DNA of 64,000 bases, taken from assembly GCF_008065155.1 (NCBI RefSeq), contig NZ_CP042819.1, forward strand, positions 868,001 to 932,000, read 5' to 3'. The first letter of the stretch is position 1. Each line of letters begins with the position of its first letter. The position numbers were made by a program, and so were the translations under genes. Of this stretch, positions 1 to 64,000 are shown piece after piece. The DNA comes from Octadecabacter sp. SW4 (GTDB lineage Bacteria > Pseudomonadota > Alphaproteobacteria > Rhodobacterales > Rhodobacteraceae). The notes below the pieces were generated by a model. The model was not told the origin of the DNA, searched no databases, and was given only the letters and a program-made list of their open reading frames with translations.

Positions 1-975
1 GCGAAACCCGTGGCCCAGACCGGCGTAGTCTTCGGGCGGGCTGGTAAAGGCAATGACGGCGTTGACCCGCTGTTCCTCGACGCCGAGGGCCGAAAACCGG
101 GTGATACCAAACGGATCGACGCGGATCACTTCGCCTGCCAGTTCGGCCAGACCGCCCCAGTCGGCGATCACCACCCGGTCGCCCGGCGCAACCTGCACGG
201 CATCGGTTGACAGCAGATCGACAACGACCTCGAGGTCGTTGGTGATATTGCCGATTTCCATGACCGGAGCGCCGGCCGGAAGCGTGGTTTCGCTTTGCTG
301 GATTACCCGCAGGATACGGCCATCGGCGGGGGCGAACAGCGGGATATCGTCGGACCCGTTGCCCAGAGCCGCCGCAAGCCCACGATCATCAAAACCGATC
401 AGCAAGGCCTGCGCGTTGGCAATTTCGGCCTCGCGCATGACAATGGCGGCCTCGGCTGTGTCGACGCTTGCCTGCGCCACGCGGGCGGATTGGCGGGCAC
501 GGTCTAGGGCGGCCTCGCTTGAAATATCGCGCGCCACCAGTTGCTGCGTGCGGGCCAGTTCGGTGTCGGCCAGATCGCGGTTGGCAAGTGCTGCGTTCAG
601 ATCAGCGCGCGCGACACGCAAGGCGGCCTGGGCCGCTGTGACAGCCGCTTGCGCCTGTTCGCGGGTGCGCACATCCAGCGCAGCAGGGTTGGTGGGGCGC
701 ATATGCGCAACGATCGTTTCCCCGCGCACCACCGGATCGCCCGGCTGCACGGTGACGCGCTGCAATTGTCCGGCGACAGGCGTCGAGACGATATAGGCAT
801 CGCGCACCCGTGTGCGCCCCTCTTCGTCAATGGTCATGCGCAACGTTCCCACCGTGACCGCGCCCATATCGACCATTGTGGGCTTGGGCCAGAATGCCGC
901 CGTCAACGCGCCGCCGACCAACAAAATGGTCGCGGCAGTCAGGATCAGGCGAGATCGTTTCTTTGCTTTTGCCAT
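1..975 (-). CDS. HlyD/RND-type membrane fusion protein, C-terminus cut by window edge
   Basis: Periplasmic adaptor that would link an inner-membrane transporter to an outer-membrane channel. The frame is open from an ATG at 975 to base 1. It begins MAKAKKRSR, followed by a single N-terminal membrane anchor (LILTAATILLVGGALTAAF), then a barrel-sandwich half with 'VAGQLQRVTVQPGDPVVRGE', typical of the biotinyl-lipoyl-like domain, and then a long helical region. It starts 4 nt after the permease stop, so it is the third gene of an ABC ATPase-permease-adaptor operon like MacAB or YknXYZ. The cargo cannot be read from the sequence. The stop codon lies outside the window. Confidence 0.88.
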   Translation of the reverse strand, partial: MAKAKKRSRLILTAATILLVGGALTAAFWPKPTMVDMGAVTVGTLRMTIDEEGRTRVRDAYIVSTPVAGQLQRVTVQPGDPVVRGETIVAHMRPTNPAALDVRTREQAQAAVTAAQAALRVARADLNAALANRDLADTELARTQQLVARDISSEAALDRARQSARVAQASVDTAEAAIVMREAEIANAQALLIGFDDRGLAAALGNGSDDIPLFAPADGRILRVIQQSETTLPAGAPVMEIGNITNDLEVVVDLLSTDAVQVAPGDRVVIADWGGLAELAGEVIRVDPFGITRFSALGVEEQRVNAVIAFTSPPEDYAGLGHGFR

Positions 976-979
976 TGGG

Positions 980-3343
980 CTATTCCCTTGTTTTCAGGGC
1001 CGCAACAAGTTCAGCCCTGTCGATATCTCGTTTCACCAACCACCCTGAACCAATGGCCGCCCCGATCACCACCATCGCGGCGAATCCATAGCTTGCCGGG
1101 TCAAAGACCGCAGGAATCTGGTAAAGTTCGCTGGAAAAACCGGCGGCGATCCCAAAGGATAGATAATAGCCCAGAAAACCGCCGATGGGCAGGGCAACCA
1201 GCGTCACCACGGCCAGTTCACCCAGCAACACAAATGCTGTTTCACCCCGGGTGAATCCGATCACCCGCAGGCTCGCCAGATCGCGTGCGCGTTCGGCATA
1301 GGCGATGCGGGCGGCGTTGTAGACAATGCCAAAGGTGATCACAAAGGCGATGGCACCCATGACGTAACGGATCGCGCCCGCGCCTGTGTCCATCACCGTC
1401 TGAAAGGCGACTTCGGCCTGTGATTTCAGGCTGACGCCCGCAACTGTCGGCATGTCCTGAAGGGCGGCGTAGATTTCAGTGGCACGGGCCACGTCGATGG
1501 AAAGATATGCACCCGACACGCGGTTGGGTTCACGCAGGGCACGGTTCAGCGCGGTCAAATCCATATAGGCGGGCGCGCCCAACAGGCTTTCGGCCACACC
1601 GGTCACCGGGATTTGCAACACCGGCTGTCGCCCCTCGCGCACCTCGACCGTCAGGGTATCGCCGGGGCTGATATCCAGCTTGGTCGCCAGCGCGGTGGAC
1701 AGGACGATACCGCCATTTTCCAGCGGGATATCAACCAGATCGGCGTCCAGTGCCCGGCTGAGACGCGGATCGGGTGGCAACCCGCTGACAATGCCGCGGT
1801 GGGTCAGCAACCCGTTGCGCAGCACCGCAGGCACATGGCGCACCGGTTCCACCAATGTCACGCCGTCCATGCGCGCCAGCTCGAATATCGTCGCCTCAGA
1901 GGCCGCGTGGGTAAAGCCGACCGTCACATCGCTGCGGTCGATCACGTTGAAGGTCAGGTCGATCGTGCGATCAAATCCGGCGTAGATCGTGATCATCGAC
2001 GCGCTCAGCGCCATGCCGCAGGCGATGCCGATCATCGCACCGGCCATGCGCGCAGGCTGGCGGGTAATGCGGCGCAGCACCATGCGCGAGGGCTGATCCA
2101 GAAAACTGTCCAGCCTCCGCCCGAAACGCCCCGAACGCGTGTAATCGGCCGGGGCAGGCGGTCGCATCGCATCGGCAGGTGTCAGCGCAAAAACACGGCG
2201 CAGCACCAACATGCCACCCGCCGAAGCGGCAAGAATGCTGACCGTCACCCCCGTCACGAACGAGGCCGGATCAAGCTGGAACACAAGAAACGGAAACTTG
2301 AAATATGCGACATAGACCTGGATCAGCGCTCGGCCGCCTGCGATCCCCATCAGGCACCCCGCCAGCGCGCCGCCGACCGCGATGGCCATGACCAGTTTGA
2401 AATAATGCGCGCCCACTTCGCCATTTGAGTAGCCAAAGGCCTTCATCAGCCCGATCTCCTCGCGCTCGGACTGCACCATGCGGTTGATCACGATATACAA
2501 AAGGAACGCCGCCACCGCGAGAAAGATTGGCGGCACACCCGCGGCGGATGCCTCCAGGCCGCTGATTTCCTCACTGACAAACCGGTCCGAGGTCTGGTCG
2601 GCCAGCGGGTAGGCACCCGTGCCGCCATAGGGATCAAGGATGCGGTCCACCGCGTCCAGAACAGCCGCTTCATTGGCCCCGCGCGAGAGGGATAAGAGCG
2701 CCTGATTGAACGCTCCGTTCATGTCATAGGCGGCGCCAAGCGCGGATCGGCTCATCCAGATCACACCGAAACGGGCGTCGTCGGGGATCAATTCGCCCGG
2801 CGCGGTGGTGTAAAGAAACTCGGGCGCCTGGGCGAGGCCGACAATCCGAAAGCTGCGCCGCGCGCCGTTCATCGTCGCGCTGATCCGATCGCCGGGACGT
2901 AGGTCATGGGCATTGGCAAAGGCCTGCAACAGCAGGATTTCGTCGGAATGGTCGCTATCAATCATCCGCCCGTCCGTCAGGAACACGTCATTCAGACGCG
3001 GGTCGCGCAGGTCGGGCAGGGACACCGCCTGCGCCTGCACGGGCAGGTCGTAATCGGGCAGGTCAATCAGCGCACCACCCACAACACGGGGCTCGACGGT
3101 GCTGACGCCGTCGATTGCCGCCAGCCGCCCGACCACACGGTTGGGTGCACGGGCCACAGGCGCGAAAACCTCGGCCAGCCGGTGACGTTCGTAATAGGCC
3201 GTGCGGGTTTCATTGAGCGAGGTGACCAGCCCCTGCATCATCACCAGCATGCCGACCCCGACTGCAATGACCATGCCAATTGCAATCGCCTGTCCCTTCA
3301 TGCGCCACAGGTCGCGCAGGAGCTTATGGTCAAGCGGGCTCAC
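980..3343 (-). CDS. ABC transporter permease, FtsX/MacB family
   Basis: Inner-membrane permease of an exporter, 787 aa. It has a membrane segment near the N-terminus (about residues 14-40, [19 protein letters not shown]), a long periplasmic domain, and two FtsX-type membrane blocks around residues 270-390 and 660-780, so it is a tandem permease rather than a half-size one. It starts at GTG; the GTGA overlaps the stop of the upstream ATPase, indicating translational coupling. The adaptor gene follows after 4 nt. This architecture fits export of a lipoprotein, peptide or small molecule; the substrate is not determinable. Confidence 0.9.
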
Positions 3344-4047
3344 CAGTCGATCTCGGCGGGGGACAGTTTCGTCTTGTTCACGACGACCTCGCGGATCGCG
3401 CCGTCCGCAAAATGTATGACGCGGTCGGCCATCGCCGCCTGGCTTGCGGCATGGGTGACGATCAGCACGGTCGCACCCAGTTCTTCGTTCACATCACGCA
3501 AGACATTCAGCACCGACCGCCCCGTCATGCTGTCCAGTGCGCCCGTGGGTTCATCGCAAAACAGCACCGTCGGGTTCTTGGCCACGGCCCGCGCGATCGC
3601 GACGCGTTGCTGTTCGCCGCCCGACAACTGTGCCGGAAAATGATCGACGCGTTCGCGCAGGCCAACCATCGCCAATGCCTCGTCCGGGTCCATCGGATCA
3701 CGGGCGATCTCGGTCACCAGTTCGACGTTTTCGCGCGCCGTCAGGCTGGGCATCAGATTGTAGAACTGAAAGACAAATCCCACATGATCACGGCGATAGC
3801 GGGTCAGTTGCCTGTCGGTCATCTCCGCCAGGTTCCGATCCTGAAAAAAGGCCTCGCCCGCAGTTGGACGGTCCAACCCGCCGATAATGTTGAGCAAGGT
3901 GGATTTGCCGCTGCCCGACGGCCCCAGCAGCACGACAATTTCGCCCTTGGGAATGTCCAGGTCAACGCCGCGCAGCGCATGAACGGCTGATCGGCCCTCA
4001 CCATAAACCTTGGTCAAGCCTTTGGTTGAAAATGTATTTCTTGTCAT
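3340..4047 (-). CDS. ABC transporter ATP-binding protein, LolD/MacB-type
   Basis: ATPase subunit of the exporter, 235 aa, with everything needed for ATP hydrolysis: Walker [10 protein letters not shown] (residues 42-50), Q-loop in '[11 protein letters not shown]', signature [10 protein letters not shown], Walker [13 protein letters not shown] and switch His in VTHAA. The 'YNLMP' and 'EPTGALD' context is typical of the MacB/LolD group, not of nutrient importers. It is the first gene of the operon; its stop overlaps the permease start by 4 nt. The ATG at 4047 is the farthest start and gives a normal-length protein. Confidence 0.93.
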
Positions 4048-4391
4048 GCCGCCTCGCAGTCAAGGCAATCGGAAATTGCCTGCGAAGTCTATGCCGATAT
4101 GGCGGTGAATACCAGTTTGCCAGTGTCGTAGCCTGGCTCGCACGAAAATTCTGGCTTGGATCAAGCCCGGCCTTGCCGCGTCCGATCTACTGAGGTTGGC
4201 GGGATCGGCGACAGGAGCGGCACCGTTTCGTATTTATCGGGGTCCGGTTCGACGTGGATTCTGGTGTGTTTCGAATGCGCGGTCCGGCCGCAACCCGAGG
4301 GAGGCGCCAAATCACGACGTTGCCAACGGCGGCAAAGTCGACGGATCGCATTTTTGAAACACGACGAGCGCCTGAGAATTGGGGGCTCCAA
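4048..4391. other. Gene-less stretch between exporter operon and tRNA-Glu
   Basis: The 344 bases hold only short overlapping open frames on both strands with no recognisable product and no good ribosome binding site. The leftward exporter operon must have its promoter in the part nearest 4048, but I see no convincing -35/-10 pair. No tRNA fragment, repeat or terminator was recognised. Confidence 0.5.
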
Positions 4392-4466
4392 TGGCAGTCC
4401 CTAGGGGAATCGAACCCCTCTTTCCAGGTTGAAAACCTGGCGTCCTAACCGATAGACGAAGGGACC
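4392..4466 (-). tRNA. tRNA-Glu (anticodon TTC)
   Basis: Read on the minus strand the gene begins GGTCCCTTCGTCTA and ends AGGGACTGCCA, so the 3' CCA is encoded (4392-4394). The acceptor stem pairs GGTCCCT with AGGGACT (one G-U pair). The D arm contains the TCGGTTAGGA motif, the anticodon stem CCAGG/CCTGG encloses TTTTCAA with anticodon TTC (glutamate), and the T arm is GAGGGGTTCGATTCCCCT with the invariant GGTTCGA loop. All arms pair well and there is no intron. Confidence 0.97.
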
Positions 4467-4481
4467 GCACTTGGTGAGCCG

Positions 4482-4510
4482 CTTTTAGGGAAACCGTTTG
4501 CCAAGGGCAA
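4482..4510 (-). promoter_or_regulatory. Possible promoter of tRNA-Glu
   Basis: On the minus strand TTGCCC (bases 4505-4510) is followed after 17 nt by TAAAAG (4482-4487), a fair sigma-70-type pair ending 15 nt before the tRNA 5' end. The match is by eye only. Confidence 0.4.
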
Positions 4511-4563
4511 GGGGGTTTTTCGCGGAATATTGCGAAAATTTTTGGCCTGAAATTTATGGGTTT

Positions 4564-6309
4564 TCAGGCAGGTGCCGCGTCTTCAAGGCGCAGTTGCACC
4601 GATTGGCGGCCCTGCCAGGTGTTCACCTCAAGCCGCCCCGCCAGATGGAATCGCGCGCCTGCGTGATTGGCCAGCATGACCCCCAGCGGCCCGTCCATTG
4701 CACCAAAGGAAATGGCGTCGATGCGCGTCCCAAGCCCGTCACCGAACGTCAGTTTCAGGTGGTCCGCGCCGACCCGTTTGGTGAACAGGATCTGGCAGTC
4801 GGGAAAGGCAAAGCGCGGGGCAGGGGCGCCGGCGCCGAATGGCCCCGCCTGTTCGATCTGCTCGATCAGCTCCACACTGGCCGCGCCGGGCATCAGCACG
4901 CCATCAAGGCGCAGATCGGCAGGGCCAATGTCACCCGCGCCCTGCTTGGCCAGCAGGTCCGACAGCCGCGCCATCGCCGGTTCCAACTGTTCACGGGCCA
5001 CCGTCAGGCCAGCGGCCATCTTGTGACCACCCCCCTTGATCAACAGCCCCTCTGCGGCAAGCCGCTGGATCGCGGCGCCCAGATCAATGCCGCTGACAGA
5101 CCGACCCGACCCCTTGCCGATCTCTCCGTCCAGCCCGATCACCACGGCGGGGCGGTTTGTCGCCTCTTTCAAGCGCGCGGCGACAATGCCCACCACGCCC
5201 GGGTGCCAGCCTTCGCCCGCCGCCCAGACAAGGGGCGCATCGACGCCGCGCGCCTGCGCCTGTTCCAGGGCCATGTCGCGCACGCTGCTTTCGATCTCGC
5301 GCCGCTCACTGTTGAGCTGGTCCAGCCGCTCTGCCATTGCCTGTGCCTCGCGCGGGTCAGTGCAGGCCAGCAAGCGTGCGCCAAGATCGGCCTTGCCGAT
5401 ACGCCCGCCCGCATTCACGCGCGGCCCCAGCAGGAACCCCAGATGATAGGACGACGGCGCACTATCCATGCGTGCCACATCCGACAGGGCCACCAGCCCA
5501 ACCCGCTGGCGCCGTGCCATAACGGCCAGCCCCTGGCGCACAAGTGCACGGTTCACGCCGATCAACGGGGCCACATCGGCCACCGTCCCCAGCGCCACCA
5601 GATCCAGTAGGGCGATCAGATCGGGGCCGTTTTGATCCGCCTCGCGCAGGCGCCTGTTCGCCTCGACCAGCATCAGAAACACAACACCAGCGGCACAAAG
5701 ATGCGCCAGCGCACCGTCTTCGTCTTGCCGGTTCGGGTTCACCACGGCCACGCATTCAGGCAGCGTTTCCCCACCAAGATGGTGATCAAGCACAATCACA
5801 TCCGCGCCAACGGCCGCCGCAATCGGCCCATGAGACAGGGTGCCGCAATCGACGCAGACAATCAGATCGTGATCGCCTGCCAGCATCGCCATCGCGTTGT
5901 CGTTGGGGCCGTATCCTTCGTCAATCCGATCGGGAATATACAAGGTCGCCGCGCGCCCCATATCGCGTAGCCAACTGATCAGCAGCGCCGCCGAGGTGGC
6001 GCCATCCACATCATAATCAGCAAAAATGGCAATCCGCTCACCTGCAGTGACGGCCGCCAGAAACCGTGTGGCGGCGGCCTCCATATCGCGCAGTGCGCGC
6101 GGGTCCGGCAGCAGGTCACGCAGTTTTGGCGCCAGAAAGTCTGCCGCCTCAGCGCTCGCAACACCGCGGCGCGCCAGGGTATGACAAAGTGGCGGGGGCA
6201 GGCCGGTATCCTGCGCCATTGCCTCGGCAGCGCGGTCCTGTTCCACGCTGGGCCCGACCCAGCGGCGGCCCGTCGCAGACTCCGTCACACCCAAAAAGGC
6301 GCGTGCCAT
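4564..6309 (-). CDS. recJ: Single-stranded-DNA-specific exonuclease RecJ
   Basis: 5'-3' ssDNA exonuclease for recombination and mismatch repair, in the cytoplasm. DHH-family motifs are clear: motif I 'FADYDVDGATS', the catalytic 'VLDHH', and the DHHA1 motif 'GGGHKMAAG', followed by a C-terminal OB-like region. I chose ATG 6309 (MARAFLGVTES), which has GAG 9 nt upstream and matches the usual roseobacter N-terminus; in-frame ATG 6327 and GTG 6330 lie upstream, giving up to 588 aa instead of 581. It lies downstream of glpX on the same strand, separated by about 115 nt containing a dispersed repeat. Confidence 0.95.
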   Translation of the reverse strand: MARAFLGVTESATGRRWVGPSVEQDRAAEAMAQDTGLPPPLCHTLARRGVASAEAADFLAPKLRDLLPDPRALRDMEAAATRFLAAVTAGERIAIFADYDVDGATSAALLISWLRDMGRAATLYIPDRIDEGYGPNDNAMAMLAGDHDLIVCVDCGTLSHGPIAAAVGADVIVLDHHLGGETLPECVAVVNPNRQDEDGALAHLCAAGVVFLMLVEANRRLREADQNGPDLIALLDLVALGTVADVAPLIGVNRALVRQGLAVMARRQRVGLVALSDVARMDSAPSSYHLGFLLGPRVNAGGRIGKADLGARLLACTDPREAQAMAERLDQLNSERREIESSVRDMALEQAQARGVDAPLVWAAGEGWHPGVVGIVAARLKEATNRPAVVIGLDGEIGKGSGRSVSGIDLGAAIQRLAAEGLLIKGGGHKMAAGLTVAREQLEPAMARLSDLLAKQGAGDIGPADLRLDGVLMPGAASVELIEQIEQAGPFGAGAPAPRFAFPDCQILFTKRVGADHLKLTFGDGLGTRIDAISFGAMDGPLGVMLANHAGARFHLAGRLEVNTWQGRQSVQLRLEDAAPA

Positions 6310-6373
6310 ATGTTGTGTCTCATTCATCACGATGCACCATATGCGCAGGGGCGCAGATAATCCACGCCCCTTG

Positions 6374-6410
6374 CTTCATCTTGGCAATAAAACTCCCGCC
6401 GGAGGCTCCA
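6374..6410. repeat. Dispersed intergenic repeat, copy A
   Basis: CTTCATCTTGGC, six variable bases, then ACTCCCGCCGGAGGCTCCA. The CTCC-cgcc-GGAG core can form a small hairpin. Nearly identical to copy B at 27538-27575 and related, in inverse orientation, to copy C at 16748-16781. It sits between recJ and glpX. Confidence 0.7.
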
Positions 6411-6425
6411 GCCCTTGCGGCGCTG

Positions 6426-7391
6426 TCACCCGGTCGGGTTGCGATACGACATCCGCCGCACCGACCCCGTCTTGGAACGCATCAGGATCGTCTCGGCGGT
6501 CAGATAACCGACCTCGCGCTTGATGCCCGCGAGAATCGAGCCGTCGGTCACGCCGGTGGCGGCGAAAATCACATCGCCGGTCACCATATCGTCGCGGGTG
6601 TAAACGCGATCCAGATTGGTGATCCCCGCCTTTTTGGCGCGGGCACGTTCATCGTCGTTGCGAAAGGTCAGCCGGCCGAACATCTGCCCGCCCATGCATT
6701 TCAGCGCCGCCGCCGCCAGCACACCCTCGGGTGCGCCACCGCTGCCCATATACATGTCGATGCCGGTCAGATGCGGCTCGGCGCAATGCATGACACCGGC
6801 AACGTCGCCATCGGTGATCAGGCGGATTGCGGCACCCGTGCTGCGCAACTCGGCGAGCATTTCCTCGTGACGCGGTCGTTCCAGCACGCAAACGGTGATG
6901 TCCTGGGTGCTGCACCCCTTGGCGGCAGCAAGCGCATTGACACGGTCGGCTGGCGCCATGTCAAGGGTCACAACGCCGGTGCGAAACCCCGGCCCAATGG
7001 CCAGTTTGTCCATGTAGACATCGGGCGCATGCAGCATTGATCCGCGCGGTCCCATTGCGATGACAGTCAGGGCATTGGGCATATCCTTGGCAGTCAGGGT
7101 CGTGCCTTCCAGCGGGTCCAGCGCAATATCCACACCGGGGCCATCGCCGGTGCCGACTTCTTCGCCGATATAAAGCATCGGCGCCTCGTCGCGCTCGCCC
7201 TCGCCAATGACGACAACGCCGGCGATATCAAGTTTGTTAAGCTGGTCGCGCATGGCGTTGACGGCGGCCTGATCGGCGGCCTTTTCATCACCGCGCCCGA
7301 TCAGGCGGGCGCTGGCCAATGCGGCGGCCTCGGACACGCGGGCAAGGCCGAGCGAGAGCATGCGGTCGTTGAAATCGGCAGCTTTGGACAT
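6426..7391 (-). CDS. glpX: Class II fructose-1,6-bisphosphatase
   Basis: Hydrolyses fructose-1,6-bisphosphate (in some relatives also sedoheptulose-1,7-bisphosphate) for gluconeogenesis. 321 aa from ATG 7391 (MSKAADFNDR), chosen because AAGGAA lies 7 nt upstream; an open extension to 7475 has no ribosome binding site. Diagnostic residues include 'GEGERDEAP' and 'DPLEGTT', the metal and phosphate-binding signatures of the inositol-phosphatase fold. It lies downstream of hom in the same direction, with a VOC protein and a ceramidase-like gene in between. Confidence 0.95.
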   Translation of the reverse strand: MSKAADFNDRMLSLGLARVSEAAALASARLIGRGDEKAADQAAVNAMRDQLNKLDIAGVVVIGEGERDEAPMLYIGEEVGTGDGPGVDIALDPLEGTTLTAKDMPNALTVIAMGPRGSMLHAPDVYMDKLAIGPGFRTGVVTLDMAPADRVNALAAAKGCSTQDITVCVLERPRHEEMLAELRSTGAAIRLITDGDVAGVMHCAEPHLTGIDMYMGSGGAPEGVLAAAALKCMGGQMFGRLTFRNDDERARAKKAGITNLDRVYTRDDMVTGDVIFAATGVTDGSILAGIKREVGYLTAETILMRSKTGSVRRMSYRNPTG

Positions 7392-7514
7392 GGGGTGTTC
7401 CTTATGGGTGGGCATGGTGTAACCCGCCCTGTGCCCAAGGCCAAGCGATCGGAGCGCGAGTTTCGTCGCTAACATCCGATTTCGCCGTCAAATCCTTGCC
7501 CGGGATTTGTGGCA

Positions 7515-7535
7515 CAGACTTTCAGCGAAAGTCTG
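7515..7535. repeat. Perfect 9-bp inverted repeat after VOC gene
   Basis: CAGACTTTC-agc-GAAAGTCTG forms a hairpin just downstream of the leftward VOC gene stop at 7544. There is no T-run on the leftward transcript, so it is either a Rho-dependent 3' end stabiliser or an incidental palindrome. Confidence 0.55.
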
Positions 7536-7543
7536 GCGCTGGA

Positions 7544-7927
7544 TCAGGCTGGCGCATGGCAGACCATTTCGATGTTGTTTCCGTCAGGATCGCGCACGAA
7601 TGCGCCGTAATAGGCGGCGTGATACTGAGGGCGCACCCCCGGCGCGCCGTTGTCTGTGCCGCCCGCCGCAAGCGCCGCCTGATAAAACGCGTCAACCGTG
7701 TCGCGATCGGGCGCGGCAAAGGCAATGTGGATGCTGGGCGATTGCGCCGGACCTTCACTTAGCCAGAACACCGGACGGCCCTGACCGTAGCCTCCAACCT
7801 TGACCCCATCGGTAAATTCCGCGGGGATCATTACCATCAGTGACGCGCCGATCGGGGCCAGCGCTGCGTCGTAGAATGCCTTGGCCGCTGTGAAATCGGA
7901 CACGCTGATGCCGATGTGATCAAGCAT
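7544..7927 (-). CDS. VOC family (glyoxalase/bleomycin-resistance) protein
   Basis: Single vicinal-oxygen-chelate domain, 127 aa: N-terminal 'MLDHIGISVSDFTAAKAFYD' is the classic first beta-alpha unit with a metal His, and the C-terminal 'FVRDPDGNNIEMVCH' is the classic last strand with a metal Glu. ATG 7927 is preceded by an excellent GGAGG at 5 nt; the open frame upstream to 8017 is not needed. The substrate is unknown; many such proteins are glutathione-dependent lyases or dioxygenases. It sits between the ceramidase-like gene and glpX. Confidence 0.87.
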   Translation of the reverse strand: MLDHIGISVSDFTAAKAFYDAALAPIGASLMVMIPAEFTDGVKVGGYGQGRPVFWLSEGPAQSPSIHIAFAAPDRDTVDAFYQAALAAGGTDNGAPGVRPQYHAAYYGAFVRDPDGNNIEMVCHAPA

Positions 7928-8020
7928 TCTTGCCTCCTGATGCTGTGGCGTCAGGATAGGGGGCGAGGCAGATCGCGACAAGCGGTGGGATGGCTGGCAC
8001 CGTGATAACGGCAACATGCC

Positions 8021-8704
8021 TCAACCCGGCGGACGTGCGCGTAATCGTATCATCCCGTCCAGCAACAAGCCAATCATCAGACCGTTGAGCGCGTGCCAGA
8101 TAAAATGTGTGCCAGTGGCCCAAACATCGCAAAGCGCCAGATCAACCGTGCGAAATGCAAGGCTGATGACAAAGGTTCCCGTGGCCGCCCAGATCCATGG
8201 GGCCATCGGGCTGGCACGCCACCAGCCGATAAGGGAAAACACCAGCATGGCGATGACGGCTGGGGCGTATTGCAATGATCCGTTCAGGATTGGCGGGGTG
8301 GGGGACGTCGCTGCATCGCCTTCGCCGCTGGCAAGCATCACGATAATCATGATCGCCAGAACCCCGATGGCACCCATCGCCAACTTGCCGGGACGCACCC
8401 CACCAATACGGTGGATCGCGACCAGAACAAGAACGGCGACAAAGGTCCAGATCGGCACAACATCGGCCAGTTCCGACCATCTGTTTGCAAAGGTGTGAAA
8501 CAGAAACGACCCGATCCCGACCAGCCCCGCGAGCACGATCAGCGCGGTCAGATCGACGCCGCGCACCCCAAGGCGGCGCGCCGTGCGCCATGCGACAAAT
8601 GCCGCAATGATAAAGGCGACGTTGCTAAACGCGTTGATGGGTTCGGCCCAGAACGCGGCTGACAGCCGCTCGCAGTAAATATCAACCGGCGCGCCCCAGT
8701 TCAA
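8021..8704 (-). CDS. Ceramidase-family (alkaline ceramidase-like) integral membrane protein
   Basis: About 227 aa with roughly seven hydrophobic segments. 'DIYCERLSAAFWAEPINAFS' at the N-terminus, 'LFHTFANRWSELADVVPIW' in the middle and 'HFIWHALNGLMIGLL' at the C-terminus supply the conserved Ser, Asp and three His of the CREST hydrolase superfamily to which alkaline ceramidases belong. Activity on ceramide or another membrane amide is inferred from the family only. Start is uncertain: TTG 8704 begins 1 nt after the hom stop, while another TTG at 8749 would overlap hom by 44 nt. No strong ribosome binding site is seen, suggesting coupling to hom. Confidence 0.8.
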   Translation of the reverse strand: MNWGAPVDIYCERLSAAFWAEPINAFSNVAFIIAAFVAWRTARRLGVRGVDLTALIVLAGLVGIGSFLFHTFANRWSELADVVPIWTFVAVLVLVAIHRIGGVRPGKLAMGAIGVLAIMIIVMLASGEGDAATSPTPPILNGSLQYAPAVIAMLVFSLIGWWRASPMAPWIWAATGTFVISLAFRTVDLALCDVWATGTHFIWHALNGLMIGLLLDGMIRLRARPPG

Positions 8705-8705
8705 A

Positions 8706-9992
8706 TCAGACTTCTTCGATCCGGATGGCGACGGGCGTGCCGACAACAACGCGGGTGTCTGCCATTGCGTCCAGCGCCTCGTCCAGGGCGGTGCGCGTGG
8801 TCTTGTGGGTGACGATCAGCACCGGTGCGCTGGTGTCCTGATGGCCGTATTGGCGCATCCGGTCGATGCTGATACCCGCTTCGCCCAGGGTCTGGGCAAC
8901 CTTGGCCAGCGCGCCGGGTTTGTCCAGCAGTTGCATGCGCAGATAATAGGGGGCAGAGACCGCGGCGCGGGCCGCGCGGGCGCTGCGCAGGCTGGCGGCG
9001 GGCTGCCCAAAAGTCGGCAACCGCAGGCCGCGCGCGATATCCATGACATCACCCATCACGGCGCTGGCGGTCGGGCCTTCGCCCGCACCTGCACCGCGCA
9101 GCACGATTTGGCCCACGGCGTCGCCTTCGATCACAACCATATTGGTGCCGCCTTCAAGCTGCCCCAGCGGCGATGTATCGGGCACAAGGCAGGGCGACAT
9201 GCGCTGTTCCAGTCCGCGCCCGGTCATCTGCGCCACGCCCAGCAGCTTGATCCGGTAGCCCATATCGGCGGCCTGGTGGATGTCTTCGATGGTGACAGCG
9301 CCGATGCCTTCCAGTTCCACGGCGTCAAAATCAACCTGCGTGCCAAAGGCAATCGACGACAGGATCGCCAGCTTGTGTGCCGCATCAATCCCGCCCACGT
9401 CCAGTTCGGGATCGGCCTCGAGATAGCCAAGCTGATTGGCCTCGTCAAAGACAGCCTCGTAGGACAGGCCGGCACTTTGCATGCGCGTCAGGATATAGTT
9501 GCAGCTGCCGTTCATCACCCCCATGATGCGGGTGATTTCGTTGGCGGCCAACCCTTCGGTCAGGGCCTTGACGACGGGAATCCCACCCGCCACCGCCGCT
9601 TCAAAACGGATCACGCGGCCTGCGGCCTCGGCGGTTTCAGCCAGGGCCTGACCGTGATGCGCCAGCAACGCCTTGTTGGCGGTCACCACGTCCTTGCCCG
9701 CCTTCAGGGCTGCTTGGACGGCGTCTTTGGCCGGGCCTGTGTCGCCGCCGATCAATTCGACAAAAACATCGACATCCGCGCGTTTGGCCAAGGCAACGGG
9801 GTCGTCCTCCCAGGCGTAATCAGACAGGTCAACATCGCGGTTCTTGGCTTTGGAGCGGGCCGAAACGGCCGTAATCACAACGGGGCGCCCACAGCGTGCG
9901 GCCAGCAAATCGGCCTGATTTTGCACGATGCGCACAACGCCCACGCCCACGGTTCCCAGACCTGCAATTCCAAGGCGAAGTGGCTCTGTCAT
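8706..9992 (-). CDS. hom: Homoserine dehydrogenase
   Basis: NAD(P)-dependent reduction of aspartate semialdehyde to homoserine, feeding threonine and methionine synthesis. 428 aa: Rossmann motif GLGTVGVGVV at the N-terminus, catalytic domain with 'GVMNGSCNYILTRM' and 'EADPELDVGGIDAAHKLAIL', and a C-terminal ACT domain ('QLLDKPGALAKVAQTLGEAG') expected to give threonine feedback control. ATG 9992 has AGGA just upstream. It is monofunctional, without an aspartokinase domain. Confidence 0.96.
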   Translation of the reverse strand: MTEPLRLGIAGLGTVGVGVVRIVQNQADLLAARCGRPVVITAVSARSKAKNRDVDLSDYAWEDDPVALAKRADVDVFVELIGGDTGPAKDAVQAALKAGKDVVTANKALLAHHGQALAETAEAAGRVIRFEAAVAGGIPVVKALTEGLAANEITRIMGVMNGSCNYILTRMQSAGLSYEAVFDEANQLGYLEADPELDVGGIDAAHKLAILSSIAFGTQVDFDAVELEGIGAVTIEDIHQAADMGYRIKLLGVAQMTGRGLEQRMSPCLVPDTSPLGQLEGGTNMVVIEGDAVGQIVLRGAGAGEGPTASAVMGDVMDIARGLRLPTFGQPAASLRSARAARAAVSAPYYLRMQLLDKPGALAKVAQTLGEAGISIDRMRQYGHQDTSAPVLIVTHKTTRTALDEALDAMADTRVVVGTPVAIRIEEV

Positions 9993-10044
9993 GTTCGGGT
10001 CCTGTCTGGCTGTGGTTCAAAAGGCTGTTAGCGCGTTGGCGCGC

Positions 10045-10350
10045 CTACTGCAACGCGGCGATCGCAATTCCGCGCGCCATGCGGGCGCGGGTGGCGCGGT
10101 CAACGACAGGACCGCGCAGGCGGGCGGCCTGTGCGCGCAGGCGCACCAGGCGGCTGTCGAAACTGGCCTGTGCCGTCGCGCTGGTCTGACCCGTTTGCGC
10201 GATACCGTCAGCCTGCGCCAAAAGCGGCCCCAGCGGCACCAGATCGGGATAAGGTGCATCAAGCGTGGCCTGATCCAGCGTGGCATCCAGTTCTGGAAAC
10301 TGCGTGCACGCGGCTGTCAGGTAAAGAAGGATGATCATGAAAGGACGCAT
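10045..10350 (-). CDS. Small putative lipoprotein
   Basis: 101 aa. The N-terminus MRPFMIILLYLTAACTQ is a lipoprotein signal with lipobox LTAAC, so the mature protein would start at Cys and be membrane-anchored. The rest is Ala-, Asp- and Arg-rich and helical, with no domain I recognise. ATG 10350 has AAGG 7 nt upstream. It lies 52 nt upstream of hom in the same direction and may share its transcript. A function is not assignable. Confidence 0.7.
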   Translation of the reverse strand: MRPFMIILLYLTAACTQFPELDATLDQATLDAPYPDLVPLGPLLAQADGIAQTGQTSATAQASFDSRLVRLRAQAARLRGPVVDRATRARMARGIAIAALQ

Positions 10351-10514
10351 CAACGGGCCTTAGCAGGGCAAAGTTGCGTGACAATACGGGGGGCGCGCGT
10401 GCAGATGCAAGGGGCGGCGGCCCGGGCGCACAACAAGACTGGTGCAATGTCGCAAATGGGCGGGCCTGCCGTGCACGCAGCGATCAGGGTGGCGAAAACA
10501 ACAGGAGTGACCTA

Positions 10515-11459
10515 ATGAAAATCGGCTTTATCGGCTTGGGGAATGTGGGCGGCAAACTGGCGGGCAGTTTACTGCGCAACGGCATCGATCTGGCGGTGCA
10601 TGATCTGAACGGCGCATTCGTTGCCGACTTTGTCGGGCGCGGCGCACGCGATGGGCAATCGCCAGCCGATATGATGGCGCGGTGCGATCTGGTGATCACC
10701 TGTCTGCCATCGCCTGCGGCCTGCGATGCGGTCGTCACGCAGATGTTGCCCGCCGTCACGCAAGGCAAGATCTGGCTTGAGATGTCGACCACGGACGCCG
10801 CCGAAGTGCAGCGCCTTGGCGACGCGGTTATTGCCCGTGGGGGCGCAGCGGTGGATTGCCCCGTGTCAGGGGGTTGTCACCGCGCGGACACCGGCAATAT
10901 TTCGATCTTTGCCGGGTGCGACCGCGCGACCTTTGAACGGGTCTTGCCGGTGCTGACCATTCTGGGGCGGCGCGTGTTGCACACCGGCGATCTGGGCAGC
11001 GCCAGCACGCTCAAGGTCATGACCAACTATCTGGCCACCGCGAACCTTTTGACCTGTTGCGAGGCGCTGGTGACGATGAAAGCCGCCGGCCTTGATCTGG
11101 CGACCACATACGAGGCGATCCGCATCAGTTCGGGCACTTCCTTCGTGCACGAGACCGAAAGTCAGGTCATTCTGAACGGCAGTCGCGACATCAATTTCAC
11201 GATGGATCTGGTCAAAAAGGATATCGGCCTGTTTCAGGACATCGCCGAGCGCGCCGGTGTCCCGCTTGAAATCAGCCCCCTGATGGTGTCGATCTTTGAC
11301 GACGGGATCGCCCGTTACGGGGCGCGTGCGCAATCCGATGATATCATCCGCCGCCTTGAAGAGGCCACGGGCCTTGATATCACCGCCCCCGGCTTTCCGG
11401 ACGAAATGGTCGATGATGAACCCGAAGAACCCGGCTACGAGGTGGTGCCCAAGCGATAG
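10515..11459 (+). CDS. NAD(P)-dependent oxidoreductase, 3-hydroxyisobutyrate dehydrogenase family
   Basis: Beta-hydroxyacid dehydrogenase, 314 aa. N-terminal Rossmann motif 'GFIGLGNVGGKLAGSLL', the substrate-binding 'DCPVSGGCHRADTG' and the catalytic-Lys segment 'GSASTLKVMTNYL' follow the family order. ATG 10515 is chosen for its AGGAG ribosome binding site; an open frame extends upstream to 10374 without one. Substrate may be 3-hydroxyisobutyrate, tartronate semialdehyde or a related acid; context does not decide. The C-terminus carries an acidic tail. It is divergent from the lipoprotein gene at 10350. Confidence 0.9.
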   Translation: MKIGFIGLGNVGGKLAGSLLRNGIDLAVHDLNGAFVADFVGRGARDGQSPADMMARCDLVITCLPSPAACDAVVTQMLPAVTQGKIWLEMSTTDAAEVQRLGDAVIARGGAAVDCPVSGGCHRADTGNISIFAGCDRATFERVLPVLTILGRRVLHTGDLGSASTLKVMTNYLATANLLTCCEALVTMKAAGLDLATTYEAIRISSGTSFVHETESQVILNGSRDINFTMDLVKKDIGLFQDIAERAGVPLEISPLMVSIFDDGIARYGARAQSDDIIRRLEEATGLDITAPGFPDEMVDDEPEEPGYEVVPKR

Positions 11460-11515
11460 GGCTGGAAGGCGCGCGCGCTTTTCGCTAGCAGGGCGCAAAG
11501 CAAAGGGGTTTGCAG

Positions 11516-12004
11516 ATGATGGATCCGGACAAGACGGGTGTCGTGGCCCGCGTGGGGGCGTCGCCGATCCGGCGTGCGTTTGCCTTTGGGGTGTTGTTTG
11601 TGCTGGGCGCGATGATGATCCTGATCGCCTTCGTGCAGCCACCCAGTTTTGCGCTGCAGATGATGCTGATCATCTTTGGTGCGGTGGTGCTGTGGGTGGC
11701 CGAACGGATGCGCCGCGCAACGACCACGGTGATCGAGCTGACCAAGGACGGGCTGCGCGATTCCACCGGCGTGCTGGACATCCCGTTTGATCAGATGCTG
11801 CGGGTTGAACGCGGGGTATTCGCGATGAAGCCGTCAAACGGCTTTGTGCTGATCACCCGCGACAAGGGCGCGTCAGGCTGGGCGCCCGGATTGTGGTGGC
11901 GCGTGGGCCGCCGCCTTGGCGTGGGCGGGGTCACGGCGGCGGGCGCAGGCAAATTCATGGCCGAACAGATTGCATTGCATCTGGCCAGTATGGAGAAGCC
12001 CTAG
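11516..12004 (+). CDS. Conserved membrane protein of unknown function
   Basis: 162 aa with two hydrophobic helices near residues 24-42 and 48-64, followed by a soluble PH-like region ('TTVIELTKDGLRDSTGVLD', 'VERGVFAMKPSNGFVLITRDK') and a Gly-rich tail. Such two-helix plus PH-domain layouts are common in small bacterial membrane proteins. ATG 11516 is preceded by AGGGG at 7 nt. The last 4 bases overlap the stop of the convergent gene at 12001. No function is inferred. Confidence 0.78.
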   Translation: MMDPDKTGVVARVGASPIRRAFAFGVLFVLGAMMILIAFVQPPSFALQMMLIIFGAVVLWVAERMRRATTTVIELTKDGLRDSTGVLDIPFDQMLRVERGVFAMKPSNGFVLITRDKGASGWAPGLWWRVGRRLGVGGVTAAGAGKFMAEQIALHLASMEKP

Positions 12005-12588
12005 GCCTCGCGCTCGCAAATACGACCTGCGTCCGTGCCGTTTTGGCTATAGCAAAGCTGTGATGCGAAACGTGGCCGCGTGACGATGAGGTTTTCAAAC
12101 ACAAAGGCTTCGAGGCCGATCGAGAAGATCGGTTCGTAAACCACTTCGGTCTGCACCACGATCACGATCTCGCCGTCGGGCATGACTGGCAATTGATCTT
12201 CGATGTTGCTGATATTGCCGTCGTTCAGGTTGCCCATAGCGCCTTTGTTGCGCGACCAGATCACATAGTAGCGGTCGTCATCCGCGTCAAACGTGATGAC
12301 GCTGATGCGCAGCTTGGTGCGCTGGCTTGTGATCGTCAGGAAACGGTGCAGACGCCAGACGCTGGTGACATATTGGTTGGTGATATAGTCGGTTTCACGG
12401 CTTAGGGCGTCCGAGATTGTATAGGCCGCCTTGAGGGCCGTCGACTGCGAGCGGAACGCATCAAAGTAGACGAAGGTCGCCAGATAGGCCCATGTCAGCA
12501 TGGGAAAGACCAGCACCGATTCAACGGCGATCCCGCCATCTTCTTCGTGGTGGAACTTTGCCACCATGCGTTTCAGGATGCTCAGCAT
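12001..12588 (-). CDS. TadE-like pseudopilin protein
   Basis: 195 aa. A basic N-terminus is followed by 'EEDGGIAVESVLVFPMLTWAYLATFVYFDAF', the type IV-like pseudopilin motif with the conserved Glu at the start of the hydrophobic helix, as in TadE/TadF. The remainder would be periplasmic. Its ATG overlaps the stop of the upstream TadE-like gene by 1 nt, so it is the third gene of a leftward operon with TadG. Role inferred: minor pseudopilin of a tight-adherence pilus. Confidence 0.8.
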   Translation of the reverse strand: MLSILKRMVAKFHHEEDGGIAVESVLVFPMLTWAYLATFVYFDAFRSQSTALKAAYTISDALSRETDYITNQYVTSVWRLHRFLTITSQRTKLRISVITFDADDDRYYVIWSRNKGAMGNLNDGNISNIEDQLPVMPDGEIVIVVQTEVVYEPIFSIGLEAFVFENLIVTRPRFASQLCYSQNGTDAGRICEREA

Positions 12589-13124
12589 CAGATTGGCTCC
12601 ATCACAAAGGCGGAAATCGAAATCAAGGCGTAAAAATCGCCACTGTAGCGCGGAATATCAAAGCCGATGCCGGTGGCCGCAAAGAACGGCGAAAACAGCG
12701 AGCAGGCACGCACGATCATGATCTGGTTCTGCGTGCCCGCCTCAAAGTTGCGGTTGGGCAGAAACGGCTGGTTGGTGTTCACGCAGTCGGCGCTGCGTGG
12801 GATGTTGGACCAGTTGCGCGGATCAATCGGGCGCATTTCCAGCTTCAGGTTGTTCATGCAATCGGGGATGATGCCCGCACCTTCGCAGATCATTTCCTTG
12901 AACTGGTCAGGGCTTGGGGCGGCACCTGTGTTCAGGCGCACCTCGCGCACTGCCATATCAAGGCCGCGCTCCAGCATCACGTGACGCGTCATCATCAAGC
13001 CCGCCTCGAAGGCCGAGGTGAAAAGCACCATGAACATCGGGAACACGAGCACGAATTCGACCGTGGCCGAGCCCTCCTCGGAACGCCGGAACAGGCGCAG
13101 GATTTTGGCGAGCGTTCTGATCAT
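12588..13124 (-). CDS. TadE family pseudopilin protein
   Basis: 178 aa. 'RRSEEGSATVEFVLVFPMFM' is the TadE motif: short basic leader, Gly, then Glu in the hydrophobic helix. The mature part has Cys residues that could form periplasmic disulfides. It overlaps the TadG-like stop by 4 nt (ATGA) and the next gene by 1 nt, so the three are translationally coupled. Expected to be processed by a TadV-type prepilin peptidase, which is not encoded in the window. Confidence 0.88.
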   Translation of the reverse strand: MIRTLAKILRLFRRSEEGSATVEFVLVFPMFMVLFTSAFEAGLMMTRHVMLERGLDMAVREVRLNTGAAPSPDQFKEMICEGAGIIPDCMNNLKLEMRPIDPRNWSNIPRSADCVNTNQPFLPNRNFEAGTQNQIMIVRACSLFSPFFAATGIGFDIPRYSGDFYALISISAFVMEPI

Positions 13125-14893
13125 TGGGTCAACTTCAGGCTACGGATGTCACTGGCAATCGTGGCGAACTTTTCGGCAAGGTCGGTGCCGGACGCCGCAA
13201 AGTAGTGACTGGGCGAACTTGCACAGTCCTGCAGCGCAACCTGACCACCATAGGGCGCTTCAAAGGCAACCGTATAGACCACGATGTTTTCGTCGCGCGC
13301 CTGTTGACAGATGTCGGACAGGCGGTCGTCGGCCTGACTACCGTTCACGACCGCATAGTCGGCCCTGGTCGGCCCTACATATTCCGAGTAGCTGATATAG
13401 CCGCGCGAATAGGGTTCGTTCAAAAACACGTTGCTGATCCGCGAGCGCGACCAGAAGGCATAGATGTCCTGCCAGCTCGCATTGCGCACATCACCGGGGT
13501 ATTCGACACCCTGGCCGGGGCCGGCACTCACACCGCTGGGGCCGTCAGTCTTGTATTCAGGGTAGCCCTGTGGATAGTCGTGGATACGGTTCCAATAGGG
13601 CTGGTCAAGCCAGTAGAACGTGTCATCGGTGTAGTCGGATGGCGTGTCGTTATCATCGACCTTGATCGAGATGTCATTTCGGGACACATCGCCGATGGCC
13701 TCCCATGCGTTGTCGCGGTCAAACCAGATCGGCGACATGCCGGTCTTGTAGGGTTCGGCGATGTCATATTCTGTCGTGTTCTGACCATCGGTCATCAGCA
13801 CGATCACCTTGAGGTTGTCAGACAGGCCGTAATCCATCGGGCGGCCCGCAACCACGGCGGGTGCATCACCCGAGGCCACCAGACCGGTCACCAGATCGCG
13901 CGAGCTGGGGTCAAGAAAGGCCGTGGCCCATTTCATACCCAGATCAATGGCTGTGTTGCCGTAGGCCTCCAGACCATCAACCATAGCTTTCAGGTCGGTA
14001 GTCGAGGTCGAGTGCACGATCACCGAGTTTTCTTCACCGCTAAAGCAGATCGGTTCATAAAGCGTTTCGCCGTAGGAATAGTCATACCACTGTTCAAAGT
14101 GCGACACCTGCGTATAGGGGGTTTGGGCAAAGCCATAGCCATCCATCGGCAGACCAGGGTAATCAAACACCTCGTCCGGCAGCAGGATACAGTTCGAATA
14201 TTCGTGCAGCGTGTCGATATTGTATTGCGCGGCGACTTCCTCGCCCAGATTCACAACGGAACTATAGGCGATGATCGACATCGAAATCAGACCCTCGGCG
14301 GGCAGGCCATTGTTGGCCATGATCAGGTCGATGAATTCCGCGGCGGCGTCCTGCATGTTGTTAAAGCGGTTGTTGCTGTTCATCGAACCCGAGACGTCAA
14401 GCACCAGCGACACTTCGACGTTGGTCACGCGTTCTTCGGCGGTGCCGGACGCGGGCGTCGTGATCGCGCTCACACCGGGCGAGAAGGGATCGGTAAAGAC
14501 GTTCATCATATCGGCGAACATCATCGCCATCGAAGCTTCGGCACGGGCCGACACACGGCGATAGTTCAGACCCTCATCAACGACAGGTTCGCCGACAAGG
14601 TAGGCCGACATGCCTGCCTTGGCGAAATAATCGGCAACCACTTCGGCAGGGGGCAAGGGTTGTTCCATATCGGCGGCGGCCAGCACGGCGCGGTCAAGGG
14701 TGCCCTGCAATTTGGTGCGGGTGGTTTCAAAGCGCATGAAGTCGATGGCCATGCCGCCTGCCATGAGCATCAGCACGAATATGAACAGGGCAAAGATGAT
14801 CATCCCGCCGTCCTCGTCACGCTGAAAGTCTTTCAGGCGCGCGCGGTCCTTTGCGCTGTTGATGTGCCGATCGCAAAACATATCACGTTCCAT
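13121..14893 (-). CDS. TadG-like pilus assembly protein with vWA domain
   Basis: 590 aa. 'DEDGGMIIFALFIFVLMLMAGG' is the TadE/G-type N-terminal helix; further on 'VSLVLDVSGSMNSNNRF' is a complete MIDAS metal site (DxSxS) of a von Willebrand A domain, with the later 'VLMTDGQNTTEYD' segment supplying the MIDAS Asp. ATG 14893 is chosen because AAAGGGA sits 5 nt upstream; ATG 14908 and an open frame to 15145 lie further out. Likely periplasmic, anchored, and involved in Tad pilus or adhesion. It is the first gene of the three-gene tad cluster. Confidence 0.88.
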   Translation of the reverse strand: MERDMFCDRHINSAKDRARLKDFQRDEDGGMIIFALFIFVLMLMAGGMAIDFMRFETTRTKLQGTLDRAVLAAADMEQPLPPAEVVADYFAKAGMSAYLVGEPVVDEGLNYRRVSARAEASMAMMFADMMNVFTDPFSPGVSAITTPASGTAEERVTNVEVSLVLDVSGSMNSNNRFNNMQDAAAEFIDLIMANNGLPAEGLISMSIIAYSSVVNLGEEVAAQYNIDTLHEYSNCILLPDEVFDYPGLPMDGYGFAQTPYTQVSHFEQWYDYSYGETLYEPICFSGEENSVIVHSTSTTDLKAMVDGLEAYGNTAIDLGMKWATAFLDPSSRDLVTGLVASGDAPAVVAGRPMDYGLSDNLKVIVLMTDGQNTTEYDIAEPYKTGMSPIWFDRDNAWEAIGDVSRNDISIKVDDNDTPSDYTDDTFYWLDQPYWNRIHDYPQGYPEYKTDGPSGVSAGPGQGVEYPGDVRNASWQDIYAFWSRSRISNVFLNEPYSRGYISYSEYVGPTRADYAVVNGSQADDRLSDICQQARDENIVVYTVAFEAPYGGQVALQDCASSPSHYFAASGTDLAEKFATIASDIRSLKLTQ

Positions 14894-15261
14894 GACGTCC
14901 CTTTCCATACCCGTGAACGCGCGTCCAGGTTTGCGAATCACGTGTCGCAAAACCCATTTGACGCATTGGGCCAAGCGAAGATGTGACATGGGGAAGTGGC
15001 AGAAGTTTGACCAAATATGGCAATAATAGGTTAACAAGGCCGCCATTTGGCACCAATTCCGGCCCTGTCGCCCGTACTGTCGATCGACTGGAAACAAAGA
15101 ACCCTGCGGCCACGCGGCCTGCGCAACTGGGGGTTTGCAGGCCATTTCGCTGAAGTTAGGAAAATCCTAAGAATTTTGCGTGCAGTTGTTTGCAACAGGG
15201 GTAGGGTCAGGGACGTCTTGGCGATGGCACATCATCGCAGTTCAGCTTTAAGGAGCTTACC
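14894..15261. other. Divergent promoter region between tadG-like gene and amino acid dehydrogenase
   Basis: The 368 bases between divergent genes hold no supported gene. Visible are a perfect inverted repeat TTAGGA-aaa-TCCTAA at 15156-15170, about 90 nt before the dehydrogenase start, and a TTAAC half-site at about 15032-15036 that resembles half of a CtrA box facing the tad side. Neither is proven. Confidence 0.45.
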
Positions 15262-16704
15262 GTGGCCCAATCTTCCCAACGCACCAAAGAACCGTCGTTC
15301 CGTGAATCGGTGGACCTGATGTTCAATCGGGCCGTCGCCCTGATGGACCTGTCCCCCGGCCTCGAGGAAAAGATCAGGGTCTGCAACGCGACCTATACGG
15401 TGCGTTTCGGGGTACGCCTGCGCGGCGCGCTGCACACCTTTACCGGCTACCGCTCGGTGCATTCCGAACATATGGAACCGGTCAAGGGCGGGATCCGCTA
15501 CGCGATGGGCGTCAATCAGGACGAGGTCGAGGCGCTGGCGGCCCTGATGACCTATAAATGCGCCTTGGTTGAAGCGCCATTTGGCGGCTCGAAGGGCGGT
15601 CTGCGCATTGACCCGCGTGAATGGGACGAACACGAACTGGAACAGATCACCCGCCGGTTTGCCTATGAATTGGCCAAGCGCGACCTGATCCACCCCAGCC
15701 AGAACGTGCCAGCCCCTGACATGGGCACGGGCGAACGCGAAATGGCCTGGATTGCCGATCAATACCGCCGGATGAACACCACCGATATCAACGCTGCCGC
15801 CTGCGTGACCGGCAAGCCAACCAACGCCGGCGGCATTCAGGGTCGCACCGAAGCCACCGGGCGCGGCGTGCAATATGGCTTGCGCGAGTTTTTCCGCCAC
15901 CCCGCCGACATGAAGGCGGCAGGGCTGACCGGAAAGCTGGACGGCAAACGTGTGATCGTGCAGGGGCTGGGCAATGTGGGCTATCACGCGGCCAAGTTCC
16001 TGTCGCAAGAGGACGGCTGCAAGATCATCGGCATCATCGAACGCGACGGCGCCCTGTTCAACGAGGACGGGATCGACGTGGATGCGGTGCACAAATGGAT
16101 TGCCGTACATGGCGGCGTCAAAGGCTACCCATCCACCACCTATCAGGAAGACGGTGCAGCGCTGCTGGAAGCCGCCTGCGATATCCTGATCCCCGCCGCG
16201 CTGGAGGGTGTGATCCATATGGATAACGCCGCACAGATCAAGGCGCCGCTGATCATCGAGGCGGCCAATGGTCCCGTGACTGCCGGGGCCGACGAAATCC
16301 TGCGGAAAAAAGGCTGCGTGATCATCCCTGACATGTATGCCAACGCGGGCGGTGTGACGGTGTCTTACTTCGAATGGGTCAAGAACCTGTCCCACATCCG
16401 CTTTGGCCGGATGCAGCGGCGCGCCGAAGAAGCGCGCAACGAGCTGATCATCGCCGAACTGGAACGTCTGGACGAAATGCTGGAGCATCGCTGGTCGATG
16501 ACACCCGATTTCAAGGCGAAATACCTGCGCGGTTCGGACGAGTTGGAATTGGTGCGTTCCGGTCTTGATGACACCATGCGCAAGGCCTATCAGGATATGA
16601 GCGCGATGTGGCACAGCCGCGACGATTGCGAGGATTTGCGCACCGCCGCCTACCTTGTGGCCATCGACAAGGTCGCGGCCAGTTACCGCGCCAAGGGGCT
16701 TTAG
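15262..16704 (+). CDS. Glu/Leu/Phe/Val family amino acid dehydrogenase
   Basis: Oxidative deamination of glutamate (or a branched/aromatic amino acid) with NAD(P). 480 aa. The substrate-binding 'PVKGGIRYAMGV' (residues 73-84), '[18 protein letters not shown]' with Lys 99 and catalytic Lys 111, 'PAPDMGTGEREMAWI', and the Rossmann 'VIVQGLGNVGYHAAKFL' are all intact. Starts at GTG with AAGGAG 7 nt upstream. Length and motifs favour glutamate dehydrogenase, but specificity within the family cannot be read by eye. Confidence 0.93.
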   Translation: MAQSSQRTKEPSFRESVDLMFNRAVALMDLSPGLEEKIRVCNATYTVRFGVRLRGALHTFTGYRSVHSEHMEPVKGGIRYAMGVNQDEVEALAALMTYKCALVEAPFGGSKGGLRIDPREWDEHELEQITRRFAYELAKRDLIHPSQNVPAPDMGTGEREMAWIADQYRRMNTTDINAAACVTGKPTNAGGIQGRTEATGRGVQYGLREFFRHPADMKAAGLTGKLDGKRVIVQGLGNVGYHAAKFLSQEDGCKIIGIIERDGALFNEDGIDVDAVHKWIAVHGGVKGYPSTTYQEDGAALLEAACDILIPAALEGVIHMDNAAQIKAPLIIEAANGPVTAGADEILRKKGCVIIPDMYANAGGVTVSYFEWVKNLSHIRFGRMQRRAEEARNELIIAELERLDEMLEHRWSMTPDFKAKYLRGSDELELVRSGLDDTMRKAYQDMSAMWHSRDDCEDLRTAAYLVAIDKVAASYRAKGL

Positions 16705-16747
16705 CGCCTGCGGCGGGCGGGCTTGGGGGCGCTGCCCCCCGTCCTGC

Positions 16748-16781
16748 GGACTCCCCCCGGAGTTGTTTTACCAAGATGAAG
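16748..16781. repeat. Dispersed intergenic repeat, copy C (inverse orientation)
   Basis: GGACTCCCCCCGGAGTTG, then TTTTACCAAGATGAAG. Read on the minus strand it matches CTTCATCTTGG-N-AACTCC of copies A and B. It is preceded by a GC hairpin, GGGGGCGCTGCCCCC, downstream of the dehydrogenase gene, so the whole unit may act as a 3' end. Confidence 0.6.
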
Positions 16782-16792
16782 GTGAGCGTGCC

Positions 16793-17260
16793 GTGCTGTT
16801 GGCTGTCATTCATTATCTGCATGTAGCGATTGCTGTGATCTGGGCCGGGTCGACCGTGTTTGTCGGTCTTGCGATCTGGCCGATGCTGGCGCGGATGCCC
16901 GGCGAACAGGCTGTGGCGCTGTTTACCCGTCTGCGCCCCGTCGTGGCCGGGATATTGGGCAGCATGGCCGGGCTGACCTATCTTTTGGGCGGTTTTCGCG
17001 CCTGGTTGGGCGGTGGGGTTTCCGGCTGGGGCGATCTGGTTGCGCCCTATGGGCTATTGGTGATCACTGCCGTCGTCGTGATGATGGCCATTGAAAGCAC
17101 GGGCGGGCGGTTGCGCCGCCAGTTGAACGGGTTGATACAAACGCCCGAGGCCTTTGTTGCCCATGCCGCGATCGCGGCGCGGCGCAGCGGCCTGATCCAG
17201 CTTGCCCTGCTGCTGGGCCTGCTTGCGATTATGGTCACGCTGGGCCTTGCCCTTTATTAG
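16793..17260 (+). CDS. Small four-helix membrane protein, CopD-like
   Basis: 155 aa, almost entirely hydrophobic, with four predicted helices. 'LAVIHYLHVAIAVIWAGSTVF' resembles the first helix of the CopD/DUF2269 superfamily, whose His residues can bind haem or copper. Start is uncertain: GTG 16793 is preferred (AAGG about 10 nt upstream) because the open frame further upstream runs through the dispersed repeat and the end of the dehydrogenase gene. Function unknown. Confidence 0.7.
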   Translation: MLLAVIHYLHVAIAVIWAGSTVFVGLAIWPMLARMPGEQAVALFTRLRPVVAGILGSMAGLTYLLGGFRAWLGGGVSGWGDLVAPYGLLVITAVVVMMAIESTGGRLRRQLNGLIQTPEAFVAHAAIAARRSGLIQLALLLGLLAIMVTLGLALY

Positions 17261-17355
17261 GCTGTCGTGACGGGGCCGTGATTTGTCGAAAAGCGGCGTT
17301 GCGCCGATTGGCGGTCTTGATAGGGTCTCTCATGTAATGACAGTGGGACGCTGCA

Positions 17356-18609
17356 ATGGGCTATTCCGGTTTTCGGGTGATCAAGGAGGGGCTGTTTGGC
17401 CAAAAGGGCTGGACCCCGCAATGGCGCGACCCCGCACCAAAGGCCGAATATGATGCCGTGATCATTGGCGGCGGCGGGCACGGGTTGTCGACCGCCTATT
17501 ATCTGGCGCGCGAACACGGCATGACCAATATCGCCGTGCTGGAAAAGGGATACATCGGCGGCGGCAATGTGGGGCGCAACACCACCATCGTGCGCGCCAA
17601 TTATTTCCTTCAGGGCAATTCCGAATTCTACAGTCATTCGTTGAAGCTGTGGGAAGGGCTGGAGGCCGAGCTGAATTACAACGTCATGCATTCCCAGCGC
17701 GGGCTGATCAATCTGTTCCACAGCGACGGGCAGCGCGACGCCTTTGCCCGCCGTGGCAATGCGATGATCAACCAGGGCGATGATGCGGTATTGCTGGACC
17801 GAGACGGCGTGCGCAAGCATCTGCCCTATCTGGATTTCGACAACATCCGCTTTCCGATCTACGGCGGGTTGCTGCATCCGCGTGGCGGCACCGCGCGCCA
17901 CGATGCGGTGGCCTGGGGTTACGCGCGCGGGGCCGACCAGCGCGGCGTGGATCTGCTGCAAAACTGCGAAGTAACCGGTATTGATATCGAAAACGGTGTG
18001 GTCAAGGGCGTGCAAACCACACGCGGCGCGATCCGTGCCAAGAAGGTCGGGATTGTCGTCGCTGGGCGCAGTGGGCAAGTCGCGGCGATGGCGGGGATGC
18101 GTCTGCCCATTGAAAGCCATGTCTTGCAGGCCTTTGTCACCGAAGGCCTGAAACCCTGCATCGACCATGTGGTCAGCTTTGGCATGGGCCACTTTTATAT
18201 CAGCCAGTCGGATAAGGGTGGCCTTGTGTTCGGCGGTGATCTGGATTTCTACAGCTCTTATGCCCAGCGGGGCAACCTGCCGATGAAGGAACACGTCATG
18301 GACGCGGCGATGACCCTGATGCCGATGATCGGCAAGGCGCGAGTGCTGCGATCCTGGGGCGGGATCATGGATATGACGCCCGACGGCAGCCCGATCATCG
18401 ACAAGACCGACACCGAAGGATTGTTCATCGATTGCGGCTGGTGTTACGGCGGCTTCAAGGCCGTGCCGGGGTCCGGTTTCAGCTTTGCCCACCTGATGGC
18501 CACCGGAAATCATCACGCCCCCGCCGCGCGTTACCGGCTTGACCGCTTCAAGACGGGGCGCGGTTTGATGGATGAAGAGGGCACCGGCTCTCAGCACAAT
18601 CTACACTAG
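17356..18609 (+). CDS. soxB: Sarcosine oxidase, beta subunit
   Basis: FAD/FMN subunit of heterotetrameric sarcosine oxidase, which converts sarcosine to glycine with transfer of the methyl carbon to tetrahydrofolate. 417 aa, the usual length. FAD-binding 'DAVIIGGGGHGLSTAYYLA' near residue 35, 'GGGNVGRNTTIVRANYF' following, and C-terminal 'WGGIMDMTPDGSPI' and 'CGWCYGGFKAVPGSG' are family signatures. It is first in the operon soxB-soxD-soxA-soxG. Confidence 0.96.
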   Translation: MGYSGFRVIKEGLFGQKGWTPQWRDPAPKAEYDAVIIGGGGHGLSTAYYLAREHGMTNIAVLEKGYIGGGNVGRNTTIVRANYFLQGNSEFYSHSLKLWEGLEAELNYNVMHSQRGLINLFHSDGQRDAFARRGNAMINQGDDAVLLDRDGVRKHLPYLDFDNIRFPIYGGLLHPRGGTARHDAVAWGYARGADQRGVDLLQNCEVTGIDIENGVVKGVQTTRGAIRAKKVGIVVAGRSGQVAAMAGMRLPIESHVLQAFVTEGLKPCIDHVVSFGMGHFYISQSDKGGLVFGGDLDFYSSYAQRGNLPMKEHVMDAAMTLMPMIGKARVLRSWGGIMDMTPDGSPIIDKTDTEGLFIDCGWCYGGFKAVPGSGFSFAHLMATGNHHAPAARYRLDRFKTGRGLMDEEGTGSQHNLH

Positions 18610-18621
18610 AGGCACCAGACC

Positions 18622-18882
18622 ATGCGCATCATATGCCCCCATTGTGGCGACCGCGACCGCCGTGAGTTTACCTATCAAGGCGATGCGTTGGCGCTGGAGC
18701 GACCAGCGCGCGATGCGGGGGCAGTCGCGTGGGATGACTACCTGCACAATCGCGAAAACCCCGCCGGTGACACCCGCGATCTGTGGTATCACGATCCTTG
18801 TGCGACCTGGATTGTGGTGCACCGCAACACAGTGACGCATGCCGTGCATACCAGCACCGCCGCCGCAAAGGTCAAACGATGA
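18622..18882 (+). CDS. soxD: Sarcosine oxidase, delta subunit
   Basis: 86-aa zinc-binding subunit of the heterotetramer. The N-terminus 'MRIICPHCGDRDRREFTYQG' provides CxxC ligands, and 'WYHDPCATWIVVHRNT' a further Cys and His. It starts 12 nt after soxB and its stop overlaps the soxA ATG by 4 nt (ATGA). Confidence 0.95.
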   Translation: MRIICPHCGDRDRREFTYQGDALALERPARDAGAVAWDDYLHNRENPAGDTRDLWYHDPCATWIVVHRNTVTHAVHTSTAAAKVKR

Positions 18883-21808
18883 GAATTCAAGGCAAGGGTA
18901 TTTACACCAACGCCGGGTCGGTGCCGTTCACATTCGACGGGCAGGACTATACGGGGCGCGAGGGCGATACCTTGGCGGCGGCCCTGCTGGCCAATGATGT
19001 GCGTCTTGTGGCGCGCTCGTTCAAATATCACCGCCCGCGCGGGATATTGACGGCCGGGTCCGAAGAACCCAACGCCCTGGTCACCATCGGTAAGGGGCAG
19101 AGGCCGACCCCAACCAGCGTGCTACGACGCAGGAAATCTTTGCGGGCTTGGACGCCGCAAGCCAGAACCGCTGGCCGTCCCTGCGCATGGATGCGATGGC
19201 CGTGAACGACCTGATCTCGCCGTTTCTGGGTGCAGGGTTCTATTACAAGACCTTCATGTGGCCACGCGCCTTTTGGGAAAGGGTTTACGAGCCGATCATT
19301 CGCCGCGCCGCCGGGCTGGGCGCGCTGAGCGGCGAGAGCAATCCCGACCCATATGAAAAGGCCTTTGCGTTTTGTGACCTGCTGGTGATCGGCGCTGGGC
19401 CTGCGGGATTGATAGCGGCGCTGACGGCGGCGCGTGCGGGGGCGGATGTGATCCTCGCCGATGAAGACGCGCGCATGGGGGGGCGGCTTTTGGCCGAAAC
19501 CCACGCGGTTGATGGCATGGCGGGTCATCTTTGGGTCGATCAGGTGCTGGGCGAATTGCGCGGCATGGATAACGTGCGCCTGATGACGCGCACCACTGTC
19601 ACGGGCGCGTATGATCAGGGAACCTACGGCGCGCTTGAACGGGTCGGGCATCATCGGCCCCGCGCCGATGGGCTGGCGCGCGAATGTTTCTGGCGGATCG
19701 TGGCGAAACGCGCGCTGCTTTGTGCGGGCGCGCTGGAGCGCCCGATTGCTTTTCCCAATAACGACCGCCCCGGCATCATGACGGCTGCGGCCGTGCGTGC
19801 CTATCTTAACCGTTGGGGTGTGGCGCCGGGGCAGGCTGTCACCGTCTTTGCCAATAATGATGACGCCCACCGCACGGCGCTGGATATGCTGGGCGCGGGT
19901 GTGACAGTCGCGGGCGTGATCGACAGCCGCGCCGATGCGCGCGCGCAAGGGGATTATCGCCTGTTCACCGGCGCGCAGGTCACAGGCACGCGCGGGCGAT
20001 TGGGGCTGGAGCAAATCAGCGTCACGCATACCGGCGGCACCGATCAGATCGCGACGGACTGTCTGGCGATGTCGGGCGGCTGGAACCCCTCGGTGCATCT
20101 GACCTGTCACATGAACGGGCGCCCCACATGGCAGAGCGATATCGCGTCATTCGTGCCAACCCCGGACTCGGTGCCGGGGATGACAGTCGCGGGCGCGGCC
20201 AAGGGGCATTTTTCCACCACCGCCTGTTTGAAGGATGGCGCGGCGGTGGCCGTGGCCGCCTTGGCAGAGCTGAAAATCAAGGCCAAACCGGCCACGACCC
20301 CGCAGGCCGAAGATACCCCCTATGCCATGACTCCTCTTTGGGTCGTCGAAGGCAAGGGGCGCAAATGGCTGGATTTCCAGAACGATGTGCACGTCAAGGA
20401 CATCAAGCTGGCCGCGCAGGAAAATTTCCGCAGCGTCGAGCATATGAAACGTTACACGACCCAAGGGATGGCGACCGATCAGGGCAAGAACTCGAACGTG
20501 GCCGCGCTGGCTGTGCTGGCCGATGCCACGGGGCGCGGCATTCCCGAAACCGGCACGACAACATTCCGCCCGCCCTACGTGCCCGTAGCGATTGCCGCGA
20601 TGGGCGCGGGATCGCAGGGCGTGGGGTTTGCGCCGCAACGGTTCACCACATCGCACAAGGCCAGCGTCGAACGCGGCGCACCGATGATCGAAGCGGGGCT
20701 TTGGTATCGCCCATCCTTTTATCCGGCAGCGGGTGAAACCACATGGCGGCAATCCTGCGACCGCGAGGTTGCAGCGGTGCGCAACGCGGTCGGGATTTGT
20801 GATGTGAGTACGCTGGGCAAGATCGACATTCAGGGGCCGGACGCCGCCGCCTTCCTTGACTTCGTTTATTGCAATACCTTTTCCACGCTGAAGATCGGGC
20901 GGGTGCGATATGGTCTCATGCTGCGCGAGGACGGGCATGTCATGGACGATGGCACGACCGCGCGGCTGGGCGAAAACCACTACGTGATGACGACGACGAC
21001 TGCCGCCGCCGGTCTGGTCATGCGTCACCTTGATTTCGTCGCGCAGGTGCTGCGCCCCGATCTGGACGTGCAGTGCATTTCCGTGACCGAACACTGGGCG
21101 CAATTTGCCGTGGCAGGGCCAAAATCGCGCGAGTTGCTGAACGGCGTGCTGGACAGCCAGATCGACGATGAAAGCTGGCCCTTCATGGCCTGCGGCGCGA
21201 TGGGTGTCGCGGGGGTGCAGGGGCGTTTGTTCCGCATCTCGTTCAGCGGGGAACACGCCTATGAAGTCGCGGTGCCCGCGCGCTATGGTGCCGCCCTTTA
21301 CGACGTGCTGGTGGAACGCGCCCAAAGCATGGGCGGCTGCGCCTATGGGATGGAAGCGCTGAACGTGCTGCGCATCGAAAAGGGCCATATCACCCATTCG
21401 GAGATCCACGGGCGCACCACCGCGTTCGATATCGGGTTTGGCCGGATGGTCAGCCAGAAAAAGGATTGCATCGGCAACGCCGCCTCGCAACGCGAAGGGC
21501 TGCTGGAGGAAGACCGCGAACAGCTTGTGGGCCTGAAACCGGCGGGCGAGGTCAAACAGATCACCGCAGGCGCACATTTGTTTGCACAAGGGGCCGAACC
21601 GGTGCGCACCAACGATCAGGGCTATGTCACCAGCGTCGGATTCTCGCCGACCCTTGGCACACCCCTTGGTCTTGGGTTCCTGCGCAACGGGCGCGCGCGC
21701 CACGGCGAGGTGATCACGATGGTCGATCATCTGCGCGGCGTGACGGCCCAATGCGAGGTATGCGATCCGGTCTTTGTTGATCCCGAAGGAGGGCGCTTGC
21801 GTGGTTAA
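18879..21808 (+). pseudogene. soxA: Sarcosine oxidase alpha subunit, interrupted by a single-base frameshift
   Basis: The N-terminal part (MRIQGKGIYTNAGSVPFTF... to about residue 72) reads from ATG 18879; the rest reads in another frame that is continuous to 21808 and contains 'CDLLVIGAGPAGLIAALTAA' (NAD(P) Rossmann), and a C-terminal aminomethyltransferase-like half ('CDVSTLGKIDIQGPDAAAF'). Adding one G to the GGGG at 19094-19097 joins the frames as '...GKGAEADPNQRATTQ...', exactly what SoxA relatives have, giving 976 aa. No other damage is visible. Either a sequencing error or a recent mutation; if real, sarcosine oxidase would be inactive. Downstream soxG overlaps the stop by 8 nt. Confidence 0.9.
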
Positions 21809-22340
21809 TCTGGTTGCACAAACGCCCTGCGCGGGGCTCTTGCCGCGCGCCATCGGCGGGCTGACCCTGACCGAAGTAGAAGCAGGTGTGATCACTTCCG
21901 TCGCGCCGCTTGTGGGACAGGCCAAACCCGTGTCGCAGGCCGTGAAAGCGGCCATCGGAATCGCGCTGCCCGGTGCCAATCGCACGACAGCCAAAGGCGG
22001 CGTGCGCGCGCTTTGGTTTGGCAATGGCGTGGCGTTCGTCATGGGCGCGGCGCTGCCGGCGATCGCGGGCGCGGCGCTGAGCGATCAATCGGACGCATGG
22101 GCGATCGTGCAGTTGGACGGGCAGGGGGCCGAAGACGTGCTGGCCCGCCTGGTCCCCGTTGATCTGCGCGCGGCGACGTTCAAAAAGGGCCACACCGCCC
22201 GCACGATGCTGGCACATATGACGGTCAGCGTGACGCGCACGGGCGCGCAGACGTTTCAGGTCATGGCGATGCGATCAATGGCGAATACGTTGGTGCACGA
22301 TCTGGAAACGGCGATGACAGGTGTCGCGGCGCGCGGTTAA
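21801..22340 (+). CDS. soxG: Sarcosine oxidase, gamma subunit
   Basis: 179 aa, last gene of the sox operon. Sequence is weakly conserved in this family; assignment rests on position after soxA, length and the GcvT-like pattern 'VQLDGQGAEDVLARLVPVDL' and 'VSVTRTGAQTFQVMAMRSMA'. Start GTG 21801 has GGAGG about 10 nt upstream inside soxA. The stop overlaps the stop of convergent choV. Confidence 0.9.
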   Translation: MVNLVAQTPCAGLLPRAIGGLTLTEVEAGVITSVAPLVGQAKPVSQAVKAAIGIALPGANRTTAKGGVRALWFGNGVAFVMGAALPAIAGAALSDQSDAWAIVQLDGQGAEDVLARLVPVDLRAATFKKGHTARTMLAHMTVSVTRTGAQTFQVMAMRSMANTLVHDLETAMTGVAARG

Positions 22341-23353
22341 CCAGCGCTGGGCGCAAGCCGCGCCAAGACACTCGCGCGACAGATTTGCCCGATGGGTTTG
22401 CCGTTTTCGGTGACACTCAGATCGCCGTGGTCACCCAGCATCGCCATAATGTCACGCACGGGCGTTTCCGCGTCCACTTCGGGCCCGTCAAAGGTTCCGT
22501 CAATCATCACATCACGCGCACATAGCACCCCAAGCGGGTTCATATTCGCCACGAAATCAGCGACATAGCCGTTGGCAGGGGCCGAGAAAATCTCGCGCGG
22601 GGTGCCGATCTGCACGATCCGCCCGCCGTCCATGATGGCGATCCGGTTGCCGATTTTAAAGGCTTCGTCCAGATCGTGACTGACAAAGACAATCGTGCGG
22701 TTCAGCCGCTGTTGCAAGTCAAGCAGTTCATCCTGAAGCCGCGTGCGGATCAGCGGATCAAGCGCTGAAAACGGTTCGTCCATCAACAGGGTCGGTGCAT
22801 CCGTGGCAAAGGCGCGGGCAAGGCCGACGCGCTGTTGCATCCCGCCCGACAATTCACCGACCAGCGCATCGGCGCGGTCCGACAGGCCGACCAGTTCAAG
22901 CTGCTCGGCGACCTTGGCCGCGCGTGCAGTTTTTTCCATGCGGTCCAGTTCAAGGCCAAAGCCGACATTGTCGCGCACTGTGCGCCAGGGCAGCAGACCA
23001 AACGCCTGAAACACCATCGCCACGCTTTTTCGGCGCAAGCGGCGCAGGGTCGCCTTGTCCGCATGGGTCACGCTGGTCATCTGCGTGCCGTCCTTGATGC
23101 GCACCTCGCCGCGTAGCACCGGATTGAGACCGTTCACAGCCCGTAGCAATGTCGATTTGCCCGAACCCGAAAGGCCCATCAAGACCAGAATTTCGCCCTC
23201 TTCGACAGTCAGTGAACAGTTGTGCACCCCCAGTATTTGCCCACAGGCCGCCTGAATATCAGGGCGCTCCTTGCCGGCGTCCATCAGCGGCAGGGCGGTG
23301 GCGGGATCGTCGCCGAATACGATCGACACATTGTCAAATTCAACGGCGCTCAT
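22337..23353 (-). CDS. choV: Choline ABC transporter, ATP-binding protein
   Basis: ATPase of a choline/betaine importer of the ProU/OpuA type, 338 aa. Walker A 'GLSGSGKST', signature 'LSGGMQQRVG', Walker B 'LLMDEPFSALDPLIRTRLQ' (the EPFSALDP wording is typical of this group), switch His 'FVSHDLDEAF', and a C-terminal extension with one CBS-like region ('DIMAMLGDHGDLSVTENGKP'). It is the last gene of choX-choW-choV; its ATG overlaps the choW stop by 4 nt. Confidence 0.92.
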   Translation of the reverse strand: MSAVEFDNVSIVFGDDPATALPLMDAGKERPDIQAACGQILGVHNCSLTVEEGEILVLMGLSGSGKSTLLRAVNGLNPVLRGEVRIKDGTQMTSVTHADKATLRRLRRKSVAMVFQAFGLLPWRTVRDNVGFGLELDRMEKTARAAKVAEQLELVGLSDRADALVGELSGGMQQRVGLARAFATDAPTLLMDEPFSALDPLIRTRLQDELLDLQQRLNRTIVFVSHDLDEAFKIGNRIAIMDGGRIVQIGTPREIFSAPANGYVADFVANMNPLGVLCARDVMIDGTFDGPEVDAETPVRDIMAMLGDHGDLSVTENGKPIGQICRASVLARLAPSAG

Positions 23354-24387
23354 TTGCGGCCCACCCGCAGGATGCGGTCAAGCATGATCGCGACGATGAC
23401 AATGACCAGCCCGCTTTCGAACCCCTTGGCGGTGTCCACGGTATTGAGCGCGCGCACCACCGGCACGCCCAGACCATCGGCCCCCACAAGGGCCGCGATG
23501 ACGACCATCGACAGCGACAGCATGATCGTCTGGTTCAATCCGGTCATGATCTGGGGCAGGGCCGAGGGCAATTCGACCTTCCACAGCTTTTGCCGGCCCG
23601 TCGCGCCAAAGGCATCCGCCGCCTCAAGCAGGGATTGCGGGGTTGACGATATCCCCAACTGGGTTAGCCGGATCGGGGCAGGCACCACAAAGATCACCGT
23701 CGCCACAAGGCCCGGCACCATGCCGATGCCGAAAAATACAATGGCCGGGATCAGATAGACAAATGTCGGCAGCGTCTGCATCAGGTCCAGCACGGGCCGC
23801 ATCCATGCATAAAGCCGCGGACGGTGCGCGGCGGCAATGCCAATCGGCACGCCCACGGCCATACAGACAACACAGGCCGACAGCACCAGACTGAGGCTCT
23901 CGGCCGTTTCTTCCCAATAGCCCTGATCAAGGATAAACAGAAACCCCAGGGCCACAAAGGCGGCAATCGTCACGCGGCGGTGCACCGCATAGACCAGCGC
24001 GACAATGACCGCGACAATTACAAAAGGATGGGTCGTTTCGTTCCAGAACGACACATAGGGTTCAAACCCGCGCCCGCGCATCCAGTTGGTGCCCGGCGGG
24101 CGTGACAACAGCGCGAGCAGGAATTCGATAAAGACTTCAACGCTGTCGGAAAAGCCGTCCAGAAAGCCTTGGGCGCCGTCACGCACATAGTCAAATCCGC
24201 GGCTGGCGGTTTCGCCCACGGGCAGTTTTTCGTCCGTCAATCCGGCGATCCGCTGTGGCAGCCATTTGAGAAACCACCAAAGTGCCGGGATCAGCCACCA
24301 GACGAAATCCCAGACGGCAACAACGCACCACCAAAAGGCATAGGCGATGGAAACCACCGCATCCGAAATGCTGTTGAGAAATGACAT
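23350..24387 (-). CDS. choW: Choline ABC transporter, permease
   Basis: 345-aa integral membrane permease. N-terminal Trp-rich hydrophobic segment, then the BPD_transp_1 domain with the EAA loop 'LLEAADAFGATGRQKLWKVELPSALPQI' and the helix 'IMLSLSMVVIAALVGADGLG', a hallmark of ProW/ChoW permeases. Imports choline with ChoX and ChoV. It lies 51 nt downstream of choX and overlaps choV by 4 nt. Confidence 0.93.
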   Translation of the reverse strand: MSFLNSISDAVVSIAYAFWWCVVAVWDFVWWLIPALWWFLKWLPQRIAGLTDEKLPVGETASRGFDYVRDGAQGFLDGFSDSVEVFIEFLLALLSRPPGTNWMRGRGFEPYVSFWNETTHPFVIVAVIVALVYAVHRRVTIAAFVALGFLFILDQGYWEETAESLSLVLSACVVCMAVGVPIGIAAAHRPRLYAWMRPVLDLMQTLPTFVYLIPAIVFFGIGMVPGLVATVIFVVPAPIRLTQLGISSTPQSLLEAADAFGATGRQKLWKVELPSALPQIMTGLNQTIMLSLSMVVIAALVGADGLGVPVVRALNTVDTAKGFESGLVIVIVAIMLDRILRVGRK

Positions 24388-24438
24388 CTATCCGCCCGAT
24401 GTAATTGGGCCGCCCCACATGGGACGGCCCGTTGTCAC

Positions 24439-25367
24439 TTACATGCCAAGGGCGGCTTTGACAGCCGCGGCAGCGTCACCACCATCTTGGGTGGTCACGC
24501 CGTCAAGCCAGCCCATGACCAGATCGGGGTTGGCGGCCATCCAGGCGGTCGCGGCTTCGGCCGGATCCTGACCATCGTCCAGAATCGCGCCCATGATTTC
24601 GTTCTCCATCGCAAGCGTGAAGGACAGGTTGTTCAGAAGCGCGCCCACATTCGGGCAGGCATCGACATAACCGGCGGTGGTATTGGTAAAGACCGTTGCG
24701 CCACCCAGATCGGGGCCAAACCAGTCGTCGCCACCTTCAAGATATGTCATGTCGTAGTTGGCGTTCATCGGATGCGGCTCCCAGCCCAGAAATACGACAG
24801 GTTCACCGCGATCCGTGGCGCGCCCCACCTGCGCAAGCATCCCCGCTTCCGAGCTTTCGACAACTTCCATGTCCGCATCACCCAGACCAAAGGCGTTGTC
24901 GGCAATCATATCCATGATCAGGCGGTTGCCGTCATTGCCCGCTTCGATCCCGTAAATCTTGCCGTCCAATGCGTCGGCATTGGCAGCGATCGATGCAAAA
25001 TCGGTGATTCCCAGCGCGGCACCCGCGGCATTGGTGGCAAGTGTGTATTTCGCACCCTCAAGGTTGGCGCGCACCGTATCCACGGTGCCAGCTTCGCGGT
25101 AGGGGCGATATCGCCTTCCATCGTTGGCATCCAATTGCCAAGGAAAACATCCACATCACCCTCGGCCAGCGAGGTATAGGTGACGGGCACAGATAGCACC
25201 TTGATCTCGGTTTCATACCCAAGCGCGTTCAACACAACGGTCGTTGCAGCGGTCGTTGCGGTGATATCGGTCCAGCCGACATCGGAAAAGGTAACCGAAT
25301 CACAATCGGCAAATGCGGGCGCGGCGGCCAGAATGGCCAGCACGGAAAGGGTTGATTTCATTTTCAT
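24439..25367 (-). pseudogene. choX: Choline-binding periplasmic protein, interrupted by a single-base frameshift
   Basis: Substrate-binding protein of the choline importer. Signal peptide MKMKSTLSVLAILAAAPAFA precedes a mature start at Asp-Cys; the motif 'FSDVGWTDITATTAATTVVL' and 'DVFLGNWMPTMEGDIAP' are typical of ChoX/OpuAC. At 25102-25105 the + strand reads GGGG (CCCC in the gene); one more base would continue '...GDIAPYREAGTVDTVRANL...' and give an intact 309-aa protein. As written, the N-terminal frame reads on wrongly to 24918. ATG 25367 is chosen because GGGAG lies 8 nt upstream. Start of a choXWV operon divergent from betI. Confidence 0.9.
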
Positions 25368-25397
25368 TTTAGCAGCTCCCATGTTGCGGTATTATTC

Positions 25398-25417
25398 TTG
25401 ATTGACCAGTCAATAAA
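25398..25417. promoter_or_regulatory. Probable BetI operator
   Basis: TTGATTGACCAGTCAATAAA lies in the 92-nt gap between divergent choX and betI. The arms ATTGAC and GTCAAT are inverted around CA, and the sequence resembles the BetI box known in other proteobacteria (TTGATTG...TTCAATAAA type). It overlaps TTGAC elements on both strands, so choline-responsive BetI could control both operons from one site. Confidence 0.65.
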
Positions 25418-25459
25418 GAACCATCTAGTGTCACCGGGCAAGCCTTTTCTGGAGAAAAC

Positions 25460-26029
25460 ATGCCCAAGCTCGGGATGGAGCCTATACGCCGCGCGGCGTT
25501 GGTGAAAGCAACTATTGCAGAGGTCGGTGCGGCGGCGTCTTTGGACGTGACCGTCAGCCAGATCGCCAAGCGTGCGGGCATGTCTTCTGCGCTGGCACAC
25601 CACTACTTTGGTGGCAAAGACCAGATTTTCATCGCTGCAATGCGCCAGATCCTGCGCGATTACGGTGCCGAAGTGCGCGCCGCCCTAGGTGCCGCCGCCA
25701 ACCCGGCGATGCGCGCGCGCGCCATTATCCGCGCCAATTTTGCCCCGGCATTCTTTGATCCGGCCACTGTCAGCGCCTGGATGACCTTTTATGTGCAGGC
25801 GCAAACGAATCCCCAGGCCCTGCGCCTGTTGCGCATCTATCAGAACCGCCTGCGCAGCAATCTGACCCACGCGCTACGCCCGCTTTGCGACGATCCGCGC
25901 GATGTGGCGGGCACGCTCGCGGCCTTGATTGACGGGCTTTATATTCGCGCCGCCCTTGCCGAACCTGATGCGGACGCCTGCGGGCGCACGCTTTCGCTTT
26001 TGTCCACGCTCACCAAAGGTGCCGCATGA
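25460..26029 (+). CDS. betI: Transcriptional repressor BetI
   Basis: TetR-family repressor, 189 aa. The N-terminal helix-turn-helix 'VSQIAKRAGMSSALAHHYFGGKDQI' is characteristic of BetI; the C-terminal ligand domain contains 'FFDPATVSAWMTFYVQAQ'. Choline is the known inducer of the family. ATG 25460 follows CTGGAGAAAAC. It is the first gene of betI-betC-betB-betA, overlapping betC by 4 nt, and faces the operator at 25398. Confidence 0.95.
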   Translation: MPKLGMEPIRRAALVKATIAEVGAAASLDVTVSQIAKRAGMSSALAHHYFGGKDQIFIAAMRQILRDYGAEVRAALGAAANPAMRARAIIRANFAPAFFDPATVSAWMTFYVQAQTNPQALRLLRIYQNRLRSNLTHALRPLCDDPRDVAGTLAALIDGLYIRAALAEPDADACGRTLSLLSTLTKGAA

Positions 26030-27534
26030 CCCAGCCCAATATCCTGATCATCATGGTCGATCAGTTGAACGGCACGCTGTTCCCCGATGGCCCTGCCGAC
26101 TGGCTGCACGCGCCCAACCTCAAGGCATTGGCGGCGCGCGCCACCCGATTTGCCAACTGTTATACAGCCTCGCCGCTTTGTGCGCCGGGGCGGGCATCAT
26201 TCATGTCGGGGCAACTGCCCTCGCGCACCGGTGTCTATGATAATGCGGCCGAATTTGCCTCGGCGATCCCGACATTCGCGCATCATTTGCGCCGTGCGGG
26301 CTATCAGACCTGCCTGTCGGGCAAGATGCACTTTGTCGGCCCCGACCAGATGCACGGCTTCGAAGAACGATTGACCACCGATATCTATCCCGCCGATTTC
26401 GGCTGGACGCCGGATTACCGCAAACCGGGCGAACGGATCGACTGGTGGTATCACAACATGGGCTCCGTGACGGGGGCCGGTGTCGCCGAAACCAGCAACC
26501 AGATGGAATATGACGACGAGGTCGCCTATCACGCAACGCGCAAGATTTACGAACTCGCGCGCGGCGGCGATCCGCGCCCCTGGTGCCTCACGGCCAGCTT
26601 CACCCATCCGCACGACCCTTACGTTACGCGCAAGAAATACTGGGACCTGTATGAAGATTGCGCGCATCTGCTGCCACAGGTGTCCGACCTTGGCTATGAC
26701 GCCCAAGACCCACATTCCAAACGGATTTTCGACGCCAACGACTGGCGAAATTTCGACATCACCGAAAAGGACATCCGCCGCGCGCGCCGCGCCTATTTCG
26801 CCAATATCAGCTATCTCGACGACAAAATCGGCGAACTCCTGCAAGTCCTGAAAGACACCCGCCAGGAAGCCACGATCCTGTTCGTCTCTGACCACGGCGA
26901 CATGCTGGGCGAACGCGGCTTGTGGTTCAAGATGACCTTCTTTGAAGGCTCGGCGCGCGTGCCGATGTTGATCGCCTCACCGGACATGGAACCGGGGCTT
27001 GTCACCACCCCGGTCAGCAATATCGATGTCTGCCCGACCCTTTGCGACCTTGCCGGCGTCAGCATGGACGATGTCATGCCCTGGACCGATGGCGAAAGCC
27101 TAAAGCCGCTGGGCCAGGGTGGCACGCGTTCGACCCCCGTGGCGATGGAATACGCCGCCGAAGGGTCAAACGCACCGCTGGTCGCCCTGCGTGACGGCAC
27201 ATGGAAGTATATCCGCTGTGATCTGGACCCGGATCAGCTATTTGACATCTCCGCTGACCCCGCCGAGCTCATCAACCTCGCCAATGTTGAAAAACATCAC
27301 GAGGCACTGACGCAACTGCGCGCAAAATCACTTGAACGCTGGGATCTGAAACGCTTTGACGCCGAGGTGCGCGAAAGTCAGGCGCGCCGCTGGGTCGTCT
27401 ACGAGGCCCTGCGCAACGGCGACTACTACCCTTGGGATTACCAGCCGCTGCAAAAGGCATCCGAACGCTACATGCGCAACCACATGGACCTGAACGTCCT
27501 GGAAGAAAGCAAACGCTTTCCCCGTGGTGAATAA
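26026..27534 (+). CDS. betC: Choline-sulfatase
   Basis: Hydrolyses choline-O-sulfate to choline and sulfate in the cytoplasm, 502 aa. The sulfatase motif C-x-P-x-R is present as CAPGR (Cys 52, Arg 56), where Cys would be converted to formylglycine. Metal ligands appear in '[11 protein letters not shown]' and '[17 protein letters not shown]'. The C-terminal '[20 protein letters not shown]' tail is typical of BetC. It starts inside the betI stop (ATGA). Confidence 0.95.
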
Positions 27535-27537
27535 CCC

Positions 27538-27575
27538 CTTCATCTTGGCCCTTACAACTCCCGCCGGAGGCTCCA
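27538..27575. repeat. Dispersed intergenic repeat, copy B
   Basis: CTTCATCTTGGC, seven variable bases, then ACTCCCGCCGGAGGCTCCA. It fills the gap between betC and betB, and its GGAGG stands 4 nt before the betB ATG, so the repeat provides the ribosome binding site. Copy A is at 6374. Confidence 0.7.
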
Positions 27576-29032
27576 TGACCTATCCAACCCAACCCACCGC
27601 CAGCCACTTTATCGATGGTGCCTACGTCGAGGACACAGACGGCGAGGTGATCGACGTGATCTATCCCGCCACCGGCAAGGTCATCGCGCAGGTCCACGCC
27701 GCGACACCCGCCATTGTCGCACAGGCACTGGACGCCGCGACCCGTGCGCAAAAGGAATGGGCGGCGATGTCGGGCACCGAAAGGGGCCGCATCCTGCGCC
27801 GCGCCGCCGATATCATGCGCGCGCGCAACCGCGATCTGTCGGTGCTGGAAACCTATGACACGGGCAAACCCCTGCAGGAAACGCTCGTGGCGGATGCGAC
27901 CAGCGGTGCGGATGCATTGGAGTATTTCGGCGGATTGGCTGCGGCGATCACCGGCGAACACATCCAGTTGGGCGATGATTTCGTTTATACGCGGCGCGAA
28001 CCTCTGGGCGTTTGTGTCGGGATAGGGGCCTGGAACTACCCCACGCAAATCGCCTGTTGGAAGGGCGCGCCCGCGCTGGCCTGTGGCAACACGATGGTGT
28101 TCAAACCCTCCGAAACCACCCCGCTGTCCGCCCTCAAGGTCGCGGAAATCCTGCACGAGGCCGGCGCGCCCGCAGGCGTGTTCAACGTCGTGCAGGGCAT
28201 GGGCGCGGTCGGGGCATCACTGGTCACTGACCCGCGCGTGGCCAAGGTTTCGCTGACCGGTTCGGTGCCGACAGGGCGCAAGGTTTACGCCGCCGCTGCC
28301 GAAGGAATCCGTCACGTCACGATGGAACTTGGCGGCAAATCCCCGCTGGTGATCTTTGATGATGCCAACCTCGAGGACGCCGTGGGCGGCGCGATCCTCG
28401 GGAACTTCTACAGCTCTGGCCAGGTCTGTTCCAACGGCACCCGGGTCTTTGTGCAGGACGGTATCCGCGACGCCTTTATCAAACGGCTTTGCGAACGTCT
28501 TGGCCAGATCAGGATGGGCGATCCGATGGATGAATCCACCAATTTCGGCCCGATGGTCAGTGCCAACCAGCGTGACATCGTGATGGGCTTTATCACACAG
28601 GGTATCAGCGAAGGGGCCACATTAAGTTACGGTGGTGAACTCATTGAAAGAGAAGGGTTTTATATACAGCCGACCGTCTTTTCCGATGTCACCGACGAGA
28701 TGACGATTGCGCGCGATGAAATTTTTGGCCCGGTCCTGTCCATTCTTGACTTCAAGGATGAAGAAGACGTCCTAAAGCGCGCAAATAAAACGGAATTTGG
28801 TCTGGCCGCAGGGGTCTTTACCCAAGACCTGACCCGCGCGCACCGGATGGCCGCCGGTTTCGAGGCGGGCACCTGTTATATCAACACCTACAACCTTGCC
28901 CCCGTCGAGGCCCCTTTTGGCGGCTCGAAACTGTCGGGTGTGGGGCGCGAAAACTCCAAGGGCGCAATCGAATACTACACCCAAGTCAAATCCGTCTATG
29001 TGGCTATGGGCCCCGTCGACGCGCCGTTCTAG
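27575..29032 (+). CDS. betB: Betaine-aldehyde dehydrogenase
   Basis: Oxidises betaine aldehyde to glycine betaine with NAD+, 485 aa. ALDH signatures: catalytic Glu in '[15 protein letters not shown]', catalytic Cys in '[14 protein letters not shown]', coenzyme motif '[19 protein letters not shown]'. The N-terminal '[19 protein letters not shown]' and C-terminal '[19 protein letters not shown]' match BetB. ATG 27575 uses GGAGG from the repeat; an upstream open extension to 27524 lacks such a site. Confidence 0.96.
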
Positions 29033-29042
29033 GACAGATCCG

Positions 29043-30701
29043 ATGCAGGCAGATTATGTGATCGTGGGTGCGGGCAGCGCAGGCTGCGCCATCGCCTATC
29101 GGCTGGCCGCGGCGGGCCGGTCGGTGCTGGTGATCGAACATGGCGGCACGGACGTGGGCCCATTCATCCAGATGCCTGCCGCGCTGTCTTATCCGATGAA
29201 CATGAAGCGGTATGACTGGGGCTATTGGTCCGAACCCGAACCCCACCTGAACAACCGGCGTCTGGCCTGCCCGCGCGGCAAGGTGATTGGCGGGTCGTCG
29301 TCGATCAACGGGATGATCTATGTGCGTGGCCACGCCCGCGATTTTGATCACTGGGCCGAAAGCGGCGCACAGGGCTGGGGCTATGGCGATGTGCTGCCCT
29401 ACTTCAAGCGGATGGAAAACTGGACCGATGGCGGGCGCGGCGGCGATCCGGCCTGGCGCGGCACGGATGGCCCGCTGCATGTGTCGCGCGGACCCGGCAA
29501 GAACCCCCTGACGCAGGCCTTCATCGACGCTGGCGAACAGGCCGGATACCCCGTGACGGGCGATTACAACGGCTATCAGCAAGAGGGGTTCGGCCCCTTT
29601 GATTCGACGATTCACAACGGGCAGCGTTGGTCTGCCGCGCGCGCCTACCTGCGCCCCGCGCTGAAACGCGCCAACTGCGATCTGGTCAACGCGCTGGCGC
29701 TGCGTGTGGTGATCGAAGAGGGCCGCGCGACGGGCGTCGAGGTCCAGCGCGGTGAAACCACGCAGATTATCGCCGCCAATGCCGAAGTGATCATCGCCGC
29801 CTCGGCGATCAATTCACCCAAATTGCTGATGCATTCGGGCATTGGCCCCGCCGCGCATCTGGTCGATCACGGGATCGGCGTTATTGCCGACCGTCCGGGT
29901 GTCGGTCAAAACCTGCAAGACCATCTGGAGATGTATATCCAGATGGCCGCCTCCAAGCCGGTGTCGCTTTACAAATACTGGAACCTGATCGGCAAGGGGC
30001 TGATCGGTGCACAGTGGCTGTTCACGCGCACGGGGCTTGGCGCCTCCAATCAGTTTGAAAGCTGTGGGTTCATTCGCTCCAAAGCGGGCATTGATTACCC
30101 CGATGTCCAGTTCCATTTCCTGCCGATGGCGGTACGCTATGACGGGCAGACGGTGGCCGAAGGGCACGGATTTCAAGCCCACGTCGGCCCGATGCGCAGT
30201 GTCTCGCGCGGGGCGGTCACGCTGGCAACGGGCGATCCGCTTGCCCCGCCGGAAATCCGGTTCAACTACATGTCCGATCCGCAGGACTGGGAGGAATTCC
30301 GCACCTGCATCCGGCTGACCCGCGAGATTTTCGCGCAGGACGCCTTTGCCTCCTTCCGTCGTCACGAAATCCAGCCCGGCGACGCGGCACAAAGCGACGA
30401 TGATCTTGACGCCGCGATCCGCGAACATGCCGAAAGCGCCTATCACCCCTGTGGCACCTGCAAGATGGGCGCGGCGGATGATCCGATGGCCGTTGTCGAC
30501 CCTGAAACGCGGGTCATTGGCGTTGACGGGCTGCGCGTTGCCGACAGTTCGATCTTTCCACGCATCACCAACGGCAATCTAAACGCCCCGTCCATCATGG
30601 TGGGCGAAAAGGCGGCCGATCATATCCTTGGGCGCGGGATGCTTGCGGCGGCAAATGACGTGCCCTGGATGCATCCGAACTGGCAAACGGAACAGCGCTA
30701 G
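29043..30701 (+). CDS. betA: Choline dehydrogenase
   Basis: FAD-dependent GMC oxidoreductase, 552 aa, choline to betaine aldehyde at the membrane. N-terminal '[18 protein letters not shown]', '[20 protein letters not shown]', and C-terminal 'HPCGTCKMG' with the active-site His are standard. It follows betB by 10 nt and ends the bet operon. Confidence 0.96.
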
Positions 30702-30747
30702 CGACATATTAACCGCAACCGGATTTCCGGCTTGCATTGGCGCGAAA

Positions 30748-30762
30748 TTAACCTTTTGTTAA
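30748..30762 (+). promoter_or_regulatory. Perfect CtrA-type box
   Basis: TTAA-CCTTTTG-TTAA exactly fits the alphaproteobacterial CtrA consensus TTAA-N7-TTAA. It ends 4 nt before the nuclease ATG and covers its ribosome binding site. A further TTAACC half-site lies at about 30709. Binding is inferred. Confidence 0.5.
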
Positions 30763-30766
30763 GGAT

Positions 30767-31429
30767 ATGTTCCGCTTCTGTTCAATTCTCTTACTGGCGC
30801 TGATGCCCGTGGCGGCATTGGCCGGCCCTGATGGGCGCCTTCGCGTGATTGATGGCGATACCTTTGAAATTGCAGGGCAAACCGTCAGGTTGCATGGGGT
30901 AGACGCATTGGAAAACGGGCAGACCTGCACCACGGATCAAGGCACGTTGTGGGAATGCGGGGCCTGGACCACCCAAGAAGTGCGCGCAAGGTTTCAGGGG
31001 CGGTATGCGACCTGCGAGCAGGTCGACATCGATCGTTACAACCGCGTCGTTGCGCGCTGCGCGGTGGACGGAAACGACATGGGCCGCACCATCGTGCGCG
31101 CGGGGCTGGCCACCGCCTACCGCCGTTACTCAATGGCGTATGATCTGGATGAAAAGGCCGCCGCCGTGGCTGCAATCGGGATCTGGAGCGCGCAATTTAC
31201 TGCCCCCGCGACCTTTCGCGCGGACAGACGCGCCGCCAATCAGCAAGGGACCGCCGCGCCGACCGAAAACTGCATCATCAAGGGTAATATTTCGCGCTCG
31301 GGGCGGATTTATCACATGCCCCACAACCGCGATTACGACCGCACCCGCATCAATCCCGCCAACGGTGAACGCTGGTTCTGCACCGAAGCCGAGGCCCGTG
31401 CGGCGGGCTGGCGCGCGGCGCGAAATTAA
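30767..31429 (+). CDS. Exported thermonuclease (SNase-like) family protein
   Basis: 220 aa, secreted or periplasmic. Signal peptide MFRFCSILLLALMPVAALA, then an SNase-like OB-fold: 'RVIDGDTFEIAGQTVRLHGVD' carries the catalytic Asp and Arg positions. The C-terminal part ('CIIKGNISRSGRIYHMPHN', 'INPANGERWFCTEAEARAAGWR') is the extension found in many roseobacter nucleases, with two Cys that could pair. The ATG is only 2 nt after AAGG, an unusually short spacing; the signal peptide supports this start. Confidence 0.88.
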   Translation: MFRFCSILLLALMPVAALAGPDGRLRVIDGDTFEIAGQTVRLHGVDALENGQTCTTDQGTLWECGAWTTQEVRARFQGRYATCEQVDIDRYNRVVARCAVDGNDMGRTIVRAGLATAYRRYSMAYDLDEKAAAVAAIGIWSAQFTAPATFRADRRAANQQGTAAPTENCIIKGNISRSGRIYHMPHNRDYDRTRINPANGERWFCTEAEARAAGWRAARN

Positions 31430-31460
31430 ACCCGCAAAACCACCGTATTTGCCCCCCTTG

Positions 31461-31474
31461 TTGATCCCTGTCAA
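31461..31474. promoter_or_regulatory. Possible FNR/FixK-type box
   Basis: TTGATCCCTGTCAA matches 9 of the 10 defined bases of the TTGAT-N4-ATCAA consensus used by FnrL/FixK regulators. It lies 57 nt upstream of the DUF465 start, a usual distance for activation. Confidence 0.45.
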
Positions 31475-31530
31475 AGAGGCGCGCCGCACCCTGCGATAAC
31501 CTTGGGCGAACACCTAAGGGAGGACACTAT

Positions 31531-31770
31531 ATGTCTCATACGCCGCACGAACTTGCCGAAGAATTCCCCGAACACGTGGAGGTGATGCACAAGCTCAAGG
31601 CCGAAAACGCGCATTTTGCCAATATTTCGGACAAATACCACGAGGTGAACCGCGCCGTGCACCGCGCTGAAACAGACGTAGAACCAACCGATGATCTGCA
31701 CATGGCCGAGTTGCGCAAGCAGCGCCTCGCTCTTAAGGATGAAATCTGGGGCATGCTGAGGGCCAGCTAG
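31531..31770 (+). CDS. DUF465 (YdcH-like) family protein
   Basis: 79-aa helical hairpin protein: 'HVEVMHKLKAENAHFANISDKYHEVNRAVHRAE' followed by 'AELRKQRLALKDEIWGMLR' is typical of the DUF465 coiled hairpin. Strong ribosome binding site AAGGGAGGA. Its stop overlaps the convergent gene by 4 nt. Function unknown. An FNR-like box lies upstream. Confidence 0.9.
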   Translation: MSHTPHELAEEFPEHVEVMHKLKAENAHFANISDKYHEVNRAVHRAETDVEPTDDLHMAELRKQRLALKDEIWGMLRAS

Positions 31771-32222
31771 GGCGTGGTGCCATCGCCCTGCACAACAGAC
31801 TGAAAACGATCAAAGAATTCGTCCGCCATCTTGCGGGCGAATCCCCCAACCACACGGTTGCCTAGCTGCGCCAGCTTGCCACCGACGGCGGCGTCTACGC
31901 TATAGCGCAGTTCGGTCCCCTCGGGCAGATCAACCAGTTGCACAGCGGCGCTGCCCTTGGCAAATCCGGCCACACCGCCCTTGCCCTCACCGACAATCCG
32001 ATAGCTTTCAGGCGGGGTGACATCCGCCAGCGTCACGGCCCCCTTGAAGGTCGCTTTGACGGGTCCGACCTTTTGTTTGACCACGGCTGCAAAGCCATCC
32101 GCGGGCGATCCCGTCAATTCCTCGCAGCCGGGGATGCAGGCGCGCAGCGTGTCGGCGCTGTTAAGATGGGCCCAAACGGTCGCGCGGTCGGCGGCGATGA
32201 TACGGCTGCCTGTCAGTTCCAT
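31767..32222 (-). CDS. CoxG-like SRPBCC family protein
   Basis: 151 aa. 'MELTGSRIIAADRATVWAHLNSADTLRACIPGCEEL' is the classical start of the carbon monoxide dehydrogenase subunit G family (SRPBCC fold), with 'GGKLAQLGNRVVGGFARKMADEFF' at the end. CoxG proteins bind lipids or small hydrophobic molecules and help recruit molybdenum hydroxylases, but no coxMSL genes are here. It starts 10 nt after the pccR stop and is probably cotranscribed. Confidence 0.9.
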   Translation of the reverse strand: MELTGSRIIAADRATVWAHLNSADTLRACIPGCEELTGSPADGFAAVVKQKVGPVKATFKGAVTLADVTPPESYRIVGEGKGGVAGFAKGSAAVQLVDLPEGTELRYSVDAAVGGKLAQLGNRVVGGFARKMADEFFDRFQSVVQGDGTTP

Positions 32223-32232
32223 GTGATACCTT

Positions 32233-33636
32233 TCAGTCGATTTGATAGGGCAGGGTGCCGCGATGGTTCAACTCCACCCGCAATTCGCGTTCCAGTGGCG
32301 GAACGGCCCGTTGATGGCAGGTGCGACGTTCGCAAATCCGGCAGGAAATCCCAATGGGTTCATAGGCTTGTGCGGCCTCCACATCCATGTGATCAGCATA
32401 GACCAACGCGCCCGCATGGCGCACTTCGCAGCCCAAACCGATGGCATAGCGGCGGGTGGGCGCATCAAATGCTCCGCCGGATTTCGTCACGTCTCGCGCC
32501 AGACAAAAATAACGCACCCCGTCCGGTGTTTCTGCCAACTGCCGCAGCCAGCGCCCCGGCGTTTCAAAGGCGCGATGCACATTCCACAGCGGGCACGCCC
32601 CGCCGTAGCGGGCAAATTGCAAGGTCGTGGCCGAATGGCGTTTGGTGATCGTTCCCGCCGGATCGACGCGCACGAAAAAGAACGGGATCCCCTTGGCCCC
32701 GGGGCGCTGCATCGTCGACAGCCGGTGCGCGACCTGTTCAAGGGACGCACCAAACTGATCGGCAAGACGCTCAAGATCGTGGCGGGTGTCCTGTGCGGCC
32801 TGCAAAAACGCGCCGTAGGGCATCAGGGCCGCGCCTGCAAAGTAGTTTGCAAGGCCGATTTTGGCGATGGCGCGGGCTTGGTGTGAATGGAACCGCGCCA
32901 GATCCAGCGTCGCCTCAAGCAGCTTGTCCTGCGTGATCAGCGCCAGTTGCATGAACAGTTGAAACGCCTGCGTCGGGGCGGCGGCGCGCGTCGAAATATG
33001 CAGCCGGCGCGTGTCGGGATCAAAGTGGCGCAACGCCCCGTCGGTATCACTGAAATGCACCGTGATCCCATGCGCGCCAAGCGCCGACACGGCGGCAGCA
33101 ACCGGGCTTGGCTTGGTGCTGGCCTGGGTGGCAAACCGTTCGGCGGCGCGGTCCACCGCATCAATGTAATTGTCGCAATAATGAAAGAAGTCGCGCACTT
33201 CTTCCCAGGGGCTGGGTTGCAGACGGGCATCTTCGCGCCCCAGGGCTTCGTCGAGCGATGCAAGGCGTTCATGCGTCTGGCGATAGGCTGAATGCAGGTC
33301 CAGAAAGGCGCGGGTCAGGGCTGGCGCATTCGAGGCCGCAAGTCGCAAATCAGCAAGCGGCGGCGTCGGGCCGGAAAAGATCGGATCAGCCAGGGCCTCG
33401 CGCATGTCACCGACAAGGCGGGCCTCGTCGCCCGATTGCAATTCGGTCACGTCAAAACCAAACTCCTGCGCCAGATTGACCACGACCGTGGTGCTTATGG
33501 GGCGGTTGTTGTTCTCCATCTGGTTAAGATAGGGCAGAGATACGCCCAGCTTTTCGGCGAATGCTTTTTGCGTCAGCCCCAGACGGCTGCGCAGCTCGCG
33601 CAGTTTCACACCGGCATAGAGTTTTTGAACGGCCAT
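32233..33636 (-). CDS. pccR: Short-chain fatty acyl regulator PccR (ScfR family)
   Basis: 467 aa. N-terminal XRE-type helix-turn-helix ('LRSRLGLTQKAFAEKLGVSL'), a middle ImmA/IrrE-like (DUF955) region, and a C-terminal ScfR domain with a Cys cluster 'CRICERRTCHQ'. In Rhodobacter sphaeroides PccR activates propionyl-CoA carboxylase genes in response to propionyl-CoA; the neighbouring pccB supports the same role. TTTGCAA-type sites lie just upstream of its own start (33652-33680) and upstream of pccB. Confidence 0.9.
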   Translation of the reverse strand: MAVQKLYAGVKLRELRSRLGLTQKAFAEKLGVSLPYLNQMENNNRPISTTVVVNLAQEFGFDVTELQSGDEARLVGDMREALADPIFSGPTPPLADLRLAASNAPALTRAFLDLHSAYRQTHERLASLDEALGREDARLQPSPWEEVRDFFHYCDNYIDAVDRAAERFATQASTKPSPVAAAVSALGAHGITVHFSDTDGALRHFDPDTRRLHISTRAAAPTQAFQLFMQLALITQDKLLEATLDLARFHSHQARAIAKIGLANYFAGAALMPYGAFLQAAQDTRHDLERLADQFGASLEQVAHRLSTMQRPGAKGIPFFFVRVDPAGTITKRHSATTLQFARYGGACPLWNVHRAFETPGRWLRQLAETPDGVRYFCLARDVTKSGGAFDAPTRRYAIGLGCEVRHAGALVYADHMDVEAAQAYEPIGISCRICERRTCHQRAVPPLERELRVELNHRGTLPYQID

Positions 33637-33651
33637 GATCCCCTCCGCAAC

Positions 33652-33680
33652 TTTGCAATCGCAATGCTAGGCTTTGCAAA
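33652..33680. promoter_or_regulatory. Putative PccR binding site at its own promoter
   Basis: TTTGCAA at 33652 and TTTGCAAA at 33673 are spaced 21 nt start to start, two helical turns, with a further CGCAA between them. They lie 16-44 nt upstream of the pccR ATG. PccR of Rhodobacter is reported to recognise TTTGCAAA elements, so autoregulation is likely. Confidence 0.6.
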
Positions 33681-33681
33681 C

Positions 33682-34901
33682 TTAGTCGGCAAGCCCCAGC
33701 GCCCGTTCACGCCAGACGACAAACAGCACCGACAGCAGCGCCGCGACGGCGGTGCCCAGCATCAGCCATTGCAGTGGCAATGTCCCCGTTTCGATATCCA
33801 GCATCCCGCCTGCAAACTGCGACAGGCCCGCGCCGCCACCCACCATCAGCGCACCACCCAAGCCGCTGGCCGTGCCCGCCAGATGTGGGCGCACCGATAG
33901 CAACCCGGCTGTGACATTGGGCAGGGTGATCCCATTCCCCGCCCCAGGAAGGTGCAGAAACCAAAGAACAACAGCGGATGATTGTATCCCAGCAATGACA
34001 ACAGCAAGGATGCGCCAAGGCCAAAGATGATGATATACGATCCCAGCATCGCCATGCGGTTCACACCAAGCTTGACCGAGTATTTGCCCGACATGAAATT
34101 CCCGAAGGCATAGCCGACCGCAGGCGCGCCCAGAGCAATCCCGCTCCAGAGCGGGGTCAGCCCAAAAACCTCGCTCGCCACGAATGACGCCCCGCCCAGC
34201 AGGGCAAAAAATGCGCCCGATGCGAAAGCGGCGCACATCGCGTAGCCCCAAAAGCGCGGCGAGACCAGCAATTCAGGGTAGCCACGCAATTGATCCGCGA
34301 AACTGACGCCCTGTCCGGCGATCGTTTCGCCCTGATCAAACCAGACCAGCACGAAGACGCCGGCCCCGCTTAGCGCCAGAAACACAAAGGTCGCGTGCCA
34401 GTTGATCAACTGGTCCAGCGCCCCGCCGATCATCGGCCCGAACATCGGCACAAGGGCCATGCCCATCGTCACGAAGCCGATCATGGATGCGGCCTGTTCC
34501 TGGGGCACCATGTCGCGCACAACGGCGCGCGACAGCACCAGGCCCGTCGCCACGGCTGCCTGCATCATCCTGAAAAACAGGAATGCTTCGATCGCAGTGG
34601 AGAGCAAGGCGCCAATTGTCGCGATCACGAAAATTGCCAATGCAATCAAGGTGATGCTGCGCCGCCCATAGCGATCCGAAATCGGCCCGATCAGAACCTG
34701 CAGCACGGCGGTGGTAGCCAGATAGCCCGACAGCGAGATTTGCATGATCGCGTAATCGGTCTTGAAATAGAGTGCCATCGTGTTCAGCGAGGGCAGGAAA
34801 ATCGACATGTTCAAAGCCGAAATGCCCGCGATCATGATCAACGTAAAAATATGTGGCGGCGTCGTGCGATCAAGAAAGCGCACCAGAGGTCTATCTGTCA
34901 T
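33682..34901 (-). pseudogene. MFS transporter (Bcr/CflA-like), interrupted by a single-base frameshift
   Basis: Drug-efflux-type major facilitator, about 12 hydrophobic segments over 406 aa when repaired. 'QISLSGYLATTAVLQVLIGPISDRYGRR' holds the DRYGRR loop between helices 2 and 3, and 'LVLSRAVVRDMVPQEQAASM' is typical of Bcr/CflA. At 33942-33945 (+ strand CCCC) one base is missing: adding it joins 'FFGFCTFLG' to 'AGNGITLPNVTAGLL'. Without it the protein stops at 33846 and loses the last helices. Divergent from pccB; the gene is upstream of pccR on the same strand. Confidence 0.85.
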
Positions 34902-34960
34902 TGCACATGACTAGGCCCGCCGCCGATGGCTGTCCAACGCAAACGACACCGGATCGGCAG

Positions 34961-35013
34961 TTTGCAATATTGCAGTTATGCAAGATGGAAGATCGGTTGG
35001 TTTGCAAATTTGC
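34961..35013. promoter_or_regulatory. Putative PccR binding sites upstream of pccB
   Basis: TTTGCAATATTGCA (34961-34974, containing the perfect palindrome TGCAATATTGCA) and TTTGCAAATTTGC (35001-35013) lie 66-120 nt upstream of the pccB start, with ATGCAA in between. They are the same type of sites as at the pccR promoter. Confidence 0.6.
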
Positions 35014-35079
35014 CCATTCCTGCTTTCCCGCGCGCCCGATGCAGCATAGTCTGCCCCAAAGAGACAAGGGCAAAATCAC

Positions 35080-36612
35080 ATGAGCGACATCCTGCAAGAA
35101 CTCGAATCCCGGCGCGCGACGGCGTATCAGGGCGGTGGCGACAAACGGATTGCCGCGCAGCACGCCAAGGGCAAGCTGACCGCGCGCGAACGGATTGACC
35201 TGCTGCTGGACGAGGAGAGCTTCGAGGAATTCGATACCTTCGTCGCTCATCGCAGCACCGATTTCGGCATGGAAAAACAACGCCCCTACGGGGATGGTGT
35301 GGTTACGGGCTGGGGCACGGTCAATGGTCGTCAGGTCTATGTGTTCAGTCAGGATTTCACCGTGCTGGGCGGGTCGGTCAGCGCGACCCATGCCGCAAAG
35401 ATCTGCAAGATCATGGATATGGCGATGCAAAACGGCGCGCCCGTGATCGGCCTAAACGATTCCGGCGGCGCGCGTATTCAGGAAGGGGTCGATGCCCTGG
35501 CTGGCTACGCCGAGATTTTTCAGCGCAACATCATGGCCAGCGGTGTCATTCCGCAGATCAGCGTGGTGATGGGGCCTTGTGCAGGTGGTGCGGTCTATTC
35601 CCCCGCGATGACCGACTTTATCTTTATGGTCAAGGATTCCAGCTATATGTTCGTGACCGGCCCCGACGTCGTGAAAACCGTCACGAACGAGGTAGTGACA
35701 GCCGAAGAACTGGGCGGCGCCAGCACCCATACCCGCAAATCCAGCGTGGCCGATGGCGCCTTTGAAAACGATGTGGAGGCATTGGCCGAGGTCCGCCGCC
35801 TGATTGATTTCCTGCCGCTCAACAATGTCGCAAAGCCGCCCGTGCGCCCCTTCTTTGACGATGTGGGCCGTCTTGATGACAGCCTTGATACGTTGATCCC
35901 CGATAACGCCAACGCGCCCTACGACATGAAGGAATTGATCCTGAAACTGGCGGACGAGGGTGATTTTTACGAAATTCAGGAAGATTTCGCCAAGAATATC
36001 ATCACCGGTTTCGTGCGCCTTGAAGGGTCCACGGTCGGCGTTGTCGCCAATCAGCCGATGGTGCTGGCGGGCTGTCTGGATATTGACAGTTCGCGCAAGG
36101 CGGCGCGCTTTGTGCGCTTTTGCGATGCCTTTGAAATTCCGATCCTGACACTGGTCGATGTACCCGGCTTTTTGCCCGGCACCGGACAAGAGTTGGGCGG
36201 CGTCATCAAACACGGCGCGAAACTGCTGTTTGCCTATGGCGAGGCGACCGTGCCCAAGGTGACTGTCATCACCCGCAAGGCCTATGGCGGCGCATACGAC
36301 GTGATGGCGTCCAAGCATCTGCGCGGCGATTTCAACTATGCCTGGCCCACGGCGGAAATCGCCGTGATGGGGGCCAAGGGGGCCACCGAAATCATCCACC
36401 GCGCCGATCTGGGGGATGCCGACAAAATCGCAGGCCATACCAAGGACTACGAGGATCGTTTCGCCAATCCGTTTGTCGCTGCAGAACGCGGTTTCATCGA
36501 CGAGGTGATCATGCCCCATTCGACCCGCAAACGTGTCTGCCGCGCCTTTGCCTCCCTGCGCGGCAAACGCCTGACAAACCCGTGGAAAAAGCACGACAAT
36601 ATCCCGCTATGA
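35080..36612 (+). CDS. pccB: Propionyl-CoA carboxylase, beta (carboxyltransferase) subunit
   Basis: Transfers carboxyl from biotin to propionyl-CoA, giving methylmalonyl-CoA. 510 aa with two crotonase-type halves: oxyanion-hole stretches '[20 protein letters not shown]' with '[20 protein letters not shown]' in the N-terminal half and '[20 protein letters not shown]' with '[16 protein letters not shown]' in the C-terminal half. ATG 35080 has AAGGG about 11 nt upstream. Next gene overlaps by 4 nt; pccA follows after four small genes. Confidence 0.96.
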
Positions 36613-36989
36613 CCCCGCGTATCCGCCAGATTGCCGCCGCGTTGATCGCGATAGCTGCCCCTGCCTTGGCCGACCAGCCAGCGGTGCCGTCGGGCTATGC
36701 CCATGAGCTGTTCGACGCCATCTTCGAGGAGGAGGCAAATCTGTGGCGCTTTCGTTTCGTGTCGCCCGGATTGCGGTCCGACGACTTTGAAAAAGTGGCT
36801 GCTGATTTCCTGCATTTATGCGAGGTTGATATCCTGCCAAGCCTGATCGCGAGCGGCCAATCCGCCAATCAGATCGTCATCTCGATCGCCGATCGAGAAG
36901 TGCCATTCGGCGAGATGGATCCCGAGGCAGTGCAGTTTTTCGAGGCGTTTCGCGTCGAAAACGAGACCTGCATATGGGAGGGATTGTGA
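36609..36989 (+). CDS. Exported protein of unknown function
   Basis: 126 aa with signal peptide '[21 protein letters not shown]'. The mature part is acidic and holds two Cys ('[13 protein letters not shown]' and 'ETCIWEGL') that could form a disulfide. Translationally coupled to pccB (ATGA). Similar coupled genes occur in related genomes in my recollection, but I cannot name a family. Confidence 0.75.
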
Positions 36990-37082
36990 TGCATACACAA
37001 CATCTTGCGGCGTGTTCCTCATCTTGGCGGCGTTTTGATGCAGCCATGTCACATGCGCGTGGCTCGCATTCCGCCGCGTATC

Positions 37083-37115
37083 TTTTCCACAGGCTTTCAA
37101 GTAGTTTTCCACAGG
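37083..37115 (+). repeat. Two TTTTCCACAGG direct repeats (DnaA-box-like)
   Basis: TTTTCCACAGG occurs at 37083-37093 and 37105-37115, 22 nt apart. Nine bases, TTTTCCACA, differ from the DnaA box TTATCCACA at one position. A weaker inverted site, TTTTGTGGACAG, is at 37177-37188. They lie in a 214-nt gene-less gap, 90-120 nt upstream of a small lipoprotein gene. Confidence 0.5.
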
Positions 37116-37203
37116 GTTACACCCAAGTGACCTTACCTTGTAAAGAGGCGCGGAACCGGCCAGCAGGCCGGACGCATTTTGTGGACAGAGACAGGAGCTT
37201 CCT

Positions 37204-37353
37204 ATGTCGAAAAGCATCAAGACATTTTCCATGCTTGGCCTGCTTGCCCTCGTGGCAGCATGTGGCGGGCGCAACAGTGACGTCGAAGAATTCGTGGTCG
37301 TTGACCCGGTTCCGGTCACCGTTGAGCCAGTCTATACCGGCAAATACAACTAA
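37204..37353 (+). CDS. Very small lipoprotein (49 aa)
   Basis: MSKSIKTFSMLGLLALVAAC is a clean lipoprotein signal with lipobox LVAAC; the mature part is about 30 residues, acidic, ending 'TVEPVYTGKYN'. AGGAG lies 7 nt upstream of the ATG. A perfect 10-bp hairpin follows the stop. Unknown function; small 'VxPVYTGKY' lipoproteins recur in roseobacters as far as I recall. Confidence 0.75.
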   Translation: MSKSIKTFSMLGLLALVAACGGRNSDVEEFVVVDPVPVTVEPVYTGKYN

Positions 37354-37362
37354 AGCCTGTGC

Positions 37363-37386
37363 GGGGCTGGCCACCAGGCCAGCCCC
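37363..37386 (+). terminator. Perfect 10-bp hairpin after small lipoprotein gene
   Basis: GGGGCTGGCC-acca-GGCCAGCCCC starts 9 nt after the lipoprotein stop. There is no T-run, so it may be a weak terminator or an mRNA-stabilising 3' end between this gene and the next. Confidence 0.5.
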
Positions 37387-37419
37387 CACGGATCGCGGCC
37401 CGCAACCGGAGGGGCTGTG

Positions 37420-37779
37420 ATGGAAAAGCACCGCGGATTCCCAAGCCGCCTTCCGGGCACCGACTATCAGTTCACGATCCGGCGCGATTCCAAATCGGGG
37501 CCGACGAAACTGATTGCGCGCGAACGTTTTGCCGATCGTCGCCCGCCCGACCGGCGCGCCGACGAAGGGTTCATGGCGGCGCTTTGGGCGCATTTCGGCA
37601 ATGCCCCGTTTGCGCGCGGTAATCTCGATGCGGGTCGCCTCAGCTGGCTGTTTGGCCGCGAGGTGGTCGCCGCCGAGGATCCCTTTGATCCGCAAAGCTA
37701 TGATGCCCTGCTGGTGATCGACGAAAAACGCGCACGGATCAGTTTTCCCGATGCTTTTGCGGGGGACCGCTTCGAATGA
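37420..37779 (+). CDS. Hypothetical protein
   Basis: 119 aa, soluble, Arg- and Asp-rich, no signal or membrane segment. Features: 'RRPPDRRADEGFMAALWAHFGN' and 'FGREVVAAEDPFDPQSYDALLVI'. GGAGGGG lies 5 nt before the ATG. I do not recognise the family. It lies between two lipoprotein genes in the pccB-pccA interval. Confidence 0.7.
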   Translation: MEKHRGFPSRLPGTDYQFTIRRDSKSGPTKLIARERFADRRPPDRRADEGFMAALWAHFGNAPFARGNLDAGRLSWLFGREVVAAEDPFDPQSYDALLVIDEKRARISFPDAFAGDRFE

Positions 37780-38098
37780 TCGGCGGGAACCAGCCCATAA
37801 AGATGCAATTTGCGCGGGAAAATGCCCATTCATCGGCCCGCATTCAAGGTGGTGTTGCGCGGTCCATTTCTGCGTGCAAACCTATTCTTGTCGTTGAGGT
37901 TTCCAGCAAGATTTCAACGGCACATTGTCAATACCGTTACCCTTCCCCTAGCCGGTTTGGTCCTCCCCGGGCCAGACCGGCTTCCCTTTTTCGCGCGCCG
38001 CTTCGCCAGTTTGGCCGCTGCACAAAGAATTTTGTTGTATTTGGCCAGAAAACCGCCGATTCTGGGCGTAATAGCAACACCAATAAGGGCAGTAAATT
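37780..38098. other. Gene-less stretch before the second small lipoprotein
   Basis: The 319 bases are less GC-rich than the surrounding genes and hold only frames without ribosome binding sites or recognisable products. A promoter for the lipoprotein gene at 38099 is expected near the right end; no clear one is named. GC-rich 'GGTCC...CGGGCC' imperfect pairing occurs near 37960. Confidence 0.4.
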
Positions 38099-38302
38099 AT
38101 GCTTAAACTCCGTCTTCTCTTTGCCGCAGCTGCGGTTTTCACTCTCTCCGCATGTCTTGGCAATGACGTCGAGCGCGGGCTTGCCGGTGCCGCGGCGGGT
38201 GCAATTATCGCTGACTCCACTGGCGGGAACGTTGTCACGGGCGCGGCCCTTGGTGGCCTTGCCGGCGCAACCTGTGACGAATTCACAAGCATCTGCCGCT
38301 AA
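38099..38302 (+). CDS. Small glycine-zipper-like lipoprotein
   Basis: 67 aa. MLKLRLLFAAAAVFTLSAC is a lipoprotein signal (lipobox LSAC); the mature part 'GLAGAAAGAIIADSTGG' and 'VTGAALGGLAGATC' is a Gly-zipper membrane-associating segment with two further Cys. Predicted outer- or inner-membrane anchored. Terminator-like hairpins follow (38311-38374). Confidence 0.8.
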   Translation: MLKLRLLFAAAAVFTLSACLGNDVERGLAGAAAGAIIADSTGGNVVTGAALGGLAGATCDEFTSICR

Positions 38303-38338
38303 TACATCCCGCCCCTCGGGGCGACTGACCAAGATTGA

Positions 38339-38374
38339 CCGCCGTTGGTGCCGCCGTGCGCCAGCGGCGGTTTT
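38339..38374 (+). terminator. Intrinsic terminator between lipoprotein gene and pccA
   Basis: CCGCCGTTGGTGC and GCGCCAGCGGCGG pair over 13 bp with two G-U pairs, loop of 6, followed by TTTT. The tail ends 22 nt before the pccA ATG. A shorter CGCCCC-tc-GGGGCG hairpin precedes it at about 38310. Confidence 0.65.
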
Positions 38375-38395
38375 GCATTCAAAGGACCGTTTCCC

Positions 38396-40393
38396 ATGTT
38401 CAAGAAAATCCTGATCGCCAATCGCGGCGAAATTGCCTGCCGCGTGATCAAGACCGCCAAGCTGATGGGCATCCAGACGGTCGCGATCTATTCGGATGCG
38501 GATCGCAACGCGCTGCACGTCAAGATGGCGGACGAAGCGGTGCATATCGGCCCCAGTCCCGCCAACCAGTCCTATATCGTCATCGACAAGGTGATGGAGG
38601 CGGTCAAGAAGACCGGTGCCGAGGCCGTCCATCCCGGCTACGGTTTCCTGAGCGAAAACAGCAAGTTTGCCGAAGCACTGTCAGCCGCTGGCGTTGCCTT
38701 TATCGGCCCGCCGGTGAACGCCATCGAAGCGATGGGCGACAAGATCACCAGCAAAAAGCTGGCACAAGAGGCTGGCGTCAGCACCGTGCCCGGCTATATG
38801 GGCCTGATTGCGGACGCTGATGAGGCGGTGAAAATTTCCAACGAAATCGGCTATCCGGTCATGATCAAGGCGTCAGCGGGCGGCGGCGGCAAGGGGATGC
38901 GCATCGCCTGGAATGACGCCGAGGCCCGCGAGGGTTTCCAATCCTCGAAAAACGAGGCCGCCAGCAGCTTTGGCGATGATCGCATTTTCATCGAAAAGTT
39001 CGTCACCCAGCCCCGCCACATCGAAATTCAGGTGCTGGCTGACAGCCACGGCAACACGATTTACCTGAACGAGCGCGAGTGCAGCATCCAGCGTCGCAAC
39101 CAAAAGGTCATCGAGGAAGCTCCCAGCCCGTTTCTGGACGAAAAGACCCGCAAGGCAATGGGCGAGCAATCCTGCGCGCTGGCCGCCGCCGTGGGCTACG
39201 CCTCCGCCGGAACCGTCGAATTTATCGTTGATGGGGATCGCAACTTCTACTTCCTTGAGATGAACACCCGCTTGCAGGTGGAACACCCGGTGACCGAGCT
39301 GATCACCGGTATTGATCTGGTCGAACAGATGATCCGTGTCGCTTATGGCGAAAAGCTGGTAATCAAGCAAAAGGATGTGCAGCGCAACGGCTGGGCGATG
39401 GAAAGCCGTCTTTACGCCGAAGACCCCTATCGCGGTTTTTTGCCCTCAATCGGGCGTCTGACCCGCTATCGCCCCCCCGCCGAGGAGGCCGAGCAGAGCC
39501 GCGCCGTGCGCAACGACACCGGCGTGTTCGAGGGCGGCGAGATCAGCATGTTCTACGATCCGATGATCGCCAAGCTTTGCACTTGGGGGCTGGACCGCGC
39601 GACCGCCATCGAGGAAATGCGCAACGCGCTGGACGGCTTCGAGGTGGAAGGGATCGGGCATAACCTGCCGTTTCTGGCCGCCGTTTATGATCATCCGAAA
39701 TTCATTGCCGGTGAAATGACCACCGCCTTTATCGAGGAAGAATATCCCGAAGGATTTGAAGGTGTTACCCTTCCCGAGGCCGAGGCGAACCGGGTCGCCG
39801 CCGCTGCCGTTGCCATGTATCGGGTTTGCGAAATCCGGCGCGCCCAGATCAGCGGGCGCATGGACAACCATGAACGGGTTGTCGGGCAGGACTGGGTCGT
39901 AACCTTTGGGAATGGCACGGCCAGGGCCAATGTGGATGCTGATCGCGGTGGCGCGACGGTGACGCTTGACGGGACAATCTACCGCGTCGAAGGCAGATGG
40001 ACGCCGGGCCAGACCCTTGCGCGCCTGACCGTCGATGGCACGCCGCTGGTTCTCAAGGTTGATCTGATTTCGGCGGGCTTCCGCATCCGCTATCGCGGCG
40101 CTGACCTGAAAGTGCGGGTGCGCACGCCGCGTCAGGCCGAACTGGCCGCGTTGATGCCGGAAAAACTGGCGCCCGATACGTCTAAACTGCTGCTTTGCCC
40201 GATGCCCGGGCTGATCGTCAAAGTCGATGTCGAAGTTGGCGACGAGGTGCAGGAAGGGCAGACCCTTTGTTCTGTCGAGGCCATGAAGATGGAAAACATC
40301 CTGCGGGCCGAACGCAAGGGAATTGTCATTAAAATCAACGCGGTTGCCGGTGACAGCCTCGCCGTTGACGAAGTGATCATGGAGTTTGAATAA
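38396..40393 (+). CDS. pccA: Propionyl-CoA carboxylase, alpha (biotin carboxylase) subunit
   Basis: 665 aa. Biotin carboxylase start 'KKILIANRGEIACRVIKTAK', ATP-grasp Gly-rich loop 'IKASAGGGGKGMRIAW', active site 'EMNTRLQVEHPVTE', and the C-terminal biotinyl domain with the carrier Lys in 'VEAMKMEN' (about Lys 631). Works with PccB. ATG 38396 has AAAGGA upstream; a terminator-like hairpin lies just before it, so it may have its own promoter or be attenuated. Confidence 0.96.
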   Translation: MFKKILIANRGEIACRVIKTAKLMGIQTVAIYSDADRNALHVKMADEAVHIGPSPANQSYIVIDKVMEAVKKTGAEAVHPGYGFLSENSKFAEALSAAGVAFIGPPVNAIEAMGDKITSKKLAQEAGVSTVPGYMGLIADADEAVKISNEIGYPVMIKASAGGGGKGMRIAWNDAEAREGFQSSKNEAASSFGDDRIFIEKFVTQPRHIEIQVLADSHGNTIYLNERECSIQRRNQKVIEEAPSPFLDEKTRKAMGEQSCALAAAVGYASAGTVEFIVDGDRNFYFLEMNTRLQVEHPVTELITGIDLVEQMIRVAYGEKLVIKQKDVQRNGWAMESRLYAEDPYRGFLPSIGRLTRYRPPAEEAEQSRAVRNDTGVFEGGEISMFYDPMIAKLCTWGLDRATAIEEMRNALDGFEVEGIGHNLPFLAAVYDHPKFIAGEMTTAFIEEEYPEGFEGVTLPEAEANRVAAAAVAMYRVCEIRRAQISGRMDNHERVVGQDWVVTFGNGTARANVDADRGGATVTLDGTIYRVEGRWTPGQTLARLTVDGTPLVLKVDLISAGFRIRYRGADLKVRVRTPRQAELAALMPEKLAPDTSKLLLCPMPGLIVKVDVEVGDEVQEGQTLCSVEAMKMENILRAERKGIVIKINAVAGDSLAVDEVIMEFE

Positions 40394-40418
40394 TCCCTGA
40401 TCCGGCGAGCATATCAGG

Positions 40419-40901
40419 CTATGGCGCGGCGCGGCGGTCCTCGACCTCCTGGGCGCGCAGCGGCATCTTGTCGATCGAGCGCGATATTTCTCGCACGCTC
40501 CACGGGCTGGGTTTGCGCAACTCCACCTCGCCATCCTTGCCCATCAGCACCAGCATGAACCCACGCGGGCGCAGGCGTGTGCGCGCCTCGCTGGGGTCGC
40601 GCGGCGCGGTGTCGGTGATGATCACCACATCGCGTTCGGCCAGATCCTCGGGGCGCTCTTGCAGCAGTTCGACCTGGCGGCGGAAATTGGGATCGTTTTC
40701 GCTATCGGCAAAAACGATGACCGGGCGGGCGATCCAGACAAATTCGTTCAAATTGACCTCAGAAGCCGCAAAGATGGTGGTGTGGTCTTCTTGCCAAAGC
40801 GCGACCGCGTCAGCCGGCATATCCTGCGTGTCCGACGCGGTTTGCGCCACCAGGTTTGACGCGAAAAATGCCAGAAAAACAAAGCTGATAATGTATTTCA
40901 T
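40419..40901 (-). CDS. DUF4174 family exported protein
   Basis: 160 aa, signal peptide 'MKYIISFVFLAFFASNLVAQ', then 'RPVIVFADSENDPNFRRQVELLQERPEDLAERDVVI' and 'LRPRGFMLVLMGKDGEVELRKPSP', a thioredoxin-like DUF4174 pattern without a CxxC. ATG 40901 has AAAGGGG upstream; the frame is open to 40925. It is opposite in direction to pccA, from which it is separated by 25 nt. Confidence 0.85.
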   Translation of the reverse strand: MKYIISFVFLAFFASNLVAQTASDTQDMPADAVALWQEDHTTIFAASEVNLNEFVWIARPVIVFADSENDPNFRRQVELLQERPEDLAERDVVIITDTAPRDPSEARTRLRPRGFMLVLMGKDGEVELRKPSPWSVREISRSIDKMPLRAQEVEDRRAAP

Positions 40902-41078
40902 GGATACCCCTTTGCCATCCAACATAGGGCGGGCGGTCGCAAAAGCTAAGACTTATCACGCTGTGGGTCACAACAATTTTAGGGTTAAGCCTATCGTCAG
41001 AAAGTCTGATCAATGATCGGCGCAGTAATTCTTGTCGCGCGATGGTGTGCGGCGCTGCGCTGTGGGGTCAAACGGGTG

Positions 41079-42062
41079 ATGGACGTATTATTGCATATTG
41101 GTGCGCATCGCACCGGAACAACAACTTTTCAGTGCTTTTTGCAGCGCAACCAAACCCCCTTGTGGGAAGCGGGGGTGGCCGTCTGGACACCTGAGCGCAC
41201 CCGCAACGGCCTGATGGCCGGGCTGGTGCGCCGCCCGCAAGATATCACCGAACAGGTTGAACGCACCGGCACGCGGTCCTGCGGCGTGATGCGCGTTGAG
41301 ATCGCCCGCACACGCGCGCTTGGCATGCGCCAGTTGATCGTCTCCGAGGAAAACATGATCGGCGCGATGCGCAACAACCTGCGTGAAGGGCTGCTTTATC
41401 CGCTCTTGAACGAACGCCTCATGCGGTTTCGCGCGGCCTTTGCCGATAGCTGCAGCCGCATCGCGATCGGCATCCGGTCCTATGACACGCTTTGGGCGTC
41501 GCAACTGGCCTTTGCGTTGACGCAGGGGCAGGCTGCCCCCGACCGCGCCGATCTTGACCGGTTGGTGACCCAGCCGCGCACATGGCGCAAGATCATCCGC
41601 GAGGTGGCTGGCGTCTTTCCAAAGGCCGAAATCGTTGTCTGGCCGTTTGAACGGCTTGTCGGGCAGCCTGATCGCCAATTGCAGATCCTGACCGGCGGGG
41701 TCCGTGTCACAAACCCCATGACCGGCCAAAATGATTGGCAAAACCCAAGCCCGCAACCTGCCGCCCTGCGCGAAATCCTCGCGATGCGCGGCGATAAGGA
41801 CGGTGCGGCGCAGATGCCCAGTGCCACCGGGCGCTGGATGCCGTTTGACGACGACCAAAAAGAAATCCTGCGGGCCCAATACCAGATTGATCTGGCGTGG
41901 CTGCGACAGGGCGCAGAAGGGCTGGCACGTTTCGTGGACAGCCACGGCGACGACCGGGAAATACCAAAACAACCCTGCGAGAGCGAGGTCGCGGGCATGA
42001 ACCCGCCCCGCCCACCGCATTCAGGAGGATATGGCTATGGGAAACAGCAAATCGTGGTCTGA
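41079..42062 (+). CDS. Sulfotransferase-like (P-loop) protein
   Basis: 327 aa. The N-terminus '[20 protein letters not shown]' is the PAPS 5'-phosphosulfate-binding P-loop of bacterial sulfotransferase-like proteins, and '[16 protein letters not shown]' the usual following helix. True sulfotransferase activity is unproven. In-frame starts upstream reach 41013; ATG 41079 is chosen as it begins the family's first strand. Its last 26 nt overlap the mutase gene start. Confidence 0.78.
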
Positions 42063-44163
42063 GACGGCCGCCGCCGAACTGCGCGGGCGCAGTGTCGATG
42101 ATCTGACGTGGCACACGCTGGAAGGGATCGCCGTGCAGCCGCTTTACACGGCGGAAGATACCGACGGGTTGGCCCATCTTGGCACGGTTCCGGGGCAGGC
42201 ACCCTTTACCCGCGGCGTCAAGGCGACGATGTATGCCGGCCGCCCCTGGACCATCCGCCAATACGCGGGCTTTTCCACCGCCGAAGAATCCAATGCATTC
42301 TACCGCAAGGCCTTGGCCGCAGGGCAGCAAGGCGTCAGCGTTGCCTTTGATCTGGCCACCCACCGCGGCTATGACAGCGACCACCCCCGCGTCGAAGGCG
42401 ATGTCGGCAAGGCCGGCGTGGCCATCGACAGCGTCGAGGATATGAAAATCCTGTTTGACGGCATCCCGCTTGATAAGGTCAGCGTGTCGATGACCATGAA
42501 CGGTGCCGTGATCCCGATTCTGGCAAATTTCATCGTCACCGGCGAAGAACAGGGCCACGACAAGGCACTCCTGGCAGGCACGATCCAGAATGACATCCTC
42601 AAGGAATTCATGGTGCGCAACACCTATGTTTATCCGCCCGAACCCTCGATGCGGATTATCTCGGATATCATCGGTTATACCTCTGATTTCATGCCGAAAT
42701 TCAACTCTATTTCGATTTCCGGCTACCACATGCAAGAGGCGGGCGCGAACCTCGTGCAGGAACTGGCCTATACGCTGGCAGACGGGCGTGAATATGTCCG
42801 CACGGCCATCGCGGCAGGCATGGATGTGGACAAATTCGCCCCGCGTCTGTCGTTCTTTTTCGCCATTGGCATGAATTTCTTTATGGAGGCCGCGAAACTG
42901 CGCGCTGCCCGCCTGTTGTGGCACAAGATCATGGCCGAATTTGAACCGAAAAACCCCAAATCCAGCATGCTGCGCACCCATTGCCAAACTTCGGGCGTAT
43001 CCTTGCAGGAACAGGACCCCTATAACAACGTGGTCCGCACCGCCTACGAGGCGATGGCGGCGGCCCTTGGCGGCACACAGTCCCTGCACACCAATGCCCT
43101 GGACGAGGCGATGGGCCTGCCGACCGATTTCAGCTCCCGTATCGCACGCAACACCCAGTTGATTTTGCAGGAAGAAACCGGAATTACCAATGTCGTCGAT
43201 CCCCTTGCGGGCAGCTATTATGTTGAAAAGCTGACCCATGATCTGGCAACGCAAGCCTGGAAATTGATCGAAGAAGTAGAGGAGATGGGCGGCATGACCA
43301 AGGCCGTGGCCAGCGGCATGCCGAAACTGCGTATCGAGGAAACGGCCGCCCGCCGACAGGCTATGATCGACCGCGGCCAGGAGGTAATCGTCGGGGTGAA
43401 CAAGTATCGCCTTGATAAGGAAGACCCGATCGACATTCTTGATATCGACAATGACGCGGTGCGCCAGTCGCAAATTGCCCGCCTTGAAAAGACCCGCGCG
43501 TCCCGTGACGCCGCCACATGCGCGGCGGCGCTTGATGAACTTACCCGCCGGGCGCGCGAGGGCGGGAACCTGTTGGAAGCCGCCGTGGACGCAGCCCGCG
43601 CCCGTGCCTCAGTCGGAGAAATCAGCATGGCTATGGAAAAGGAATTCGGGCGTCACCGTGCCGAAGTCAAAACGCTCGCCGGGGTGTATGGCGCCGCCTA
43701 CGAAGGCGACGCAGGCTTTGCCGCGATCCAGAAATCGGTCGAGGAATTCGCGACCGATGAGGGCCGGCGCCCGCGCATGCTGGTCGTGAAAATGGGGCAG
43801 GACGGGCATGATCGCGGCGCCAAGGTCATCGCCACCGCCTTTGCCGATATTGGCTTTGACGTGGATGTTGGCCCGCTGTTCCAGACCCCTGCCGAGGCGG
43901 CACAGGACGCCGTTGACAATGACGTGCATGTGGTCGGCATTTCCAGTCAGGCAGCGGGCCACAAGACCCTTGCCCCGAAACTGGTGCAGGCGCTCAAGGA
44001 TGCAGGTGCGGGCGATATTATCGTTATTTGTGGGGGGGTTATCCCGCAGCAAGACTATCAGTTCCTGTATGATAATGGCGTCAAGGCGATCTTCGGACCG
44101 GGCACCAACATCCCCGAGGCCGCACAGGATATTCTGCGATTGATCCGCGAGGCACGCAGTTGA
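42037..44163 (+). CDS. scpA: Methylmalonyl-CoA mutase
   Basis: Adenosylcobalamin-dependent rearrangement of (R)-methylmalonyl-CoA to succinyl-CoA, 708 aa, single-chain type. Substrate domain: '[20 protein letters not shown]', '[20 protein letters not shown]', '[13 protein letters not shown]'. C-terminal B12-binding domain: '[20 protein letters not shown]' (DxHxxG with the cobalt His), '[10 protein letters not shown]' and '[10 protein letters not shown]'. ATG 42037 lies 8 nt after AGGAGG; ATG 42031 is too close. It completes the propionate pathway with pccAB; the epimerase is not obviously present. Confidence 0.96.
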
Positions 44164-44762
44164 AACTGCGCCTTGATCACCTTGCGATCTGCGCCACCGA
44201 TCTGGTCAGCGGCACCACTTGGGTCGAAGGGGAACTGGGCCAGCGCCTGATACAGGGCGGGAAACATGTCCGTTTTGGCACGCATAACACCCTGCTCGGT
44301 CTGGGCGACATCTATCTCGAGGTGATCGCGCCCGACCCTGACGCCGCACCCTTTCAGGGGCCGCGCTGGTTTGATCTGGACCGGTTCACCGGCGCGCCCC
44401 GTCTTGGCAACTGGATTTGCGCGACCGACGATATCGCGCAGGCTCCTGACAAGGCGGGCAAGCCCATCGCCCTGACGCGCGACGATCTGGCATGGCAAAT
44501 CGCGGTGCCAAAGGACGGTAGCCTGCCTGACGCGGGCGGTTTTCCCACCCTGATCGCCTGGGGCGATTGCCCCCATCCCGCAACCGGCTTGCCCGAAAGC
44601 GGCGTGCGCCTGCACGACCTCGAGGTGCATCACCCGCAGGCGGCGGCTCTGGCGGTCGAGGTTGGTGCGATGCTGGACGACGCGCGTGTCAGTTTTCACG
44701 CTGCACCCCGACCCGCGCTTCACGCCACCTTCGAGACGCCCAAGGGCCGTGTGCGCCTGTGA
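44160..44762 (+). CDS. Glyoxalase-like domain (VOC superfamily) protein
   Basis: 200 aa. '[21 protein letters not shown]' and '[21 protein letters not shown]' are the N-terminal beta-alpha units of the larger glyoxalase-like family (PF13468 type). It is longer than methylmalonyl-CoA epimerase (about 135-150 aa) and lacks its pattern, so I do not call it that despite adjoining the mutase. Start is TTG, overlapping the mutase stop (TTGA). Confidence 0.8.
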
Positions 44763-45232
44763 TCCGGCCCGCGACCGCCAGAGATTGCGCAAGGATTGCC
44801 GCCATCTGGAACCCGGTCATCCGCGACACGACGATCACCTTCAACCCGGTCGAAAAAACAGCCCAAGACATCGCCCTGATGATCAAAACGCGCCCTGTCT
44901 TCATCGTCGCCGCGCAGGACGACGATATCATGGGGTTCGCCACCTATGATCAATTTCGCGCCGGGCTTGGCTATGCCCAGGCTGTCGAGCACACTGTCAT
45001 CATCGCGCCCGATGCCAAGGGGCAGGGGTTGGCCAAGGCCCTGATGCACGATCTTTTCGTCCGTGCGCGCGCGCAGGGCGTGCATACCATGTGGGCGGGG
45101 GTAAGCGGCGAAAACGCCCAAGGTGTCGCATTCCACACGGCCTTGGGTTTTGAAACCATTGGGATTTTACCCGAAGTGGGGCGCAAGTTTGACCGTTGGA
45201 TTGATCTGGTGCTGATGCAAAAACGCCTCTGA
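44759..45232 (+). CDS. GNAT family N-acetyltransferase (phosphinothricin acetyltransferase-like)
   Basis: 157 aa. '[28 protein letters not shown]' and the acetyl-CoA motif 'HTVIIAPDAKGQGLAKALMH' plus 'NAQGVAFHTALGFETIGIL' fit the Pat/Bar subgroup; relatives often acetylate methionine sulfone or sulfoximine rather than the herbicide. GTG start overlaps the previous stop by 4 nt (GTGA). Confidence 0.9.
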   Translation: MIRPATARDCARIAAIWNPVIRDTTITFNPVEKTAQDIALMIKTRPVFIVAAQDDDIMGFATYDQFRAGLGYAQAVEHTVIIAPDAKGQGLAKALMHDLFVRARAQGVHTMWAGVSGENAQGVAFHTALGFETIGILPEVGRKFDRWIDLVLMQKRL

Positions 45233-45264
45233 CATCCGCCGTCAAGATCGTTAAGGTGCGCCCC

Positions 45265-45951
45265 ATGTCGATCTGGACCCGCATCGCCGAAGCTGTCTCC
45301 TCTCTCACCTCGGGTGAGGGGCTGTCGGCTGTGTTCGAAAAACTGCGCACGCCGCCCGAACGGTCCGCCGCCTTTGCGATTGCGGTGATCGCGCTGGGCG
45401 CGAAGATGGCCAAGGCCGATGGGCAGGTCACCCGCGACGAGGTGACCGCCTTTCGCGAGGTGTTTGCGATTTCGCCCGCCGACGAAAAGAACGCCGCGCG
45501 GATCTTCAACATGGCCCGCACCGATATCGCCGGCTTTGAAGAATACGCCCGCCGTATCCGCGCCATGTATGATGATGACACCAGGGGCGCACCGCTGTGC
45601 GATCTGATGGAAGGGCTGTTTCACATCGCCCTTGCCGATGGCCAGTATCACCCGAGCGAAGACCAGTTTCTGGCCCGCGTGGCGGAAATTTTCGGGCTGG
45701 AACAGCGCGCTTTTCAGCGCCTGCGCGCGCAATTTGTGCCCGATGCACAGCGCGACCCTTATGATGTGCTTGGCGTTGATCCCGACACACCGCTGCCCGA
45801 CATCCGCAAGGCCTGGCGCGATCTAGTGCGCGAAACCCATCCCGACCGGATGATCGCGCGCGGCGTCCCCGAGGAGGCGGTGAAACTGGCCGAAAAGCGC
45901 ATGATCGCGATCAATGCCGCATGGGACAAGATCGAACAGGACGCCGCATGA
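45265..45951 (+). CDS. TerB-DnaJ fusion protein (DjlA-like, soluble)
   Basis: 228 aa. N-terminal TerB-like helical domain ('ALGAKMAKADGQVTRDEVTAF', 'IALADGQYHPSEDQFLARVAEIFG') and C-terminal J-domain ('DPYDVLGVDPDTPLPDIRKAW', then HPDR), with the HPD tripeptide intact. This is DjlA order, but the N-terminal membrane helix of enterobacterial DjlA is missing. Expected DnaK co-chaperone. ATG 45265 preferred; AAGG is 10 nt upstream. Overlaps the next gene by 4 nt. Confidence 0.88.
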   Translation: MSIWTRIAEAVSSLTSGEGLSAVFEKLRTPPERSAAFAIAVIALGAKMAKADGQVTRDEVTAFREVFAISPADEKNAARIFNMARTDIAGFEEYARRIRAMYDDDTRGAPLCDLMEGLFHIALADGQYHPSEDQFLARVAEIFGLEQRAFQRLRAQFVPDAQRDPYDVLGVDPDTPLPDIRKAWRDLVRETHPDRMIARGVPEEAVKLAEKRMIAINAAWDKIEQDAA

Positions 45952-46973
45952 GGATCGCCACCTACAACGTTGAATGGTTTGCCAACCTGTTCAATGATGC
46001 AGGTGCGCTGATGGATGATGACCGCTGGTCGGGGCGCCGCGATGTGACCCGCGAAGACCAGATCGCGGCGCTGGGCGTGGTCTTCAAACTGCTTGATGCG
46101 GACGCGGTGATGGTGATCGAGGCCCCCGATGGCCACGCCCGCCGTGACGGGGTTGCCGCACTTGAAAACTTTGCCGCGCATTTCGGATTGCGCGCCCGCA
46201 AGGTTGTAATGGGGTTTGTCAACGAAACGCAGCAGGAAATCAGCCTGCTTCATGATCCTGACGCGATGACAGCGCGCCACGATCCGCTGGGCGATCAGAC
46301 CGGCAAACAGGGCGCGCGCGATGCGCCGCGCTTTGATTCCGTCTTTCGCATTGATCTGGATACCGATGCCGCGCCCGATCTGATCCGCTGGTCCAAACCC
46401 CCGCTCGAGGTCGCGATTGAAACCTCCGGTGGAACCGCACTGCGGATGATCGGCGTGCATGCCAAATCCAAGGCCCCGCATGGCGCGCGCAACAAGGCCG
46501 AGGTGATGCGCATTTCCATCGAAAACCGGCGCAAGCAACTGGCGCAATGTATCTGGTTGCGCCAACGCGTCGAAGGCCATTTGCAGGCTGGCGAACCGCT
46601 GATCGTGCTGGGCGATTTCAACGATGGTCCGGGCCTGGATGAATATGAAAAGCTGTTCGGACGTTCGGGCGTGGAAATCGTGCTGGGCGAAAACGGCGCG
46701 ACCGGCCTGTTTGATCCGCACGCGCGCATGGCCCTGTCGCGCCGTCTTGTGGCCACGCCCACGACCGCGCGGTTCAAATTGCCGCCCGACGGGCGCTATT
46801 TGCAGGCGCTGCTGGATTACATCATGGTCTCGCCCGACCTAGAGCGCCGCGCGCCGGTCTGGACAATCTGGCACCCCTTTGATCACCCCGCCTGTTACGG
46901 AAATGCGCTGCTGCGTGATGCACTGCTGACGGCCTCGGATCATTTCCCTGTCACAATTGATATTGATCTGTGA
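45948..46973 (+). CDS. Endonuclease/exonuclease/phosphatase family protein
   Basis: 341 aa. EEP fold signatures: 'MRIATYNVEWFANLF' (Asn), 'VIEAPDG' (metal Glu), 'LGDFNDGPG' (catalytic Asp-Asn) and C-terminal 'TASDHFPVTIDI' (Asp-His). Mg-dependent hydrolysis of a phosphodiester or phosphomonoester; substrate unknown. No signal peptide. Coupled to the TerB-DnaJ gene by ATGA. Confidence 0.9.
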   Translation: MRIATYNVEWFANLFNDAGALMDDDRWSGRRDVTREDQIAALGVVFKLLDADAVMVIEAPDGHARRDGVAALENFAAHFGLRARKVVMGFVNETQQEISLLHDPDAMTARHDPLGDQTGKQGARDAPRFDSVFRIDLDTDAAPDLIRWSKPPLEVAIETSGGTALRMIGVHAKSKAPHGARNKAEVMRISIENRRKQLAQCIWLRQRVEGHLQAGEPLIVLGDFNDGPGLDEYEKLFGRSGVEIVLGENGATGLFDPHARMALSRRLVATPTTARFKLPPDGRYLQALLDYIMVSPDLERRAPVWTIWHPFDHPACYGNALLRDALLTASDHFPVTIDIDL

Positions 46974-47009
46974 CTTGGGATTTGACCGGTTAACCCTTAT
47001 ATTGGAATC

Positions 47010-47390
47010 ATGAAACAGATTATCGCCGCCAGTTTCGCGCTGACCCTCGCGGCCTTTCCCTTGGTCGCGCAGGAAGATCAGGACCCTGATATACAGGAGG
47101 GCTTTTCCCTCATGGAGGAAGGGGCCAAGCTGCTGTTTCGCGGTTTCATGAACGAAATGGAACCGGCACTGGATGACTTTGCCGGCATGGCGCAGGACCT
47201 GGAACCCGCCCTTGATATGCTGGCCACCGAAATGGGCCCCGCGCTGATGGCGCTGATCAAGCGGCTGGACGATGTGCGCTATTACGAAGCCCCGGAAGTC
47301 TTGCCAAACGGTGATATCATCATCCGCCGCAGCCCCGATGCACCGCCCTACGAGCCCGAGCCGGAACCGAACGAAGAAATCGAACTCTAG
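47010..47390 (+). CDS. Small exported acidic protein
   Basis: 126 aa. Signal peptide 'MKQIIAASFALTLAAFPLVA', a helical middle rich in Met and Leu ('LEPALDMLATEMGPALMALI'), 'VRYYEAPEVLPNGDIIIRR', and a Pro/Glu-rich tail. Known to me only as a conserved roseobacter protein without function. Convergent with ppx, overlapping by 4 nt. Confidence 0.78.
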   Translation: MKQIIAASFALTLAAFPLVAQEDQDPDIQEGFSLMEEGAKLLFRGFMNEMEPALDDFAGMAQDLEPALDMLATEMGPALMALIKRLDDVRYYEAPEVLPNGDIIIRRSPDAPPYEPEPEPNEEIEL

Positions 47391-48943
47391 GACGCGCGCT
47401 TTGTCTTGAAGGTCACGATCGGGGTCGCGCCCATTGCGCTGGCCAGCGCGTTGAACCGCGCTTCGGCCACTTCGCCAAACAACGGGCGCGCGCGGTTGCG
47501 CAACACGATTTCCAATTCTTTCTTTTTGGGGCGATACTGCAATTGGCCGGGCTGTTCGTCCATCGAAAGCAGCAGCATCGCCCCAAACCGCATGGCTTTG
47601 CCCAGGATTTCCGCCTCGAGCTGTTCTTTTTCGCTGAGCAGCGTGAACAGGGCTTCAAACGGAGTGCCTTCGCGTTTGTTGGCATAGCGGTGCAGCAGCG
47701 CGATCCCCAGAAATACCCGTTCCGAATGTTTCAATCCGCCCAGATTGGCGCGGGTCGCGTTGTCAAAACAGACCTCGGCACGGTAATCGGGATGGGCGCG
47801 CCAGCTGACGTCATGCAGCAGGCAGGCGGCGCGCGTGATGCGTTTGCGCTGCCAACCACGTTGCTTGAACAGCGGTTCGATAAAACGGTGCAGCGCGCGC
47901 CCGAAACCGGGCATGCGCGCGTCTTTGGCTTCGACGAAGCGGCAGGCCTCGATCAGCGGGTCGCGGTCGCGCAGGCGTTGCGGCATTTGTTCATACAGCA
48001 TCCCCTCGCGGATGCCATAACTGGAAATCGCGATATCCTTGGGTTTGAACACCTTGACCAATTCGCGCAGCACCTGAATGGCGTAGGGCACCAGCGACAT
48101 CCGCGCATCTGATATGTTGCAGCGATTGCGCAGCTCTTGCAGGTCGGATTTTTCGATATATTCCAGCGTCTTGCTGACCTGACGTGATGACATGCGGTAT
48201 TCGTGCAAGACGGTCAGCGGATAGCCGCGCCGTTCCATGTCGACGCGGGCAATCGCGCGCCATGACCCGCCCACCAGAAACAGGCGCATGGCGGTCTCAT
48301 GGTCCATCTGCGCGTGCAGGTCGGCCATCGTGGCCTTGATATAGGCGCGCAGGCCCTTTTTGCCGCCTTTGATCTCGCGCAGTTTCAGCGGCCCCAGCGC
48401 CGAGGTCAGCCGCCGCCCCACGCGCCCCTCCGACAGGTCTGCCAGTTCCATCGACGATCCGCCGATATCGCAGACCATGCCATAGCTGCCGGGCCAGCCC
48501 AGCAACACGCCCTGAGCTGACAGGCGGGCTTCTTCCTGACCGTCGATCACCCAAAGTTTCAGGCCGGTTTCGCGTTCCACTTCGGCGCGGAAATCGGGAC
48601 CATCGCTGGCCTCGCGCACGGCGGCGGTGGCCACGGCCGTCAGCGGCGCGATACCCATCCCCTTGGCCAAGGCCACAAAGCGGCGGATCGCCGACAGGGC
48701 GCGCACCCGGCCCTCGGGGTTCAGTTTTCCGGTGTCCGACAGTCCCGCACCAAGCCCCGCCATGATCTTTTCGTTGTAGAAATAGGCGGGGCTGCGCGCC
48801 GCGCCGTCAAACACCACCATCCGGACCGAGTTCGAGCCAACATCAACCACGCCAACCCGCGAGAGCGCCCGCGCCTGCGGGTCATTGAACAGCGGGCGGC
48901 CAAACGGCCCCCAATCTTCGTGGTCCTGCAAGCTGTCGTCCAA
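47387..48943 (-). CDS. ppx: Exopolyphosphatase (Ppx/GppA family)
   Basis: 518 aa. Actin-like ATPase fold: 'VGVVDVGSNSVRMVVFDG' (phosphate 1) and 'CDIGGSSMELADL' (phosphate 2), followed by a C-terminal HD-like helical part ('ITRAACLLHDVSWRAHPDY'). Degrades polyphosphate or pppGpp. No ATG fits; the only start ahead of the conserved region is TTG 48943 (or a TTG four codons later), just 51 nt after the ppk stop. It is downstream of ppk on the same transcript, giving matched synthesis and breakdown. Confidence 0.93.
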   Translation of the reverse strand: MDDSLQDHEDWGPFGRPLFNDPQARALSRVGVVDVGSNSVRMVVFDGAARSPAYFYNEKIMAGLGAGLSDTGKLNPEGRVRALSAIRRFVALAKGMGIAPLTAVATAAVREASDGPDFRAEVERETGLKLWVIDGQEEARLSAQGVLLGWPGSYGMVCDIGGSSMELADLSEGRVGRRLTSALGPLKLREIKGGKKGLRAYIKATMADLHAQMDHETAMRLFLVGGSWRAIARVDMERRGYPLTVLHEYRMSSRQVSKTLEYIEKSDLQELRNRCNISDARMSLVPYAIQVLRELVKVFKPKDIAISSYGIREGMLYEQMPQRLRDRDPLIEACRFVEAKDARMPGFGRALHRFIEPLFKQRGWQRKRITRAACLLHDVSWRAHPDYRAEVCFDNATRANLGGLKHSERVFLGIALLHRYANKREGTPFEALFTLLSEKEQLEAEILGKAMRFGAMLLLSMDEQPGQLQYRPKKKELEIVLRNRARPLFGEVAEARFNALASAMGATPIVTFKTKRAS

Positions 48944-48994
48944 AACGCCCCCCGATTCCTGCCCCGTGACCTTGGCGGCGGAACGCCCCCCAAG

Positions 48995-51178
48995 TCAATT
49001 CCCGGTTGGATCATCTTCGGTGTGGGTCAGTTTTGGCACATCCGATGCGCCCGCCGATCCGCGCCCCGAAAGCGACGGATTTTCCATGAAAAAGCGGTGG
49101 CAGTTAAAGGCGAATGTGCCGTCGGGGATATCCTCGCGCCGGAAGGCGCCATCGGGGCCCATCACCCAGCTTTGCGCGACATCATGCAGGTTTGCGGCCA
49201 TGATCTGACTGACGATCTGCGCCTTGACGGTATTGTTGGTCGCCTCGACCAGCGTTTCAACGCGGCGGTTCAGGTTGCGCCCCATCCAATCGGCGGAGCT
49301 GATGAAGACACGCGCCTTTTTATGCGGCAATCCGTGGCCGTTGCCGAAACAGACAATGCGGGAATGTTCCAGAAACCGCCCGACAATGGACTTGACGCGG
49401 ATATTGTCCGACAGCCCTTTGATGCCGGGGCGCAACCCACAGATCCCGCGGATCACAAGGCTGATTTTCACACCCGCCTGCGACGCGGCATAAAGCGCGT
49501 CAATTACGTCTTCTTCAATCAGGGAGTTCATCTTGGCCCAGATTTCGGCGGGTTTTCCGTTGCGCGCATGTTCGGCCTCGGCGGCGATCATTTCCAGCAG
49601 GCGGGGCTTCAGCGTCAGCGGTGAAATCGCCAGGTTCTCAAGGGTTTCCGGCTGCGCGTAACCGGACAGATAGTTAAATACCTTGGTCGCATCGCGCCCC
49701 AGCGCCGCATCGCAGGTGAACAGTGACAGGTCGGTGTAAACCTGTGCTGTGATCGGGTGATAATTCCCGGTGCCGTAATGGGTATAGGTCACCAGCTTGT
49801 CACCTTCGCGGCGCACCACGGTGCTGATTTTTGCGTGGGTCTTATAGTTGATAAAGCCGTAAACCACATGCGCGCCCGCCCGTTCAAGGCGACGGGACTG
49901 GCGGATATTGGCGGCCTCGTCAAAGCGCGCCTTGAGCTCGACCAGGGCGGTGACAGATTTGCCGTCTTCGGCGGCTTCACACAGGGCTTCGACGATCGGG
50001 GATTTCTTTGAGGTGCGATAAAGCGTCTGCTTGATCGCCACCACATCGGGGTCGCGTGCGGCCTGCGCCAGAAACCGGACCACCATATCAAACGTTTCGT
50101 AAGGGTGATGCAGCAGCATGTCCTTCTGGCGGATCGCCGCGAACATGTCGCCCTCGTGGTCCAGCACCCGTTCGGGGACGCGCGGGCTGAACGCCGGCCA
50201 CAGCAGATCGGGGCGATCGTCAAGCACCAGTTCGGACAGATCGGACGCGCCGATCAGCCCATCCACTTCAACGACCTCGTCCTCGGTCACATGAAGTTCG
50301 TCCATGATCATTTTCTTCAGCGCTGGCGGGGCATCGACCGACATTTTCATACGCACCACTTCACCGCGCCGCCGCCGTTTCAGTGCCGTTTCAAATTCAC
50401 GCACAAGGTCTTCGGCCTCGTCCTCAAGCTCCAGATCACTGTCGCGCAGGATGCGAAATGCGCAATGCCCCTTGACCCGGTAACCCGGAAACAGGCTGCC
50501 CAGATGTTCCAGCAGCAGTTCTTCCAAAGGCAGAAAGCGGTGATCGCCGTCGTTGGGCAGGGCGATGAACCGGTCGATCTGGTGGGGCACGGGCAGCATC
50601 GCGCGCAGGGGGCGTTTGTCCGCCGTGCGTTCCAGTTGCAAGGCCAGCGCAAAGCCTTCGTTGGGCAGGAACGGAAAGGGGTGCGCGGGGTCAATCGCCA
50701 GCGGCGACAACACCGGAAACACCTGATCCAGAAACACATCCTCGAGGTAGCTCTTGTCATCCTTGGTCAGGGCCGCACGGTTCAGGATGGAAATCCCCGC
50801 ATCCTCCATTTCCGCCGTCAGGACGCGAAATACCTGTTGCTGGCGCGCCATAAGGCTGCGCGCATTGGTGTCGATCAGGATCAACTGTTCGGCCGGGGTC
50901 AGCCCGTCGATCGAGGGTGTAAGGTTGCCGGCATGGGCCAGTTCGCGCAGCCCGGCCACGCGCACCGTGTAAAATTCATCCAGGTTGGTGGCGGAAATCG
51001 ACAGGAACCGCAGCCTTTCCAGCAGGGGCACACGGGGGTTTTCCGCCTCTTCCAGCACGCGCCAGTTAAAGCCCAGCCAGCTAAGTTCGCGGTTCACAAA
51101 ACGTGCGGGGCCGGACAGATCGCCATCAAGGGCGACCGCATCGGGAAAGGGGGCGTCAAGAAAATCTGCGTGTGTCAT
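48995..51178 (-). CDS. ppk: Polyphosphate kinase (PPK1)
   Basis: 727 aa, reversible synthesis of polyphosphate from ATP. N-terminal '[19 protein letters not shown]', the catalytic segment '[20 protein letters not shown]' carrying the autophosphorylated His, and '[17 protein letters not shown]' in the last domain with second active His. Normal length. ATG 51178. Lies between hdaA and ppx. Confidence 0.96.
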
Positions 51179-51219
51179 CGGGGCCTTATGGCGCGTTCGC
51201 GTAACAGGAGAGTGACAGA

Positions 51220-51897
51220 TTATCGACTGTCTTGGTCCAGTTTGTCCAGCACCGCCTTGGCCAGCGGCACCTTGATCGCCCGTTGCTGGGCCAGCGCCAT
51301 ACGGTCCAGTTCTTCGACAACCCTGCCCGCCATTGCAAAACTGCGCGCCATGTTGCGCAACAGGTAATCAAAGGCGCGCGGATCGGGTGACAACTGGCGA
51401 TCCTGAAACAGTTTCATCAGCACCGCGCCCAGTAGCCTGTCGTCGGGGTCATCGATGCGGATCACGCTGGCGCCTTGCATCCGGCTGGCCAGATCAGGCA
51501 GGGCGATGTCCCAACGGGTCGGGGCGTTGGCCCCGGTCAGCAACAACCGCCCGCCCGTAGCGCGCAGGTGGTTATGGGCGTGAAACAGCCATTCTTCGCC
51601 CGATTGGGGCAGGGTTTCCATGTCCTCGACCACCAGCGACTGTGCATCGGGCGGGGCAAGCGCCAAACCGCCCAGATCACGCGCCGCAATGATCTGCGCG
51701 CCAGAAATATGTTGAAACACCCGCGCAAGGTGGCTTTTGCCCGACCCCTGCGGCCCGATCAGCGCCAGTTTGCCGTCGGGCCAGTTTTCCCAGTCGCTGA
51801 CCATCGCATAGGCTGCCGCATTGGCATCCGAGACAAAGAAATCATCCGGCTCCAGCGCCACGCGTCTGGGCCAGTCAAAGGACAGCTGCTGTGTCAT
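51220..51897 (-). CDS. hdaA: DnaA-related regulator HdaA
   Basis: 225 aa, AAA+ domain without a DnaA DNA-binding domain. 'QLSFDWP' at the N-terminus fits the beta-clamp-binding motif (QL[SP]LxF class), then '[17 protein letters not shown]' (Walker A) and 'LVVEDME' (Walker B). In alphaproteobacteria HdaA promotes hydrolysis of DnaA-ATP after initiation. It starts directly at the end of the transporter gene (TGA-ATG contact). Confidence 0.9.
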
Positions 51898-52959
51898 TCA
51901 GTCTTGGTCCGTCAGGCCCTTATAGAGGCGCCCCTTCTTGTATTCGGCAATCGCGAAACGGGCGATCACCCCCAGCATCGCCGCTACCGGAACCGCGACC
52001 AGCATGCCGACAAAGCCGAACAGCGATCCAAAGACCGACAGGGCAAAGATCAGCCAGACCGGGTGCAATCCGACGCTGCTGCCGACAAGGTTCGGTGTCA
52101 GGATATTCCCTTCCAGAAACTGCCCCAACGCGAAAATGCCGGCAACCGCCGCGATCCATCCCCATTCCCCCCAGAACTGGAACAGTGCCAGCCCGATGGC
52201 CAGAACCCCGCCCACAAGCGCGCCAACGTACGGAATAAAGGTGATCAATCCGGCGATAAACCCGACCACCAGCCCGAAATTCAACCCCACCAGCATCAGC
52301 GACACCGCATAGTAGGTGCCAAGGATCACGCAAACCGTGCCCTGACCGCGAATGAATGATGCCAGCGTGCCGTCAATCTGGCTGGCGATGTCGCGCACCA
52401 CGGGGGCGTGATCGCGGGGCAGCAATTCATCGATCTTGGCGACCATGTTGTCCCAATCAAGCAGCAGATAAAACGTCACCACCGGCACGACCACGATCAG
52501 CACCAGCACGTTGACCAGGGACATGGCCGAACTGACCACTGAATTGACCAGATCGCCGCCCTTGGACTGGATCGTTTCACCGATCGAAACCAGTTGCTGG
52601 CGGATCGTGCTGTCGGCATCCATCAGGGATGGGAACTTTTCCGTCAGCCAGGCCTGCAGGTTCGCAAACAGGTCCGGCGCGGTATTGATCAATTGCCCCG
52701 TCTGCTGGATCAGCGTTGGAATGATCAGCAGGATCGCGATGACAAAGATCAGCACCGCGACCAGCGTGATTGTCACGGTCGCCATAATCCGGCTCAGACC
52801 CCATTTTTCCAGACGATCGGCGATGGGATCAAGGCAATAGGCAACCGCCCCGCCAAGGACAAACGGCAAGATCACATCGCCCAGATACCAAAGGATCACA
52901 AGGAATGCCGCCGTGGCGATGCCCCAGTATTTAGCCTGCTGTTGAACCGGAAATGCCAT
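51898..52959 (-). CDS. AI-2E family transporter (PerM/TqsA-like)
   Basis: 353 aa with about eight hydrophobic segments. The family-defining C-terminal stretch 'GFIAGLITFIPYVGALVGGV' and 'GNILTPNLVGSSVGLHPVW' is complete. Substrate ranges from signalling molecules to Na+/H+ exchange in the family and is unknown here. It shares an operon direction with hdaA-ppk-ppx and abuts hdaA without a gap. Confidence 0.9.
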   Translation of the reverse strand: MAFPVQQQAKYWGIATAAFLVILWYLGDVILPFVLGGAVAYCLDPIADRLEKWGLSRIMATVTITLVAVLIFVIAILLIIPTLIQQTGQLINTAPDLFANLQAWLTEKFPSLMDADSTIRQQLVSIGETIQSKGGDLVNSVVSSAMSLVNVLVLIVVVPVVTFYLLLDWDNMVAKIDELLPRDHAPVVRDIASQIDGTLASFIRGQGTVCVILGTYYAVSLMLVGLNFGLVVGFIAGLITFIPYVGALVGGVLAIGLALFQFWGEWGWIAAVAGIFALGQFLEGNILTPNLVGSSVGLHPVWLIFALSVFGSLFGFVGMLVAVPVAAMLGVIARFAIAEYKKGRLYKGLTDQD

Positions 52960-53273
52960 TTCGACCCTCGTGCGTTGCTGCCCCTAAATGGGCGATGCAC
53001 GCACGGGATGCAAGAAAAAGGGGGGCGGGACCGTGATGGAGAACACGCCCGCAATCAGGCCGCAGGCGCCGGGTGATCGGCGGCCCGCACCACGGGTCGG
53101 CGATTGGCGACGCGCGCAAGATGCCGAAAAGGGAGATGAACACGGCAGCTATAAAGTGCCATATAGCCAACGCTGGATCGCCAACCCGCGTGCCGCCGGT
53201 CACCCCTCTGGATTTCGCCGGCATAGTAAAAGGCCCCGACGCTGCGGGGCCTTTCTTAAGTCAAAGCGCAATC
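52960..53273. other. Gene-less interval between transporter and fasciclin genes
   Basis: 314 bases. Both-strand open frames here show no family features. It contains a terminator hairpin at 53229-53254 and the promoter of the leftward operon, for which I see no clear consensus. Confidence 0.45.
53229..53254 (-). terminator. Intrinsic terminator after fasciclin gene
   Basis: AAGGCCCC and GGGGCCTT pair around an 8-nt loop; on the minus strand the stem is followed by TTTTACT. It lies about 20-45 nt past the fasciclin stop at 53274. A T-run on the plus side (TTTCTT) would allow bidirectional function. Confidence 0.7.
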
Positions 53274-53789
53274 TTAGTTGCAGGCAGGGCGTGTGCCGGG
53301 CAGCAGCACCTTGTCGATCACGTGGATCACACCATTTTCGGCAACGATGTCGGCAATGATCACATTGGCCATTTCACCCGTCCCGTCGGCGATTGTGACA
53401 CCCCCCGCACCGGCGGTGATGCACAGGCGTTCGCTATCCAGAACCGGCTTGAAATAGTTTGAACCGGCTGGAATCTGGGCGGCGCGCAACAGGCGATCGT
53501 CCACGTGATACAGCAGCACATTGGTCAGCTGGGCCTTGTTTTCTTCCATCAGCAGGGTTTCAACCGTGCCGTCGGGCAGTGCGGCAAAGGCATCGTTGAC
53601 AGGCGCGTAAACGGTAAAGGGGCCGGGGCCTTGCAGCGTTTCAACCAGACCGGCGGCCGTGACGGCAGCGACCAGCGTGGTGAAACGTTCATCGCCCGCG
53701 GCTATGTCGACGATTGTCTGGGCCGAGGCAGCGCCGGCGACTGTGGTGCTCAGGGCTGCGGCAGCAGCAAGCTTGCGGAAAAAGGTCAT
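53274..53789 (-). CDS. Exported fasciclin (FAS1) domain protein
   Basis: 171 aa. Signal peptide 'MTFFRKLAAAAALSTTVAGA' with AxA cleavage, then one FAS1 domain with H1 'FTTLVAAVTAAGLVETLQGPGPFTVYAPVNDAF' and H2 'GVIHVIDKVLLPG' intact. FAS1 proteins function in adhesion or matrix. A pair of Cys (in 'LCITAGAG' and C-terminal 'RPACN') may pair. Followed by a terminator. Confidence 0.93.
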   Translation of the reverse strand: MTFFRKLAAAAALSTTVAGAASAQTIVDIAAGDERFTTLVAAVTAAGLVETLQGPGPFTVYAPVNDAFAALPDGTVETLLMEENKAQLTNVLLYHVDDRLLRAAQIPAGSNYFKPVLDSERLCITAGAGGVTIADGTGEMANVIIADIVAENGVIHVIDKVLLPGTRPACN

Positions 53790-53995
53790 GTGTCTATCCC
53801 ATCTCTTGGTTCATGCGAAAGTGCATATGCCAAGGTTACGGGGCGTCAGGCGGCACGGTTCACATCCCTCGCGCATCTGTCATAAGCCTGAAATCTTTGA
53901 TCCAAACGATGTTTTCGCACGTCTTGCGCGCTTGCGCCGCGCGCGGGTGATCCGTAAAGCTGTCGCGAAACCGAATTCCAAAAGGGTCCATCCCC

Positions 53996-55396
53996 ATGCG
54001 CATGAGCCGCTATTTCCTTCCCGTTCTCAAAGAAACGCCGCGCGAGGCGCAGATCGTCAGCCACCGGCTGATGCTGCAGGCGGGCATGATCAAACAGGCC
54101 AGCGCAGGGATCTATTCGTGGCTGCCCCTGGGCTACAAGGTGCTGAAAAAGATTGAAAACATCGTGCATCAGGAACAGGCCCGGGCGGGCCATCTGGCGA
54201 TGCTGATGCCGACGATTCAATCGGCGGACCTATGGCGTGAAAGTGGCCGCTATGATGCGTATGGCGCGGAAATGCTACGCATCACCGACCGTCATGAACG
54301 CGACATGCTGTTCACGCCCACGGCCGAAGAACTGGTAACGGATATTTTCCGCGCCAATGTGTCATCCTACAAAGACCTGCCGCTGACCATGTATCAGATC
54401 CAGTGGAAATTCCGCGATGAGGTCCGCCCGCGTTTTGGCGTGATGCGGGGGCGCGAATTTCTGATGAAGGACGGCTATAACTTTGACCTGACCAAAGAGG
54501 ACGCGCTGCACGCCTATAACCGTCATCTGGTCAGCTACCTGCGCACCTACGAACGCATGGGCCTCAAGGCGATCCCGATGCGCGCGGATTCCGGCCCGAT
54601 TGGCGGCGAGGATACCCATGAATTTCTGGTGCTGGCCGAAACGGGCGAAAGCGAAGTGTTCTATGACAGCGCCGTCACCGATCTGACATTCGGCGACCGC
54701 GAAATTGATTATGACGACAAGGCCGCCTGCGCCGCCGTCATGGAGGAATTTACCACCAAATACGCGCGCACCGACGAAACCCACGACGCGGCGCTGTTCA
54801 ACGCCATCCCCGAAGAACGACGCAAGACCGCGCGTGGTATCGAAGTCGGGCAGATTTTCTACTTTGGCACCAAATATTCCGATGCCTTGGGCGCGCTTGT
54901 CGATAATGGCGAGGGCGAAAAAGTCGCGGTGCATATGGGTAGCCACGGTATTGGCGTATCCCGTCTGCTGGGTGCCATCATCGAGGCAAGCCACGATGAA
55001 AAGGGCATCATCTGGCCCGAAGGTGTCACCCCGTTTCATGTGGGTATCCTGAACATGCGGTCTGGCGACGCCGCGGCCGATGCCGCCTGCGAAGCCCTTT
55101 ACCGCGACATTGCCGCCTTGGGCCTCGAGCCGCTTTATGATGACCGCGACGAACGGGCAGGCGCGAAATTCGGCACGATGGACCTGATCGGCCTGCCCTG
55201 GCGGATCACGGTTGGGCCGCGCGGGTTGAAAAACGGCGTAGTTGAAGTGACGTGTCGGCGCACCGGCACATCCGAGGAAATGACCCCGAAACAGGCCGTC
55301 ACCAAGATCGCCAAAATCTACGCACCACACCTGCCCGTGAAAGGCCACGCCGACGTCGAACCGATGGCGAACCGGTCGTTCCACACGTGGATGTAA
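53996..55396 (+). CDS. proS: Prolyl-tRNA synthetase
   Basis: Class II synthetase, 466 aa, about 100 residues shorter than the E. coli enzyme because it lacks the editing INS domain, as is usual in alphaproteobacteria. Motif 2 ('[22 protein letters not shown]'), motif 3 ('[15 protein letters not shown]') and a C-terminal anticodon-binding domain ('[20 protein letters not shown]') are present. ATG 53996 follows AAAGGG by 9 nt. It ends 10 nt inside the ThuA-like gene. Confidence 0.95.
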
Positions 55397-56106
55397 AGCG
55401 CGCCCTGATTACCTGGGGTGGCTGGGACGGCCACGAACCAGAACAGGTCGCCGCGATATTTCGCGCGATGCTGGAGCAGGCGGGTATGAAGGTCACGCTC
55501 ACCGACAGCCTTGCGTGTTTCGATGATGCCGAAGGATTGCGCGCCTACGATGTGATCGTGCCGGTCTGGACGATGGCACAGGCCAGCCGCGAACAGGTCG
55601 CCAATGTCAGCGAGGCAGTGGCCCAGGGCACCGGCCTTGCGGGCTGTCACGGCGGCATGTGTGATGCTTTTCGCGACCAGACCCTGTGGCAATTCATGAC
55701 CGGGGCGAACTGGGTCGCGCATCCCGGCGGTGACGGTGTAGAGTACCGCGTAACCATCACCGACCCGGGGCATGAACTGGTCGCGGGGATCGGTGATTTC
55801 GATGTCACATCCGAACAGTATTATCTGCATGTCGATCCCGCCAATCACGTGCTGGCCACCACCCGTTTTCCGACTGTCGACTGGTATCATTCGCCCAACG
55901 GCCCGGTCGATATGCCCGTGGCCTGGAGCCGGGCTTGGGGGCAGGGGCGGGTCTATTACAACGCGCTGGGCCACCACGCCGATGTGATCGCGACGGGCCC
56001 CGCGCACGAAATGCTACGTCGCGGGCTGCTATGGGCTGCAGCGGGCAAGGCACTGGCCGATCCGGCGGCCTTGGCGCCGCTGCAATCGGCGGGGAACCAT
56101 TATTGA
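55387..56106 (+). CDS. ThuA-like domain protein
   Basis: 239 aa. '[20 protein letters not shown]' begins the ThuA glutamine-amidotransferase-like fold; '[16 protein letters not shown]' holds the nucleophile-elbow-like turn and '[14 protein letters not shown]' the C-terminal signature. ThuA relatives act on sugar metabolism (trehalose utilisation), exact reaction unknown. GTG 55387 overlaps proS by 10 nt and has no good ribosome binding site, so expression is probably coupled to proS. Overlaps the next gene by 4 nt. Confidence 0.82.
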
Positions 56107-56885
56107 TTGATGCGGGCGACGATCTGATTGGCTGGATGATCGCCCTGCGCGACGACCCGTCCACCTACGGCGGCACAGGCGGCACCGCGCGCCTGCACCG
56201 CGATCTGACCGCTTGGGAGGCCGCGCAACAGATCGCGCCCGTCGATCTGGATCAAGACGGCAACGCAACCCATCCGGCGCGCCACGGCATGCACTTTGTC
56301 CAGCGCGCCCGCGAACATTTCATCGGCTACTACGGGCGCGACCACCGCGCGATGTGGGACGGCGGGGCCGATTGGGGTGACTGGCTTGAGGTGATCAGTG
56401 ACAACCCTGATCAGGCACTGGAGCGCGTGTTCAACTGGCTTGACCTGTTCGTGGAAATCTACGGACGCCATGCCAAACCCGTGGTGTTTCACAGGCCCGA
56501 CATGCGTCCTTTTGTTCATATTCTCAACCACTTGCATCCGATGCGCACAGATCCTTCTACGCGCCCCGGTGATGGTAGTCTGGCCGCGCTTCATGCCCAT
56601 CTGGATGCGCTGATTGCGGATCGCAGCCACCGCGTTGACGAATTTGCGCAGATCTTGCAGCGCCATGTGGTCGAGATGCTGACCTACCGCTTGCGCACTT
56701 CGTTCCTGATTGACGACATCGCGCGCGCGATGGCCCCGCCCCGAGGGATCGACGCGCTGGCGCAGGCGATCCACCCAACAGGTGATCGCTGGCAAACCTA
56801 TTTTCGCGCCGTGGATGAACTTTATGCAAACTGGAAGGGGCTGGGGCGATCCCAAGGCGGCACCCGCTCGCTGATCAGGGGCTAG
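56103..56885 (+). CDS. Protein of unknown function coupled to ThuA-like gene
   Basis: 260 aa, soluble, no signal peptide, rich in Asp, His and Trp ('HFIGYYGRDHRAMWDGGADW', 'VFHRPDMRPFVHILNHLHPM'). I do not recognise the family. Predicted mostly helical, with several conserved-looking His and Asp that could form a metal site. TTG 56103 overlaps the ThuA-like stop; GGGGAA lies upstream. Codon use is like its neighbours. Located between proS and lolC. Confidence 0.65.
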   Translation: MIDAGDDLIGWMIALRDDPSTYGGTGGTARLHRDLTAWEAAQQIAPVDLDQDGNATHPARHGMHFVQRAREHFIGYYGRDHRAMWDGGADWGDWLEVISDNPDQALERVFNWLDLFVEIYGRHAKPVVFHRPDMRPFVHILNHLHPMRTDPSTRPGDGSLAALHAHLDALIADRSHRVDEFAQILQRHVVEMLTYRLRTSFLIDDIARAMAPPRGIDALAQAIHPTGDRWQTYFRAVDELYANWKGLGRSQGGTRSLIRG

Positions 56886-56946
56886 GGCGTTGACCTTTGC
56901 CCCCGCGCCCCATTAGGTGATCCCCAAAACCACAAAGGTGCAGCAG

Positions 56947-58236
56947 ATGGCAGGCCAGACCGCCCCGTTTTCACGTTTTGAATGGATGATCGCCTGGCGC
57001 TACATCCGCGCCAAACGCGCCGAAGGTGGCGTCAGTGTGATGACATGGATATCGCTGATCGGCATCGCTCTGGCGGTCTTTGCGCTGATTGCCACGCTGG
57101 CCGTGCGCAGCGGCTTTCGCGCTGAATTTGTGGATACAATCGTCGGGGCCAATGCCCATGTCACGGTCTATCCGCGCGGTGAGGTGGTGCCAAATACCAG
57201 CATCGTGCTGCGCCAGATCACGGACTACACCGCGATGGCCGAAAGGATCGAGGCGGTGCCCGATGTCGTGCGCGCCGCCCCCCTGATCAAAGCACAGGTG
57301 ATGGCCAACGCCGGCCAGTTCAACACCGGCGTCGAGGTCTATGGCATCACCGCCGCCGATCTGGCGGGCATCCCCCGTATCGCCGCCCCCGAAGAAAGCA
57401 TGGGCCAAATCGAACGCTTTGACGACGGCATCGCCATCGGGTCTGGCGTGGCGCGGATACTGGGCATCACGGTGGGCGACCGGATCCGCGTGATTTCCCC
57501 CAACGGGGTGCGCACGGCGATGGGAACATCCCCGCGCACCGGCGCCTACGAGGTTGTCTATATCTTTACGGCGGGCCGCTATGACATTGATAGCACACGC
57601 ATTTACATGCCCTTCGCCGAAGCGCAGTCGTTCTTCAATAAGGACGGTTTTGCCGACGAGATCGAAGTGATGGTGACCGATCCTGACACCGTCAATGCCC
57701 AGGTGCCAGCCATCATCGACGCCGCCGGCGACAGCGCGATTCCCTGGACCTGGCAGCAATCAAGCGGCAGTTTCCTGCGCGCCCTCGAGGTTGAAGACAA
57801 CGTGATGTTCGTGATCCTGAGCATCCTTGTGCTGATCGCCTCGATGAACATCATTTCCGGTCTGATCATGCTGGTCAAAAACAAGGGCCGCGATATTGGC
57901 ATCCTGCGCACGATGGGCCTTTCCGAGGGATCGGTGCTGCGCATCTTTTTCATCTGTGGCGCCAGTATCGGCACCATTGGCACTGTGATCGGCGTTATTC
58001 TTGGCTGCCTGTTTGCGCTTTATATCGATCCGATCTTCAGCTTTGTGAATGCGATGGGGCAGGGCGGGGTCTGGGATCCGTCGATCCGTGGCATTTATAA
58101 ACTGCCCGCGAAACTGGAACTGGCCGATGTGCTTTCGGCGGTGGTTTTGTCACTGTCGCTGTCGTGGATCGTCACGCTGTTTCCGGCCCGTCGCGCCGCG
58201 CGCATGAACCCCGTCGAGGCCCTGCGATATGAGTGA
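56947..58236 (+). CDS. lolC: Lipoprotein-releasing system permease LolC/E
   Basis: 429 aa. N-terminal 'RFEWMIAWRYIRAKRAEGGVSV' and helix 'TWISLIGIALAVFALIATLAV' are the LolC/E signature; a periplasmic domain and three C-terminal FtsX helices ('FVILSILVLIASMNIISGLI') follow. Single LolC/E (LolF-like) permeases are usual in this group. ATG 56947 with AAGGTG upstream; GTG 56917 would add ten residues. LolD overlaps by 8 nt. Moves lipoproteins from the inner membrane to LolA. Confidence 0.93.
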   Translation: MAGQTAPFSRFEWMIAWRYIRAKRAEGGVSVMTWISLIGIALAVFALIATLAVRSGFRAEFVDTIVGANAHVTVYPRGEVVPNTSIVLRQITDYTAMAERIEAVPDVVRAAPLIKAQVMANAGQFNTGVEVYGITAADLAGIPRIAAPEESMGQIERFDDGIAIGSGVARILGITVGDRIRVISPNGVRTAMGTSPRTGAYEVVYIFTAGRYDIDSTRIYMPFAEAQSFFNKDGFADEIEVMVTDPDTVNAQVPAIIDAAGDSAIPWTWQQSSGSFLRALEVEDNVMFVILSILVLIASMNIISGLIMLVKNKGRDIGILRTMGLSEGSVLRIFFICGASIGTIGTVIGVILGCLFALYIDPIFSFVNAMGQGGVWDPSIRGIYKLPAKLELADVLSAVVLSLSLSWIVTLFPARRAARMNPVEALRYE

Positions 58237-58909
58237 TCTGATCCTGAACATCCAAGGCGTCACCAAGGCCTATAATCACGGCAAACCCAATGCTGTGACC
58301 GTTCTGCAAGGCGTTGATCTGCAAGTGCAAAAAGGCGAGGTTGTGGCCCTTGTGGCCCCTTCGGGTGCGGGTAAATCGACGCTGCTGCATATTGCCGGAC
58401 TGCTGGACACGCCCGATGCGGGGCAGGTCAGCATCAGCGGTGTGGATATGACCGATCTGGGGGATCGCAAACGCACCTCTGCCCGGCGCAATCAGGTGGG
58501 TTTCATCTATCAGTTTCACCACCTGTTGCCGGAATTCAGTGCGCTGGAAAACATCACGCTGCCGCAACTGGCCAATGGCGTGGCGCAAGGTGCGGCCCAG
58601 AGCCGCGCGCAAGCCCTGCTGGATCAGGTGGGCGTGGGCGCGCGCGCCAATCATCGCCCCGCCGCCCTGTCGGGGGGCGAACAACAGCGCGTTGCCTTTT
58701 GTCGCGCGCTGGCCAATCAGCCGCGCCTTTTGCTGGCGGATGAACCGACCGGCAACCTTGATCCGGGCACATCGGACGTGGTGTTTGCTGCCTTGATGGA
58801 CCTTGTGCGCGACACAGGATTGTCGGCGGTTATCGCCACTCACAACCTCGAGCTGGCCGCGCGGATGGACCGCACGGTGCGTCTTGATCAGGGAAAGATC
58901 GTGCCATGA
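58229..58909 (+). CDS. lolD: Lipoprotein-releasing system ATP-binding protein
   Basis: 226 aa ABC ATPase. Walker A is 'APSGAGKST' (Ala replaces the usual first Gly), Q-loop 'GFIYQFHHLLPEFSALENI' which is LolD-specific, signature '[10 protein letters not shown]', Walker B 'LLLADEPTGNLDP', switch 'IATHN'. Overlaps lolC by 8 nt and the following dehydrogenase by 4 nt. Confidence 0.95.
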   Translation: MSDLILNIQGVTKAYNHGKPNAVTVLQGVDLQVQKGEVVALVAPSGAGKSTLLHIAGLLDTPDAGQVSISGVDMTDLGDRKRTSARRNQVGFIYQFHHLLPEFSALENITLPQLANGVAQGAAQSRAQALLDQVGVGARANHRPAALSGGEQQRVAFCRALANQPRLLLADEPTGNLDPGTSDVVFAALMDLVRDTGLSAVIATHNLELAARMDRTVRLDQGKIVP

Positions 58910-59883
58910 AAATTACCGTCACCGAAATCGAAACGGCCAGCCGCACCGCCCTGATCGCCCACGGTGCAGGCGAGTTTCAGGCGGGCGAAGTCGCCCGCGC
59001 CGTGGCCCGCGCCGAGGCCTTGGGCAATGTCATCTGCGGTCTTTACTACCTTGAAAGCTATTGCACGCAGCTTGCCTCGGGGCGGGTCAACGGCACGGTT
59101 GAACCAGCAGTTAGCCAGCCGCGCGGCGGGGCTGTGCTGTCGGACGCCAAATTCGGATTTGCCCAACCGGCCTTTACCCGCGCGCTGCCATTGGCGATCC
59201 AGGCCGCGCGCGAAAACGGTGTTGCGACCCTTGCCGTGGCCCACGCCCATACCTGCACATCCGTAGGCTTTTTCACTGAACAGATCGCCGCAGCAGGGCT
59301 GATCGGCATCGGCATGACCAACGCCTCGCCGGTGGTTGCGCCGCCGGGTGGCAACGCGGCGGTGATTGGCACGAACCCGATCGCGATGACCGTGCCGGGC
59401 GACAGCGGCCCGCGGATGCATTTCGATTTTTCGACCTCGGCGGTGGCGCTGGGCAAGATCACAATGGCCAAGGCGGCAGGCGAGGCGATCCCGCCGGGTT
59501 GGGCCGTGGACAGCGATGGCACCCCGACAACTGATCCCGATGCGGCCCTTGGGGGCGCATTGGTCAGCGCGGGCGGCTACAAGGGCTGGGGCTTGGGCCT
59601 GATGGTGGAATTGCTGGCCGCTGGCATGACCGGCAGCGTCAATTCGCTTGATGTGAAGGGGCTGAAATTGCCCGATGGGCCGCCGCACGGGCTGGGGCAG
59701 TTCTATATCCTGCTGGACCCAGCGACCTATGGCGATGATTTCAGCGACCGGTTCGCGCGCGTGGCCGATGTCGTTGCCGCGCAGGACGGTGCGCGCCTTC
59801 CCGGCGCACACCGCCGTGCGATGGATGTGATCGACGTGCCCGACACCCTGTGGCAAAGCGTGCAGACCCTCACGAAGGGCTGA
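58906..59883 (+). CDS. Malate/L-lactate/sulfolactate dehydrogenase family (Ldh_2) enzyme
   Basis: 325 aa. Type-2 NAD(P)-dependent 2-hydroxyacid dehydrogenase with its own fold: 'VAVAHAHTCTSVGFFTEQIA' (active His), 'NPIAMTVPGD', 'FDFSTSAVALGKITMAKAAG' and 'GGYKGWGLGLMVELLAAG'. Relatives oxidise malate, ureidoglycolate, sulfolactate or delta-1-piperideine carboxylate substrates. Substrate open. Coupled to lolD by ATGA. Confidence 0.9.
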   Translation: MKITVTEIETASRTALIAHGAGEFQAGEVARAVARAEALGNVICGLYYLESYCTQLASGRVNGTVEPAVSQPRGGAVLSDAKFGFAQPAFTRALPLAIQAARENGVATLAVAHAHTCTSVGFFTEQIAAAGLIGIGMTNASPVVAPPGGNAAVIGTNPIAMTVPGDSGPRMHFDFSTSAVALGKITMAKAAGEAIPPGWAVDSDGTPTTDPDAALGGALVSAGGYKGWGLGLMVELLAAGMTGSVNSLDVKGLKLPDGPPHGLGQFYILLDPATYGDDFSDRFARVADVVAAQDGARLPGAHRRAMDVIDVPDTLWQSVQTLTKG

Positions 59884-59971
59884 CATTCGCGTGAGACTTT
59901 GCGCCAATGCTTGAGCGCGTGCAGGTGCGGGCTATGGTCCCTTCGAAACAGAGTTTTGAAAGGTTGCCCTG

Positions 59972-60613
59972 ATGCGTTCGCTGTCCCTCGTCTTGCCGAT
60001 CCTGCTTGCCGCCACGCCGATTGCGGCTGAACCTGTCAGCTTCAGCGGCTGGACGGAACAGCGGTTTTCCCTGTTTCAAAAGGTCGATTACGGTTTTTCC
60101 AGCAGCCGGTTAAGCGTGTCTTCGGACGATGCCGCGTCGATGACATATCGTCGATTACCCGCCGGATCATGGGGCGCGACAAGTGCAAGTTGGTCCTGGG
60201 CCGTCAGCCAAAGCGTGCCTGCCACCGACCTGACCCGCAAGGGCGGGGATGACCGCAACCTGTCGCTTTACTTCGTGTTCCTGCCCGAGGCCGAGGCGCG
60301 GCGCATCGGCGAGGGCGGGTCGATCCGCAACCTTCTCAATAACGATCAGGCCCGCGTGCTGGTCTATGTCTGGGGGGGTGTGCATGGGCGCGGTGATGTG
60401 CTGTCCTCGCCCTACCTGGGCGCACGCGGCAAGACGATTGTGCGCCGCCCTTCGGGCACGGGCAGTTTTCGCGAAACCGTCGATTTGGCGGGGGATTACA
60501 CGCGCGCCTTTGGCGGGGCTGCGGGGGCGCTGGTGGGTCTGGCCGTGTCGGCTGACAGCGACGATACCAACAGCACCATTCGCGGTGAAATCAGCGGCTT
60601 GTCGATCAACTGA
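59972..60613 (+). CDS. DUF3047-like exported protein
   Basis: 213 aa. Signal peptide 'MRSLSLVLPILLAATPIAA'; 'WSWAVSQSVPATDLTRKGGDDRNLSLYFVF' fits the DUF3047 jelly-roll-like pattern, and 'GRGDVLSSPYLGARGKTIV' and the Asp-rich 'VSADSDDTNS' end it. ATG 59972 with AAAGG upstream. Its stop abuts the convergent gene without a gap. Function unknown. Confidence 0.8.
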   Translation: MRSLSLVLPILLAATPIAAEPVSFSGWTEQRFSLFQKVDYGFSSSRLSVSSDDAASMTYRRLPAGSWGATSASWSWAVSQSVPATDLTRKGGDDRNLSLYFVFLPEAEARRIGEGGSIRNLLNNDQARVLVYVWGGVHGRGDVLSSPYLGARGKTIVRRPSGTGSFRETVDLAGDYTRAFGGAAGALVGLAVSADSDDTNSTIRGEISGLSIN

Positions 60614-61294
60614 TCAGTCACAAACGCCAGTCAGATCCGCGCCCTCGGCAATGCCGGTGACGCGGGTCGGGCGCGGGGATTGCTGCGGTGGCGTGACCTT
60701 CATCACCTCGGACAGTTTGTCCCACAGGCGCTGGGTGCGCGCGCCTTCGGGGGCGACGGTGCGGCAACAGACATATTCTTCGACCAGTGATGCCTGCTGT
60801 TCATAGGCCATTTGCAAGAACGGAATATCCCCCGCCGGATCAAACAGATAGGGATCATCGCTGCGGCTATGTTCCGCCGCTGCACGAAGCGGGTGATAAC
60901 CTGTGACGGCGCGGTTTTGCCACTGCCACACATGGGTCATCTCGTGGGCGAAATACATTGCGGAAACGACGTTGACCGATTCAGGGTAGTTGGGCAGGTA
61001 ATCGGGCGCGGTCCAATCCGCGCTGGTCAGCACCCGATTGAACAGCACCACACCGGCGGTGCGGGCCGTGAATGTTGCCGCTGTGGGCGCGGGCGCGATG
61101 CGTTCACGGCAGGTGACGGCCGGGCGCACGGCATAGGTGGATGTGGACAGGCCGATGAACGCGTTTTGTGACAGGCGGACCGGCGCGGGGTCCAGCGCTG
61201 GCCCCATGACCTCTTGGGTCAGGCGCATTTCCCCCGATGTCAGGGGGCGGCCACAGGCGGCCAGCAACAGCAGGGCGATGAAGGTCAGGCGCAT
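60614..61294 (-). CDS. Putative lipoprotein with HExxH metallopeptidase-like motif
   Basis: 226 aa. 'MRLTFIALLLLAACGRP' is a lipoprotein signal (lipobox LLAAC). 'YFAHEMTHVWQWQ' contains HEMTH, a zinc-peptidase-type motif, with a possible distal Glu in 'QQASLVEEYVC'. Peptidase activity is not shown. In-frame starts extend to 61447 but only ATG 61294 gives the signal. The mature region has four or five Cys. Confidence 0.78.
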   Translation of the reverse strand: MRLTFIALLLLAACGRPLTSGEMRLTQEVMGPALDPAPVRLSQNAFIGLSTSTYAVRPAVTCRERIAPAPTAATFTARTAGVVLFNRVLTSADWTAPDYLPNYPESVNVVSAMYFAHEMTHVWQWQNRAVTGYHPLRAAAEHSRSDDPYLFDPAGDIPFLQMAYEQQASLVEEYVCCRTVAPEGARTQRLWDKLSEVMKVTPPQQSPRPTRVTGIAEGADLTGVCD

Positions 61295-61379
61295 GTCCGC
61301 CAGCCTAACGCGTGGCTGATCCAGATCAAGGCGAATAGCGGCGCAGGCGCGCAAACTTGATACAGCAGAGGAGTGAAAC

Positions 61380-61781
61380 ATGCGCAATGCAATCATCATC
61401 TTCACCACACTGACCCTCGCGGGCTGTATCACCCAATCAACCGACACCTCGCCCGAGGCGGGGGCCTTGGCCTTTCAGCAAGACTGCGCCAGTTGTCACG
61501 GCTCGGACGCCCGTGGCGAAGGTGATTTCGGGCGCACGCTGATCCGTGTGCCACCGGACCTCACGACCCTGACACAGCGGTACGGCGGCGCGTTTCCGCG
61601 TGATTTCGTGATGTCCACCATTGATGGCTACACCCGGGGTGATCACTTTAGCCCTGCCATGCCCGAATTTGGCGCAGGCGACATGGGCGCCACCGTGATC
61701 GTCGAACAAGACGGGATTGGCACGCCGGTGCCTGCAAGGTTGCTGGCACTGGCCAACTACCTTGAAAGCATCCAGCGATAG
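61380..61781 (+). CDS. Small c-type cytochrome lipoprotein
   Basis: 133 aa. Signal with lipobox 'TLAGC' at about residue 16; one haem site CASCH and a possible distal Met in 'AMPEFG'. GAGGAG lies 5 nt upstream. Similar throughout to the next gene ('PPDLTTL' and 'YLESIQR' versus 'YLEGIQQ'), so the two are duplicates. Anchored periplasmic electron carrier, partner unknown. Confidence 0.9.
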   Translation: MRNAIIIFTTLTLAGCITQSTDTSPEAGALAFQQDCASCHGSDARGEGDFGRTLIRVPPDLTTLTQRYGGAFPRDFVMSTIDGYTRGDHFSPAMPEFGAGDMGATVIVEQDGIGTPVPARLLALANYLESIQR

Positions 61782-61790
61782 GAGGGTAAG

Positions 61791-62189
61791 ATGCGACACC
61801 AGATATTTGCGATTTGCGCAGGCCTGGCCTTGGCGACACCCGGGATCGCCCAGGATGCGACCCAGGGGCAGGGCGTTTACTTGCAATACTGCGCCACCTG
61901 TCACGCGGTGGACGCGACCGGCAATGGTCCGATGGCCCCCGCGCTGGTTGTGCAACCGCCCGACCTGACAACGCTCGCGGAACAAAACGGCGGTGTTTTC
62001 CCGACCACCCGCGTGGTCTGGCGGATTGACGGGCGCGACCCGCTGGTCGCCCACGGATCGCCGATGCCGGTCTACGGCGACTTTTTCCAGGGCGACGATA
62101 CGCCGCTCAAGGCGCCATCGGGCCAGCCGATCATGACCAGCCGGGTGATTGCCGATCTGGTCGCCTATCTCGAAGGGATTCAGCAGTGA
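61791..62189 (+). CDS. Small soluble c-type cytochrome
   Basis: 132 aa. Cleavable signal 'MRHQIFAICAGLALATPGIA', haem site CATCH, possible Met ligand in 'SPMPVYGDFF', and C-terminal helix 'RVIADLVAYLEGIQQ'. AGGAGG upstream of ATG. Nine nt after its paralogue; overlaps the DUF1737 gene by 4 nt. Confidence 0.9.
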   Translation: MRHQIFAICAGLALATPGIAQDATQGQGVYLQYCATCHAVDATGNGPMAPALVVQPPDLTTLAEQNGGVFPTTRVVWRIDGRDPLVAHGSPMPVYGDFFQGDDTPLKAPSGQPIMTSRVIADLVAYLEGIQQ

Positions 62190-62377
62190 GCGGACACCAC
62201 ATCACCGATTACGCGATCCTGAGCAACGAGGATTCCCGTGTTTTGGAAAAGAAGGTCGCGGCCGCCATCCATGACGGATGGCAGCCTTTCGGCTCGCTTG
62301 GCGTCATCCCGCGCGGTGACGGGTTTGCCGCGATTTTTGCCCAGCCGATGGTGAAATATACCGATCACTTCGGCTAG
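62186..62377 (+). CDS. DUF1737 family small protein
   Basis: 63 aa. 'ITDYAILSNEDSRVLEKKVAAAIHDGWQPFGSLGV' is the DUF1737 pattern (YxxL...V...I..GWQPxG). GTG start overlaps the cytochrome stop by 4 nt, so it belongs to the cytochrome operon. Function unknown. Confidence 0.82.
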   Translation: MSGHHITDYAILSNEDSRVLEKKVAAAIHDGWQPFGSLGVIPRGDGFAAIFAQPMVKYTDHFG

Positions 62378-62388
62378 GGTCGTCGCGG

Positions 62389-62517
62389 TTATTTGACCTT
62401 TTTGCCGGCAATCGTGGTGCCGTCCTTGCCGCCACTATTGGCCGTGGCCAGCACTTTGGGTTGTTCTTTTTTCGGTTTCTTGGTCTCGCGGTTGCCGCGG
62501 TTCTTTTCCTTGGACAT
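62389..62517 (-). CDS. Very small basic protein (42 aa)
   Basis: MSKEKNRGNRETKKPKKEQP, then an 'LATANSGGKDGTTIAGKKVK' type tail: Lys-rich and disordered. AAAGGGA 7 nt before the ATG supports it as a gene. The frame is open upstream to 62736, but with no ribosome binding site. Convergent with the DUF1737 gene. I know no function. Confidence 0.65.
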   Translation of the reverse strand: MSKEKNRGNRETKKPKKEQPKVLATANSGGKDGTTIAGKKVK

Positions 62518-62725
62518 GGGGTGTCCCTTTCTCACAACGGTTCCCGAACGGCGGTTGCCCATCGGGTCGATGCTCAGGGGGGCAGGGTTGCCTGACGGAT
62601 CAGGGCGATGCAGCCGATGAGGCAGCGGCCGCGCGGATGTTGGCGCGGCCTGCATGAGGAATGTGCGCCTTTGTGCGGTGTCTTTCAAGAGGGAGGATTG
62701 CGCGGACGCTTCACCCCATCCCCCT

Positions 62726-62746
62726 TGCCAAATCAAAGATTTGGCA
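62726..62746. repeat. Perfect inverted repeat 1
   Basis: 9-bp arms TGCCAAATC and GATTTGGCA separated by AAA. It directly abuts the next inverted repeat. Confidence 0.75.
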
Positions 62747-62802
62747 GCGCCCGAACCGCCCCCACGGGGCGGGCGCTCACGCCCACCCCTCGGTTCGGGC
62801 GC
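62747..62802. repeat. Perfect inverted repeat 2 with nested hairpin
   Basis: 12-bp perfect arms GCGCCCGAACCG and CGGTTCGGGCGC enclose a 32-nt GC-rich segment that itself can fold (GCCCCCACGGGGC-type hairpin). Could form a cruciform or a strong RNA structure. Confidence 0.75.
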
Positions 62803-62999
62803 AGAGAGTATCCAGTTTTGTGGTGCTAATAGCCAGCGATAAGCTATTTGAATTGTGGCATTAACAAAGGGGAGTCGACTGGTATTCAGATCACGAATCG
62901 CAGATAAATTGCAAATGAATTTGAATAGAGCCTCGAGGTAAGCCTGATCTCGTGCCCGCGTTTCGTGGGCTGAATGTTTCTCCTTTTTGAGGACTCAAA

Positions 63000-63812
63000 A
63001 TGGCTTGTACGGTATTCATAGATGAAAGTGGCGATACGGGTTTCACCAAGATCCGAAACAATAGTGCCGGTGGATCAAGTCCATACATGGCAATGAGTGC
63101 AGTAGTATTGCAGCCGGCAAGTCAAATTGCAGCGCGACAATTGCTGGATGAACTACAAGAAGAGTTCGGAAAAACAAAGAAGTGGCGACACGCCACTGAC
63201 CTAAACCATAACCAGCGCGTTTATTTCTGCAAGAAGGCTTCGGAGTTAAATGTTCGTTTTTTCGGGGTGATATCCTATAAACCAACCATGCGCGAATACG
63301 CTTCGAAGATCGAATGGTCCCCTCACAAGTTCTACAACAAATGCGCGAAGTATCTACTTGAATTAGTGGGGCGATACCTCGCAAACGTGGACGAGAGCTT
63401 GACTGAACCACGAATTGTCTTTGAGGAGCGCAATCATGACTATGATGCGATGATCCGATACATCGCAAAGGTCAAAGATAACCCGATCTATCCGCAATCA
63501 AATTCGCTGGCTGCGATAAACCCATTTTCGATAACGCGGAAAAACAAAGATGAGGAAGACCTCCTTCGATTGGCTGATCTTGTTTCGCACGCACTTTACT
63601 CCTGCGTAAACAAAACGCCTGACAATTTTGGGATTGTCGAGACTCGATACCTACGGGAGTTATCTTCGAAATTTGCAGCTGATAGTAGCGGTCGCGTGCT
63701 TGGCAGCGGTATTAAGTGCATTCATAAGTTGGAGGAGTTGTCTCTGGATGACGAGACCAATGAATTTCTCAAGAAAATGCGTGCAATGCCTCCGCCACGA
63801 AAGCGCCACTAA
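63000..63812 (+). CDS. DUF3800 family protein
   Basis: 270 aa. N-terminal 'VFIDESGDTG' (Asp 8, Glu 9) and C-terminal 'LLRLADLVSHAL' (Asp 193) are the DUF3800 signatures, thought to reflect a nuclease-like fold. GAGGA lies a few nt before the ATG. The gene is far more AT-rich than its surroundings and uses codons such as AAA, ATA and AGA-type endings, so it was probably acquired. DUF3800 genes occur often in defence or mobile contexts. Its TAA overlaps the parE stop. Confidence 0.88.
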   Translation: MACTVFIDESGDTGFTKIRNNSAGGSSPYMAMSAVVLQPASQIAARQLLDELQEEFGKTKKWRHATDLNHNQRVYFCKKASELNVRFFGVISYKPTMREYASKIEWSPHKFYNKCAKYLLELVGRYLANVDESLTEPRIVFEERNHDYDAMIRYIAKVKDNPIYPQSNSLAAINPFSITRKNKDEEDLLRLADLVSHALYSCVNKTPDNFGIVETRYLRELSSKFAADSSGRVLGSGIKCIHKLEELSLDDETNEFLKKMRAMPPPRKRH

Positions 63813-64000
63813 ACATCCAACTCCTCAACAAACCGCGCATTCTCTTGAATATACTGGAACCGCAGTTCCGGCTTTTTGCCCATCAGCCGTTCCACCAGAT
63901 CGCTGGTTTCGCCCGGCTCGTCCTCGTCGATCGACACGCGGATGAGCTTGCGCGAGGCAGGGTCCATCGTGGTTTCTTTCAGGTCTTTCGCGTCCATTTC
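63809..64000 (-). CDS. parE: DNA topoisomerase IV subunit B, C-terminal end only
   Basis: The 63 residues before the stop, running to the right edge, include 'LKETTMDPASRKLIRVSID' and 'ERLMGKKPELRFQYIQENA', ending 'FVEELDV'. This is the TOPRIM/C-terminal tail of GyrB/ParE; the wording fits ParE better than GyrB. The start lies outside the window. It ends convergently with the DUF3800 gene, stops overlapping. Confidence 0.85.
   Translation of the reverse strand, partial: EMDAKDLKETTMDPASRKLIRVSIDEDEPGETSDLVERLMGKKPELRFQYIQENARFVEELDV

Follow-up and report, generated by a model that had tools for sequence, protein, structure and literature searches.

PccR, a regulator of the ScfR family, controls pccB in Rhodobacter sphaeroides, as stated in a passage of PMC12632250, and the deletion of pccR in Rhodobacter capsulatus impairs growth on propionate, according to a section of PMC10370305. 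The R. sphaeroides regulator is encoded near pccB, which carries TTTGCAAA boxes upstream, and the locus described here shares both features. Cereibacter johrii shares with it the presence of an MFS gene between pccR and pccB.

Two further systems offer points of comparison. PrpR of Mycobacterium tuberculosis, which belongs to the same protein family as PccR, gives a footprint over TTTGCAAA plus TTTGCgAA, described in an excerpt of PMC3420887 as two 8-bp palindromes. Unlike our locus, PrpR serves the control of the methylcitrate cycle, and its palindromes lie 1 nt apart, whereas the half-sites of the proximal pccB element described below are 0 nt apart and the pccR boxes start 21 nt apart. RamB of Paracoccus denitrificans is likewise an activator of the ScfR type, one that needs both of its two nearly identical boxes, but it differs in its 18-bp spacer, its glyoxylate cycle target and its other CoA-ester ligands, as set out in part of PMC10370305.

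The window, by which we mean the whole stretch of 64,000 nucleotides analysed from Octadecabacter sp. SW4 (NZ_CP042819.1, positions 868,001 to 932,000), holds pccR, an MFS gene and pccB, with TTTGCAA-type words upstream of both pccR and pccB. We consider it probable, at roughly 85%, that these words form two clusters of operators for PccR, encoded beside them, through which pccB would be activated and pccR autorepressed, the MFS gene being no direct target and prpE, elsewhere in the genome, a probable third one.

The regulator encoded beside pccB

The gene pccR (32233..33636, minus strand) encodes an ScfR-family regulator of 467 residues, in which an XRE helix-turn-helix is followed by an IrrE-like/Peptidase_M78 middle part and the ScfR C-terminal domain. 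All of the corresponding Pfam matches are above cut-off (PF13560/PF01381 (HTH_31); PF06114, 79.6 bits; PF09856, 229.8 bits), which is the domain composition of an ScfR regulator. The protein is 72% identical to its C. johrii and 75% identical to its R. capsulatus counterpart encoded near pccB, and 72-77% identical to the proteins of C. johrii, R. capsulatus and Ruegeria sediminis found in a similar gene setting. This kinship backs the earlier identification of the neighbouring regulator as a PccR-type ScfR protein, and the start of pccB, 1.4 kb from pccR, provides the expected linkage. Against the RamB profile NF038139, the protein scores 434.4 bits, below the cut-off of 700.

The nearest solved chain is that of M. 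tuberculosis PrpR (6cyy, E 3.4e-85), and Trp144 of PccR aligns with PrpR Phe155, a residue located by counting along the printed construct. Tryptophan occupies this position in all five of the five aligned PccR proteins, and R. sphaeroides PccR is said to carry it there too in a passage of PMC6765138. The genome also encodes a second, more distant ScfR-like protein (L137:4656-5954, C1 about 1150155-1151453; 47.8 bits, and 49 bits to PF09856), for which no IrrE-like domain match appears among the matches listed.

Boxes upstream of pccB and pccR

The four words on which the first-pass annotation drew are all present where it placed them: read directly from the window sequence, TTTGCAA occupies 33652-33658 and TTTGCAAA 33673-33680, with TTTGCAATATTGCA beginning at 34961 and TTTGCAAATTTGC at 35001. 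Raw counts would seem to favour the view that such words arise by chance, TTTGCAA being common in the genome, and they do lie near expectation. In the window, TTTGCAA is observed 14 times against 12.2 expected and TTTGCAAA 3 times against 1.4; across the 3.54-Mb genome, TTTGCAAA occurs 59 times against 41 for the reversed control word, and doublets are found in 5 places against 3 for the reversed control at a gap of 17-47 nt and in 2 places against 1 at a gap of 8-16 nt. Other doublets, at C1:388669 (L136), C1:122602 (L345), C1:2396160 (L347) and C1:2883433 (L348), are surrounded by open reading frames none of which could be linked to propionate on reading, and these were taken as chance. The genome-wide search that the annotation had proposed as a check thus does return a frequency close to chance (59 vs 41), yet the positions of the words are conserved across the loci of the family. 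Used as a means of refutation, genome-wide frequency would almost have dismissed the sites because the words lie so near chance, and it is an uninformative test for sites of this kind. The evidence by which the box words would exceed chance is comparative rather than numerical: they are conserved at fixed offsets in about 90% of loci, compared with 1-2% in shuffles, and we give the chance explanation practically no weight.

Kin of PccR, weak ScfR matches counted in, occur in 186 of the 199 family genomes. For the comparison, 100 loci were taken, one per genome, from the listed PccR matches, mostly best first and with some lower or contig-end matches skipped; pccB was found in 92 of them. Of the 100 loci, 91 have an exact TTTGCAAA in the 120 nt preceding pccR, and of the 92 with pccB, 85 have one in the 170 nt preceding that gene, while dinucleotide shuffles of the same regions yield a mean of 0.92 loci (maximum 4 of 100) and 1.98 loci (maximum 6 of 92), respectively. 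The reversed control word is found 0 times in the upstream regions of pccR and pccB in these loci, and the commonest 8-mer in both regions is TTTGCAAA itself or an overlap shifted by one base. A named set, which may partly overlap the 100 loci, carries exact boxes at pccR in 79 of 80 cases and at pccB in 43 of 55. From these comparisons, the box words look like conserved operator-like sites whose presence tracks that of PccR, an arrangement ordinary for this bacterial family.

Upstream of pccB (35080..36612, plus strand; propionyl-CoA carboxylase carboxyltransferase subunit, PF01039 650 bits), two elements emerge from an alignment of the 92 loci anchored on the proximal box, with the window among the loci offered. 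Its conserved columns are TTTGC half-sites at -40, -32 and -24, TTTGCAAA at 0 and TTTGC at +8, followed by CTTT at +22 and TA...T at +46, the five half-sites sharing a single 8-nt lattice. The window matches this layout, position 34961 corresponding to -40 and 35001 to 0, with weaker copies at -32 and -24. On the 92-locus consensus, its distal element (34961..34984) comprises TTTGCAAT, ATTGCAGT and TATGCAAG at -40, -32 and -24 from the proximal box, and its proximal element (35001..35016) comprises TTTGCAAA and TTTGCCCA at 0 and +8. The TTTGCAAA boxes that characterise PccR control are accordingly present upstream of pccB in the window.

Below these elements lie a predicted -35 (CTTTCC, 35024..35029, plus strand; family consensus CTTTG) and a predicted -10 (TAGTCT, 35047..35052, plus strand; family consensus TAtggT). 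A scan for the sigma-70 consensus returned no promoter at pccB or pccR, and the promoters predicted here derive solely from the family consensus. The position of both elements above the putative -35 and -10 is a geometry that fits an activator. With a propionyl-CoA-type signal, PccR would most likely activate pccB from the distal element, with its three predicted half-sites 8 nt apart, and from the proximal element, with its two. Further downstream on the plus strand, the window holds pccA (38345..40393), for the biotin carboxylase/carrier subunit, and the gene of methylmalonyl-CoA mutase (42031..44163; NF006944, 1267.9 bits); a word scan of the window found no TTTGCAA between the pccB boxes and pccA, and none belonging to the mutase gene upstream of it.

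The first-pass annotation had remarked that the spacing departs from a simple tandem. The arrangement is real, but it is no oddity, the 40-nt spacing at pccB being the norm of the family. Carter and Alber reportedly described the R. sphaeroides pccB motif in 2015 as a TTTGCAAA-N4-TTTGCAAA pair, an exact arrangement that is absent from the window. The same pair is present upstream of pccB in C. johrii, which differs in this respect from the 40-nt distal/proximal form of the window, and it is rare among the pccB loci listed. Because the pair is shown by C. johrii and few others of these loci, the spacing of the window represents the usual form, and the N4 pair is therefore a lineage variant and not a defining feature of the PccR family.

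A different geometry is found at pccR. Its box 1 (33673..33680) is a perfect TTTGCAAA, and box 2 (33652..33659), reading TTTGCAAT on the plus strand and ATTGCAAA on the minus strand, starts at an offset of 21 from it. Counted from where the upstream box begins, the family consensus of pccR has TTG 13 nt ahead of it and TA 10 nt beyond it; the promoter so outlined would have a spacer of 17 nt that encloses the box. Sequence and family consensus together yield, on the minus strand of the window, a predicted -35 (TTGCCG, 33687..33692) that lies over the tail of the MFS reading frame and, after a 17-nt spacer, a predicted -10 (TAGCAT, 33664..33669); box 1 thus falls within the predicted promoter spacer and box 2 over the predicted transcription start. 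A second box with at most one mismatch is found in 55 of the 100 loci, at an offset of 20-22 in 25, of 29-30 in 18, and elsewhere or ambiguously placed in 12, the two offset classes lying about one helical turn apart. The other 45 loci divide into 36 without such a second box and 9 in which the 115 nt preceding pccR contain no exact box. These positions, within the promoter spacer for one box and across the start point for the other, suggest an autorepression geometry, and repression of pccR by PccR is their most likely effect. While the positions of the words, their conservation, their fixed geometry and their tie to the presence of PccR are observed, we infer the binding of PccR, its ligand and the direction of control at each gene.

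The tie to PccR emerges from the genomes in which the regulator is missing. This PccR-less group comprises 28 of the 199 genomes, with no PccR match or a weak one only (E 1.6e-24 or worse), among which pccB is found in 25 (at least 75% identity) and prpE in 24 (at least 65% identity); genomes with middling matches, such as G017, G026, G049, G053, G087, G114, G145 and G173, were placed in neither group. An exact pccB box is present in 86 of 93 genomes with PccR, the window included, but in only 2 of 24 PccR-less ones, 24 of the 25 being counted because the match in L182 starts at residue 22 and leaves its upstream region unreadable. On a PccB tree, the presence of PccR changes 14 times at best, with 4 changes forced by well-supported branches, and in a tree-controlled pair test 2.2 of 4 pairs agree and 0.0 oppose (median p 0.5), a result that is not significant with so few pairs. 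The two genomes that keep an exact pccB box though PccR was not found are L179 (G141) and L184 (G147); L179 keeps the full element and comes from an assembly of 460 contigs, so its PccR may be unassembled.

The boxes might instead be bound by a different ScfR-type regulator, for instance the second ScfR-like protein of this genome, with PccR a mere neighbour, and a passage of PMC6765138 does report that M. tuberculosis RamB and PrpR recognise similar words. The boxes, however, follow the presence of PccR at both pccB and prpE; a weak ScfR match is held by 15 of the 28 PccR-less genomes, yet PccR-less genomes mostly have no boxes, and the second ScfR-like gene adjoins ABC transporter genes. We regard such a regulator as very improbable and keep PccR as the protein that would bind the boxes.

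The MFS gene between pccR and pccB

The Bcr/CflA-type MFS efflux gene (33682..34901, minus strand) is frameshifted in the window, its two frames being represented by open reading frames 33846-34901 and 33682-34251, and its score of 173.1 bits to TIGR00710 (cut-off 200.9) was obtained on the longer of the two frame pieces only. Among the 92 copies compared, no other has a longest single frame below 1080 of 1200 nt; the split may reflect decay or a sequencing error, and a copy from the same genus (L035) is intact in one frame. On the strand that it shares with pccR, the MFS frame closes 46 nt short of that gene, and read-through from it might feed pccR. That a Bcr/CflA-type MFS gene should stay near pccR, a link to propionyl-CoA metabolism, is strange if PccR exerts no control on it.

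According to the first-pass annotation, this gene may join the propionate regulon; the distal element would then serve the divergent MFS promoter as well. The retention of the gene near pccR in 91 of the 100 loci (L035-L134) would agree with such a role, as would the distal element of the window, which precedes the predicted MFS -35 by about 25 nt, and the box of at most one mismatch that precedes pccB in all 61 loci where MFS and pccB share an intergenic region. Evidence against it comes from 30 further loci, 24 with MFS and pccB parted by another gene and more than 450 nt apart and 6 with no pccB in the stretch. None of these 30 carries a box of at most one mismatch in the 120 nt upstream of the MFS gene, and extending the search to 200 nt finds one in 1 of 30, equal to the reversed control, whereas the separated pccB keeps its box in 24 of 24 loci, exactly in 21. 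The MFS gene also stands divergently beside pccB in 15 of 25 PccR-less genomes, 13 of which have no exact pccB box (the exceptions being L179 and L184), and the distal element is present in several loci with no MFS gene, among those listed (e.g. L132-L134). In the window itself, the boxes are intact while the MFS gene is frameshifted.

A predicted promoter of its own (TGGACA ... TAGTCA, 34908..34937, minus strand) can be placed upstream of the MFS gene and has no TTTGCAAA box of its own. The word TGTCCA (plus strand) occurs upstream of the MFS gene in 18 of the 30 separated and 41 of the 61 adjacent loci, with the reversed word in 2 and 2. Given the absence of boxes when the gene is separated and its persistence in genomes that have no PccR, we rejected the MFS gene as a PccR target and consider membership in the regulon unlikely. 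It does not seem to be under direct control of PccR and would rather be a conserved neighbour with its own predicted promoter.

prpE and a possible regulatory loop

A box cluster of the same type is found at 742901-742957, upstream of prpE (L135:1380-3272, equal to G000:C1:740879-742771), a gene immediately preceded, on its own strand, by one for a malic enzyme. Its product, a propionate-CoA ligase, scores 731.7 bits to NF007815, under the cut-off of 955. In this cluster (C1:742901 and 742950), and nowhere else in the genome, TTTGCAA follows a perfect TTTGCAAA on the same strand after 31-61 nt; no closer same-strand pair of the two words was found in this genome, and further half-sites are present in the same upstream stretch.

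Of 68 genomes with PccR, 48 have an exact box in the 200-nt stretch preceding prpE, as does 1 of 24 genomes without the regulator. The 68 comprise the 28 genomes whose PrpE is most like that of the window genome and 40 taken further down the list, and they include two loci (L332, L338) counted despite a misplaced start. The other 20, a Cereibacter-group genome among them, have no exact box. The genomes of L155, L158, L164, L169 and L324, the Cereibacter group among them, have PccR and no box at all upstream of prpE; L324 belongs to the Cereibacter-group genome G046, which differs in this from the window genome. Judged by its upstream boxes, prpE is a probable third target of PccR in the window genome. 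A literature search, in which few subscription papers were reached, returned no paper linking pccR to prpE or to an MFS transporter.

If PccR activates both the removal of propionyl-CoA through pccB and its formation through prpE, synthesis by PrpE would be subject to feedback from the compound that it makes. A closed loop of this kind, in which autorepression of pccR would act as a brake, has in our estimate slightly better than even odds of operating in most of the family. PrpE has also been described as the acrylate-CoA ligase of roseobacters that degrade DMSP, in a passage of PMC5651017, and the loop could on that account reach acrylate metabolism.

The box words of this locus are now operator candidates with exact positions that can be tested, and the idea of a transporter regulated through them is corrected. 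What is usual for the family is the 40-nt arrangement rather than the N4 pair, and prpE is predicted as a further member of the regulon, an extension that is the freshest part of the analysis. PccR was characterised in the Cereibacter group, where prpE has no boxes, and the loop, if real, would have been missed there.
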